A DNA stretch of 42,853 nt, taken from NCBI GenBank assembly GCA_027450145.1, contig DAIDKH010000037.1, positions 1 through 42,853 on the forward strand, written 5' to 3'. The position numbers and the translations under genes are program-made. Below the pieces are notes generated by a model that made no database searches, had not been told where the DNA came from, and saw nothing but the letters and a program-made list of their open reading frames with translations. This DNA is from Chthonomonadaceae bacterium. Its GTDB lineage: Bacteria; Armatimonadota; Chthonomonadetes; Chthonomonadales; Chthonomonadaceae. Shown here piece by piece: positions 1 through 42,853 of this stretch. Position 1 is the stretch's first letter; every line of letters begins with the position of its first letter.

Positions 1-450
1 CCGCTCGCGCCGCCACCGCTCTTGCAGGCAATCGATGTGCATGTTGAAGGAGGGAGTGCAGATGGTGCGGCTGCTTTGGTGGTTGCAGCGGCAGAATGGC
101 GGTGCGCAGCGCAGCGGTCTGTCCTGGGGGCGGGGGCGTCTCGCCCCCGATGTTCTTCACCAGCTTTGCGATAGCGCGCAGAGACTCCTCCCCGGCCCTG
201 CGGGCGACCCCTCCGCCGGGCACTCGCTGTGCTCGTTGAAGGAGAGAGTGCAGATGGTGCGGCTGCTTTGGTGGTTGCGCGTAGAAAATGGCGGTGCGCT
301 CTGCCCTGGGCGCGGGGGAGTCTCGCCCCCGATGTTCTTCACCAGCTTTGCGGTGGCGCTCACCGTGGGCAGAGACTCCTCCCACAAGCAATGCGCACCG
401 CCCGAACTCTGGGCAGTCGCGACGCTCCTTGAGCGAGGGGGCGGATGGAG
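1..450. repeat. Decayed GC-rich dispersed repeat cluster (left copy)
   Basis: No convincing gene is present. The stretch is built from repeated blocks: 43-86 recurs at 235-278 with one mismatch, 149-170 recurs exactly at 331-352, and 179-257 recurs at 2714-2792 with about three mismatches in 79 bases. A perfect hairpin (7-bp stem 132-138/142-148, 3-base loop) lies inside the first unit and a degraded version lies near 313-330. The short overlapping open frames here differ between copies, which fits non-coding repeats rather than a gene. It may be a REP-like or MITE-like intergenic element; the family is not recognised. Confidence 0.7.
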
Positions 451-522
451 ATTGTTCGCAAGAATTGGATAGATAATTAGCTTTGAGATTGATAATAAAA
501 TTGCTTATTCAAGCAAAAAGTA

Positions 523-551
523 TTGACATGGTTGATGAAATCTGTTACGAT
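523..551 (+). promoter_or_regulatory. Strong sigma70-type promoter
   Basis: A perfect -35 hexamer TTGACA (523-528) is followed by a 17-base spacer and the -10 TACGAT (546-551). Transcription would start near 558, which makes translation from the in-frame TTG-like codon at 558 impossible to initiate well and supports the ATG at 597 as the start of the downstream gene. Confidence 0.7.
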
Positions 552-596
552 TGAAACGTGCTGAAAATATTGCACAATATCTGGAGGTTCATTGAA

Positions 597-1832
597 ATGA
601 AAACTGCTAGGTTGTTGTTATCTCGGTACTTCCATATAGAAAATGCGGGGGGGGGAATTGTTGCGCTAATCTTACTGTGTGCAATCTCTCTGCCCTGCTC
701 AGCTAACCAGATCGGGTGTACGTCGGTGGTGATGTCTGGGCCAGGATATGTAGGGCTGGATGACAATCACGGTAATCCACTTTCTGCAAACGTGCTGGTA
801 TCACCTGTTCAGGCAAACGTGATGGCTGAACCGTTTACGCTTACTGCAACCATCTCCTGTGCACCTGGTCCGTCGTGGACGGGAGAAGCTGTAGTGGCGC
901 TCGCGCAATATAAGACTGAATCGTCAACTGCCTATATTCCATTTTCAGTAACCCCAGCATCCACCTGGATTACGGTACCCGGTGGCAGTTCGACGACCGT
1001 TTCCTTTACATTTAACGGTCTGCCGGACAGCGTACAGCCGCTGATTAACACGATAATCAATATCGGCTGCTACAATCCACAAATTCGGGGATACCCGAGC
1101 CTGCAGGAACAGACGCAATTTGACATTTACACAACGCACTATTTGCCGGAGGCGCCGCAGCAACGCCCGTTCCTGGGTGTAATAAGCGATGCGTGCAATT
1201 GGGCAATAGGTACAACACAATATGCTGCGGTAGAGGCGGCTGTAACTAAGGGCCTGTATAACTGCGGATACCTCACTTACGATAGTGCTGCGAAGTTCAC
1301 CAAGTTCACGCCACTCCAAACCGCAACGCCTACCGGTGAGACGTTTTACCTCACAGCGTTTCTCTACGCCAGACCAACGACTGCAGCCTGCTATGATGTA
1401 GCAAACTACCTGTTATGTTGTGCGAATGCACTGGGCCTGCAATGCACTTGCGACCTCATCAACAATAACGCAACGCAACAAAAAACGGTGGGGCAAAGCT
1501 TCATTACGAACCCCATTTACCTCATCGGTTCGGCTGCCAGTAATGGATACACAACACCGACGTTTTACAATCACCAGGTACTTATCGATAAGGGTGGCAA
1601 TGTGTGTGACGCCAGCCTGGCAATGGAATTTGATTTAGCCGGTAACGTCAACCGAGCCCTAACTCCACCTACCGCATGGCCGTTACTGGGCTACTGGCAG
1701 ACGCCCTCTACCTGTGTGGGTTGCCCTACTGAAAATACAGGGCTGGTTAACCTTCCCATTCCATCGGCACCCAATATTCTTATCAACCACTTCATTCCGG
1801 TCATCAATACCGCTACCAATATTATTGGTTGA
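597..1832 (+). CDS. Secreted protein with transglutaminase-like Cys-His-Asp pattern
   Basis: 411 residues. The start at 597 has GGAGG nine bases upstream and lies just downstream of a strong promoter; an upstream in-frame start at 558 would sit on the transcription start. A basic N-terminus, a hydrophobic segment (about residues 21-33) and a CSA-type cleavage site near 36 indicate export. The middle region (about 65-180) looks like beta-sandwich sequence. The C-terminal half holds C265-Y-D with a hydrophobic helix and an ALGL motif, then H326 at a strand start and D338, which is the order and spacing expected of a transglutaminase-like or papain-fold triad. There are many cysteines, suggesting disulfides. 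It probably forms an operon with the secreted protein 27 bases downstream. The fold is my inference from motif order; substrate and true activity are unknown. Confidence 0.6.
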   Translation: MKTARLLLSRYFHIENAGGGIVALILLCAISLPCSANQIGCTSVVMSGPGYVGLDDNHGNPLSANVLVSPVQANVMAEPFTLTATISCAPGPSWTGEAVVALAQYKTESSTAYIPFSVTPASTWITVPGGSSTTVSFTFNGLPDSVQPLINTIINIGCYNPQIRGYPSLQEQTQFDIYTTHYLPEAPQQRPFLGVISDACNWAIGTTQYAAVEAAVTKGLYNCGYLTYDSAAKFTKFTPLQTATPTGETFYLTAFLYARPTTAACYDVANYLLCCANALGLQCTCDLINNNATQQKTVGQSFITNPIYLIGSAASNGYTTPTFYNHQVLIDKGGNVCDASLAMEFDLAGNVNRALTPPTAWPLLGYWQTPSTCVGCPTENTGLVNLPIPSAPNILINHFIPVINTATNIIG

Positions 1833-1859
1833 AATCTTCATCAACTAAGCGAGGCTAAA

Positions 1860-2558
1860 ATGAACAAAATACTTCTTGCTGCTGTTATGTCGCTATTGCC
1901 GCTTACAGCAGTGGCTACCCCCAATCATTTCGCTGTAACCAATAGGGAGCAGAAAGCTATGGTGCGTACATTTACGACAGAGGAGATCCGAAGCATCAAG
2001 ATCTCCACACTCGCGCCGCAATCCGACCTTCCTGGGATGGTTTGGGGATGGCATGGCTGCACAGAACAACAATTAGGTTGGTCAAACATAGAGGCTGGTG
2101 AACCAACAACCCTGCGTTTTGACGCCAAGGGAAGCGGCAAGCACATTCTTATATACATTGACTATTACCACACTGCGGCTGCTGCCAAGGCAAGCCGGAC
2201 GACTGAAGGCACTGGTATTCCTACCCAGGGGATGTTCAAGAACACGGAGGGATCGTTTACGGGCCATAAAATAGGCGAGGATGTGCACCACGTCGACTTC
2301 TATCTATCCATGAACGTTATGAATGGAGTAAAAGTTGATCCCTACAAGGTGGTGTCTATTGGGCTAGTAGCACGCGATGGTGATGTGTGTATATCGATGA
2401 CCGAGGATGGCCCTCCTAACTATGTATTTACAGCTCTGGACAAATGGATGCTGGAGAACACCGCAATCGACGTCTTTAAGCGTGCTGCGGTTTATGGTAT
2501 GACTGCTGTCACCACGCCGAATACTCCGTTAGAACCGCTACCAGTGATTGAGCCATAG
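1860..2558 (+). CDS. Secreted protein of unknown function
   Basis: 232 residues with a clear signal peptide (residues 1-19, basic start, leucine/alanine-rich core, AVA-T cleavage region). ATG is preceded by GAGG at suitable spacing. The mature protein is mixed alpha/beta with a tryptophan-rich segment (WGWHGC near residue 61) and a proline-rich C-terminus. No family is recognised. The 27-base gap to the upstream transglutaminase-like gene suggests co-transcription, so the two may act together outside the cytoplasm; that is inference. Confidence 0.6.
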   Translation: MNKILLAAVMSLLPLTAVATPNHFAVTNREQKAMVRTFTTEEIRSIKISTLAPQSDLPGMVWGWHGCTEQQLGWSNIEAGEPTTLRFDAKGSGKHILIYIDYYHTAAAAKASRTTEGTGIPTQGMFKNTEGSFTGHKIGEDVHHVDFYLSMNVMNGVKVDPYKVVSIGLVARDGDVCISMTEDGPPNYVFTALDKWMLENTAIDVFKRAAVYGMTAVTTPNTPLEPLPVIEP

Positions 2559-2599
2559 GTCTCGCACGCACCTGTAGGGCACATATCCTTGGAAGTGCC

Positions 2600-2805
2600 A
2601 TACAGGTGCGCTTCCTTCGTTGGTTGTTGCGCGTAGAAATTGGCGTTGCGAAGCGCAGCGGCCGCTTTGGTGGTGGGCAGGTTCACTGGCTTGAGATTGT
2701 CGCGCACCGTGGGCAGAGACTCCTCCCCGGCCCTGCGGGCCACCCCTCCTCCGGGCACTCGCTGTGCTCGTTGAAGGAGGGAGTGCAGATGGCACGGGTG
2801 CTCTG
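2600..2805. repeat. Dispersed GC-rich repeat (right copy)
   Basis: Positions 2714-2792 match 179-257 with about three differences, and the block around 2628-2670 resembles the segment near 279-300. With the left cluster it brackets the two secreted-protein genes. Direction is the same in both. The remaining 2806-3053 holds no gene that I can support. Confidence 0.65.
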
Positions 2806-3053
2806 TGGATGCTGCACTAATGGGCGTCAGTTCGGGTACAGTCAGGGACTCGAAGCCTTTGGCGCTTTGCGTGGACACCCTAGGAAATGTTGCACCCCTG
2901 TCGTTCGCACTCATTAACCTGCGTTGATGAGGTTACTATTGTACATAGGGTTTTGGAAATAGCCGCGGTGCTGGCCAATGTTTCAAAAAGTATGCATCTA
3001 TAGGGCCGGAAGAAGATGTTGTTTTTAGCTAACCAAATTGGAGAGTACAATCG

Positions 3054-5210
3054 TTGCTTAAACGCACGTTAGTGGTATCACCTGCCATTCTACTTGCAGC
3101 CTTGTTGCCGCTAACCGCTCATGCCGCTTCGGTAAGCAACGGTATCGTTGTAGGACACGGTGCAACTTACAAGTATCAGTCTGTTCAGCAGGCAGTAGAC
3201 GCGGTGCCTTCCTACAACGATCGCGCGATCACGATCCGAGTAGCGGCAGGTACCTATGTTGGTAAAGTAACAATTCCTGCCACTAAGCCTTACATTACGA
3301 TTGAGGGTGCGAGCGCGGGCAGAACCGTTCTCACCGCTGCTCTGAATGCCGCTTCACGGTTGCCAAATGGACGGTATGTGGGCACGTTTAACAGTGCATC
3401 GGTGGCAGTTTACGCCAGCCATTTTACTGCGCGCAATATCACCTTTGCCAATAGCTTTGGGAAAGGTGAACAGGCAGTTGCACTGCAGCTTGCGGGCAGG
3501 GAAGAGCGCTTATTAAACTGCAAGATATCCGGCTGGCAGGATACACTGCTGCTCCGCCAGGGGCCAGATTATATTGCGCACTGCACGGTAACCGGGGCCG
3601 ATGACTTCATATTTGGAGACGCCTTGGCATACATTTCACATTGCACCATAGATGCAATTGGATCAGGATGCATCACCGCTGCTTCCACCCCGGCACAACA
3701 GCCGCTAGGCTTTGTATTCAGCACCTGTACGATTGCCTCAAACATGCACAAGCAAGGGGTGTACCTTGGCCGGCCGTGGCGCCCAAATGCAGCAGTTGTT
3801 TGGGCGCGGTGCTATTTCCCTAGAGCAGTAAACCCACGATTCTGGCAGAGATGGAAACCGGTCGATGATCCAGTGAACAGTCGTTTCAATGTGTACGGCT
3901 GCACTGGTCCAGGGTGGCTGACTGCACGCCCAGTAGCCTGGTCCAAACAGGCTAAGGTGTCTTCATCTAACCTTCGCGCAGGTATCTTGGGCGACTGGAA
4001 TGTGCATGGCCCGCAGGCTCCTGCCAGGTATTTCGGGAAGATACCACTGCCACGTATCCCTACGCGGTCTACACTTATTACCAGGTTCAGACGTGATGTG
4101 GATACAGGCGGACTATGGACATCCGCCATACAACATGCGATAAATAAGTTACATCGTCTTGGCGGCGGACATCTTGTCATTCCACCCGGCGTTTACGCCA
4201 CCGCGCCCTTTTACCTTCGCAGTGGTGTTGACTTGCATGTGGCCCGAGGTGCGCTGCTACGATTTACTGGAAACCACGCTGCATTTTCCCTTAGGCACAA
4301 CAGGTACGAAAATTGCCTTTCTGCGAAGGACTGCCATGATATTGCCATAACCGGTCATGGAATCATTGACGGATCGGGCGCAAGTTGGTGGCCAGAATAT
4401 AGAAAGACGGGACCATTACACCTCCCACCTCACCTGCCATCACGGCCTTACCTTGTAGAGTTTCAACGTTGCTTGCGCGTGTTGGTTAGAGACGTGCGCT
4501 TGCAGAATTCGCCATCGTTTCATCTCGTTCCCTCGCAATGTATCGACGTTACAATCAAGCATTTAGTGGTAAAAGCACCTGCGAATGCTGATAATACGGA
4601 TGGGATGGATCCGTCCGGCCATCATTTCCGCATAACATACTGCACCTTTGATGACGGCGACGACTGCATCGCGATTAAGCCATCGGCTCAAGGTGATGTT
4701 GCAGATCCGTCCTGCACCGATTTCTACATTGCGAACTGTACTTTTCTTCATGGGCACGGTCTCTCAATAGGTGGGCAGACTCCCGGAGGAATGACGGGCC
4801 TCCTGGTTAAGAACTGCACCTTTATTGGAACGGATGCTGGGATAAGAATGAAAGCTGGCCGCGGATTTGGTGGGCCAGTGTGGGGGTTAACTTATCGCAC
4901 GATAAATATGAAGAATGTGCGATTTCCAATCCTAATAACAAGTTACTATCCATCTATACCAAGGGACCCGCTGCACGATAAAATACTACCCGTGACACGA
5001 AAGACGCCAATATGGACTGGTATTAACATCACTGATCTCACTGCCACGGGAGCCGAGAGAGGCATAGTCATTGTTGGGCTGCCAGAGCAGCATGTGGGTG
5101 GTGTTAAACTGCGCAATGTGCGAATATCCGCGCATCGGGCTTCTGAAATTGTCTTTGCCAATGACGTGCAGATGAATGACTGTAACATTAGGGTGGTTAG
5201 GAAAAGGTGA
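3054..5210 (+). CDS. Secreted pectinesterase-polygalacturonase fusion (CE8-GH28)
   Basis: 718 residues, TTG start, signal peptide 1-24 ending AHA. The first catalytic module (about 26-305) is carbohydrate esterase family 8: WQDTL with D163, GADDFIFG with D184 as nucleophile, and YLGRPW with R240. The 21-residue spacing of the two aspartates equals that of plant and bacterial pectin methylesterases. The second module (about 345-718) is glycoside hydrolase family 28: NTDG (D516), GDDC (D536, D537), GHGLSIG (H568) and RMK (R598, K600), the complete polygalacturonase signature. The enzyme should demethylate pectin and then hydrolyse the exposed polygalacturonate, outside the cytoplasm. All catalytic residues are present. 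A ribosome site (GGAG) lies upstream. It stands alone, with no transporter next to it. Confidence 0.95.
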   Translation: MLKRTLVVSPAILLAALLPLTAHAASVSNGIVVGHGATYKYQSVQQAVDAVPSYNDRAITIRVAAGTYVGKVTIPATKPYITIEGASAGRTVLTAALNAASRLPNGRYVGTFNSASVAVYASHFTARNITFANSFGKGEQAVALQLAGREERLLNCKISGWQDTLLLRQGPDYIAHCTVTGADDFIFGDALAYISHCTIDAIGSGCITAASTPAQQPLGFVFSTCTIASNMHKQGVYLGRPWRPNAAVVWARCYFPRAVNPRFWQRWKPVDDPVNSRFNVYGCTGPGWLTARPVAWSKQAKVSSSNLRAGILGDWNVHGPQAPARYFGKIPLPRIPTRSTLITRFRRDVDTGGLWTSAIQHAINKLHRLGGGHLVIPPGVYATAPFYLRSGVDLHVARGALLRFTGNHAAFSLRHNRYENCLSAKDCHDIAITGHGIIDGSGASWWPEYRKTGPLHLPPHLPSRPYLVEFQRCLRVLVRDVRLQNSPSFHLVPSQCIDVTIKHLVVKAPANADNTDGMDPSGHHFRITYCTFDDGDDCIAIKPSAQGDVADPSCTDFYIANCTFLHGHGLSIGGQTPGGMTGLLVKNCTFIGTDAGIRMKAGRGFGGPVWGLTYRTINMKNVRFPILITSYYPSIPRDPLHDKILPVTRKTPIWTGINITDLTATGAERGIVIVGLPEQHVGGVKLRNVRISAHRASEIVFANDVQMNDCNIRVVRKR

Positions 5211-5498
5211 ATGCTTTTCGCTCACATGACAGCTTTGCCTTCAAGGTCGGTGAGCGGCCTTGAACGCAGCTGGCCTTCCCTGCGCGTAACCAATGTCGAT
5301 GTTCTTTTCATCAGCGTATTAGGCGAGCAATTAATCTCCACGTGCAACATGCCTTTGCAGGTGGACCAGCATAACAATCGAACGGCTACCAATATACTTT
5401 TACAGCTGCGAGCCAGGGTGTATCTGGAATCCTCGTAAAAATGGCAGGGCCGATCGCCACAATACTTGCCGAATATTAACTGTTCTAGGAGGTAAGTA

Positions 5499-6893
5499 TT
5501 GAAGCCTACAGATTATTATTCTGAGGGTGCCCTGCCGCTCGCCGATATTCTTTCATCGCTAAGCTATGCACTGGATCTTACAAGCGGGTACAGCTCTGGA
5601 CACGCTCAACGCACTTGCCTGATTGGTCTTAGAATTGCCAGCGTGATTGGGCTGGCACAATCTCAGTTAAGCTCTCTCTATCATGCACTGCTCATGAAGG
5701 ACGCTGGCTGCTCGAGCAATGCCGCTCGAATGGCTGAAATATTCGGTGCGGATGATATCGCGGTAAAGCGCAGCATGCGCACAACGAATTGGTCGAATAC
5801 GATGGAGGCGATGCGCACGGCTGCCGGTAACGTCTTACCCGGTGGATCTCCCATCGCTAGGTTAAAAAAGCTCCTCGAGATGACCTCCCATCGCGAAGAA
5901 ATATCCGACGGTCTAACCGAAACTCGCTGCGATCGTGGCGCCCAGATTGCGCTTCAGATTGGACTTGGTGAGGAGGCAGCGCTGATTGTACGCCATCTGG
6001 ATGAACATTGGGACGGTCATGGCTCACCTTACCATTTAAAAGCGGATGCTATTCCGATTTTGGCTCGCGTCGCCTGTCTTGCCCAAACGATGGATGTCTT
6101 CTTTACAGCATATGGAGTAGATGCTGCCTATGATGTGATTTTGCGGAGGCGAGGAACCTGGTTCGATCCGGATCTTGTGCGTGCTGCCGCTCGCTTTCAA
6201 ACGGATTACAAGTTCTGGGCATCGCTCGCTGCAAATCCGACCGATATGCTGTCCAACCTTGAGATGCGAGCAGCGCTCGACGATGCCAGCGAAGAGCGGA
6301 TAGATGCGATTTGCAGTGCATTCGCTGGAATTGTTGACGCAAAATCGCCATTCACAGCCGAACACTCTAGTCGAGTTAGAGATTACGCAGTTCAAATTGC
6401 ATCTCAGATGGGAATAATGGGACGCAGACTAACGCTATTGAGGCGTGCCGCACAGCTGCATGATTTGGGGAAACTGGGTGTACCCAACAGCATTCTGGAT
6501 AAGCCGGGAAAACCGACACCGCACGAGTGGGCAGTCATAAGGGAGCATCCTGGCAATAGCTACCGTATACTCGCTGGTATCAGAGGCTTTGCAAGGTTGG
6601 CAGAGATTGCTGGAGCGCATCATGAGCGTCTGGACGGACACGGGTATCATAGGGGGGTTGGTGCGGAAGAGCTGGACCTTGATATGCGAATCCTCGCAGC
6701 GGCCGACGTGTTTGACGCACTGTCGGCAAAGCGACCCTACCGCGATGCTTTGCCGCTAGTCACCGTCTACGAAATCATGGATAAGGATGCTGGGGCAGCT
6801 CTTGACCCGGAATGTATTGCCGCATTAAAGAGTGTTTATCCTACCGAACTCACAGACGGTACTCGTCAGGAACCGCAAGTGCTGGCCGCCTGA
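5499..6893 (+). CDS. Tandem HD-GYP domain protein, putative c-di-GMP phosphodiesterase
   Basis: 464 residues, TTG start with a near-perfect AGGAGG six bases upstream (5487-5492). The C-terminal half (about 270-455) carries the metal-binding HD-GYP set: H289, H321-D322 followed by LGK, EHP, H374-H375 and a late D in the ADVFDA segment. The motif that names the family reads HHERLDGHGYH, so the usual proline of GYP is histidine (H384). The N-terminal half (about 10-240) is a degenerate copy: it keeps HAQR, a LMKDAGC segment in place of LHDIGK, and a DGHGSP remnant. Cyclic-di-GMP hydrolysis is the known activity of the family; the degenerate half may be regulatory. No sensor or receiver domain and no membrane segment are seen. 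Confidence 0.85.
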   Translation: MKPTDYYSEGALPLADILSSLSYALDLTSGYSSGHAQRTCLIGLRIASVIGLAQSQLSSLYHALLMKDAGCSSNAARMAEIFGADDIAVKRSMRTTNWSNTMEAMRTAAGNVLPGGSPIARLKKLLEMTSHREEISDGLTETRCDRGAQIALQIGLGEEAALIVRHLDEHWDGHGSPYHLKADAIPILARVACLAQTMDVFFTAYGVDAAYDVILRRRGTWFDPDLVRAAARFQTDYKFWASLAANPTDMLSNLEMRAALDDASEERIDAICSAFAGIVDAKSPFTAEHSSRVRDYAVQIASQMGIMGRRLTLLRRAAQLHDLGKLGVPNSILDKPGKPTPHEWAVIREHPGNSYRILAGIRGFARLAEIAGAHHERLDGHGYHRGVGAEELDLDMRILAAADVFDALSAKRPYRDALPLVTVYEIMDKDAGAALDPECIAALKSVYPTELTDGTRQEPQVLAA

Positions 6894-7001
6894 GGCCTTT
6901 GTTATACACATTGCTTTAGCAAGTGACCGGTGAGCGACGGATGAGGAGGAGTTTAGCACCAGAAAAAAGAATTTACTGCTATTAATCTCTGGAGACTGAA
7001 G

Positions 7002-8036
7002 ATGAATTGCGCCGCCAGTCCACTAAGTTTACTTTGTACGCAAATCCATTCCTCAATTCAAGCCTCTAAGGAGTTCGTAAACACACTGCGGCAGAGCGAG
7101 GCGGCAACGCGGGTTGTATTGATTGATCCGGTGCTAAAGCTGTTGGGCTGGGATGTATCTAACCTCCATTGTGTTGAAATTGAAAAATCTAAAAACAACC
7201 TTCGGGTCGATTATTGTTTAAAGCGGCAGGATGGTACGGTGTTTGCAATCGTCGAAGCAAAATGCCTTGGCAGCGATTTGGATAAGCCCGACGTTCCTCG
7301 GCAGATTGGCGATTATCAACGCACGTTTATCACCAAGGATATGTGGCTAACCGACGGCATTAGATGGCACTTATATGACGATTATGATCCCACGCAGCCA
7401 CCGAAACGACACAGTCTGATTGAGGACGACCCTGTCGATTTAGCCTTACGTTTGCTGCATAAACTGGATGTGTTACGAGGGTGGTCCTTCACGCTGCCAG
7501 CGGCTACCGGCTATGATGTGATTGACCAATTACGGCGAGCCGATGAACGTATTGCAAAACTTGAGACCACAGTTACGCAATTTGTAACCAGGGGTGCAAC
7601 CAATTCCGTCCGTGTAGGCGCGGACAGCAATGAACCGGATGCGGTTAACCAGCACGGTGGCTGGCGAAATATGAAGGATTGCGGGCACGTTTCCTGTGTC
7701 AAAGTAACGGCAGTGCGCTTGCCTGATGGGACTGAAGTGCCTGTAAAATACTGGAAGGAAGTTCTGGCAGCGGTGGCAGAGTTCGTACTGGCCAAATTGC
7801 CGTCGATTGAACTACCGATATATGATTCCTCCAGAGGTAAACGATTACTCATTTCCTGTGAGAAGTCCACGATGAGACAGCCTCAAACACTACTTTCGGG
7901 TAGGAATGGTCAAACGGTATATGTGGAAACCAACTACAGTGCGAATACGATCATTGAAAAATCGCTCCATCTGGTTGGTTTCCTTGGAAACAAAGACGTG
8001 CCTCAAGAAGTCGCTGTACTCCTGCAGGGCCAGTAA
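7002..8036 (+). CDS. Stand-alone HsdR N-terminal-like PD-(D/E)XK nuclease-fold protein
   Basis: 344 residues, ATG with GGAGA upstream. The N-terminal 150 residues resemble the nuclease domain of type I restriction R subunits: LIDPVLKLLGWD, then a core with D70 (RVDYCL) and E85-A-K87 (IVEAK), the D...ExK catalytic set. There is no helicase motor, and no hsdM or hsdS is nearby, so it is not a classical type I system. The middle (about 178-195) is a short coiled coil. The C-terminal part (about 225-340) is an unrecognised alpha/beta domain with a DGTEVPVK..W pattern. It could be a solitary defence nuclease or a DNA-binding relic. Function is not established. Confidence 0.75.
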   Translation: MNCAASPLSLLCTQIHSSIQASKEFVNTLRQSEAATRVVLIDPVLKLLGWDVSNLHCVEIEKSKNNLRVDYCLKRQDGTVFAIVEAKCLGSDLDKPDVPRQIGDYQRTFITKDMWLTDGIRWHLYDDYDPTQPPKRHSLIEDDPVDLALRLLHKLDVLRGWSFTLPAATGYDVIDQLRRADERIAKLETTVTQFVTRGATNSVRVGADSNEPDAVNQHGGWRNMKDCGHVSCVKVTAVRLPDGTEVPVKYWKEVLAAVAEFVLAKLPSIELPIYDSSRGKRLLISCEKSTMRQPQTLLSGRNGQTVYVETNYSANTIIEKSLHLVGFLGNKDVPQEVAVLLQGQ

Positions 8037-8278
8037 CCTGGGATTGGCTGGTACTGCCATTAGCCTGGCACAGCGATAGTGGGTATCCAGGAGCGCGTCA
8101 TTCATGCCAATTGGGGCCCAATTACTCGCATTTATAGCACAACTATCGATCACACCTCGATCGAACCGATATGATTGGCGCGGTCTTTAAGCGCTAAATA
8201 GTAGTTTGTTCTAAAAGTGAGCAATAGACTTTGATGTATTAAAATAACTCGAATCTGGATAAGGAATGTACATCTGCC

Positions 8279-10648
8279 GTGGAGCGTCATCTTTATGCAA
8301 TATCAGCTCTGGAGAGTGGCAATGCTAAAGCGCGTATTGGAGCTGCGAGATCTCTTGGAGAATCCGGTGACAAGGCATCAGTCGGGCCTCTGTTAAGGCA
8401 CCTCAACGATCGTGATGTCAATGTGCGGTACTCCATAATAGAGGCACTCGGGAAATTGCAGGATGCACGCAGTGTCGAACCACTTACGAGAGCCCTCGCC
8501 GATCCTTATCCGGGCATTCGCGCGAGGATCGTAATGTCTCTCGCTGACATAGGTGACGCGAACTGTGTTCGAGCTATTGTTGCCCAACTTGAAGACAGCG
8601 ACGAGGTCGTGATCGAGGCGTGCATTAATGAGTTGGGAAATCTGGGCGATCCCAGGGTCATTGATGCTCTCGTACCAATTTTGCACACTGGAGTAGTAAG
8701 TCTGCAGGTCGCAGCTTGTGTAGCACTTGGAAACCTTCGGGACACTAAAGGTATACCAGCATTGGTACGAGCTCTAAACCAGCCCAGCCCATCAGTTCGC
8801 GTGGCAGCCGCACAGGCATTGGGTAAAATCGGGAGTCCTGAAGCGTTAGGTTCATTGTTGCAGCTTCTCGGTTGGCCCGCTGAGGAGACCCGTGATATCG
8901 ATCCAGTTGTTCAAGGCGCGGCAGCTGTCGCACTGGGTAGGCTACAGTTACCGCAAGCATGTGATGCCTTGATTGCTTGCACGCTGAGCCAGGTTGACTA
9001 TGTAAGGCACTGTGGCTGTGTGGGACTTGGCAACCTTCGGCGTGAGAGTGGTTTAGACCATCTCCGACGCGCAATGCAGGACAGCCTTCCCTTCGTCCAG
9101 CTTGGCGCGGCAATTGGCCTTGCGTTCATGGGGCAACTTAGCGATCCTACCATTTTAGTATATGCGTTTCACAACACCGGTGAATTCGAGATGGTCAACA
9201 TTCTGCGCGGTATGGCCCATATAAATCCGATAGCACTGCGATCACTTGCAAATAGCATCGGCCCTCAGTTTCCCGTCGATGTACGAAATGCGGCCATTGA
9301 GGCAATTGCATTTCGATGCGATCTGGCAGATTTCGACTACCTCTATTCGCGTTTATTCGACCCAAATTGGCGTGTTCGAATGACTGCATTACGCGGTATC
9401 GCTCAACTTAGAGCCCCTGAGTCCAGTCAGTGCGTTATAGATGCGACATGGATGCTTTTGCCTTCAGCACGAGCAATGGCTGCCCGTTCAATTGGCGAGT
9501 TTGGATTTGTTGCAGGATCGGGCCGCCTAATTGAGCTCTTGAGCGATGCCGACGAAATTGTCCGAGAAAATAGTGCGCGTGCACTTGGCCGGCTACGGTT
9601 GACTTCTACCGTCAGCGCATTACACCAATGCCTCAGTGATCAGGTGAGCTCCGTTCGCTCCGCGGTAGTCACCGCGATCGGTGCTATTGGCCTAAAGAGT
9701 AGTCGCGCGGCTATCTTGCCCTTGTTGCGGGATGCAGATAATGAGGTGCGTTGCAACACGGTTATTGCGTTGGGTAACCTAGGGGACGATGAACTAATTA
9801 ATCAATTAGAGGCGCTCACCCATAGTCCCGATACGGATCTAAGATGCAGGGCCATTAAGGCTATCGGCCGCACTAGGAATATAGCGCACAGAGATATAAT
9901 TGCGAAGTATGTTGACGACCCAATTCCTGAAGTGCGTAATGCAACATTAATTGGTTTGGGTAGATTAGGTGACCGCAGTGTGTTAGATCGGCTACTCGAT
10001 TTGCTTGCCGACGACGAAATCAACCAACGCAGGGATGCTATCGAGTGTTTGGGATGTATCGGTGACGCGGTTGCGTCGCCCATACTCAACCATGCGCTTA
10101 GCGATTCCGATGTCCAGGTTCGTTGCTACGCAGCGTGGGGACTAGGAAGAATCGGGCTTTCAGAAAATATTTATCCACTCGAACATGCTTTATACGACGG
10201 CGATCCAAATGTTAGGTCGACGGCAGCTACTGCTTTGGGCCGGATAGGTGGACCGAAAGTCGTTGAAATACTTGCAAAGTTATTGTTCGATCCCGATCCC
10301 CTGATCCGGCATGTTGCCGCCGATGGACTTGGTGTCGCGAACGATCGCAATGCTGTAGAGCACCTTAAGGCAGCCTTGCGAGATAACGATAGACGAGTAC
10401 AGTTCGCTGCCGCAGTATCCCTTGCGCATTATAGTGATGGCTCTAGTATTCCACTGCTAATGGAAGGTATGACATCTCCGCTACCAGCAACTAGGGCGGC
10501 ATCCGCGTCCGCGTTAAAGGGCTTGGCCCATGGTGCTGCGCAGATCGAAGTCCTAAAGGCAATTGCCTTGCTAAATGAGCAAAATCGTGCGGCTGTGGCG
10601 AATGTGCTCGAGCTGAAAATTGACCAACCGACGTCGAATGAACTCTGA
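8279..10648 (+). CDS. Long HEAT-repeat (PBS-lyase type) protein
   Basis: 789 residues made almost wholly of about 31-residue HEAT-like repeats with the recurring pattern VR..AA.ALG.(L/I)(G/R)D...I..L...L.D. I estimate more than 20 units, some degenerate in the middle (about residues 270-400). There is no signal peptide or membrane segment, so it is likely a cytoplasmic protein-binding scaffold. GTG start; AAGGA lies about 13 bases upstream, which is long, so the exact start is uncertain. HEAT proteins of this type include phycobilin lyases, but no lyase context exists here and none is claimed. A shorter HEAT gene follows on the same strand. Confidence 0.85.
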   Translation: MERHLYAISALESGNAKARIGAARSLGESGDKASVGPLLRHLNDRDVNVRYSIIEALGKLQDARSVEPLTRALADPYPGIRARIVMSLADIGDANCVRAIVAQLEDSDEVVIEACINELGNLGDPRVIDALVPILHTGVVSLQVAACVALGNLRDTKGIPALVRALNQPSPSVRVAAAQALGKIGSPEALGSLLQLLGWPAEETRDIDPVVQGAAAVALGRLQLPQACDALIACTLSQVDYVRHCGCVGLGNLRRESGLDHLRRAMQDSLPFVQLGAAIGLAFMGQLSDPTILVYAFHNTGEFEMVNILRGMAHINPIALRSLANSIGPQFPVDVRNAAIEAIAFRCDLADFDYLYSRLFDPNWRVRMTALRGIAQLRAPESSQCVIDATWMLLPSARAMAARSIGEFGFVAGSGRLIELLSDADEIVRENSARALGRLRLTSTVSALHQCLSDQVSSVRSAVVTAIGAIGLKSSRAAILPLLRDADNEVRCNTVIALGNLGDDELINQLEALTHSPDTDLRCRAIKAIGRTRNIAHRDIIAKYVDDPIPEVRNATLIGLGRLGDRSVLDRLLDLLADDEINQRRDAIECLGCIGDAVASPILNHALSDSDVQVRCYAAWGLGRIGLSENIYPLEHALYDGDPNVRSTAATALGRIGGPKVVEILAKLLFDPDPLIRHVAADGLGVANDRNAVEHLKAALRDNDRRVQFAAAVSLAHYSDGSSIPLLMEGMTSPLPATRAASASALKGLAHGAAQIEVLKAIALLNEQNRAAVANVLELKIDQPTSNEL

Positions 10649-10844
10649 TAATTGACAATTACGGGTGGGCCACCATACCATCAGGCTATGGTTACTGTTT
10701 TAGTGAATAGTGCGTGTAAGTTCGCCGTTCTACCCTTGGCACTTAACCTCCTGGGTCCTGATCCATGTGCATTGGATCTTGCATTCAAGCCGTCAGAACA
10801 CACTCTAAACCCGGTGACCCACTTCTGCGTAAATACCAACAGGA

Positions 10845-11351
10845 GTGATAGCCAGGTTACGCTTATCTGTTTCGTCAAACATTGTCCGGCTAGGGGTAAT
10901 AGAAGCGAGCAGCTCCCCGATTCCACAAATACGTGCGCGCGCATTACAAATAATGGGCTCTTCCGAGGGTGATGTTTTTGTGCACATACTCATCAATAGT
11001 ATCCACGACAAGGATTTAGGCGTGCAAATTGCCGCTGTAACGAGCTTGGGAAACATGCGCGGAGACAATGTCGTGCAAGCGCTTAGGCTGGCCATGAGTT
11101 TAGATGAAGTTGCCTTGATTGGTGCAGCCGCTGCGTCCTTAGTACGGTACGCGGGTCCAAAAGCAGAGGCGGTTTTAATTGACAATCTGCAGTCACCGAG
11201 CAGTGTGCGGATATTAGCAGCTGCCGCGGCATTAGGTGAGATGAGATCTAAGCGAGCGGTCGAACCGCTGCGCCAGTGCAGCAATCATCCAGACGAGCTT
11301 GTAAGGGTGGCTGTTACTGCTGTACTTGAGGAGCTCTTGAGCACACCGTAG
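10845..11351 (+). CDS. Small HEAT-repeat protein, start uncertain
   Basis: 168 residues of about four HEAT-like units (IRARALQIMG, VQIAAVTSLGNM, VRILAAAAALGEM, VRVAVTAVLEEL). The frame opens after a TAA at 10830 and the only early start is GTG at 10845, whose upstream AGGA abuts it directly, so initiation looks poor. The next ATG (10953) would cut off part of the first repeat. The 196 bases between this and the long HEAT gene show no HEAT-like sequence in any frame. It may be a separately expressed partner of the long protein or the remnant of a longer gene. Confidence 0.55.
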   Translation: MIARLRLSVSSNIVRLGVIEASSSPIPQIRARALQIMGSSEGDVFVHILINSIHDKDLGVQIAAVTSLGNMRGDNVVQALRLAMSLDEVALIGAAAASLVRYAGPKAEAVLIDNLQSPSSVRILAAAAALGEMRSKRAVEPLRQCSNHPDELVRVAVTAVLEELLSTP

Positions 11352-11388
11352 AGATCGCTAACCTGCTCATAAATTGTGACAAAGAGCC

Positions 11389-12477
11389 TTAACCTACGCT
11401 CTTCTGGAACCGTAATGTGGACGCAGTGATGAGTATGAGCGTGATTACCAGTAGGCTGTAAAGGTGCGGTAGAATGTCCGGCAGGGTTGCGCCGCGTACG
11501 ACTATACCGCGACATATACTGATAAAATGGGTAACCGGGAGGACGTCGGAGACAATGTACAGAGGACCAGGAAGTGTCTCTCTCGGCACAATGTAGCCTG
11601 ATAGCAGTATGGAGGGCATGGTGGTAAGCATAGTCATTTGCATGGCTTGAGCCTGGTTTTGAGCCACTGTACTTATGAATAAGCCTAGCGAGAGTGCTGC
11701 AAGAACGAATGGTACCGCCAGAATCATCAGCATCACAAGGCTGCCGGCGACACTCACGTTAAAGATCAGCCATCCCATAAAAAGTATGGCGCCCATTTCC
11801 GTCATACCCAGCAATAGGTAGGGGGTCACCTTGCCGAGCATGAGACCTAGCCGACCAACCGGACTTACCATCAGTTGCTCCAGCGTTCCTTGCTCGCGCT
11901 CTCGCACCAAACTGAAACTCGTGAGTGACACAGTGGTTAGTTGCAATAGCACGCACACTAGCCCTGGTATCGTGAATATCTGGGTCCGTGCCTCTGGATT
12001 GAATAGTACATTGAATCGTGCATCCACCGTACCAGGTCGCGTCGTGTTGGGTCTAGTTAGAAACGCGTTGCTGGCCGCTGCAGAAATCTGGCTGTCGGAT
12101 CCGTCCTCCAGAACTTTGACCGTTGGAGGATTGGCGGTGTTATAACGCTGCGCAAAATCTGGCGGAATGATAATTGCTACCTGCACGGTGTTTCTTCTAA
12201 GGGCCTCCTCAGCTTGATGGGGAGTGGCCAGGCTACCGACAATATCAATATATTGAGTATTCTCCAGTTGATGAAGATAATTCAGACTTGCAGGGGAACC
12301 ATCCATGTTAACAACCGCGGCCGGTACATGTTTTACGTTAAAATCGATCGCATAGCCGAACAGAATCAGCTGGAGCAGCGGAACAATTAGGGCGAAGACC
12401 AGTGTTGTAGAATCACGTTGTATATGAAGCCATTCCTTTGCGACTATACTTCGAAAGCCGTATAATGCGCTTTTCAT
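11389..12477 (-). CDS. ABC-2 type transporter permease
   Basis: 362 residues in the YbhR/YbhS-like ABC-2 permease family. There is one N-terminal membrane helix (about 26-45), a large extracytoplasmic domain (about 50-175) and five further helices in the C-terminal half. The family hallmark REREQGTLEQLMVSP (about 210-224) is present. The ATG overlaps the stop of the ATPase gene by four bases (ATGA), indicating translational coupling. With the ATPase and the fusion protein it should form an exporter, by family precedent for drugs or other hydrophobic compounds. The substrate is unknown. Only one permease gene is present, so it probably homodimerises. Confidence 0.9.
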   Translation of the reverse strand: MKSALYGFRSIVAKEWLHIQRDSTTLVFALIVPLLQLILFGYAIDFNVKHVPAAVVNMDGSPASLNYLHQLENTQYIDIVGSLATPHQAEEALRRNTVQVAIIIPPDFAQRYNTANPPTVKVLEDGSDSQISAAASNAFLTRPNTTRPGTVDARFNVLFNPEARTQIFTIPGLVCVLLQLTTVSLTSFSLVREREQGTLEQLMVSPVGRLGLMLGKVTPYLLLGMTEMGAILFMGWLIFNVSVAGSLVMLMILAVPFVLAALSLGLFISTVAQNQAQAMQMTMLTTMPSILLSGYIVPRETLPGPLYIVSDVLPVTHFISICRGIVVRGATLPDILPHLYSLLVITLILITASTLRFQKSVG

Positions 12478-13412
12478 TTATTCGCAAGGCTCCTTGTTAA
12501 AGTCACGAACACATCTTCCAGAGACGGCTCCATTGGACGGACCGATGCATCTGGCATACCCCCGCGGTGCAGTGTGTTTACTACCGCGCTATCTTCAATA
12601 TTCATCGGCATCAGAATATGAATTTCCGCTTCAACCAGGGTGGCGTCGAGTGCAAACTCCTGACGTTTGAGAAGAGAAAGCGCCTGCGCAGGGTGTGAGG
12701 AGGCCACCGCAACGCGCTTGGTTCCGGTGGGGGTGACCTCTGGGAGGGCCTTAAGATCAGTGGGTGTACCGTGAACCATCAAACGCGAAAGGTAGATATA
12801 CGCGATCTCATTGCATCGTTCTGCCTCATCCATGTAATGAGTAGTCACAAAAAGTGTCTTTCCTTGGCCGGCTAAATCAAACAGTAGGTCCCACAACTCA
12901 CGTCGTGCAACAGGATCGATTCCTGCCGTCGGCTCATCAAGGAACACGAGCTCAGGTTCGTGAATGAGTGCAGCTGCGAGCGCAAGTCTCTGCTTCCAAC
13001 CACCCGACAGTTGCCCGCTTCTTCGTTGTAGATAATTGCCAAGGCCCACCAACTCAATAACCTCGTTGCGTCGCTGACTTAAACGCTGCCCTTTAAGTCC
13101 GTAGATGCCTCCAAAGAAGTTGAGATTTTCCTCTACCGTGAGATCGCGGTAAAGGCTAAATGCCTGGTTCAGATATCCTATGGTGCGCTTGATCTCTTCA
13201 GGCTGCCGTATTATATCGAACCCATTCACGTTTGCAGTTCCGGATGTTGGCTCCAGCAGCCCGCACAGCATCCGTATACAGGTCGTCTTGCCGCTACCGT
13301 TGGGGCCAAGGAAACCGAAAATGGTTCCTTTGGGAACATTAAAACTCACATTATCAACGGCCGTGAATTCGCCGAAGCGACGCGTTAGGTTCTTTATTTC
13401 TATAGCGAGCAT
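12474..13412 (-). CDS. ABC transporter ATP-binding protein
   Basis: 312 residues. Walker A GPNGSGKT (K42), signature LSGGWKQR, Walker B LVFLDEPTAGID and the H-loop (TTHYMDEAE) are all present, so it should be active. The C-terminal 90 residues form the regulatory tail typical of drug-exporter ATPases. The signature has W in place of the usual Q in LSGGQ, which is common in YbhF/DrrA-like proteins. I chose the ATG at 13412 because family members begin close to the first strand; a TTG six codons earlier (13430) with AGG upstream is the alternative. It lies between the fusion protein and the permease in one operon. Confidence 0.9.
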   Translation of the reverse strand: MLAIEIKNLTRRFGEFTAVDNVSFNVPKGTIFGFLGPNGSGKTTCIRMLCGLLEPTSGTANVNGFDIIRQPEEIKRTIGYLNQAFSLYRDLTVEENLNFFGGIYGLKGQRLSQRRNEVIELVGLGNYLQRRSGQLSGGWKQRLALAAALIHEPELVFLDEPTAGIDPVARRELWDLLFDLAGQGKTLFVTTHYMDEAERCNEIAYIYLSRLMVHGTPTDLKALPEVTPTGTKRVAVASSHPAQALSLLKRQEFALDATLVEAEIHILMPMNIEDSAVVNTLHRGGMPDASVRPMEPSLEDVFVTLTRSLANK

Positions 13413-13435
13413 GGCACGTGAGGTCCTCAATTTGC

Positions 13436-14893
13436 CTAGGGGGTGAGTTTGCCTATTTTTAAAACCGTGGCGTACAACCCTGGCTTAATATCCAAATTTG
13501 GCTTCGCCAAGCGCAGCTTTACGGCGAATACCTGTTTGCCGCGGTCTTCGGGCGTTTGCAAGTTAGCGGGTGTGAATTCGCCTTGCGATGCAATGCTCTC
13601 TACCAGTGCTTCAATTCGGCCGTGGATACCATCTACACGGAGTTCTGCCGTGTTTCCAACATTGACCAGAGCCAGGTCTCGCTCAGGAACGTATACTTTC
13701 AGCCAAATGTCTTGAGGAGTATCGAGCCTGAGCAGTGAGGTTCCAGACTGAACGAGGTCTCCAATTGCCACAGGAATATTATCCACAACGCCATTGGTGG
13801 GCGCGCGCACTATTTGCTCTCTCAAGGCAATCTCTGAGCTTCGCGCCTGCGCGTTCGCCGCCACTTCTAGAGCGCGACTCTGTGCGATTTCCTCGTGTCG
13901 GCTGCCTGCCTGCAATTTTGCCAGGAGTGCCCTCTGCTGCTGAAGTTGAGCGGTTGCCTCGGCTATTTGTTGCGGTCGACTTCCATGTTCAAGCTCGATT
14001 AGAGCCTCACGTGCTTGTTCGCTCGCTGCTTTATCAGCCCAAATCTGCTCCGGTCGCGTTCCTGCCATTATCAGGTCGAGTGCGGCTTTTGCGTTTTCGT
14101 AAGCCGCTTGAGCCTGGGCGATCTGCTCCTTTGTTGAACCTTTCTGTGTGCGGGTCATTGCCTCCTGCATCTGTATAGCATTCTCCTGTGCCGTTTGGTA
14201 CGTGGCTACCGACTGGTCGTACTGTTGTCGGCTGATGGCATCTTGTTGATACAGTTCCAGATACCGATGCATGTCCTGCTGCGCTAGTTGCGCTTGTGCC
14301 GCTGCGGCTCTGTACCTTGCTGTAGCCTCTGCTCGTTCCTCCTGTGTTGGCCCGCGAAGTACCTGTTTGAGGGCCTCTTGAGCCTGCTTGGCTGCTGCTT
14401 TTGCCTGTTCGATCTGTTGCGGCCGTGGGCCATTGATATCCATTTGATACAGTGCGTTAGCCTGCCGGAGCTTTGCACGCGCCTGAGCGATATCCTCATG
14501 GCGAGGACCGGCGAGAATGAGTTCGAGGTTCGCCTGGGCGGCCTTTACGGCCGCGGCCTGTGCGGCAATGTCCTGGCGCCTTGGCCCATGGAGTGTCTCA
14601 AGGTAAGCCGCTTCAGCCTGCTTTGCTTGAGCCTGTAGCGCCAAAGTCTGTTGGGCTTGGGGTGAGGCGTCTAGAAGGATGAGGGGTTGTCCCTGATGCA
14701 CCGCGTCACCTTCGTTAGCCAAAATTCTGCTAATTCGTCCACCGATGCGAGAGGATACGTTGGCTGGGGTAGATTGAAAAAAGCCAGAAAGGGAGCTTCG
14801 CTCCTTTATTCTCTGGAGGTTAATGTACCAGCCGCCTAATCCCACGGTAAGAATTAGCAAGAGTATAACGATGCCGGGAAGTCTCTTTTTCAT
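13436..14893 (-). CDS. HlyD/YbhG-type membrane fusion protein with 26-residue repeats
   Basis: 485 residues: N-terminal membrane anchor (about 7-24), a lipoyl/beta-barrel half (VSSRIGGRISRIL...GDAVHQGQPL), a very long alpha-hairpin (about 80-370), and the returning half (IVRAPTNGVVDNI) plus barrel domain. The hairpin contains exact 26-residue repeats headed by G-(P/S/T)-R/T-x-x-(Q/E)-x-I: four on the way out (102, 128, 154, 180) and four on the way back (251, 277, 303, 329), separated by a 45-residue tip. It should link the inner-membrane ABC exporter to the outer envelope. It is the first gene of the operon, and a TetR operator-like dyad lies 29 bases upstream. Confidence 0.92.
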   Translation of the reverse strand: MKKRLPGIVILLLILTVGLGGWYINLQRIKERSSLSGFFQSTPANVSSRIGGRISRILANEGDAVHQGQPLILLDASPQAQQTLALQAQAKQAEAAYLETLHGPRRQDIAAQAAAVKAAQANLELILAGPRHEDIAQARAKLRQANALYQMDINGPRPQQIEQAKAAAKQAQEALKQVLRGPTQEERAEATARYRAAAAQAQLAQQDMHRYLELYQQDAISRQQYDQSVATYQTAQENAIQMQEAMTRTQKGSTKEQIAQAQAAYENAKAALDLIMAGTRPEQIWADKAASEQAREALIELEHGSRPQQIAEATAQLQQQRALLAKLQAGSRHEEIAQSRALEVAANAQARSSEIALREQIVRAPTNGVVDNIPVAIGDLVQSGTSLLRLDTPQDIWLKVYVPERDLALVNVGNTAELRVDGIHGRIEALVESIASQGEFTPANLQTPEDRGKQVFAVKLRLAKPNLDIKPGLYATVLKIGKLTP

Positions 14894-14921
14894 CTCGACG
14901 CCTCAGGAGCCTCCTGGTTGA

Positions 14922-14937
14922 TTGTATGGTCAGTCAA
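14922..14937. promoter_or_regulatory. Probable TetR operator upstream of the efflux operon
   Basis: A 16-bp dyad of form TTG-N2-TG-N2-CA-N2-CAA lies between the tetR stop and the start of the fusion-protein gene. The surrounding 21 bases (14918-14938) match the site in front of tetR (15597-15617) at 17 of 21 positions. The position suits repression of an internal promoter for the efflux genes. Confidence 0.6.
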
Positions 14938-14963
14938 TCCTCGGCGCGTTTGAATTGGTGTTT

Positions 14964-15581
14964 TCATTGCGCAGCAATACCTTCCAGAAAGACACTAATG
15001 ACACTGTCTACTATGGTCTCACTGGAAACTATGGGATTTTCCGGAATCTTGAGAAGGTGACGGGAGAACATATAGGTCATAAGTGGCCCGATGAAACAAC
15101 GAGCCGCAATGTTAGGATCTTGTCTTCGAAGTTCTCCCTTGTCCATCTTGTTACTCAAAAAACCTGCGACGAGACCAAGCATCCGCATCGGTCCGATCTG
15201 GGCTATGAGGTGAGCAACTTCCTCGGAAACAACCGCCTCTGCCACCAGCACTCTAAAACAGGCGCCGCAGCTGGGGTCATCAGCCATTGCCAGGTAACTG
15301 CTGGCAATTAGGCGCAGTCCATCACGAACAGGCATTGCGTGTAGAGCGTCTGTTGATCTAAGCTGCATGAGGGTGGGAGCAAAGTTTTCTAAAACTGCCT
15401 TTAAAACATCTTCCTTGTTTTCGAAGTAATGGTAAATGAGCCCCGGTGATTTTATGCCAGCCGCACGTGCGATGTCTCTGTTGGTTGCGCGTGTGAAACC
15501 ACGGTCTGCAAAGACGTGCAATGCTGCATCCAATATCTGTTGCCGGCGCACTTCTGGGGCGCTCACGTGCTCGTCTGCCAT
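14964..15581 (-). CDS. TetR/AcrR-family transcriptional regulator
   Basis: 205 residues. The N-terminal DNA-binding domain (about 10-57) has the TetR hallmark: ILDAALHVFADRGF, TRATNRDIARAAG and GLIYHYFENKEDV. The C-terminal ligand domain is variable, as usual. It lies upstream of and in line with the three-gene ABC efflux operon, and matching dyads precede both tetR and the operon. It probably represses both and is released by an exported compound; that is inference from arrangement and family behaviour. Confidence 0.92.
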   Translation of the reverse strand: MADEHVSAPEVRRQQILDAALHVFADRGFTRATNRDIARAAGIKSPGLIYHYFENKEDVLKAVLENFAPTLMQLRSTDALHAMPVRDGLRLIASSYLAMADDPSCGACFRVLVAEAVVSEEVAHLIAQIGPMRMLGLVAGFLSNKMDKGELRRQDPNIAARCFIGPLMTYMFSRHLLKIPENPIVSSETIVDSVISVFLEGIAAQ

Positions 15582-15600
15582 GTGTTTTCTCGCATGTTGA

Positions 15601-15616
15601 TTGATTGGTCAATTAA
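15601..15616. promoter_or_regulatory. Probable TetR operator upstream of tetR
   Basis: A dyad TTG-N2-TG-N2-CA-N2-TAA lies 20 bases upstream of the tetR start codon, one half-site base off perfect symmetry at the outer triplet. It is the sister of the site at 14922-14937, suggesting autoregulation. Confidence 0.6.
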
Positions 15617-15984
15617 TTATAACGACATTGATGACGATTGTCAACCTCGGATTCGTCAGCAGCCGGCTAACTGGCGTTCTGGATGTGCTTGGGAAGGCGA
15701 CTGCAATGCTCGCCGACCAAAGCGTGCTGCGTTCAATTGTCCGAACCGGTGTCCAATCCGCGAATCGGGTCCAAGCGTCGCGCTTTAGAAGTGCGCCGCT
15801 CTAAAGGCGAGCGACCAACCGTATGGTTCACTCCTTGCACATCTGCAGCATGTGAGTTACACGCTAAACATTCATCGCACACTTCCGTCCGTTGTGTGAA
15901 GCCACGTTTTAGTGACTTTTATGAAGCGTAATATGACTTGTACCCGACCGTTCCACGGGCGGTGCTAACCTTCGGTCGATACGG
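15617..15984. other. Intergenic stretch without supported gene
   Basis: Between tetR and the promoter of the ACT/aspartate kinase operon I see only short overlapping open frames without ribosome sites. No lysine riboswitch-like leader is recognised: the promoter at 15985-16014 leaves only about 50 bases of leader. Confidence 0.5.
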
Positions 15985-16014
15985 TTGACTTAGGTTATTT
16001 TCATATGTTATACT
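15985..16014 (+). promoter_or_regulatory. Sigma70-type promoter of the ACT-aspartate kinase operon
   Basis: TTGACT (15985-15990), an 18-base spacer and TATACT (16009-16014) form a near-consensus promoter about 57 bases upstream of the first start codon. An AGGAGG follows at 16044-16049, further from the ATG than usual. Confidence 0.65.
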
Positions 16015-16071
16015 CGGTAGTGAAATTTTGCACAAACTTTACTAGGAGGACAGCGAGGGCGCTCGAACTCT

Positions 16072-16632
16072 ATGAACAGGTTATCTGGAATTCAACAACG
16101 ACCGGAACGTGGATCGCGCGTCTCATTTGAACGTGCACGGGGAATTTACGCATTGCGCGTTACGCGCGATGTGGCGCATGCGAGAGTTCAATTGAGCGAC
16201 AATGACGATCGAATCAGCGCGACATCCTCCGTTCTTAACGTGCTGGCGAACGCAGATATCGCGATATTCCTCATTAAGCTTCACAAATCTGGAATTACCT
16301 TCGCGCTTGCAGGATCGGACCTGGGTCGAGCCGAAACGGAGCTTTCAAGACTGAATCTGGCAGTTACAACCCGCAGAGATTTAGCTGTTGTAGCGATCAT
16401 CGCCGGGTCTATGCGCGAGTTTTCCGGTATTATGACCGACATAAGCGACGCACTTTTAACCGCTGGAGCGACAATTTACGAAACCGGTGACTCGCACGAT
16501 TCTGTGCAATGCCTGATTGAAGAGGAACGACTCGACGACTCGATCTCGTGCCTACTCGAGACCTTCGACCTGCATGCAAGTGCTGTAAGCGAACGGCCAT
16601 TACACGCCAATTCCGAGGGAAGTAAATCGTGA
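16072..16632 (+). CDS. Free-standing tandem ACT-domain protein
   Basis: 186 residues with two ACT-like modules (about 25-100 and 102-165). The second (DLAVVAIIAGSMREFSGIM...) resembles the last ACT domain of the aspartate kinase encoded next (TVISVIASGHRAKSGVM). There is no catalytic domain. It overlaps the kinase gene by four bases (GTGA), so the two are translationally coupled, and it is likely a regulatory partner that binds an amino acid. This recalls kinases that have a separate small regulatory subunit, but here the kinase already carries its own ACT pair. A strong AGGAGG lies 22 bases upstream of the ATG, too far to be ideal; no closer in-frame start exists. Confidence 0.7.
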   Translation: MNRLSGIQQRPERGSRVSFERARGIYALRVTRDVAHARVQLSDNDDRISATSSVLNVLANADIAIFLIKLHKSGITFALAGSDLGRAETELSRLNLAVTTRRDLAVVAIIAGSMREFSGIMTDISDALLTAGATIYETGDSHDSVQCLIEEERLDDSISCLLETFDLHASAVSERPLHANSEGSKS

Positions 16633-17996
16633 AGATCCTCGTCCAGAAGTTTGGAGGTACTTCGGTCGATCGCCCCGAGCATCGAGCGCTTGCCGCCCGC
16701 AAGGTTATACAGGCACGTGATGCCGGCTACTGCCCCGTGGTTGTTGTCTCTGCTATTGGTAGGGCAGGGGCACCGTATGCTACCGATACGCTCATAAAGT
16801 TCCTGCGAGATGTGGACCCTCAAACGCCGCCCAACGAACGCGAACTCGATATGATGATGGCCTGCGGCGAGATAATATCTACCGCCGTGTTCGCACAAAC
16901 ACTGACTGCAAAAGGATGCAAGGCTATCGCGTTATCGGGCGGTCAAGCTGGCATCATAACAGATCCCAAGTTTGGTGACGCGCGCATCAGTGAGATACGA
17001 CCCCAATACATCTTGAGACTGTTGGAGCAGGGCTACATACCTGTAGTGTGTGGATTTCAAGGAATAACAGAGCCATCGGGAGACTACGAACATGGCGCGA
17101 TCACTACCTTAGGTCGCGGAGGTAGTGACACGACGGCCGCTGCTCTTGGGGTAGCGCTCCACGCAGATGCTGTAGAGATATTTACCGATGTGGATGGCAT
17201 TAAGACAGCGGACCCGGATCTCGTTCCACGTGCGCTAACCCTTAGCAGTTGCAGTTATGAAGAGGTTGCAGAAATTGCTCATCAAGGCGCCAAAGTGGTT
17301 CACCCACGGGCGGCTGAACTAGCAATGGATCATAATATACCGCTGTGGGTAAAGTCGACCTTTTCCGACGCTCCCGGAACGTGCATTGCCATGCGTGACC
17401 ATACATCTACTCCTCGCCTTACCGGTATCACTCATACTGGGCGCGCTGTGTTTATCCGCCTCGAGATCGGTGAGACCGTTCACAAGCAGCAGATTGAGCG
17501 CGAAGTATATAGAATGATGGCGCGCGCAGGAGTATCAATCTACTTCGTCACCTTTAGTTCGCGAACATTGTCGTTTGTCGTCGATAGGAAGGTCTATCCA
17601 ATAGCGCGAGACCTTCTGGACGGTATGGTGGTACCTATCCCTCACGATCCAGTGGAAACCGACGGAAAAGTGGGCACGTTCTATATCTTCAAATACTCTG
17701 ACGGCGAGGATCTTGCCTATAGTGTTCAACGCCCGCTGCTGGAACCAATGGAGCGAACAATTACGGTGCGTGATGTGCCTGCAACCGCTGTGGAAAACTG
17801 TACCGTGATCTCTGTCATAGCTTCCGGCCATCGTGCAAAGTCCGGTGTAATGGCGCGCATCTTTGCATGCCTCACTGGTGCGGGAGTACCAATCTATCAG
17901 ACAGCTGACACAGAGATGTCGATCTCATTTCTGATCTCTGAGACCGATGTCGACAGATCGGTGACTTTGCTTCATGCATTATTGTTTGAGGATTAG
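16629..17996 (+). CDS. lysC: Aspartate kinase
   Basis: 455 residues, GTG start with GAGGGA upstream. It phosphorylates aspartate, the first step toward lysine/diaminopimelate, threonine and methionine. KFGGTS (7-12) and the GRGGSDTTA motif of the amino-acid kinase domain are present; the domain runs to about residue 265. Two C-terminal ACT domains follow (about 310-375 and 385-450). Length matches the single-chain class. It is coupled to the tandem-ACT gene upstream. The ATP synthase cluster begins only 23 bases downstream, so the transcript may run on. Confidence 0.93.
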   Translation: MKILVQKFGGTSVDRPEHRALAARKVIQARDAGYCPVVVVSAIGRAGAPYATDTLIKFLRDVDPQTPPNERELDMMMACGEIISTAVFAQTLTAKGCKAIALSGGQAGIITDPKFGDARISEIRPQYILRLLEQGYIPVVCGFQGITEPSGDYEHGAITTLGRGGSDTTAAALGVALHADAVEIFTDVDGIKTADPDLVPRALTLSSCSYEEVAEIAHQGAKVVHPRAAELAMDHNIPLWVKSTFSDAPGTCIAMRDHTSTPRLTGITHTGRAVFIRLEIGETVHKQQIEREVYRMMARAGVSIYFVTFSSRTLSFVVDRKVYPIARDLLDGMVVPIPHDPVETDGKVGTFYIFKYSDGEDLAYSVQRPLLEPMERTITVRDVPATAVENCTVISVIASGHRAKSGVMARIFACLTGAGVPIYQTADTEMSISFLISETDVDRSVTLLHALLFED

Positions 17997-18019
17997 CAGT
18001 CCTGTAAGGGGTGCCGGCG

Positions 18020-18415
18020 ATGCCGAAACCGAAACGTGAGGATAACAACCCTGATGCTTCTGATGGCAGGTCCAACGAACCTGACCAGAGAGAAGTCGCG
18101 CACATTAAGGAGTTGATTGATCCGACGAATTTCGTACCGGCCCCGCCGACCTTACCTGAAGTGCCGCGCCTGCAAAAGGTTATTCCTCCAAAAGAGGATA
18201 TTAGCAGGCATCCGGTCGCGCGGTGGTCACAATCTGGTGCAGCAGCATCTATCACTTCCACACTTGTGGTGCCGGTGGCGTTGTTCTCCTACTTGGGTTA
18301 CTTACTCGATGGAAAACTTCACCATACCACCCCGTACTGCGCCTTGGCAGGGTTCGTTTTGGGAGTTATTGGGAGTGGCGTTGGCGTGTACAATTTAATG
18401 CAGAGGCTGAAGTGA
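18020..18415 (+). CDS. AtpZ-like small membrane protein of the ATP synthase cluster
   Basis: 131 residues. A charged, proline-rich N-terminal half (1-70) is followed by two membrane helices (about 76-95 and 103-122) with the GYLLD and G.VLG..G.GVGV patterns of AtpZ/AtpI-type accessory proteins, which in other bacteria act in cation supply or rotor assembly. I prefer ATG 18020, eight bases after AAGGGG, over the GTG at 18011. The stop overlaps the GTG start of the next gene. Assignment rests on position and topology. Confidence 0.65.
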   Translation: MPKPKREDNNPDASDGRSNEPDQREVAHIKELIDPTNFVPAPPTLPEVPRLQKVIPPKEDISRHPVARWSQSGAAASITSTLVVPVALFSYLGYLLDGKLHHTTPYCALAGFVLGVIGSGVGVYNLMQRLK

Positions 18416-18897
18416 AAATCGCGAGTAACATCGGTCCGAAATCGTCCCTTTCGTGTTATAATATGCACGGCAGATTAGGGCAGAGATCGATAGAGACGTC
18501 ACGTTACCTTAGCCTGCCCAACCGGTCTATCCGTGCTTCCGCGGGCCTAGGCTGTGTTATCGCTTTAGTGCTCATGCTTGGCGATAAGCCTTACGAAGCA
18601 GCTGCCCTTATGGGCATGGTAATCGTGAGCATTATCGGCATGTACATACTGGTATACGCATGCGGACGGGTTTTTCGTCACAGTGGTAGATGGACAGGTG
18701 TGCGCGCGCTGTATGCCGCATTCCTTCTTAAATTACCGATGTATTTCGTCTTGGTGGGATTGGTGGTGCATTGGGTAGGCCTGAATGCACCTGTGCTCAT
18801 GGCAATGGTCGGTGGTATCAGTATTCTGCCCGTAGTCATCACCGCCAAAACAGTGAGCATGTATATGATGAGTACTGCATCTCAACCGGATCCTTAG
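18412..18897 (+). CDS. atpI: AtpI-like ATP synthase accessory protein
   Basis: 161 residues with four predicted membrane helices after a 40-residue polar start, in the place where AtpI usually lies, directly before subunit a. The GTG at 18412 overlaps the preceding TGA (GTGA) and has AGAGG upstream; longer in-frame extensions run through the AtpZ-like gene and are rejected. AtpI proteins help c-ring assembly in other bacteria. Sequence conservation in this family is low, so the call is mainly positional and topological. Confidence 0.65.
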   Translation: MKIASNIGPKSSLSCYNMHGRLGQRSIETSRYLSLPNRSIRASAGLGCVIALVLMLGDKPYEAAALMGMVIVSIIGMYILVYACGRVFRHSGRWTGVRALYAAFLLKLPMYFVLVGLVVHWVGLNAPVLMAMVGGISILPVVITAKTVSMYMMSTASQPDP

Positions 18898-18909
18898 GGA
18901 GGTCGCGTA

Positions 18910-19752
18910 GTGCCGCAGGTCTTAGTTCCTGGTAGCAACGGTCGTCATATTGTCATCGCACAAGCGATGCAGGGTGAATCGGCAGATTTATCTGCCTCAG
19001 CACGTCATTCAGAAAAACCGCAGAACAGCCTTGGTGAGTTGCCAGATCCTCACCTCCTTTTTGCAAACTCGATCCTTGTCGGCATCGTTTTAGTTCTTGG
19101 AGGTTTTGCGGTTACCCGAAACCTCAAGAAAATACCGTCAGGTATGCAGAACATCGCTGAAGTGATTGCCGATGGGCTGAATAATTTTGTGCGTGCTAAC
19201 GTAGGGCCGGGTGGTGAAAAATATACCCCCTTAGTTGGCACAATGTTTGTCTACATTTTTGTCATGAATCTCATTGGAATTATTCCTGGATTTCATTCAC
19301 CAACCAGCAACATTACAATTACGCTAGCACTCGGATTTTGCGTCTTTTGTTATGTGCAGTGGGAGGGAATACGTGCTCAGGGGCTTTTTGGTCACTTTAA
19401 GCACTTTATGGGCCCGGTTCCAGCCGCTGCAATCCTGGTAATGCCAATTGAGATAATTTCGGAAATTGCCAAGCCGTTCACCCTTGCCATCCGACTTTTC
19501 GGCAACATCTTTGGTGAAGATGTTATCATGGTCGTCTTGGCCAGCATAGGCACTTTGTTTGGGGGAGCCAAGCTGGGGTGGATACCGATACAATTTCCCA
19601 TACTCCTACTGATGATTTTAACTGATGTGGTGCAGGCTCTGGTGTTTTCCATCCTTACCTGTATCTATCTGTCTCTGGTCACGCAGCACCATGGTGCGGC
19701 GCACGCAGATCATGCTGCTGATCATCATGGTGAGCAGGTGCTAGCTCACTAG
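18910..19752 (+). CDS. atpB: ATP synthase F0 subunit a
   Basis: 280 residues, GTG start with AGGGAGG upstream. Five to six membrane helices lie after a polar N-terminal extension of about 45 residues. The essential proton-path arginine is R195 in LAIRLFGNIFGED, and the last helix keeps the conserved glutamine in VVQALVFSILTCIYLS. It forms the half-channels against the c-ring. The C-terminus is histidine-rich (about 258-280), which is unusual and may bind metal or sense pH. Confidence 0.96.
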   Translation: MPQVLVPGSNGRHIVIAQAMQGESADLSASARHSEKPQNSLGELPDPHLLFANSILVGIVLVLGGFAVTRNLKKIPSGMQNIAEVIADGLNNFVRANVGPGGEKYTPLVGTMFVYIFVMNLIGIIPGFHSPTSNITITLALGFCVFCYVQWEGIRAQGLFGHFKHFMGPVPAAAILVMPIEIISEIAKPFTLAIRLFGNIFGEDVIMVVLASIGTLFGGAKLGWIPIQFPILLLMILTDVVQALVFSILTCIYLSLVTQHHGAAHADHAADHHGEQVLAH

Positions 19753-19797
19753 CGTAGGCTTGTTTGCTGTTAAAAATCCCACTGAATGCTTGAGATA

Positions 19798-19814
19798 ATC
19801 GAAAGGAATTCGAT
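19798..19814 (+). promoter_or_regulatory. Hairpin presenting the atpE ribosome-binding site in its loop
   Basis: Stem ATCGAA (19798-19803) pairs perfectly with TTCGAT (19809-19814), and the five-base loop AGGAA holds the Shine-Dalgarno core. The ATG of atpE follows three bases after the stem. This could favour the high translation that the c-ring needs, or modulate it. Confidence 0.5.
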
Positions 19815-19817
19815 CAC

Positions 19818-20081
19818 ATGGTTTACTTTATGGCTCTTGCCCTCGCGGTAGGACTTGGCGTACCGATCGCAGTTGTTGGCGCAGGCCTTGGTCAGGGCAA
19901 AGCGGCTGCTGCGGCTTTAGAGGGTGTAGCTCGCCAGCCAGAGGCCCAGCCACTGCTGCAGACAATGATGATCCTTGGTCTCGCATTTATTGAGTCCTTG
20001 GTACTGTTTGCTTTTGTTCTCTGCTTCTTGCTGCTTAGTCACTTGCCCGATACAGCAGCTGTACTTAAGGCCATTCACTAG
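19818..20081 (+). CDS. atpE: ATP synthase F0 subunit c
   Basis: 87 residues, two membrane helices joined by the polar loop ARQPEAQ. The ion-binding carboxylate is E59 (AFIES), and Q26 in the first helix lies 33 residues before it, the same spacing as the Q and E that bind Na+ in Ilyobacter tartaricus. S60 follows E59, as in Na+ rings, but L61 and F64 replace the threonine and tyrosine of that site. Coupling ion is therefore not decided by the sequence. Ribosome site lies in a small hairpin loop. Confidence 0.96.
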   Translation: MVYFMALALAVGLGVPIAVVGAGLGQGKAAAAALEGVARQPEAQPLLQTMMILGLAFIESLVLFAFVLCFLLLSHLPDTAAVLKAIH

Positions 20082-20101
20082 GCAGGTTGCCCTGAAATAC
20101 C

Positions 20102-20141
20102 GTCCTGGCTGGTCGGCGCCAACTATGGCGCTGACCAGGAC
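20102..20141 (+). promoter_or_regulatory. Intercistronic hairpin between atpE and the first b-subunit gene
   Basis: An 11-bp stem (20110-20120 with 20127-20137, one G-U pair, 6-base loop) is extended by GTCC/GGAC after a 4-base bulge. No T-tract follows, so it is more likely an RNA-processing or stability element than a terminator, which would fit the high c-subunit demand. Confidence 0.6.
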
Positions 20142-20152
20142 GAGAGGATATT

Positions 20153-20656
20153 ATGTCTGCAATTCAGGAAGCACTGAAGTTCAGTCCTACCGTATTTGTG
20201 TTCCAGATTGTCTTGTTTCTACTGTTACTGCAGGTAATGAATCAGGTTTTCTGGAAGCCGATGTTGGGCCACCTGCAAACCCGGAAAAGCGATACCGAGG
20301 CGCAGTATGCAGCGCGTGACGACCTTCAGGTTCGTATGGAACGTTTGCGCGCCGAGTACCAGGAGAGTATTGCGCGAATTGAAGCAGAGGCGCGAGCAAG
20401 CATTGCCAAGGCAATACATGAGACGCAGCTTGAGCGCGATCGCATTTTGATGGAAGCTCGTCAGGCTGCTGATCAAGCCATCAAGATTGGCATCGAGACT
20501 GCCGAAGCGGAGCGAAATTCAACGCTGGAATTGCTGCGGCCACAGGTAGCCTCTGCCGCGATGTCGGTAGCGGGCGAGGCCTTGGGCGCGGCTGTTAGTG
20601 CAGAGAAACTTCGCACTCACATTGAAGCACATGTTGCGGCGGCTAAGGCGAACTAA
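20153..20656 (+). CDS. atpF: ATP synthase F0 subunit b (b'-like)
   Basis: 167 residues. One N-terminal membrane helix (about 11-30) ends in NQVFWKP, and a long charged helix follows. The FQIVLFLLLL...N.VFWKP segment is closer to cyanobacterial b' than to typical b. It forms half of the peripheral stalk with the second b gene downstream. ATG with GAGAGGA upstream, just after the intercistronic hairpin. Confidence 0.92.
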   Translation: MSAIQEALKFSPTVFVFQIVLFLLLLQVMNQVFWKPMLGHLQTRKSDTEAQYAARDDLQVRMERLRAEYQESIARIEAEARASIAKAIHETQLERDRILMEARQAADQAIKIGIETAEAERNSTLELLRPQVASAAMSVAGEALGAAVSAEKLRTHIEAHVAAAKAN

Positions 20657-20698
20657 CACGGCGGCGGATTCAACAGTTAATAGGAGATATCGGCCTGA

Positions 20699-21223
20699 AT
20701 GGCTCACTTCGTTTTTAATCCATTTCACTTAGAGTACCCGCAGTACAATTTGCCGCTGATACTGGGTTTTATTCTACTGGTTGCTCTATTCTGGAGCAAG
20801 GCAAAGCCTGCTGCCTCCAAGTCACTGGCGGGCCGCGCGGAAAAGGTGCAGGCAGAGATAGAGCGAGCTGAGTCGCTACGGGAACAGGCACAGCGTGTTC
20901 ATGATGAGTACGCTGCACGGCTAGCCGCTATTGAGCGCGAACACCAGGAACAACGGGATCGCTCTGCAGAAGATGCCCGCAGAGCTTGCGACTCCATCTT
21001 GGCGGATGCTCACGAGACTGCAGAACTGATTAAACGCCGGGCGGAGGAAGAGGTCGCACGAGAACGTACACGACAGCGGATCCTTCTACGGCGTCAGGTA
21101 GTGGAGATGACGGTTGCCGCTGCGGAAAGCGCAATCGCCACTCTGCAGACCGACGAATCTCAGCGTGTGCTAATTCAGGCATTTACAGAGCGGCTTGGTT
21201 CCCGGCCAATGGAGAAAAACTGA
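20699..21223 (+). CDS. atpF: ATP synthase F0 subunit b, second type
   Basis: 174 residues: an unusual aromatic N-terminus (HFVFNPFHLEYPQYN), one membrane helix (about 17-34), then a long alanine/glutamate/arginine-rich coiled coil to the end. Two different b-type genes in tandem imply a heterodimeric stalk, as in cyanobacteria, plastids and some purple bacteria. AGGAG lies 12 bases upstream of the ATG. The delta gene starts one base after its stop. Confidence 0.88.
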   Translation: MAHFVFNPFHLEYPQYNLPLILGFILLVALFWSKAKPAASKSLAGRAEKVQAEIERAESLREQAQRVHDEYAARLAAIEREHQEQRDRSAEDARRACDSILADAHETAELIKRRAEEEVARERTRQRILLRRQVVEMTVAAAESAIATLQTDESQRVLIQAFTERLGSRPMEKN

Positions 21224-21224
21224 T

Positions 21225-21773
21225 ATGTCGTCGTTGGATACCCGCGCCGCAAAAAGATATGCCGCTGCTCTGTTTCAGTTTTGCGTGAACGAAGGGTGCG
21301 TAGATGAAGTGTACGCAAACTTAAAGGCTGTGGACGATCTTATGCGTCAATCACCGCAGTTCAAAAACATGTGGTCGAGTCCGCTAATCCCTTCTGGTCG
21401 CAAACGAGCGATTATCGGAAAGCTGTTTGAGGGGAACGTTCATTCTGCAACTCTTGCTTTCTTACGTTTGCTAGTCGATAAGCGACGAGAGGATACCCTT
21501 GCGGAGATACCTGCGGAACTTGGGCAGCTTATAGACATTGCCGCGAACCGGATGCGAGCCGTGGCAACTTTTGCAGTACAGCCTACAGAGGATGAAATCG
21601 CAGGTATCATTGCAAGCCTTAAGCAGCGTACTGGTAAGGACGTTACGGTAAGCGTAAAGGTAGACAAGGCAATTCTTGGTGGGGTAGTGGTGCGGATGGA
21701 TGATATTGTGTTGGATGGCAGCATCCGTGGATCGCTTGAGAAGATCCGTGAACACATGCTTGTTGAGGGATAA
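21225..21773 (+). CDS. atpH: ATP synthase F1 subunit delta
   Basis: 182 residues. It begins with DTRAAKRYAAALF, the typical delta/OSCP opening, and ends with the conserved pattern VSVKVDKAILGGVVVRMDDIVLDGSIRG (quoted in part: DKAILGGVVVRMDD). It joins the peripheral stalk to the top of F1. I chose ATG 21225, with GGAGA at good spacing; a TTG at 21195 would overlap the b gene by ten codons. Confidence 0.95.
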   Translation: MSSLDTRAAKRYAAALFQFCVNEGCVDEVYANLKAVDDLMRQSPQFKNMWSSPLIPSGRKRAIIGKLFEGNVHSATLAFLRLLVDKRREDTLAEIPAELGQLIDIAANRMRAVATFAVQPTEDEIAGIIASLKQRTGKDVTVSVKVDKAILGGVVVRMDDIVLDGSIRGSLEKIREHMLVEG

Positions 21774-21794
21774 ATTCCGTTGGGGAGGACGCGC

Positions 21795-22430
21795 GTGAGA
21801 CGCATAGTTGCTGGAATGTGTGTATGCAGCTTTGTAGTAGCAACGTGTTTCACAATGGCGGCAACCAAGGAACTCGCGGTGAATTATTGGCCGCTGGTAG
21901 CCGGTAGTCGCTGGTCGATGCCTATCCCCGACGAAAATCCTGGCTGGGTTGTTACTTTTCATGTGACGAAGGTAGTTCCTAAGGCGGAAGGTGTTTCCGA
22001 TGTATCGCTGGAGTACTCCATGAATGGCAATCAAGTGCAAAAAGAGGTTTACGAGGTTACTGCCGATATGATTGCCAGAATGAGCGGAGGGCCAAATGGG
22101 GGATCGGACTTTAATCCTCCGATGCCGGTAATAAAACTTCCAATGAATAGCGGTGCCTCGTGGAGCTGGAGCGGCACGATAGGCTCGGGGCTGCTGCAAC
22201 ACCCTGCCGCATCTCAGTTCTCGGTCTCCGGTCCCGTTGAAGTGACGACGCCGGCTGGTAAGTTTAATGCAATTAAAGTACATAGCGCATTGGTGCTAAG
22301 TTCTGGCAAGAAGTCGATTTCGCTGCCCAACGACACCTGGTATGCTCCCGGTGTAGGCATTGTTGAGCAGCAGGCTAAAGTGAACGGTAAGGTTCACACG
22401 TACTATCTTTCTAAATACTCTGTCAAGTAG
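21795..22430 (+). CDS. Secreted DUF3108-like protein embedded in the ATP synthase cluster
   Basis: 211 residues. The GTG at 21795 has GGGGAGG seven to eight bases upstream; the TTG at 21780 lacks a site. Residues 1-22 form a signal peptide. The mature part shows YWPLVAGSRW at the start, VTTPAGKFNAIKV in the middle and TWYAPGVGIVEQ near the end, a pattern of small beta-rich envelope proteins of DUF3108-like type, whose function is unknown. It sits between delta and alpha, 22 bases after delta and 48 before alpha, so it should be co-transcribed. It is not an ATP synthase subunit by any recognised homology. Confidence 0.7.
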   Translation: MRRIVAGMCVCSFVVATCFTMAATKELAVNYWPLVAGSRWSMPIPDENPGWVVTFHVTKVVPKAEGVSDVSLEYSMNGNQVQKEVYEVTADMIARMSGGPNGGSDFNPPMPVIKLPMNSGASWSWSGTIGSGLLQHPAASQFSVSGPVEVTTPAGKFNAIKVHSALVLSSGKKSISLPNDTWYAPGVGIVEQQAKVNGKVHTYYLSKYSVK

Positions 22431-22432
22431 AA

Positions 22433-22456
22433 GCAGGCGTGTACTTGTACACCTGC
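22433..22456 (+). promoter_or_regulatory. Intercistronic hairpin before atpA
   Basis: GCAGG (22433-22437) pairs with CCTGC (22452-22456), and TGTA/TACA pair inside after a 2-base bulge, leaving a tight loop. AAGGAAACGAG and the atpA ATG follow. It resembles the element after atpE in position, directly ahead of a subunit gene. Confidence 0.45.
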
Positions 22457-22478
22457 AAGGAAACGAGAACACAAACAT

Positions 22479-24176
22479 ATGGCAATCCGTCCTGAAGAGA
22501 TTACATCAATATTGGAGCGCGAACTGCAGTCCTATACTCGGGAGATTTCCGAAGTAGGGGTTGGAACCGTGCTGCAGGTTGGTGACGGCATCGCTCGCAT
22601 CTACGGCCTGCAGGAGTGCATGGTATCCGAACTGCTGGAATTTCTGGATGAGGCTGGTAATCCAGTAGCCGATGAAAACGGGAATATTATTCGCGCTATG
22701 GCGTTGAACCTTGAAGAGGATAACGTTGGTGCAATTATCCTCGGACCGTACAATGCCGTGGAAGAGGGTACCACAGTTCGCCGCACAGGACGCATTATCG
22801 AAGTTCCTGTGGGTGAAGCCATGCTTGGCCGCCTTATTAATGCGGCTGGCGACCCACTGGACGGCAAGGGACCAATCGTTACAGACCAGTTTCGGCCTAT
22901 TGAAACTATCGCTCCTGGTGTTGTAGATCGTCAGCCTGTTAAAGAGCCGCTACAAACTGGTATTAAAGCCGTAGACGCACTCGTACCAATTGGCCGCGGC
23001 CAGCGCGAACTTATCATTGGTGACCGCGGTGTCGGTAAAACCGCCATCGCGCTAGATACGATCGTCAATCAGAAGGGCGGAGATGTAATCTGCATTTACG
23101 TAGCAATTGGCCAAAAGGCGACGACGGTGGAGAATGTCCGCCGCGCGTTGGAAGAGGCTGGTGCTATGGATTACACGATCATTGTCGCGGCTACAGCCTC
23201 TGATCCGGCACCAATGCAGTACGTGGCACCCTACACTGGGTGCACGTTGGGTGAGTACTTTAGGGATCAGGGTAAACACGCCCTTGTTATCTACGACGAC
23301 CTGTCAAAGCAGGCAGTTGCCTACCGGCAGGTGTCGCTCCTTCTGCGACGTCCACCAGGACGTGAGGCGTACCCGGGTGACGTCTTCTACATTCACAGCC
23401 GCCTTCTTGAGAGAGCAGCGAAAATGCGAGAAGACTATATTATCGTATCTAAAACGGCGCCTGGTGACACCAAAACAGGAGTGGATGGGGTTGTTTACGA
23501 AGGCGGAGAAGGCCGCAGCCACGGTTCAAAGGTTCTTGCTGGCATGGCGGACAAAGACGGTCTTGAACTACGCCGCGTACCTGGAACGGGCGGCAGCCTA
23601 ACAGCGCTTCCGATCATTGAGACGCTTGCCTCCGACGTCTCTGCATATATCCCTACTAACGTTATCTCCATCACAGATGGACAGATCTTCCTGGAACCAG
23701 ACCTATTCTTCGCCGGTGTCCGACCCGCCATCAACGTGGGTATTTCCGTCAGCCGCGTAGGCAGGTCTGCACAGCCAAACGCCATGAAGAGCGCAAAGGT
23801 CGCTGGAAAGATGCGCCTTGACCTCGCTCAGTTCCGTGAGGTTCAGGCATTTTCCCAGTTTGCATCGGACCTGGATAAGGCGACACGAGATCAGTTGGAG
23901 CGCGGAATGCGGCTGGTTGAAGTGTTAAAGCAGGCACAGTTCAACCCAATGCCTATGGAGCAGATGGTTACCATTATCTACGCCGCCAACAATGGTTACA
24001 TAGACGACGTTCCGGTAGAGTCTGTGCGCAAATTTGAGGAAGAGTTCCACCCATACATGGCGGCAAACTATCCAGATATCATTGAGAAGATTCGAGCAAC
24101 TCGTGATATGGATAACGATACCGAGACCGCGTTGGGTAAAGCGATTGCGGCATTTGCGGCACAGTTCACACCGTAG
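22479..24176 (+). CDS. atpA: ATP synthase F1 subunit alpha with extra loops
   Basis: 565 residues against about 500-515 usual. Conserved parts include the N-terminal [10 protein letters not shown], the non-catalytic nucleotide site (K187), [23 protein letters not shown] and SVSRVG (R426, the residue that reaches into the catalytic site). The P-loop reads GDRGVGKT where alpha subunits normally have GDRQTGKT. Two insertions explain the length: about 13 residues near 57-70 ([11 protein letters not shown]) and about 50 residues (317-369) between RAAK and GGSLTALP. Reading frame is intact. It lies after a non-ATPase gene and before another, an unusual place within an atp operon. Confidence 0.97.
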
Positions 24177-24196
24177 GCTCAAACGCGAACTAATAG

Positions 24197-24225
24197 GCGG
24201 CCGACGAGAGTCCCTCGTTGGCCGC
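24197..24225 (+). terminator. Strong hairpin after atpA (terminator, attenuator or processing site)
   Basis: A 12-bp GC-rich stem (24197-24208 with 24214-24225, one G-U pair) with a 5-base loop begins 20 bases after the atpA stop. Only a weak T-run follows (ATTCTT), so it may attenuate rather than stop the transcript before the downstream fusion gene and atpG. It contains the TTG at 24218, arguing against use of that codon as a start. Confidence 0.6.
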
Positions 24226-24250
24226 ATTCTTAACAGCAGGCAGGGCGCAG

Positions 24251-26197
24251 ATGGCAGGTGGCTCAAATCCTGAAATAGTGGAAGCTATTCGTGTGATAAA
24301 GGATGCACTCGCTCGGATTGACGAGCCTGTGGTAAAGTCCATGGCTGCAGTGCATGCCCTGGAGCGTGAGCTCAACGAAACTGTAGCTCGTCGCGATCAG
24401 TTGCTGGCAAAAGCTGCACAGGCAGAGCTTACTCTAAATCGTCCTGAGCTGGCAGTGACTCTTCGCAATGAGGCTGAACGACTGGGCGCGACGATTGAGG
24501 CCTTAACGGAGCAAACGCAGACCGCGCGAGTTGCTGCAGATGCAGTCCGTGAGCAGGCTCCGGCACGTCGACAACAGCTGCAACTGCAGCTTGCAGAGCT
24601 GATGCGGAAGTCTGTGGAGTACAGCGCGCAGGCCGCCGGCGCCGATAGCGAGTGGCAGCGTGTGAAACGGGTGCAAGGCAATTTAGATACTGCGGATTGG
24701 CAGATTAGTGGCGCCATCGCCGACGAACGAGCGGACAAACTGTTGGAGGAGTTGGAGGCTCGACTAAGCCGCCCTTCCGATCAAGCGGATGTGGTATCCC
24801 CGTTCGAGGGGGATTTACCGCCTGATCCGACTGCCACTGTTGCAGTACAGGAAGGTGCGCCACCTACCTCAACGGTTGTAAGAGCCGTTCCCGCTATCGC
24901 GAACGAAAGCAAGCCGAAAGGATTGACAGCCAACATGACTTCGGATAAAACCAGGTTGCGCGTAGCCGCTATCGGCACGGGCGGTATATTTCGCGGTGCT
25001 CACCTTCCATGCTATTTGGATATCCCGGACGCGCGACTGGCAGCACTATGCGACCCGGATCCCGAGGCACTAAAGCTTGCCAAGCGTAGATTAAATGGGC
25101 TTACCGAAGAGCGGGTGGCGAAGTTACGCGAACAACACGATGACGAAACTGCCGAGCGTCTCCTGCAGGACGTAAGCGATCTTAAGCTTTACTCCGATCT
25201 TGATGAGGTAATAGCCGACGGAAATACTGATTTAGTAGATATTTGCACGCAACCGTTTTTGCACGCTCCACTCGCTATAAAAGCTTTAAATGCTGGGCTG
25301 CACGTTATGTGTGAAAAGCCGATATCCCGCAGTTGGCTTGAGACCGAGGACCTTATTAGCACGTGGAATAGGACAGGTAGATTTTATCAACACAACGAAA
25401 ACTGGCTATTCGAACCAGAATACTATACCGTTCGGAAGTTGATACAGTCCGGTGCAATTGGTGAACTTATCACCATGTTCCTTACGCAAGCTCACGGCGG
25501 CCCGGAGGGCCGCGCCGCGTTCTGGAACCCTGCAATGGGAGGCGGCGGGTCATTGCTGGACAATGGGATTCATGCGATTGGTGCGGCTTGGTTTGTCGCT
25601 GGTCTTAATCTACGTCCCCAGGTGGTGCGGGCTGTCGCGCCCTTTGGGATGTCTACCAGAATGAGCCAACGTATTTTAGATGGTCGCTATCAAGCGGTGC
25701 AGGTGGATGATGACGCACACATCCTGATTCGCTTTGAGGATGGCAGCACTGGATCCTGGTGCACTGCGCACATCGAGGGCTCATGGTCGTTCCAGGATAG
25801 CCCCCCCACGCAGTATATCGGTTCAACCGGGCGAATTGAGATGGCTCACAGTGATGGACGGCAGGTGGCTCGTGTTTTCGACTCTCACGGTAATCACTAT
25901 GACGTCCCGGTTTCGGGGCCCACATGGGTTCATTGGCCCTCCTCGTTTTACGGCGAAATACTTAACATGGTTCAGTGCATTCGTGCAGGCGAACAGTCCA
26001 TTATGACGCCTATGTTTGGTGCAGATTGCTCATCGATTGTTGGGGCTGCCTACCTTTCGGAGAAGTACGGCCGCAAAGCTGTCACACTGGAGGAGTTTCA
26101 ACAGTTCGCGCATTCGATTGCAGCGAAATATCCCGGTGACAAAGCTGCCGCAAACGATGCACTTGTAAATGAACTGCTTAGCGCAGTTCGCAAATAA
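24251..26197 (+). CDS. Coiled-coil/Gfo-Idh-MocA oxidoreductase fusion between atpA and atpG
   Basis: 648 residues from ATG 24251 (CAGGG upstream). Residues 1-190 are a highly charged, alanine-rich coiled coil; 190-228 is a proline/threonine-rich linker; 229-648 is a Gfo/Idh/MocA-family NAD(P)-dependent sugar oxidoreductase. The latter has a Rossmann GTGGIFRG motif (242-249), the catalytic-loop CEKP (K356) and a GGGSLLDNGIHAIG segment (D437, H441). The family oxidises or reduces sugars and inositols. The frame is open throughout, with no stop between parts. An internal ATG (24935) with AAAGGA about 12 bases upstream could also yield the oxidoreductase alone. Fusion of such an enzyme to a coiled coil, within an ATP synthase cluster, is not something I recognise. 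Confidence 0.85.
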   Translation: MAGGSNPEIVEAIRVIKDALARIDEPVVKSMAAVHALERELNETVARRDQLLAKAAQAELTLNRPELAVTLRNEAERLGATIEALTEQTQTARVAADAVREQAPARRQQLQLQLAELMRKSVEYSAQAAGADSEWQRVKRVQGNLDTADWQISGAIADERADKLLEELEARLSRPSDQADVVSPFEGDLPPDPTATVAVQEGAPPTSTVVRAVPAIANESKPKGLTANMTSDKTRLRVAAIGTGGIFRGAHLPCYLDIPDARLAALCDPDPEALKLAKRRLNGLTEERVAKLREQHDDETAERLLQDVSDLKLYSDLDEVIADGNTDLVDICTQPFLHAPLAIKALNAGLHVMCEKPISRSWLETEDLISTWNRTGRFYQHNENWLFEPEYYTVRKLIQSGAIGELITMFLTQAHGGPEGRAAFWNPAMGGGGSLLDNGIHAIGAAWFVAGLNLRPQVVRAVAPFGMSTRMSQRILDGRYQAVQVDDDAHILIRFEDGSTGSWCTAHIEGSWSFQDSPPTQYIGSTGRIEMAHSDGRQVARVFDSHGNHYDVPVSGPTWVHWPSSFYGEILNMVQCIRAGEQSIMTPMFGADCSSIVGAAYLSEKYGRKAVTLEEFQQFAHSIAAKYPGDKAAANDALVNELLSAVRK

Positions 26198-26227
26198 ATC
26201 TGTTCAGTTCAAGGATAACTTTACTAG

Positions 26228-27094
26228 ATGGCAACCATTCGACAGGTTCGACAACGAATTCGCGTAGCGAAGAATATCCAGCAGATTACCAAAGCAATGA
26301 AAATGGTAGCTGCCGCTCGATTGAAACGCGCGCAGGAACATGTGCAGGCGGCAAGGCCCTATGCACAATCGCTTCGTGAGATCATGACCAGTGTCGCCAG
26401 TGCGGCCGGTGGCGAGGTTCAACATCCCCTCCTTGAGCAGCGTGACACGAAGGTAGTTGCGTTTTTCATAGTGACCAGTGACCGTGGTCTGGCTGGATCG
26501 TATAACTCGACGATGTTTAGGCGGGCCGCAGAACTGTTGAGGCATTATGACAAAGCCAACGTAAGGCTGTACATTGTGGGGCGCAAGGGCATTCAGTTCT
26601 TTTCGCGCCGCGGATACAATGTGGCGGGACAATTCTCCTTGGGCAGTGTTGTTACGATTGCGGATGCCCGTAATATCGCCGGTACCCTTCGCACGGCATT
26701 TGAAAGCGGCGAGGTGGATCAGGTGACTATGCTATACACGAGGTTTTATACCGCCATTACTCAGAAAGCAGTGGATGTGCAGTTATTACCCATTCAAACT
26801 CCCGCAGCCGCTGATGCCTCGGAAACGCAGCAGGAAGACTTCATTTTTGAGCCCGATGCTGGCCGCCTACTTGCGTCTCTTCTGCCTCGTTACCTCGAAG
26901 GTCAGGTGTTTCAGGCGTTGCTTGAGTCTTCCGCTAGCGAACATGGATCCAGGATGACCGCTATGTCAAGCGCTACCGATAACGCTGGCAAGATGATACA
27001 AACGCTCACTCTACAAATGAACCGCGTGCGCCAGGCAAATATTACACGCGAAATCTCGGAAATCGTAGGTGGTGCCGAAGCGCTGAAGGGCTAA
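26228..27094 (+). CDS. atpG: ATP synthase F1 subunit gamma
   Basis: 288 residues. The N-terminal helix RIRVAKNIQQITKAMKMVAA and the C-terminal helix with RMTAMSSATDNAGKMI and ARQANITREISEIVGGAEAL-like sequence are diagnostic of the central rotor shaft. ATG with AAGGA about 13 bases upstream. It is the last ATP synthase gene here; beta and epsilon do not follow. Confidence 0.95.
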   Translation: MATIRQVRQRIRVAKNIQQITKAMKMVAAARLKRAQEHVQAARPYAQSLREIMTSVASAAGGEVQHPLLEQRDTKVVAFFIVTSDRGLAGSYNSTMFRRAAELLRHYDKANVRLYIVGRKGIQFFSRRGYNVAGQFSLGSVVTIADARNIAGTLRTAFESGEVDQVTMLYTRFYTAITQKAVDVQLLPIQTPAAADASETQQEDFIFEPDAGRLLASLLPRYLEGQVFQALLESSASEHGSRMTAMSSATDNAGKMIQTLTLQMNRVRQANITREISEIVGGAEALKG

Positions 27095-27275
27095 ACCGTG
27101 TCTGGTGTTGCTAGTGACACGCGGTGTACCGCATTTGATACCGGCTGCGACACCACTAAGTCATTTATTTATATTGTATTAAACTTTGTCACCGCACTTT
27201 ATAGGTATCATTACCTAAAGCGTGTTAGCAGTTGGATGCAAGGGCACCCATGATGCCGAGGGAGGCAATGGCGCT

Positions 27276-28127
27276 GTGCGAAAGGTCCTTACATTTACTA
27301 AAATGCAGGGCGTGGGCAACGATTTTGTAGTTGTTGACGGCTCTGACAAGGGTGACTGGGATTGGTCTGCTCTCGCGGTAGAACTGTGCGATCGACGCTT
27401 TGGCGTGGGAGCGGACGGTCTGCTGGTTGTGGAGCCAACGAATCGCGCAGACCTCCAGATGCGTATGTACAATCCCGATGGGACGCCGGATGTTTGCGGT
27501 AATGGCCTGCGTTGCGTTGCACGTTATGCTCTAGAGCGGAAGCTTGTGGCTGTATCGCGCTTCACGATCCTCACACTCGCAGGCACCCGTGAGGTTTTCG
27601 TAGACACTGCTAGTAGCCATAGTCCGGTTACTGTGGCCATGGGCGACCCACGTCTTAGGGCGGTGGATATACCCATGACGGATGCGGGTGATACAGTGCT
27701 CGACTATCCATTGGTTTTACCGAACGGTTCCTGTATTTCTATTTGCGCTGTAAACACTGGTTCCTCGCATGTGGTGACATTTGTGCCAGAGCTACCCGAC
27801 GATGAACGGTTTTTCACTGTAAGTCCTCTGGTTGAACACCATGAAATCTTCCCGGAACGCGTAAGTATAATGTGGGCAACAAAAGTACATGACGGATTCA
27901 ATATTCGCATTTGGGAACGTGGCGCAGGCGAAACCTGGGGATGCGGAACGGGGGCATGTGCCGTTGGTGTAGCTGCAGTTCTTCAGCAACTCGCCAAGCC
28001 GGGCGAGGAAGTGCAGGTTCATGCGAAAGGCGGAACCCTACAAATTTGCTGGTCACACAGCACAGGCATCACGATGACGGGCCCGGCCGAGACTGTATTT
28101 GAGGGAACCATAGCATTGGCGTTGTAA
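27276..28127 (+). CDS. dapF: Diaminopimelate epimerase
   Basis: 283 residues. It interconverts LL- and meso-diaminopimelate for lysine and peptidoglycan synthesis. The two catalytic cysteines are C74 in DVCGNGLRC and C223 in WGCGTGACAVG, close to the positions in E. coli (73 and 217). KMQGVGNDFVVVD marks the N-terminus. I chose GTG 27276, ten bases after GAGGGAGG; a GTG 18 codons earlier lacks a site. It follows atpG after 181 bases with no gene. Aspartate kinase of the same pathway lies on the other side of the atp cluster. Confidence 0.95.
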   Translation: MRKVLTFTKMQGVGNDFVVVDGSDKGDWDWSALAVELCDRRFGVGADGLLVVEPTNRADLQMRMYNPDGTPDVCGNGLRCVARYALERKLVAVSRFTILTLAGTREVFVDTASSHSPVTVAMGDPRLRAVDIPMTDAGDTVLDYPLVLPNGSCISICAVNTGSSHVVTFVPELPDDERFFTVSPLVEHHEIFPERVSIMWATKVHDGFNIRIWERGAGETWGCGTGACAVGVAAVLQQLAKPGEEVQVHAKGGTLQICWSHSTGITMTGPAETVFEGTIALAL

Positions 28128-28280
28128 CACTCAGAGTGTGTTGATGGTAAAGTTTCGGGTGTACGTTCAATCTGCCAGTTATTCGCTCAGTCTTGATTAA
28201 TTAAAAGCTTATCGGGAATTTTGGGTGGACTACATTAGCGTCGTGTGGGTCATGTGGGCTCTAGAAACGGGTAGCCGCTG

Positions 28281-29003
28281 ATGGTTCGCGTAATCTCCTG
28301 GAACATTCACGGTGGTCGCGGGATCACTGGGAGGCGCAATACCAACGGAGCATTCAGCCTGATTAATCGCTTCGATCCCGATGTGGTTTGCTTGCAGGAG
28401 GTACACCGCTATCTACCTTGGGGCGCGTGGGAGAACCAACCGCGCAGGCTGGCACAACAATTAGGCATGCGAGTGTGGTATATGGGATGCCTTCAATTTG
28501 CCGGGTTGGGTGAGGGGATTCTTATAGCATCCAGGCTATCCTGCGATTCAGTCACCAAACTGGCCCTTCCCTCTGTGGGCGAGCCGAGGGGATTACTAGC
28601 CGTGCGGTTAAGGCTGTCTAACCAGCTGCCACTCAATGTAATGTGTACCCATTGGGGCCTGTCCACTGCCGAACGTACGGCTCAGAGCGAAATAGTCCGG
28701 CGCAAAGTCAACGAGCTAGATGGAGCAGTTGTCCTTTGTGGCGACCTCAACGAGAGGGCTGACCTTGCACCCGTAAGCGAAATTGCAAACTGCACGCGCT
28801 TACGGGACACTTTTTACGATGAGCCAAAATCCACGTATCCTTCGGACAACCCATCCCATCGCATTGACTATTGCTTCGCATCGCCGGAGTTGACGGTTCG
28901 CTCAACGCACCTCTTAGGTAGCGGATGCGAATCTGATCACCTGGCGATCGCATTAGAACTGGACTTTGCCAAAGATGCGAGATTGCGGCACGAAATTGCG
29001 TAG
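28281..29003 (+). CDS. Endonuclease/exonuclease/phosphatase-fold protein
   Basis: 240 residues of the EEP superfamily. Metal and catalytic motifs occur in order: SWNIHGG (N8), CLQEV (E about 40), THWGLS, GDLNE (D and N about 153-155), HRIDYCF, and the terminal SDHLA. All are intact. There is no signal peptide. Substrates of this fold include DNA, RNA, phosphoesters and sphingomyelin, and the sequence does not decide among them. ATG start, 153 bases after dapF. Confidence 0.88.
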   Translation: MVRVISWNIHGGRGITGRRNTNGAFSLINRFDPDVVCLQEVHRYLPWGAWENQPRRLAQQLGMRVWYMGCLQFAGLGEGILIASRLSCDSVTKLALPSVGEPRGLLAVRLRLSNQLPLNVMCTHWGLSTAERTAQSEIVRRKVNELDGAVVLCGDLNERADLAPVSEIANCTRLRDTFYDEPKSTYPSDNPSHRIDYCFASPELTVRSTHLLGSGCESDHLAIALELDFAKDARLRHEIA

Positions 29004-29396
29004 GTAAACAGGCCCATAATGGCGAATAGATGCTTGACCGCTAGAAACTACCTGGTAGGCGGATTTTTGGCATGGTTACTGACATAGATATATTCTGGAA
29101 GCGTTTGGCACCAAGTTTTACGAATAACTTTTTATAGGATGAGTTACAGCAACCGGCATGGGCTAACTTGAGCTATCGTTCACCGCCCGTTACGCTAACT
29201 TATAGTCCTAGTACGGTACAATTAGGTCCTTAAGGTGGCATGTGAAATGGTTGTTAGACAAAATCATCGCGCTATGCGATCTGCATGGACAAATTTACGC
29301 ATTCAGTGAACTTTACGCACATTGTGCGACATGAGTTTAATTGGCTGAGCGCGGGCTGAACCGATTTGCATCGTTGACGTGAAGGAGATTGTTGCT
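29004..29396. other. Intergenic stretch with possible promoter and direct repeat
   Basis: No gene is supported. A weak promoter-like pair TTGGCA (29067-29072) and TATATT (29089-29094) is spaced by 16 bases. Further on, TTTACGCA occurs twice (29294-29301 and 29312-29319), 18 bases apart, which could be a regulator site for the gene pair that follows. Both are tentative. Confidence 0.3.
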
Positions 29397-29672
29397 GTGG
29401 CATTAAAACAGAAATTGCTGTTTCTCTGCTCGGCATCGCCTAGCTTAGAAAGCTCCATTGGCAGCTGGGCAATATATGACGGGACCGGGGCCGAGAATCA
29501 TACCACGGGTGATAGCGACGCACCGCCATACACGTCGGTGCTGCATGCTATGAGGGATGGCTGGAGGGTAATTCAGGTGCCGCAGTTACTACCGCCGCAG
29601 CCAGGGTACGAGCTTTCCACATCCTACATGAAATTCGAGTATGTTCTTGAAAAGCTGGAGGAGGCACAATAA
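29397..29672 (+). CDS. Small conserved-looking protein coupled to a PhyH dioxygenase
   Basis: 91 residues, unrecognised. GTG 29397 is nine bases after AAGGAG; the GTG at 29379 overlaps this site and is rejected. The N-terminus KQKLLFLCSASPSLE is hydrophobic, but no clear signal peptide follows. The C-terminal half (VLHAMRDGWRVIQVPQL, then SYMKFEYVLEKL) looks like a small alpha/beta domain. Its stop overlaps the ATG of the dioxygenase (TAATG), so it is made together with that enzyme and may be a partner subunit. Confidence 0.65.
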   Translation: MALKQKLLFLCSASPSLESSIGSWAIYDGTGAENHTTGDSDAPPYTSVLHAMRDGWRVIQVPQLLPPQPGYELSTSYMKFEYVLEKLEEAQ

Positions 29673-30475
29673 TGACTGCCAGTAATCTACTCAACACGGT
29701 ACAGATAGCGAACTTTGTTGCGGATGGTCTCTTGGTATTTGATGAGCTTGTGCCCGACAACATCAATCAGCAAGTTATGCGCGAACTAGATGAAAACCAG
29801 ATCCAGGGCCGGGCCGGCGTCGCCGGGCAATACCTAAGTGAATTGTGGTCGAACTCGCAGGGAATTGGTGCGATGCTTAGGTTGCCCGCCGTTCAGGGGA
29901 TCATTAAGAGCCTGGTGGGTCCAAATTCTCTATACGACCATCACGCTGCCCACAGGGTTCCCGCGCGACACAAAGAGGGTCAGTTTTGGCATGTCGACGC
30001 TATAATTGACGTTAGAACTCATTTCGACATCCAGCTTTTCTACTTTCCCCATGACACGCCTCGTGAAATGGGAGGCACTCTTTTCTTACCCGGAAGCCAT
30101 TTTAGACGGGCACATGAATTTGATATTTCCCGCTATCAGAATTTTAGAGGTCAACTGCCAATTGTATGCAAGGCTGGCACTCTCGTGGCTGGCCACCATG
30201 GCTTATGGCATTGCGCTCAACCAAATCACACGGATGCCATGCGTTATATGATAAAGGTTCGCATAAATCCTACAGTAAGGCAGAAGCTGCTTTGGGATAC
30301 CAGTGACTTGAACAATCCTGAGGTGTCCAACATTCTATCACGAAATCATCGTTGGTACGGTGATGACGATCGTCTGGAAGTATGCAATCGCATTAAGTTA
30401 TGGCGCTTTCTGATTGACGACGACAGCTTCGATGTGAACTATTGGCTCACTCGCATTGAAAATCAACCGGCATAG
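29672..30475 (+). CDS. Phytanoyl-CoA dioxygenase (PhyH) family protein
   Basis: 267 residues. The Fe(II) ligands are the H107-V-D109 pair (FWHVDA) and probably H180 (GLWHCA), with R191 eleven residues later as the expected 2-oxoglutarate-binding arginine. The double-stranded beta-helix core includes GGTLFLPGSH. Family members hydroxylate lipids, small metabolites or natural-product intermediates; the substrate is not evident here. The gene overlaps the upstream small protein by one base. Confidence 0.9.
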   Translation: MTASNLLNTVQIANFVADGLLVFDELVPDNINQQVMRELDENQIQGRAGVAGQYLSELWSNSQGIGAMLRLPAVQGIIKSLVGPNSLYDHHAAHRVPARHKEGQFWHVDAIIDVRTHFDIQLFYFPHDTPREMGGTLFLPGSHFRRAHEFDISRYQNFRGQLPIVCKAGTLVAGHHGLWHCAQPNHTDAMRYMIKVRINPTVRQKLLWDTSDLNNPEVSNILSRNHRWYGDDDRLEVCNRIKLWRFLIDDDSFDVNYWLTRIENQPA

Positions 30476-30478
30476 AGG

Positions 30479-30652
30479 CTAATCGGGACGTATCCCTTCT
30501 TGAAGCTCCCGCTCGTGTAACTGCGTGTTCTGTGGGAAGTACTGCTGGGCGCGGAACAAGGACCGCCGCATATTAGGTAGCTGGCCTGTAGCGAGTAGAT
30601 AGCGGCCGATTTGGTCTGCTTGTGCGCCGGAGAGCCGGCCATGATTTTTCAT
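30479..30652 (-). CDS. Possible small or decayed gene
   Basis: A 57-codon frame from ATG 30652 reads MKNHGRLSGAQADQIGRYLL and continues with coding-like composition to TAG at 30479-30481. The frame remains open and plausible upstream of the ATG, and a neighbouring frame looks coding just before it, so this may be the 3' remnant of a frameshifted gene. The ribosome site is weak and no family is recognised. The rest of 30653-30887 shows nothing I can support. Confidence 0.3.
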   Translation of the reverse strand: MKNHGRLSGAQADQIGRYLLATGQLPNMRRSLFRAQQYFPQNTQLHERELQEGIRPD

Positions 30653-30887
30653 AACTTGAGGATTTTCGTATGTGTGGCATGGAAGGCGCCTCGTGGAACC
30701 AAGCGAAATATGAGTGCCGCCTCGTACATATAAACACTGCCTTCATGGCGCGGGCCAATCCTAGCGGTACTGTTCGCCAGACATAACCGGCGAAGTGAGA
30801 GATTGAGCGAATCGATACCAGGTGATGAATTCGTTTGGTAACATCTCGGCACATGTTGTTGTCAAGGTGTACCGAGATGTCGGTCCT

Positions 30888-33272
30888 CTAGCCGCGAAGT
30901 ATATTGATTTCCGCTGCTGCGGCGTAGCCACCTGAACCTGCCATAGCGGTAATCCGGATCCATTTGGCTGTGACCGGTGGAAACCTCAGCAGCTTCTGCG
31001 ACGAGTTATCCGGCCACGCTCCGGAGGCAATATCCGTAAATGCATGCCCGTCCAAGCTTACAGCTACCACGTATTGCGTTATGTCCCCATTGTGATTGCC
31101 ATCTTGCCGCGGAAGGTAAGTTAACCCAGCAACTTTTGCAGGCGCTGAAAGCTCAAGCGTGATACTTTGTGGGAGCTGCACAGGAGAAGGGGTATACTTG
31201 GTGTGCCAGAACGTGTCGGCGTCACCATCCGTGGCGAATGAAGCCGCATACCCCGGTTCGAAACTCGTAGCAGTTGTTTTGATGCCGGTAAGTGAAATTG
31301 TTTGAGACTTAACTGCAGTGACGGTGAAATTCTGGAACTCTGCATGGCACCATTCGCTCACCTGGTAGCCCGCAAGCCCCGAGGCGTAGGCATCGTCATG
31401 GAGTTGGTGGACGACGTTCTTACCGTCGATCCAGGCACTGATACCATCCAGCGAGAACCGAAGTGCAAGGTGATGCCATGTTCCTGCTGGGTATCGCCCG
31501 GTGCCCGCTGCCAAGACGGTGGCTTTTTCGCGTTTTAGTCTGAGAAGTTGCCACTTGCCATTGGTGGCTATTCTAAGATGGTAGCCGCTAATCACGTTGC
31601 TCACGCCATACGTGCTTTGCATTCTGCCAACCAGGTCGACATAACCGGCTTGCTCCAGCATGACATCGCTGGAAACCGTGTAGTTCCGCCAGCGCCAATC
31701 GCCAACAAGAGTACTGGGATCTCCACCACCGTCCCAGAATATCGGTGACGTTGTTATTTCCTGCCGTAGGCATCGGCCCGCACGACCTCCTTTTGCTTTT
31801 GCGATATCGAATGTGCCCTGCTGATCACTAAAAAGGTGAGGAGTGGCCCCAAGTGGGTAATTCTGGAACGTCTCGTGAAACGGCAGAGGAAGGACGCGGC
31901 TAGGAGGCGCAGTAAAGTGACCGTGGTGCTGACCACCCAGCGTAGAAACCGAAAGTATTTCCCCCGGCTGCAGAGTTACGGTAAAATGGCCGTTATTAGG
32001 CACTATATTTGGCTGTCGCACAAACCAATCAGCGGGATGTAACGACTTCAGGTTAGTAGTCCTGCATACCAAACGGTTCGAGCGCAAGCCGCCCGCTATG
32101 GAGCAATCAAACGTAACGCTGGATTTGGCGCCGATGGTTTCGAATATCATGCTGAAATCTTTACCATCGGGCGATTTAAGTGCTACGCAACTACCAGCTT
32201 GTGGATCGTTATGCACATATTTGCAGGCGCCATCAAGATATTGCCACCCTGGCTGCACAAACTGTGTGGTTTGCGCTACTGTCCATATAGAAGGACCTAC
32301 TACATAGTGACCAGACCACGGCTCATTCGCAAGCATGAGGCCGTCGTTTTTGTAGGGCAGCCCGCCGTAAACAGACCATATTGTAGACCAGTTAATGTAC
32401 GCCGTAATACGACCAGAAATGTAACCTTCATTAAATGATTGTGCTAGGGCAGGGGCACCTGTGTCATAGGGTTGAGAGCCCATTTCGCTCTCCCAAATGG
32501 GTTTTCCAATTGTGAATGCTGGGCCCTCACCACCTGCCATACCCAGCTTTGTAAGCGCCGGGTAGTGGACGCCAACTATGTTGAAGGAGTCACGGAACTT
32601 GGTATCATTAGCCGCGGCAGATGCCGCATTCCAAGCCCAGCTGTCGTCGGCGATGATTTGTATGCTGCCTAAACCAGCACGATCTAGCGACTTCCTAAAG
32701 GCTTCGTACCATCCGGTGTTAAATCCTCGCTCATTCCACCCGCCCAGGTAATTAATTCTTAGACCATAATCCTTTCGAGCGTGCTTCACCCAGTTAATAA
32801 TCGTCTCAATATTGCGGTCTGTCCAGGGGTCCTGATGATATGGATTAACCCAGCCCGGTGCTCCCCATTCCAAGCCATACAGTTTGATTGAAGGATTCAG
32901 TAGTTTGCTCTGCTTCATTAGCCACCACTCGTATCCACGATGAAAGTTATGATCGGTGGGGGTTCGTTGGGCAGAAGGCTCTGAGCCGTCAGTGGAGTTC
33001 ATATCGCCGCCGATTTCCACTTTGTTTATCTGCAGTGAAGCGCCAAAATGTGGTTTAAAAAGGTAGTCCAGAATCTGTTGGCGCTGAGTTGGAGGATAGT
33101 CGATGAGTAGGCGTGAGCTTGCGCCAGCTGAGAGCGCGCCGATGCCATGGAATATCCGTCCTTTGTCGTGACCATTCACCAGTATATTGGTGGCTGGCGC
33201 TGGCTGGGCCCCAACGCTAATTGCCTTTACACACAGCGCTGCAACCGCTGCCTTAAAGAGTCTTAATCGCAT
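30888..33272 (-). CDS. Secreted GH59 galactocerebrosidase-like enzyme with LamG-like and F5/8-C domains
   Basis: 794 residues with a signal peptide (1-22). The catalytic region (about 30-455) closely follows human galactocerebrosidase: GIGALSAGASSRLL, QILDYLFKPHFGASL, KVEIGGD, FHRGYEWWLMK, and ANEPWSGHYVV. The acid/base is E181 in WNER and the nucleophile E263 in WESE. A beta-sandwich LamG-like domain (about 462-652) and a C-terminal F5/8 type C (discoidin, CBM32-like) domain (about 655-794) follow. It should release galactose from beta-galactosides outside the cell. It is the last gene of an operon with a sugar transporter and a DUF5107-TPR protein, 20 bases after the transporter. Confidence 0.93.
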   Translation of the reverse strand: MRLRLFKAAVAALCVKAISVGAQPAPATNILVNGHDKGRIFHGIGALSAGASSRLLIDYPPTQRQQILDYLFKPHFGASLQINKVEIGGDMNSTDGSEPSAQRTPTDHNFHRGYEWWLMKQSKLLNPSIKLYGLEWGAPGWVNPYHQDPWTDRNIETIINWVKHARKDYGLRINYLGGWNERGFNTGWYEAFRKSLDRAGLGSIQIIADDSWAWNAASAAANDTKFRDSFNIVGVHYPALTKLGMAGGEGPAFTIGKPIWESEMGSQPYDTGAPALAQSFNEGYISGRITAYINWSTIWSVYGGLPYKNDGLMLANEPWSGHYVVGPSIWTVAQTTQFVQPGWQYLDGACKYVHNDPQAGSCVALKSPDGKDFSMIFETIGAKSSVTFDCSIAGGLRSNRLVCRTTNLKSLHPADWFVRQPNIVPNNGHFTVTLQPGEILSVSTLGGQHHGHFTAPPSRVLPLPFHETFQNYPLGATPHLFSDQQGTFDIAKAKGGRAGRCLRQEITTSPIFWDGGGDPSTLVGDWRWRNYTVSSDVMLEQAGYVDLVGRMQSTYGVSNVISGYHLRIATNGKWQLLRLKREKATVLAAGTGRYPAGTWHHLALRFSLDGISAWIDGKNVVHQLHDDAYASGLAGYQVSEWCHAEFQNFTVTAVKSQTISLTGIKTTATSFEPGYAASFATDGDADTFWHTKYTPSPVQLPQSITLELSAPAKVAGLTYLPRQDGNHNGDITQYVVAVSLDGHAFTDIASGAWPDNSSQKLLRFPPVTAKWIRITAMAGSGGYAAAAEINILRG

Positions 33273-33292
33273 AGATTCACGTATTAACCTTT

Positions 33293-34726
33293 CTACTGAA
33301 CATTCGTACTGACTGGTACAGCATCCGACATAAGCTCTGCTTCAAGTTGTTCCAGCGTTTTGCCACGAGTTTCGGGCAGTGAAACCAGAATGAAGATGAA
33401 ACCTGCCGCACATATTGCAGCATACAGCCAGAAGGTACCAGCGGGACCGAGGTAATGGTTGAGTGGCGGGAACGTAAGGGTTAGCACGAAACTTGCTGCC
33501 CATAGGGCAGTAACGGATACCGCAACTGCTGCACCTCGGACACTGTTTGGGAATATTTCCGAAATGACGACCCATGTTACGGGAGCAAGTGACGAGGCAT
33601 AACAGGCGATGGCCGCTAAAACCAGAATCAGCATTGGCAAGCCGGTTAGGTGAATAAAATATCCAAATCCCAGGCATGTGTAGATCAGTGCGAGGCCGCA
33701 TGAGCCCATGAGCATTAGCTTGCGACGGCTGACATCAACAAACCGCAAGGCTGCGAGAGTGAAGACCAGGTTCATTGAACCTGTCATAACTATATATTTA
33801 AGGGTGTCGGACAAGTCATAACCTGCACTTTTGAAGATGCTGTTGGCATAGTTAAATATGACGTTGATACCGCACCACTGCTGGAAGACAGCCAGTACTA
33901 TACCGAGTACCATAACTCGTCGTAACCGCGGCGACATCAGCTGTGAAATGGTCACGTTGCTGCTTGCTTCCGCTGCCAGCGACTTGTTCACGTCTGCTAT
34001 CTCTGCTGCTGCGTAATCTTTACCACCAATGCGGGTCAAAACAGCCACAGCCTGCGACGTTTTGCCCTTCTTAATGAGCCAGCGGGGGCTTTCTGGTACT
34101 GCAAACATCCCGACAAAGAAACCTGCAGCAGGGATCGCAGTGAGGCAAAACATCCATCGCCAGCTTGTGCGCCCAAACCACGAATTAGCTATCTGGTGGA
34201 CAGAGGCATGCGCCGGCAAATCTCGCACAATGTACCAGTTGATTATTTGAGCCATTAAAATGCCCACGACGATTGTTAGCTGGTTGATTGATACCAGCCT
34301 TCCGCGCATCATCGCAGGCGCGGCTTCTGATATGTACAGTGGAGACAGGGCGGAGGCCAAACCGATGGCAACACCCCCCAGAATGCGCCACAATACGAAC
34401 ATGTCGATATTAGGCGCCAAACCGTTACCTAATGAGGTAACGACGAAGGCGACAGCTGCCGCCGAAAGTATTGGTTTTCGCCCGAATCGCTCGCTGAGGC
34501 CCCCGGAGATCAGGGCGCCAACCAGACATCCTACAAGGGCACAGCTGTTAATCCACCCAGAGGCCACCGAGGATACAACGTGAAAATAGGCTTCAAAAAA
34601 TGCCCTTGCGCCTCCAATTACCACCCAATCGTATCCAAATAGCAGCCCGCCCAAGGCCGCAACACTGGATATGATCCAGATATACTTGCTGCCGTGTTGT
34701 GGACGGACTTCAGTGTCTTGCCTCAA
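33293..34726 (-). CDS. Sugar-porter family MFS transporter
   Basis: 477 residues, 12 predicted membrane helices. Sugar-porter signatures are present: GGLLFGYDWVVIGGA in the first helix, GRKP after helix 2, RILGGVAIGLASAL, PESPRWL before the central loop, QQWCGIN in helix 7 and PETRGKTLEQLE at the C-terminus. It is likely a proton-coupled sugar importer. The TTG start overlaps the stop of the upstream DUF5107-TPR gene by four bases (TTGA), with AGGGGG upstream. In this operon it would import the sugar released by the GH59 enzyme, probably galactose. Confidence 0.93.
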   Translation of the reverse strand: MRQDTEVRPQHGSKYIWIISSVAALGGLLFGYDWVVIGGARAFFEAYFHVVSSVASGWINSCALVGCLVGALISGGLSERFGRKPILSAAAVAFVVTSLGNGLAPNIDMFVLWRILGGVAIGLASALSPLYISEAAPAMMRGRLVSINQLTIVVGILMAQIINWYIVRDLPAHASVHQIANSWFGRTSWRWMFCLTAIPAAGFFVGMFAVPESPRWLIKKGKTSQAVAVLTRIGGKDYAAAEIADVNKSLAAEASSNVTISQLMSPRLRRVMVLGIVLAVFQQWCGINVIFNYANSIFKSAGYDLSDTLKYIVMTGSMNLVFTLAALRFVDVSRRKLMLMGSCGLALIYTCLGFGYFIHLTGLPMLILVLAAIACYASSLAPVTWVVISEIFPNSVRGAAVAVSVTALWAASFVLTLTFPPLNHYLGPAGTFWLYAAICAAGFIFILVSLPETRGKTLEQLEAELMSDAVPVSTNVQ

Positions 34727-37700
34727 AGCATTGTCCCCCTAGACGACTTTATTTCTGCAAGTAAATCTGTCGCGCCAGCATGTGAAGCATCAGCGGCGAG
34801 TATGCCGACCAGGATATCCTCCGCTTGTTCGCGTTGCCCGCGCCCGTATAGTGCCTGGGCGCATAGAAAATGCCCGCGGATGTGTTGCGCTGCCTGGACA
34901 TCTTCGTTGAAGAGGAGCATGCTGGGTAGAGAGGTCGCGAAATAATCTATGTCCGCAGAGGTTGCCAGTAGAGACTCCCCATAGGAATGCAGCTGACATA
35001 GCAGCGTATCCGCCTCGGCTTCGCGATCAAGTTTGCGTAATGCAAGCGCCGAGTAGTAGGTCATTTCCGAAAATGTCTGCACGCTCATCCCCTGAAAATC
35101 ACCGCGAAAGTCCGCAGTGCGTCTAAACATTTCCTCGGCCTCTTTAGAACGGTTCAGCCGTTCCAGCGCACAGCCATACCAGTACCAAGCATCGGATGCG
35201 TTCGCTAGAATGTGGCGGGCCTCACTAAGGTTTTTCGGTGGATGCAAAGCATTTCTGAAAGCTGATTCGGCCTCATCATAATCGCCATTCTTGAGGTGGA
35301 TGCGGCCCAATGCGAGGTTCGCGCGTACCCATTGACCTAGTACCATTCCTTCGCCACCCTCCCAAGGCTGAAATGCTCGTGTGCGAAGTACCTCAACTGC
35401 CTTTGTGTATTCGCCCGAATGGCAGAGGAGTGAGCAATACTCGATAGTGAGATCATCGCGCTCTGCTACCACGTTGAATTGGGTGTCTAATTGTATTTTG
35501 CGTGCGGCGGGTGAGCGACCGATGCGCTTCCAAAGTTGATCTCGCTCGTACCAGAGGCGCGCATCGTTAGGGCTGGCAGTGATCGCTCGATCATAGGCAT
35601 CGGCGGCACGGGTATGGTCACCTAGAACATTAAAATATGCCATCCCCAGGCACCGCCAAATGCGGCTGTCGGTCTCATCCAAATCGGCGCCTTTTCGCCA
35701 GTGTTCTATCGCCTCGCCGTATCGCTGCCAGCTGTAGAGCAGGCAGCCAAGAAGCCAGTGTGCGCGGCCGTCATAAGGATTAGCATCGATAGCGGAAGTC
35801 AGCACAGCCTCATCAATGAGCCGCGAGGGGAAGCAACAGTCGGAGTTGCACTGCTGTGCTCGCTGCCGCCACTTTCTGGCTTCGGCGTCACTGGCCTGGC
35901 GTTCGTAAAGCCATGCAAGGGTATAGTAAACCATAGGTTCTGAACCAAGCGTTTGGGTCGGTAGATCCCGCGTTGTTTCGCGTTCCAGCTCCCCACGAAG
36001 ACTGGTGAGCGCTGTAATGGACCAATCGTAGAATCCAGCCTCAGCCAGCTCGTGAGCGATATCAAGGCCAACCTGCGCGTTGCTGATAACCATACCGTTG
36101 TTCAAAAACCATGAGAGGCGATCTACCATATCAAACAACCGAACTCGATGAAGGTGCGATATCGATTTGTTCACTCTATTCAAGCGTCTTAGTGCGAGGG
36201 TGAGCAAGCTTAACACACTGCTATTTTCATCATCGTGACGCAGTGCATTTTGCAGTAACGCAGTTGCTTCCTCCCACTGGTGCCGCCGGCATAACAGCTG
36301 AGCTGCTGCAAAACTAGCGGCGGCGACCCATGGCTGATTCCAGGCAGCCTTGTGAAATGCTTCCAGCGCCTCTGTAATTAATGCCTCAACTCCTGGGTGT
36401 TGTGGCGGCAACCGGTCTGCTTTGCAGCGCAGTACCAAGCCCAGAAGGTAGTGTGCCTCACCATCTAGCGGATTAGCATTTCGCTTTGTAAGTCGCCTAA
36501 CTGCACGCTTAAGTAGGTCCTCCGCCTCGTTTAACCGTCCGCGCTTAAAATTCCATTCTGCCATTGCCGTGGCGCATCGCGAGTCATCTGGATCTCTGCG
36601 CAAGGCCTCTTGCCAGTACGGTACCGGGCTGCGGGTGGCGTGACGGTATTGGTGAAGGTGGAGACCAATAAGGTAAAGCTCGTCATTACTACTGCAATTC
36701 TCTGGCAGTACGGGTTCTTCTGCAGGTTGTACATCTGTTACTGGAACAACATCTGCAGGTGAAAAGTCTATGAGAACCGATCCTGCTTTGCCTCTTACAA
36801 CGACCCTAAGATCATTCTCTGTGTCATCCGCTGCAAGTTCCACAGTCGTGATAAAGGGCGCACCTGGCAAGATTGTCCTAGTGAATGAGGATAGGGCAGT
36901 CTCGTTAAGCAGAATCGAAACTGAACAGTCCTGCGCTTCTGATGCAACGGAAATTCCTACTGTGGCAACATTTCGCTCTACCGTTACACTAAGTGCCCCA
37001 TGCTGGTTTGCATAGGTTGCGGGACCAATCTTCTGGATGGGATACCAGTACTGATCCCAAACACGAGTTTCACCGGGCATTAACCAGGAGAAGTCGGGTT
37101 GATTATCGGTAAACACGCCAGCCATAAGTTCGATATACGGCCCGTCGTTGTCGGTAAGATTTCTATCCCAGCAGTAACCAAACTCGTGATTGCCCCAAGT
37201 CCACTGCTTTTTCCCGGGTGATATTGCAGGATCCGCGTAGTGTACAATACCAGCCTGTTGCTTGTGGTCGTATCCGCCGAAGAATCCATACCGCGACCCT
37301 ATACACATGTATGATGTTGGTACGGGGATGTTCGCGTACCAGGACAGATCATTTGGGGGATAAGTAATTGCCAAACCGCTATCGCCGTTGCAGGCAGGTG
37401 GCACGAATTGGCTTGGGCACTCGTCGTGTGGCACCCCGTGCAGGGCTCTGTTGCCGTAGTTAATACCGTAATACATACCGTTACACAGCGGAAAAGTGCT
37501 GGTGGCACGCCGCGCGTGGTCGGCCACTGCGGTTACATCGGGCGGGAAAAATGATTGGTACTGCTCGTGTACCCTTGTTGCGGCATTTGCCCACCAAAGA
37601 AATGATTGAACCAGCGGGGTACGATTGCGCACCCGCACTTTTAGGTGTACTGTGGCGGCGTTGGGATGTACACATATTCCGTGCATGCCCTTCATTCTTG

Positions 37701-38199
37701 TGATGGTGTCATGGTCGCTGCACCAGACGGTTACGGAGCCATCTTCATGGTTCTCAATTTCTACATCGGTTGGTAGGAAGGTTGCGGGGCGATGATGCTG
37801 AGGCCAGTTAAATTCAATTCCGCCGGAGATCCACGGCCCAGCCAGGCCCACAAGTGCTGGTTTGATTACATTTTGGCGGTAGATCACATCATAGTCGTTG
37901 GTGAGGTCCTGAACAATATGGATGCGGCCGCCGATTTCTGGCAGGATTAACACGCGAATGTATTTGTTTTCCAACCAGATTCCATCCCACTCACGTAAGC
38001 CCGAAGATTCTGCTATGCGACTGGTTACCGGTAGGGGGTAGACCGCACCGCTGCTTCCCTGATACACGCGCCTGTCAAGAAAGGCTGGATGCTTTTCCGG
38101 GCGATAAGGCATATAGGTTTCTAGCCCAATCTTCTCACGCCATACCTGCACAGGCGGTATTTTACCGGAAGTGGCCGGTTTAGATCGCTTTGCTTGCAT
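34723..38199 (-). CDS. DUF5107-TPR protein
   Basis: 1158 residues. The N-terminal region (about 15-400) matches the DUF5107 type, related to galactose-mutarotase-like beta-sandwiches (LPEIGGRIHIVQDLTN, ISGGIEFNWPQHH, WAN..., GNHEFGYCWDRNLTD). The rest (about 500-1150) is a superhelix of TPR units, for example LLGCLLYSWQRYGEAIEHW and RCLGMAYFNVLGDHTRAADA. ATG with GGGAG upstream. It leads the operon with the sugar porter and GH59 enzyme. Such proteins accompany carbohydrate loci, and a role in sugar sensing or processing is likely, but the activity is unknown. No signal peptide is seen. Confidence 0.85.
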   Translation of the reverse strand: MQAKRSKPATSGKIPPVQVWREKIGLETYMPYRPEKHPAFLDRRVYQGSSGAVYPLPVTSRIAESSGLREWDGIWLENKYIRVLILPEIGGRIHIVQDLTNDYDVIYRQNVIKPALVGLAGPWISGGIEFNWPQHHRPATFLPTDVEIENHEDGSVTVWCSDHDTITRMKGMHGICVHPNAATVHLKVRVRNRTPLVQSFLWWANAATRVHEQYQSFFPPDVTAVADHARRATSTFPLCNGMYYGINYGNRALHGVPHDECPSQFVPPACNGDSGLAITYPPNDLSWYANIPVPTSYMCIGSRYGFFGGYDHKQQAGIVHYADPAISPGKKQWTWGNHEFGYCWDRNLTDNDGPYIELMAGVFTDNQPDFSWLMPGETRVWDQYWYPIQKIGPATYANQHGALSVTVERNVATVGISVASEAQDCSVSILLNETALSSFTRTILPGAPFITTVELAADDTENDLRVVVRGKAGSVLIDFSPADVVPVTDVQPAEEPVLPENCSSNDELYLIGLHLHQYRHATRSPVPYWQEALRRDPDDSRCATAMAEWNFKRGRLNEAEDLLKRAVRRLTKRNANPLDGEAHYLLGLVLRCKADRLPPQHPGVEALITEALEAFHKAAWNQPWVAAASFAAAQLLCRRHQWEEATALLQNALRHDDENSSVLSLLTLALRRLNRVNKSISHLHRVRLFDMVDRLSWFLNNGMVISNAQVGLDIAHELAEAGFYDWSITALTSLRGELERETTRDLPTQTLGSEPMVYYTLAWLYERQASDAEARKWRQRAQQCNSDCCFPSRLIDEAVLTSAIDANPYDGRAHWLLGCLLYSWQRYGEAIEHWRKGADLDETDSRIWRCLGMAYFNVLGDHTRAADAYDRAITASPNDARLWYERDQLWKRIGRSPAARKIQLDTQFNVVAERDDLTIEYCSLLCHSGEYTKAVEVLRTRAFQPWEGGEGMVLGQWVRANLALGRIHLKNGDYDEAESAFRNALHPPKNLSEARHILANASDAWYWYGCALERLNRSKEAEEMFRRTADFRGDFQGMSVQTFSEMTYYSALALRKLDREAEADTLLCQLHSYGESLLATSADIDYFATSLPSMLLFNEDVQAAQHIRGHFLCAQALYGRGQREQAEDILVGILAADASHAGATDLLAEIKSSRGTML

Positions 38200-38299
38200 C
38201 CCATTCTCCCTGCTTGGCGGGTACAGCGTTGAACTCGTTCACTCAACCTGGATTTCTGGTACCCAAATGACGTTGAATTTTACTTGAATCACGGGGTGC

Positions 38300-38312
38300 A
38301 TTGCAGTGCAAT
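38300..38312. promoter_or_regulatory. Palindrome in the divergent AraC/sugar-operon promoter region
   Basis: ATTGCA-G-TGCAAT is a perfect 13-base dyad, 53 bases upstream of the AraC start and about 100 upstream of the DUF5107 gene. It is a candidate site for the AraC-family regulator or a global regulator. The TATAAA at 38320-38325 may belong to the AraC promoter. No experiment-like proof is available from sequence. Confidence 0.4.
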
Positions 38313-38364
38313 AATCTGCTATAAACTTATAGAAAACTGCTAAAGTGATAGAGTACTCGAAATT

Positions 38365-39261
38365 ATGATTAGAGATCGCATTGCACTTGACCTACCAGCA
38401 TATCTGCATTTGCTCGCAGGTCACTACTTTCAGGATGGCTCGTACTACTCCACTAGGCCCGACGGCACGGATGACTGGCTGCTCATTGCGACGGCGGCGG
38501 GTATGGGGCGGTTTGTGGTTGAGGACGAGCCGCTTCTATATGCGATTCCCGGCAGAGTGGCATTGCTCGCGCCGGGTCAGGCACATAATTATCGTACTGA
38601 CCCCGGGGCCGGTAGTTGGGAATTGCTGTGGGTGCACTTTCATCCTCGACCACATTGGTTTGAGTGGCTGGAGTGGCCGCGTCACCCGAATGGAATCATG
38701 AACCTGGATTTTTCCGAGGTGGATTGGGATGAATTCGTCGGGTGCTTCAAGCGAATGTACGCCTGGGCGGCTAGTGCGGCGCCGCATGGCTGCGAACTCG
38801 CGATGAATGGACTGGAGGAGTTGCTGCTAAGGTGTCACAGCCTTATTCTGCAACGACGGGATAATTGCGACGCAAGGGTGCTGGACGTTATTCAGTACAT
38901 TCATCAGCATCTGGAGGATGATCTCTCGGTGGATGTACTCGCCCAGCTTGTATGCCTGTCGTCCTCTCGGCTAGCTCACCTGTTTCGGTACGAAGTAGGT
39001 ATTTCACCGGTGCAGTACCTGGATTTACAGCGAATGGAGAAGGCAAAGCAGCTCCTCGTTCGTACCAGGCTCCCGATTGGCGTCATTGCGACACAGGTTG
39101 GGATGGATCCGGTCTATTTTTCGCAACGCTTTAAACAACATACCAACTTGAGCCCCAGGACGTACAGAAAGCAACTGCCCTGCAATAACGTACGGAACGA
39201 CGTTGGTGATAGAAGTATGCTGGCGCAACCGGTAGGTTCATGTAGCGGTGGTTCTAGGTGA
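38365..39261 (+). CDS. AraC-family transcriptional regulator
   Basis: 298 residues. The N-terminal half (about 1-150) has the cupin-like sugar-binding fold, including LLAPGQAHNYRT and WELLWVHFHPR. The C-terminal double helix-turn-helix (about 172-275) shows LSVDVLAQLVCLSSSRLAHLF and the AraC signature GMDPVYFSQRFKQHTNLSPRTYR (quoted in part: VYFSQRFKQ). It is divergent from the DUF5107-TPR/sugar porter/GH59 operon across 165 bases, so it most likely activates that operon in response to a sugar. Confidence 0.93.
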   Translation: MIRDRIALDLPAYLHLLAGHYFQDGSYYSTRPDGTDDWLLIATAAGMGRFVVEDEPLLYAIPGRVALLAPGQAHNYRTDPGAGSWELLWVHFHPRPHWFEWLEWPRHPNGIMNLDFSEVDWDEFVGCFKRMYAWAASAAPHGCELAMNGLEELLLRCHSLILQRRDNCDARVLDVIQYIHQHLEDDLSVDVLAQLVCLSSSRLAHLFRYEVGISPVQYLDLQRMEKAKQLLVRTRLPIGVIATQVGMDPVYFSQRFKQHTNLSPRTYRKQLPCNNVRNDVGDRSMLAQPVGSCSGGSR

Positions 39262-39347
39262 GTGAGTTTGTTACCGGAATTATTGTGTAATCGCGCTGCG
39301 ATATTGCGGTAGTAGGCGGTTGACCAGGGGTTAGCTACGACTGGCAG

Positions 39348-39644
39348 TTAGTTTACAAAAAATGCTCGCATGCTTGGCCCCCACCGGTAGTATTGTGTGC
39401 TGTGGTAAGAATCCAGCAATCCACCATGAAGGTGGTTGGGCGAAGGCGTCGTGCTTGACTTACAGATATCCAGCCCCAATGTACTCACGCGAGTCTCATT
39501 GAAATAGACGCGGACAAACCAATGGCGCTTCAACGGATGGAACACAGTAGTATAAACTGAGCCAAATCCGCACTTCCTCAGCGATCGCTGAACGCATTCA
39601 GGTAACTCGCTTTTGTAAATGTCTGCACTACGGGGTGCCTGCAC
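39348..39644 (-). pseudogene. Open frame continuing the preceding membrane protein after a stop
   Basis: 98 codons, unrecognised, coding-like (HWFVRVYFNETRVSTLGLD). It lies in exactly the same frame as the membrane protein upstream, separated by one TAA (39672-39674) and ten sense codons without a start until the GTG at 39644. Either it is a separate small gene or the two are one gene broken by a nonsense mutation. No strong ribosome site is seen before GTG 39644. Confidence 0.4.
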
Positions 39645-39671
39645 GTAGTACTTTTGCTTGGATGATACCTG

Positions 39672-40082
39672 TTAGAGTGGAACCGTAAGAATGTGATCTG
39701 CCCATTCCTGCAAGTACGGCCGGCCACAAAGCTGGTGAACTCGAAGCTTCAAACCGAGATCTGCACAATCCGTGTACATACTGGTAACGAAATACAAAAC
39801 AGGTGCGATGAGCACACATGCCGTCAATGCCGCTCCTGTTGAGCGCCTTAGTCGTATTAGTTTGTCGAATGACAAACATGACGACAGCCCAAAAATGACC
39901 GCCAGAATGGCTGGTTGCAAGAAATCACAAATAAAACCAAAGCCTGTACCCGCGAATCCCCAGCTAAACGCACCGCAGCAAAAGACTGGTTCAACTATCA
40001 TCCACAAAACCTGGCGCTGGATAATGCTAACGAGTTCTGGCTCGGTTGGCCAATCGCCAAGGCAGCGCAGATACTTTCTCAT
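39672..40082 (-). CDS. Small membrane protein, candidate immunity protein
   Basis: 136 residues with about three membrane helices (around 28-45, 50-70 and 84-102) and several cysteines. The ATG overlaps the stop of the preceding frame by four bases (ATGA), as expected for an effector tail followed by its immunity protein. No family is recognised, and the function is inferred only from the RHS context. It may originally have run on into the 39348-39671 frame. Confidence 0.5.
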   Translation of the reverse strand: MRKYLRCLGDWPTEPELVSIIQRQVLWMIVEPVFCCGAFSWGFAGTGFGFICDFLQPAILAVIFGLSSCLSFDKLIRLRRSTGAALTACVLIAPVLYFVTSMYTDCADLGLKLRVHQLCGRPYLQEWADHILTVPL

Positions 40083-40519
40083 TGACGAACGCAGCCAATA
40101 TAGAATGGCGGGTCACCAGGTTTCCAAACAATCTTAAATACTGCGCGGTTCGTTGTTACTGCCGACCAGGGGCCATCTGGAATTACCGGGCAATTATCCA
40201 GGTATTTCGCCGTCAACGTGGTGTCCGGCGTCGTAGCTGTTGGCCAACTAAGGTAGCCAGCATCCTCCCGGGCAGCTGCGGTCAACACATTCATACAAAA
40301 ATGTAGCCACTTCCAGTCTCTAATTACGTAGTTCATTAGCGAGTCGCTGAGGTCACACAGCTTGTCCAACACGCCAAAAAGAACGTAATTGACATCCCAC
40401 GGCATATGGCACCGACCGCGAACAGATACAGAGGGAGAAGAGTTACCGGGTACAGCGCACCCGTTGTTCGCGTAATCGGGTATCCATCGCCATTTCTCAT
40501 CACCCGCCTGCGCACTCAA
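40079..40519 (-). CDS. Candidate RHS C-terminal effector tail, probably decayed
   Basis: 146 codons from a TTG (40519), cysteine- and tryptophan-rich (MPWDVNYVLFGVLDKL, DWKWLHFCMNVL, GPWSAVTTNRAVFKIVW). In-frame sequence upstream of the TTG is also coding-like and crosses a TAG at 40544-40546 back to about 40650 (TKVNAKFKPCNPVSKM). This suggests it once formed the tail of the RHS fragment that now stops at 40633, through a frame change and a nonsense codon. No toxin family is recognised. It is coupled to the membrane protein at 39672-40082. Confidence 0.45.
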   Translation of the reverse strand: MSAQAGDEKWRWIPDYANNGCAVPGNSSPSVSVRGRCHMPWDVNYVLFGVLDKLCDLSDSLMNYVIRDWKWLHFCMNVLTAAAREDAGYLSWPTATTPDTTLTAKYLDNCPVIPDGPWSAVTTNRAVFKIVWKPGDPPFYIGCVRQ

Positions 40520-40632
40520 TTGTACGATATCCCATGCGGACCCCTACAGAAATGGATTCAATGTCGTCAGGGCATCGCAATGTTTCATCTTGGAAACAGG
40601 ATTACAAGGTTTGAATTTCGCGTTAACCTTGG

Positions 40633-41103
40633 TCAATGTATTTGTGAGCAGCAAAACGATCCTTGGTCCACATCAGGGTTTCCTGAACAGGCGGCACGGA
40701 TTGTTGCTATCTTTCCAATTGGATCATTTAAAACCTGCGGCATAACCTGGGCGTACAGGTAAAGGTTACGCACTACATGGATCGGGTCCTCGCTAAGCCA
40801 CCGGTCTGTGCCCACCGCCAGCCAGCGGGCGCGCACGTACTGCACGGCGGTGCTGTCGCGGTAGTAGCCGTACTCGCCTACGTACCGGTAGGCGTTGGTG
40901 CTGCCGTTACCGCCTTGCCAAGCGGTGCCAAAAGCCAGGTAGGCGTACGCGTCCGTAACCGCGCCGGCAGGGTTGGTGAGTATTGGCGTGCTGCCCTGGC
41001 TGTCGAAACCGTAAAACGATGACGACGGCGAGTTCCAGCTATCCACCAGCTGCGCCTGCTGCCACTGCGATACCAGGCCGCCCCACGTACCCGGTTTGTA
41101 AGC
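40633..41103 (-). pseudogene. Displaced RHS-core C-terminal fragment (first cassette)
   Basis: The RHS frame is recognisable from about 41103 (PAYKPGTWGGLVSQWQQ) through YGFDSQGSTPILTN, AYRYVGEYGYYRDS, QYVRARWLAVGTDRWLSEDP, NLYLYAQ and a DPIGK that stands for the usual DPSG end of the core. It then enters a short tail and stops at 40633. An in-frame TAG lies just upstream of the matching part, so no full RHS gene is attached. Typical start signals are absent; this is a captured tip, not a complete gene. It holds one copy of the 120-bp repeat. Confidence 0.75.
40784..40903 (-). repeat. 120-bp RHS-core direct repeat, copy 1
   Basis: It encodes on the minus strand the segment from NAYRYVGEYG to WLSEDP of the RHS core and matches 42140-42259 over all 120 bases with about five differences. 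Such near-identity beside unrelated tails points to recombination between RHS tips. Confidence 0.9.
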
Positions 41104-41599
41104 CGGCAGCTACGTTATGGCGTTTGTCCATACCTTGGATAGGTTTTGATGCCGCCTCGTAACCAGCGTTGTATGCGCGGATAAAAGTCTCATTGATTAT
41201 GTGGTCATTCGGTGCGTGAAGTATTCTATTTAATAACGGCATCGACCGCTTGTCTTGAGTCCCGTTTACGTTAATGTTAAAGCCAATATAAACTTCTATC
41301 ATGGCATTATCCCTAGCGAAGGTCTTACGATAATCGGTCAAATTATGTACGCAGTCGTACTTTCCGCGGGAGAACGCGTACCTATAGACATCTTTTATGA
41401 GACCTGCACTATCGCTGGTGTACTTTGTTGGGGCGTTGGTATATGCTTCAGTGCGCTTGACGGTCCGCCTAATTACGCCCTTTAAAAGTAGATTTGCCAC
41501 CATAAGGAGTGCGCCAACAATTACGACAGTGGAGCAACATAATGTTAAACGCTGGCTTCGGTTTTTAAGTTTTGCTTCCCGATGGCTGGCTCGGTTCAT
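41039..41599 (-). CDS. Membrane-anchored candidate immunity protein with chimeric C-terminus
   Basis: 186 residues from ATG 41599, which overlaps the stop of the cysteine-rich RHS tail by four bases (ATGA). There is a basic N-terminus, one membrane helix (about 21-42), then a soluble domain (about 55-160), so it is anchored with the domain probably outside. The final 22 or so residues are read from the other frame of the inserted RHS fragment at 41103-41039, so the natural C-terminus appears to have been replaced when that cassette joined. No family is recognised; the immunity role is inferred from position. Confidence 0.55.
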   Translation of the reverse strand: MNRASHREAKLKNRSQRLTLCCSTVVIVGALLMVANLLLKGVIRRTVKRTEAYTNAPTKYTSDSAGLIKDVYRYAFSRGKYDCVHNLTDYRKTFARDNAMIEVYIGFNINVNGTQDKRSMPLLNRILHAPNDHIINETFIRAYNAGYEAASKPIQGMDKRHNVAAGLQTGYVGRPGIAVAAGAAGG

Positions 41600-42288
41600 A
41601 ATGGTCCACCCGGCAATCCGCCCTTCTTCGGAACGCAACATAGGTCTTGGCCAAAATGAATTCGCATCTTTAAGCTGCCACCAGACGGCGGAAATGATTT
41701 ACCCTTACCACTACACACGGTATTACAGACCGATTTTTTGCAGAGGCTCAATCCTGTTTGCTCAGCGACGACCATAGCGTCACAACATTTGGCCGGCTCA
41801 CCCTTGCATCGGGAACAGATTCTATTCGCTTGCTGCCACTCGGTAATGTCGCGGTTTACCCAGTGATGAAACATGCATTTGTTTAGGCAGTCCATGCACA
41901 TGCGCATGCCCTTTGTGAAATCGTGGATTGTAATGATGTTGCATACCATAGCAGACACCCGGCAAGCACAATTGTCAAACCATAGTCCGGTCTTTTTAGC
42001 TGCTGCACAATATTCGGCGGTTCGATTTCTACAAGCTCCCGGAACATAGTGGCATTTTAGCCCGCTCGGGTCCCGCCTAGCCACCGGTTCATTGCCCACA
42101 TAGCGGTAGAGGTTGAAGTCGTCAGCCCCGAAGCGCAGCGGGTCCTCGCTAAGCCACCGGCCTGTGCCCACTGCCAGCCAGCGGGCGCGCACGTACTGCA
42201 AGACGGCGCTGTCGCGGTAGTAGCCGTACTCGCCTACGTACCGGTAGGCGTTGGTGCTGGTTCGCCAGCCAGACTGAACAGGCGTAAA
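41596..42288 (-). CDS. RHS tip with cysteine-rich C-terminal tail (second cassette)
   Basis: The frame follows directly after the stop of the Rpn-like gene and reads RHS core (TSTNAYRYVGEYGYYRDS, RARWLAVGTGRWLSEDP, LYRYVGNEPVARRDPSGL) and then a 155-residue tail with about 18 cysteines in pairs such as CAC, CMDC, CSRC, CC. DPSGL is the classical boundary between RHS core and variable effector tail. Only about 50 core residues are present, so it is an orphan tip; a TTG at 42201 is the only likely internal start. The tail is unrecognised. The downstream gene overlaps by ATGA. Confidence 0.65.
   Translation of the reverse strand, partial: FTPVQSGWRTSTNAYRYVGEYGYYRDSAVLQYVRARWLAVGTGRWLSEDPLRFGADDFNLYRYVGNEPVARRDPSGLKCHYVPGACRNRTAEYCAAAKKTGLWFDNCACRVSAMVCNIITIHDFTKGMRMCMDCLNKCMFHHWVNRDITEWQQANRICSRCKGEPAKCCDAMVVAEQTGLSLCKKSVCNTVCSGKGKSFPPSGGSLKMRIHFGQDLCCVPKKGGLPGGPL
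42140..42259 (-). repeat. 120-bp RHS-core direct repeat, copy 2
   Basis: Same orientation and length as copy 1 at 40784-40903, about 96 percent identical by eye. It ends within 30 bases of the Rpn-like gene. Confidence 0.9.
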
Positions 42289-42853
42289 CTAGCCAAGCAG
42301 CTCCGGCCAGCTACTTACGTCTAACACTCGCTCTATGAGGCTCTCTATACGGCTCAAATCATCTATTGAACTGATTTGTGAGTGAATATCACTGCCAGCG
42401 GCACCAAATCGCCGCTCGCCAAGCCTTATCAGTAATTTGCGACCCTCTTCCAGGCCACCTTCTGCTTTGCCTTCTGCCTTACCCTCTCGGCGACCTACAA
42501 GTTTGCCCTTCCTTATTCCTTCTTCTAGAGTCGCCATGTAGGTCGTTGAATCTTTAAGATCTAGCATAATACCTCCCATGAGCTGGTTCGCCTGCTCATT
42601 ACTCATCGTCAATCCCAACAAGTATCTCGTTTTTTCCCAAATCTCAAGGCGATCGGAAATCGATACGCCTTCAACGTTTAGCCGTTCCTGCATTTGGTGA
42701 AACAGGCTTGGCAGATCGCCGTTAGGTACCGAACATAATGGCGCCAAAGGCATCATATGCACAGGTTGACGTATGACTGTTATTGCATCCACTTCCCAAA
42801 GACGCACTATATGATACGCGAACCGGATGCCCCTTGATTCCAGTACGCCGCTT
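42289..42853 (-). CDS. Rpn-family nuclease/transposase-like protein, C-terminal part (cut by window edge)
   Basis: The frame is open to the right edge, so the 5' end is missing; at least 187 residues are present. YHIVRLWEVDA followed by PLAPLC, a charged low-complexity hinge (EGKAEGKAEGGLEEG), and the C-terminal DUF4351-like domain (LIRLGERRFG...I...IESLIERVLDVSSWPELL) fit the Rpn/YhgA-like PD-(D/E)XK family often found near recombination hot spots. The catalytic part lies outside the window. Its stop codon directly abuts the RHS tip. Confidence 0.8.
   Translation of the reverse strand, partial: SGVLESRGIRFAYHIVRLWEVDAITVIRQPVHMMPLAPLCSVPNGDLPSLFHQMQERLNVEGVSISDRLEIWEKTRYLLGLTMSNEQANQLMGGIMLDLKDSTTYMATLEEGIRKGKLVGRREGKAEGKAEGGLEEGRKLLIRLGERRFGAAGSDIHSQISSIDDLSRIESLIERVLDVSSWPELLG

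Follow-up and report, generated by a model that had tools for sequence, protein, structure and literature searches.

The PspA/IM30/Vipp1 proteins (PF04012), which belong to the bacterial ESCRT-III superfamily, are linked to protection of the proton-motive force and to membrane stress. They are nearly always single-domain proteins. According to the main text of one survey, more than 98% of PspA homologues vary little in architecture, and the fusions named among the remainder (<2%) involve NlpC/P60, PspAA and tandem repeats; that main text makes no mention of a PspA–oxidoreductase fusion (PMC11237479). Deletion of the membrane helix α0 from IM30 leaves a protein that still binds anionic membranes and forms rods, the α1–3 hairpin being sufficient for binding, and the binding of IM30 to membranes is reported to be electrostatic (PMC12636044). 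Here we describe a locus in which a PspA-type domain is joined to a Gfo/Idh/MocA oxidoreductase within an ATP synthase operon. We found no published fusion of this kind, and no account of the locus, in the open-access full text that we searched.

The window, a stretch of 42,853 nucleotides, is part of a 4.1 Mb draft genome from the Armatimonadota, and the named relatives of the locus are Chthonomonadaceae. The fusion gene is a stop-free frame running from ATG 24251 to the stop at 26197; the mechanically called ORF opens earlier, at TTG 24218. The features of the locus are as follows.

22479–24176, + strand: atpA, F-type ATP synthase alpha, the upstream neighbour (Pfam ATP-synt_ab, 3.8e-80)
24195–24227, + strand: predicted RNA hairpin in the gap from the stop of atpA to the start of the fusion, with a 12-bp stem and a 5-nt loop (MFE z −3.7)
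24251–26197, + strand: fusion gene of 648 aa, composed of a PspA-like domain, a linker and a Gfo/Idh/MocA enzyme
24251–24775, + strand: PspA/IM30-like domain corresponding to PspA helices α1–α5 without α0 (hhalign, PDB profile, PF04012 in relatives, AF2)
24776–24934, + strand: variable, disordered linker (pLDDT <50; weak constraint in congeners, pN/pS 0.67–0.82)
24914–24934, + strand: putative conserved internal ribosome-binding region, CCGAAAGGATTGACAGCCAAC (codon conservation, three congeners)
24935–26197, + strand: Gfo/Idh/MocA NAD(P)-dependent oxidoreductase of 420 aa, and predicted free short product from ATG 24935 (Pfam, NCBIfam, PDB)
26228–27094, + strand: atpG, gamma, the downstream neighbour (Pfam ATP-synt, 9.5e-100)

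The first-pass annotation had described one uninterrupted frame between alpha and gamma in which a complete Gfo/Idh/MocA enzyme is joined to a coiled coil of 190 residues. The ORF and Pfam analyses confirm the frame and both of its parts, and the coiled coil stands; its length does not, the helical part covering about 175 residues before a disordered linker begins. A sequencing error hiding a stop between the halves is rejected, because the fusion recurs as an open frame in 15 of the 17 independently assembled genomes of the family (f1; 11 genera), one of them a single contig.

In the window the ATP synthase operon runs a, c, b, b′, delta, alpha and gamma, and is followed by dapF, not by beta and epsilon (26228–28127). 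A beta-type gene is found outside the window on a separate contig (G000:C110:3537–4178). A DUF3108-like gene (PF21347; 21780–22430, + strand) lies between atpH (delta) and atpA, and counterparts with 32–40% identity are also present at the atpH–atpA junction in G013, G015 and G016. The hairpin that follows atpA is possibly an attenuator or processing element: none of 200 shuffled sequences was equally stable, and the counterparts at L001 (z −4.3) and L036 (z −4.1) are comparable, with that at L002 weaker (z −1.5).

Profile comparisons identify the N-terminal arm as paralogous to the PspA/IM30 of its own genome, though divergent and without the membrane helix α0, a recognisable homology missed by the first-pass annotation, which had likened the coiled coil to stalk-type helices. 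A profile built from 17 arms matches the canonical PspA of the same genomes with a probability of 99.4 (E 2e-20, hhalign), and the controls (b, b′, gamma and reversed PspA) reach at most 0.2%. When all PDB sequences are searched with a profile of 13 arms, the matches are almost exclusively PspA/Vipp1 (best E 2e-6, PspA residues 21–217), the single weak match outside this family being a coiled coil (E 0.0095). The PF04012 cut-off is passed by the arms of G019 and G016, and by that of G025 when neighbouring matches are summed; the arm of the window species is sub-threshold. Searched across the class, the arm profile picks out exactly two PspA-type genes in every one of the 17 f1 genomes. Sister-family genomes each have one, the canonical PspA, apart from G006, where the search finds none. 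A stalk or b-subunit origin of the coiled coil is ruled out by hhalign with its controls and by hydropathy. The fusion protein has no Pfam match to PF00430, and the arm contains no b/b′-like hydrophobic (TM-like) segment, its best hydropathy window reaching 0.77 for the window species and at most 1.22 across the members, compared with 2.18 for b and 1.79 for b′.

The arm begins at the equivalent of PspA residue ~21–25 in the aligned members, without α0, and its α3 is shorter than that of PspA by ~15–20 residues. In the AF2 model the arm consists of two helices (residues 7–60, with a short break at 22–24, and 65–128) that form a hairpin with pLDDT values of ~80–94 in most blocks. In this model, residues 129–231 are largely disordered and the enzyme is well folded save for several low-confidence loops. 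The net charge of the arm hairpin ranges from −5 to +1, near neutral to slightly acidic.

The enzyme half is matched by the GFO_IDH_MocA families PF01408 (2.7e-19) and PF22725 (9.8e-16), and, with numbering from ATG 24251, the match opens near residue 236, just past the internal ATG at 24935. The Rossmann glycine motif is conserved throughout f1, all 16 enzyme-bearing family members and G029 have the CEKP and DNGIH motifs (EKP and D-x-x-x-H), and K356, D437 and H441 are invariant in the enzyme alignment (A1). The Pfam domains and these motifs bear out the earlier description of a complete enzyme with intact NAD-binding and EKP motifs. All NCBIfam equivalog cut-offs are far from reached, the best score being that for iolG (81 bits, with 355 needed). 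The nearest solved structures by sequence or fold are 5a02 (aldose–aldose oxidoreductase), 5uhw (an oxidoreductase) and 6jw6 (KanD2), joined by glucose–fructose oxidoreductase by fold; identity to the best fold matches is 15–24%. A helical insert of ~30 residues in the Rossmann domain is also found in the unfused orthologues. In two Armatimonadota families, a gene read from its sequence as a GlmU-like sugar nucleotidyltransferase lies closely 3′ of the unfused orthologue (L080:3896–5125 and L082:6844–8052). This neighbour is a hint of a nucleotide-sugar substrate; other contexts differ.

We searched 31 genomes of the class and read atpA–atpG intervals. Where complete, the f1 fusions are 647–910 aa long, with linkers of about 40–300 residues. 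The two halves are adjacent genes in G018, and G022 has the coiled coil alone (180 aa), with no enzyme orthologue at E 1e-60 genome-wide. Of the 17 f1 genomes, 14 have the locus between atpA and atpG, and in 13 it is directly flanked by both; in G028 one 512-aa frame separates it from atpA. The contig of G014 starts within the fusion. In G027 the fusion still adjoins atpG and atpA is on a different contig, and in G026 an intact fusion is found on a contig away from atpG. Within f1 the enzyme is mostly fused and mostly at the atp position; outside f1 and f3, the sister family, it is unfused and lies elsewhere, which counts in part against the first-pass interpretation. Among the 33 genomes examined outside f1 and f3 that have atpA and atpG at one locus, atpG directly follows atpA in 29, and sporadic inserts occur in the other four. 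G057, a member of an unrelated Armatimonadota family, has a distinct Gfo/Idh/MocA enzyme with 26% identity in its atpA–atpG interval (L068:5784–6785); its family mate G044 has no Gfo/Idh/MocA enzyme there. A nucleotidyltransferase-like gene occupies the atpA–atpG junction in G040 (L060:5841–6578, oriented).

The first-pass annotation had raised the idea of docking to ATP synthase, in which the coiled coil would attach to the peripheral stalk or to F1 and couple sugar oxidation to ATP synthesis. Retention of the atpA–atpG position in 14 genomes argues for such docking, and is more notable because the family's cultured member, C. calidirosea, reportedly has a non-operonic genome with many typical operons dispersed (PMC4959169), although this retention does not by itself show function. 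We nevertheless regard docking as very unlikely, because two lineages have broken the atp linkage with the fusion still intact (unlinked from atpG in G026; atpA on another contig in G027). The loss of the enzyme in G022 also counts against it, as do the derivation of the arm from PspA, the absence of any hhalign relationship with b, b′ or gamma, and the lack of a TM-like segment.

The genome of f3 (G029) encodes an unfused enzyme, without an arm, directly upstream of atpG. The enzyme tree tracks families and places f3 next to f1, and in the ATP synthase subunit tree G022 groups with G020 and the window genus, and G018 with the fused G017. These trees point to a vertical history, in which, most simply, the place of the enzyme next to atpG predates the fusion, the fused state is old in f1, and the enzyme loss of G022 and the split of G018 are later events. 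In a comparison of three congeners, pN/pS is 0.24–0.30 for the arm, 0.67–0.82 for the linker and 0.09–0.10 for the enzyme, values that are rough because synonymous sites are near saturation. The ratios indicate purifying selection on the arm and the enzyme, and much less on the linker.

This history could also have arisen by transcriptional hitch-hiking: an enzyme gene upstream of atpG, a PspA duplicate beside it, and a stop loss that fused the two, with the location providing steady expression only and the arm having no role for the enzyme. The f3 arrangement, in which the unfused enzyme already adjoins atpG, fits this account, as do an internal start that resembles an old gene start, the survival of split (G018) and partial-loss (G022) forms, and the sporadic inserts at the atpA–atpG junction in 4 of 33 other genomes. 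We consider it somewhat unlikely, however, since ten genera have kept the fusion, with purifying selection on the arm, and since three genera have lost the internal start and can make only the fusion.

An in-frame ATG is positioned exactly at the start of the enzyme in most f1 genera. In G026, G027 and the genomes of genus g2 this ATG follows AAGGAG or AAAGGAG at a normal distance, and elsewhere it follows a weaker match; in the window species, a Shine–Dalgarno-like AAAGGA is located 12 nt from ATG 24935, longer than ideal. The seven codons before this ATG form the gene's best-conserved nucleotide stretch in three congeners of the window genus, tied only by the overlapping stretch shifted one codon upstream. 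Six synonymous codons in a row are unchanged there, compared with 81% of comparable codons changed and a next longest run of 2, and the probability of such a run at a given place is ~4e-5, assuming independence. In genus g2, AAA GGA GAG is invariant in four genomes, the codons from there to the ATG vary, and the wider seven-codon window is not unusually conserved. A per-gene synonymous recoding test of the Shine–Dalgarno motif was not significant (p ~0.1–0.6 for most, 1.0 in G025), and we therefore rely on cross-species conservation for this motif.

The DNA conservation of the 21 bases preceding 24935, together with the Shine–Dalgarno matches in other genera, lends good support to the earlier suggestion that this start could give two products, and most genera probably make a short product. 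Because G019, G020 and G021, representing three genera, have no Met at this position, the short product is not essential everywhere and, judged from these sequences, is dispensable in some genera. The conserved block contains a TTGACA that is kept in the three congeners, and an internal sigma-70 promoter was considered. The −10 region is not kept, the promoter scan reports none, and the transcript would start after ATG 24935. A ribosome-binding site is preferred as the explanation for the block, a promoter being less likely.

We tentatively favour, at a little less than an even chance, an arrangement in which the PspA-derived arm holds the dehydrogenase at the membrane or at PspA polymers, the internal start yields free subunits, and the atp operon provides co-expression. 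This reading is favoured because α0-less IM30 binds membranes and forms rods (PMC12636044) and the natural arm resembles that construct. The Gfo/Idh/MocA dehydrogenase would carry an N-terminal arm derived from a second PspA copy without the membrane-inserting α0, and the arm hairpin would bind anionic membrane or join PspA polymers, holding part of the enzyme pool there. Initiation at 24935 would supply arm-less subunits able to assemble with armed ones, and the mixture would set the number of arms per enzyme oligomer. Placement in the atp operon would tie the gene's expression to that of ATP synthase, perhaps with adjustment by the hairpin that follows atpA, and physical docking to F1Fo would not be needed. 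The near-neutral charge of the arm is a caution for membrane binding, because that of IM30 is reported to be electrostatic; given this charge and the missing α3 residues, membrane binding or co-polymerisation may have been lost. A more specific version, which we judge unlikely, would make the α0-less paralogue an ESCRT-III-type scaffold that displays the dehydrogenase on the membrane or on PspA polymers, with the ratio of armed to free enzyme set by the internal start and the dose tied to ATP synthase expression.

The retention of the arm without the enzyme in G022 counts against a scaffolding role and is accommodated by a different proposal, in which the α0-less arm is a regulatory decoy that enters PspA polymers and caps them, matching the membrane-stress response to the level of ATP synthase expression, with the enzyme as a passenger. 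The presence of both the arm and canonical PspA in every family genome agrees with a decoy, and the internal start would permit an arm-independent supply of enzyme. The enzyme is, however, the more strongly conserved half, and the shortening of α3 relative to PspA also speaks against capping, making a decoy distinctly unlikely.

PspA proteins rarely depart from a single domain, and a stable, family-wide fusion of an α0-less paralogue to an oxidoreductase would be a natural test of PspA hairpin function without the membrane helix and a possible case of a bacterial ESCRT-III-type polymer acting as an enzyme carrier. The locus joins a family associated with protection of the proton-motive force to an operon that uses it. 

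Among known systems, the ATP synthase b and b′ subunits resemble the arm only in having long charged helices; the hhalign values, the lack of a TM-like segment and the lack of PF00430 described above separate the two. The enzyme half has in common with Gfo/Idh/MocA oxidoreductases (PF01408/PF22725) the Rossmann domain, the EKP and D-x-x-x-H motifs and the C-terminal α/β domain, and differs in its Rossmann-domain insert and its low identity to the best folds. Its unfused orthologues, from other Armatimonadota families and from Bathyarchaeota and Aerophobetes MAGs (L007–L012, L076–L083 and L050), are 44–57% identical over nearly the full length, have no PspA-like arm and, in the contexts examined, lie away from atp genes, with the f3 gene of G029 as the exception. 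The arm is homologous to PspA/IM30/Vipp1 proteins, including the canonical PspA of the same genome (G000:C23:23361–24011), over α1–α5 with the hairpin included, and shares with them the segments ‘W..A..RI..LQSEA.AR’ and ‘ADQ.L.ELE.KL’. It departs from these proteins in the absence of the amphipathic helix α0, in its shortened α3, in a sub-threshold Pfam score for the window species, and in the enzyme added at its C-terminal end.

Follow-up and report, generated by a model that had tools for sequence, protein, structure and literature searches.

In Salmonella, orphan rhs fragments share coding sequence with the main rhs gene, through which they recombine with it before being deployed (PMC3967940). 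Furthermore, immunity genes of Vibrio cholerae are kept once the toxin is lost (PMC5361080). Here, we report on a comparable locus at one end of a contig from a Chthonomonadaceae bacterium (GenBank assembly GCA_027450145.1, contig DAIDKH010000037.1), of which the whole analysed stretch of 42,853 nucleotides is called the window. The genome of the window is a draft assembly, whose contigs are designated C37 (the window) and so on; G001 stands for the genome of a sister species. We consider it very probable that the region belongs to an array of orphan RHS C-terminal toxin/immunity modules. In such a module, the terminal part of an RHS core would lead into an exchangeable toxin tip, to which the gene for a membrane-bound immunity protein is coupled by an ATGA overlap. 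From this genomic context, we infer toxin and immunity roles for the tips and partners, respectively. Elsewhere in the window, ATP synthase genes were recognised by eye in the translations (18910-27094), with an unrelated, oxidoreductase-like gene (24218-26197) between the genes for the alpha and gamma subunits.

All features of the two cassettes are located on the minus strand (Table 1). The original prediction stated that two 120-bp copies of an RHS core with about five differences lead via a DP(I/S)G boundary into unrelated tails, each followed by an overlapping membrane protein, and these statements were confirmed. Exactly 5 mismatches separate the two 120-bp blocks, and for a match of this length with 96% identity the chance expectation in the genome is E ~1e-50. 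Outside the blocks, the likeness drops to that of random sequence within 20 bases in both directions. Both fragments matched the Rhs_assc_core model (TIGR03696) above its curated cut-off, at 40714-40941 and 42058-42273. The boundary motif reads DPIG in cassette 1 and DPSGL in cassette 2, and the tails beyond it are unrelated to each other. The identical block ends with SEDP(I/L) approximately 20 codons upstream of DPxG, which places the switch point within the core. Synonymous and non-synonymous differences among the core copies are too few to show any selection. In the draft genome, 15 copies of the 120-bp block were counted, some of them partial, and the profile search gave 23 Rhs_assc_core hits there. 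RHS cores above the cut-off were found in 50 of the 61 genomes searched, the window's genome counted among them.

Table 1. Features of the cassette region in the window and copies of the start leader on other contigs of the same genome.
Feature	Position	Strand	Evidence or remark
Partner 1, candidate immunity protein	39348..40082	-	2-3 TM helices and C-terminal domain; in-frame stop 39672-39674
Tail 1, candidate toxin tip, broken	40079..40713	-	stop-free homologues continuing RHS cores in frame (G028, G026, G082)
RHS-core fragment, cassette 1, directly joined to end of partner 2, ends DPIG	40714..41100	-	TIGR03696 above cut-off
120-bp core repeat, copy 1	40784..40903	-	block comparison with copy 2
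Partner 2, candidate immunity protein	41039..41599	-	one N-terminal TM helix and predicted outside domain
Tail 2, candidate toxin tip, 153 aa, 18 cysteines, own stop	41596..42057	-	homologues behind RHS cores in G148, G158, G036
RHS-core fragment, cassette 2, ends DPSGL	42058..42288	-	TIGR03696 E=1.1e-14
120-bp core repeat, copy 2	42140..42259	-	115/120 identical to copy 1
Rpn-like (PD-(D/E)XK) nuclease gene, C-terminal part, DUF4351	42289..42852	-	PF14261 E=6e-6
Leader copies	C127:2857-2985, C127:4756-4889, C109:5758-5877(-), C109:129-249(-), C71:19647-19764, C30:131-249(-)		

The ATGA overlaps comprise the stop of tail 1 (40079-40081) with the ATG of partner 1 (40080-40082), and the stop of tail 2 (41596-41598) with the ATG of partner 2 (41597-41599); TM helices are present in both partners. 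Cassette 2 has an uninterrupted reading frame but lacks its own start. The ORF of partner 2 meets no stop before the next core, enters the DNA of that core in another frame and terminates at 41039. Cassette 1 has decayed. The frame coming from its core stops at 40633 and the remainder of tail 1 is found in another frame, which is interrupted a second time by an in-frame TAG at approximately 40544-40546, just upstream of residue 1 of the frame 40082-40543; a stop is also present in partner 1. The layout of two tails with two partners was predicted correctly, but tail 1 is not a single frame, partner 1 is not intact, and the original prediction had missed both the decay of cassette 1 and the much larger set to which the array belongs. 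The two toxin lesions and the partner lesion of cassette 1, together with a module at C109:5426 in which the tail is cut off after 14 residues, are what one would expect if the modules were plain decaying debris, left from the duplication of RHS ends and now without function. However, the fully open cassette 2 and the open tails and partners in most modules of this core family make such an explanation rather unlikely.

Orphan modules imply that the tails should also occur behind RHS cores elsewhere, which is the case for both families. Homologues of tail 1 form stop-free core-to-tail ORFs in G028 (576 aa), G026 (456 aa) and G082 (358 aa), which represent three genera, with G026 belonging to the same order as the window's genome, the Chthonomonadales. 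A scan of 84,980 species (one genome per species) gave at least four records with tail 1 relatives, two of them named Armatimonadetes or Chthonomonas, a lower bound, because a single peptide pattern was used. For tail 2, the homologues found in G148, G036 and G158 share the motifs CxxRTxxYC, CRVS, CxDCxNKC and EQTxLxxC in addition to the cysteines; matches with E ~0.002 to 0.009 (G091, G167, G017, G102, G108, G160, G173) were left out of the counts. G148 encodes a 1093-aa RHS body directly followed by a tip ORF with the tail 2 homologue and its own multi-TM partner, which overlaps the end of the tip, and then a second cassette with a different cysteine-rich tail and a larger partner. The RHS body and the first tip overlap there by approximately 30 bases in different frames (locus L070, 10244-10275, G148:C10), which could be a decayed join, a re-initiation or a frameshift site. 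In G036 the partner is a WD40 protein, and the homologue in G158 is a broken copy. Generally, tail 1 or tail 2 was seen in the genomes searched only on RHS fragments or, in G148, with body and tip in different frames.

The co-occurrence of tails and partners behind RHS cores had been proposed as a check. The tails indeed stand behind RHS cores with a downstream partner, but the partner families differ between genomes. The gene after tail 1 encodes a protein with a single TM helix in G028, a multi-TM protein in G082, and a protein with an N-terminal hydrophobic stretch and pentapeptide repeats in G026; these are different families, yet all look membrane-bound or exported. Different partner families behind one tail family fit polymorphic toxins, but weaken the pairing argument. 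Partner 1 is 39% identical over its full length of 244 aa to an intact 244-aa homologue on contig C57 of G001, where it follows a core and only the last approximately 45 residues of tail 1. An intact partner beside a toxin remnant is as expected of orphan immunity. Two more partner-1-like genes exist on C109 of the window's genome, one of which aligns to this G001:C57 partner (27%) and the other to the tail 1 partner in G001:C137 (40%).

As claimed in the original prediction, tails and partners are unrecognised: tails 1 and 2 gave no match in Pfam, NCBIfam, PADLOC or a PDB sequence search, and partners 1 and 2 none in Pfam or NCBIfam. PDB profile matches to penicillin acylase (E ~0.6) were weak and taken as chance. 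The AlphaFold2 models were unusable, with a mean pLDDT of 49.7 for tail 1 (5 sequences) and 41.2 for tail 2 (single sequence), and a Foldseek search of the tail 1 model, at this pLDDT, against the PDB gave a best E of 1.6. Because neither tail matches an enzymatic family, one might take the tails for extracellular adhesins or for signalling domains, next to which the membrane proteins would be unrelated neighbours. This is very unlikely, since the ATGA overlaps tie tails to partners, the partner was kept in G001:C57 although the tail was deleted, the gene after tail family 1 has membrane or export features in every case despite the differing partner families, and a lysozyme-like GYGLLQI motif occurs in sibling tails.

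The orphan-module reading also implies that the core should recur in a longer RHS gene elsewhere in the genome, and such a gene was found. An RHS ORF of at least 1606 aa (C57:22754-27571), with 19 RHS repeats and N_BRCA1_IG domains, shares 85% identity with the window core over the 61 core residues before it breaks off inside the core at the contig end. C127, C68 and C132 end in the same core as well, as expected if the assembler collapses a repeat; since the assembly breaks at the cores, the link between the C57 gene and the array is not a physical one. The core shared with C57 and the presence of both tail families behind RHS cores elsewhere support the reading as orphan modules and, with it, the earlier suggestion of displaced RHS tips stored with their immunity genes. 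The original prediction had named two outcomes that would refute it, the lack of any RHS gene sharing this core and tails that never stand at RHS C-termini; both were checked and neither was obtained. In the proposed mechanism, homologous recombination through the shared core would join any open module to the long RHS gene on C57, with the immunity gene travelling along, which fits the toxin-then-immunity order (PMC3482391). The C57 RHS protein would supply expression and delivery for the joined tip, while the former tip would be pushed down the array and decay. By likeness to Salmonella, we infer that the recombination step could proceed in the same manner here.

The modules may alternatively be individually expressed toxin genes, in which a small core-tip protein is made from its own leader and no full-length RHS is needed. 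Several cassettes elsewhere in the window's genome indeed carry, before the RHS-core fragment, a leader of approximately 120 bp with GAGG and an ATG or TTG start. Its six strong copies (Table 1) are 85-100% identical to one of them and all situated by RHS arrays or, in the case of C30, at a contig end; two weaker copies exist in the sister species. However, both window cassettes are devoid of the leader, with the Rpn-like stop preceding cassette 2 in the same frame and partner 2 joined directly to cassette 1. Moreover, no export signal was found ahead of the core, and the leader is confined to this genus, i.e. to 2 of the 61 genomes. Hence, we regard individual expression as unlikely and the use of the modules as orphans of a long RHS gene as the better explanation.

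Upstream of cassette 2, the frame of the Rpn-like gene continues into the core in the same frame, with a single TAG between them. We named the gene only Rpn-like, because its complete homologue in the sister species matched TIGR01784 (E=2e-10) with 40.8 bits, below the curated cut-off of 52.1. The sole Rpn N-terminus found in the window's genome is located on C71 behind a core fragment (copy at C71:19904-20125), and there are two C-termini, on C37 and on C109 (7.8-8.1 kb), each upstream of a core. A join of C71 and C37 through a split Rpn gene was considered, for which the halves fit the sister homologue with approximately 30 residues missing, but the second C-terminus on C109 makes it ambiguous. 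In E. coli, the Rpn proteins act as DNA endonucleases and have been connected with RecA-independent transfer (PMC5350276) as well as with phage defence (PMC10327210). The gene in the window resembles them in its variable charged-repeat region near the C-terminus, but differs in its position between RHS-core fragments and its score below the curated Rpn cut-off. The protein may be a tip shuffler, itself a tip, or a passenger.

The content of such arrays changes. A locus in G001, whose flanking genes match C68 of the window's genome, contains none of the C68 cassettes; in their place are tail 1, a gene resembling partner 1 and an Rpn-like gene, and the different cassettes at syntenic positions show turnover. 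Among the sibling tails, cysteine-rich ones on C127 (L009, 3000-3712) and C94 (L014, 8.0-8.4 kb) have a motif (GYGLLQI / YGLLQVG) that recalls lytic transglycosylases. Another tail family (CLLGVWRNLPAW) is found at C109:1314-2672, C132:1616-3867, C94:8756-9912 and in G001:C57, and its partners are soluble-looking, repeat-like and partly duplicated in tandem.

The tails behind this core in the window's genome contain on average 10.5% cysteine (individual values 3.7-14.8), compared to 0.3% in tails behind a second core type and 1.6% in long ORFs of the window. Most tips of this core family are rich in cysteine, and many of their partners are anchored in the membrane, exported or polytopic, which suggests that the tips probably act outside the cytoplasm, in the envelope or periplasm. 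Among 120 tails from 55 RHS loci of the phylum, the cysteine content was uniform within a locus and differed between arrays of one genome. The within-locus sum of squares was 20 versus a permuted mean of 89, or of 61 when permuted within genomes, and was reached in 0 of 5000 permutations in both cases. When each BLAST cluster was represented by a single tail (78 tails), the observed value was reached in 47 of 5000 within-genome permutations, so that the signal is weaker but still there. A hydrophobic N-terminus was found in 22 of 39 partners of cysteine-rich tails and in 9 of 38 others (Fisher p=0.005). In this survey the loci were hand-chosen from match lists, the partners were assigned by a simple ORF rule and the thresholds were set by the analyst; the uniformity per array is a lead and not settled. 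It suggests a rule in which the choice of target compartment lies with the delivery protein and its tip store is sorted to match. In a broader and rather doubtful form, RHS carriers of Armatimonadota would each keep a compartment-specific tip library, side by side but unmixed within one genome, with cysteine-rich tips and membrane or exported immunity proteins for targets outside the cytoplasm and cysteine-free tips for targets inside; this genus would add start leaders, and tips may be shuffled with the help of the embedded Rpn-like nuclease. The text of PMC3482391 as searched contains neither the word disulfide nor cysteine-rich. Lipocone/Wnt-type toxins were considered, as animal Wnts are cysteine-rich, but the cysteine-rich extensions are attributed to animal Wnts only (PMC12419801) and no link is claimed.

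The kind of system described here is already known, and our findings extend orphan RHS toxin/immunity arrays to the Armatimonadota, in which RHS cores are very common, and add two tail and two partner families, none of which has a curated model. The orphan rhs-CT/rhsI modules of Salmonella LT2 (Koskiniemi et al. 2014, PMC3967940) share the displaced core fragment, the DPxG motif, the variable tip, the adjacent immunity gene and a core as in the long rhs gene. Compared to those of Enterobacteriaceae, however, the modules belong to a different phylum and to different tail families and are many more, spread over several contigs; moreover, some have a start leader, whereas the Salmonella orphans are usually without initiation signals. 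With the toxin systems of PMC3482391 (2012), they have in common the toxin-then-immunity order and cassettes that are swapped onto a constant carrier, but the tail and partner families are without a Pfam or NCBIfam model. Finally, as in the T6SS orphan immunity arrays of Vibrio cholerae (Kirchberger et al. 2017, PMC5361080), an immunity gene can outlive its effector, as seen in G001:C57, but the array described here is based on RHS cores, occurs in another phylum and has largely retained its tips.
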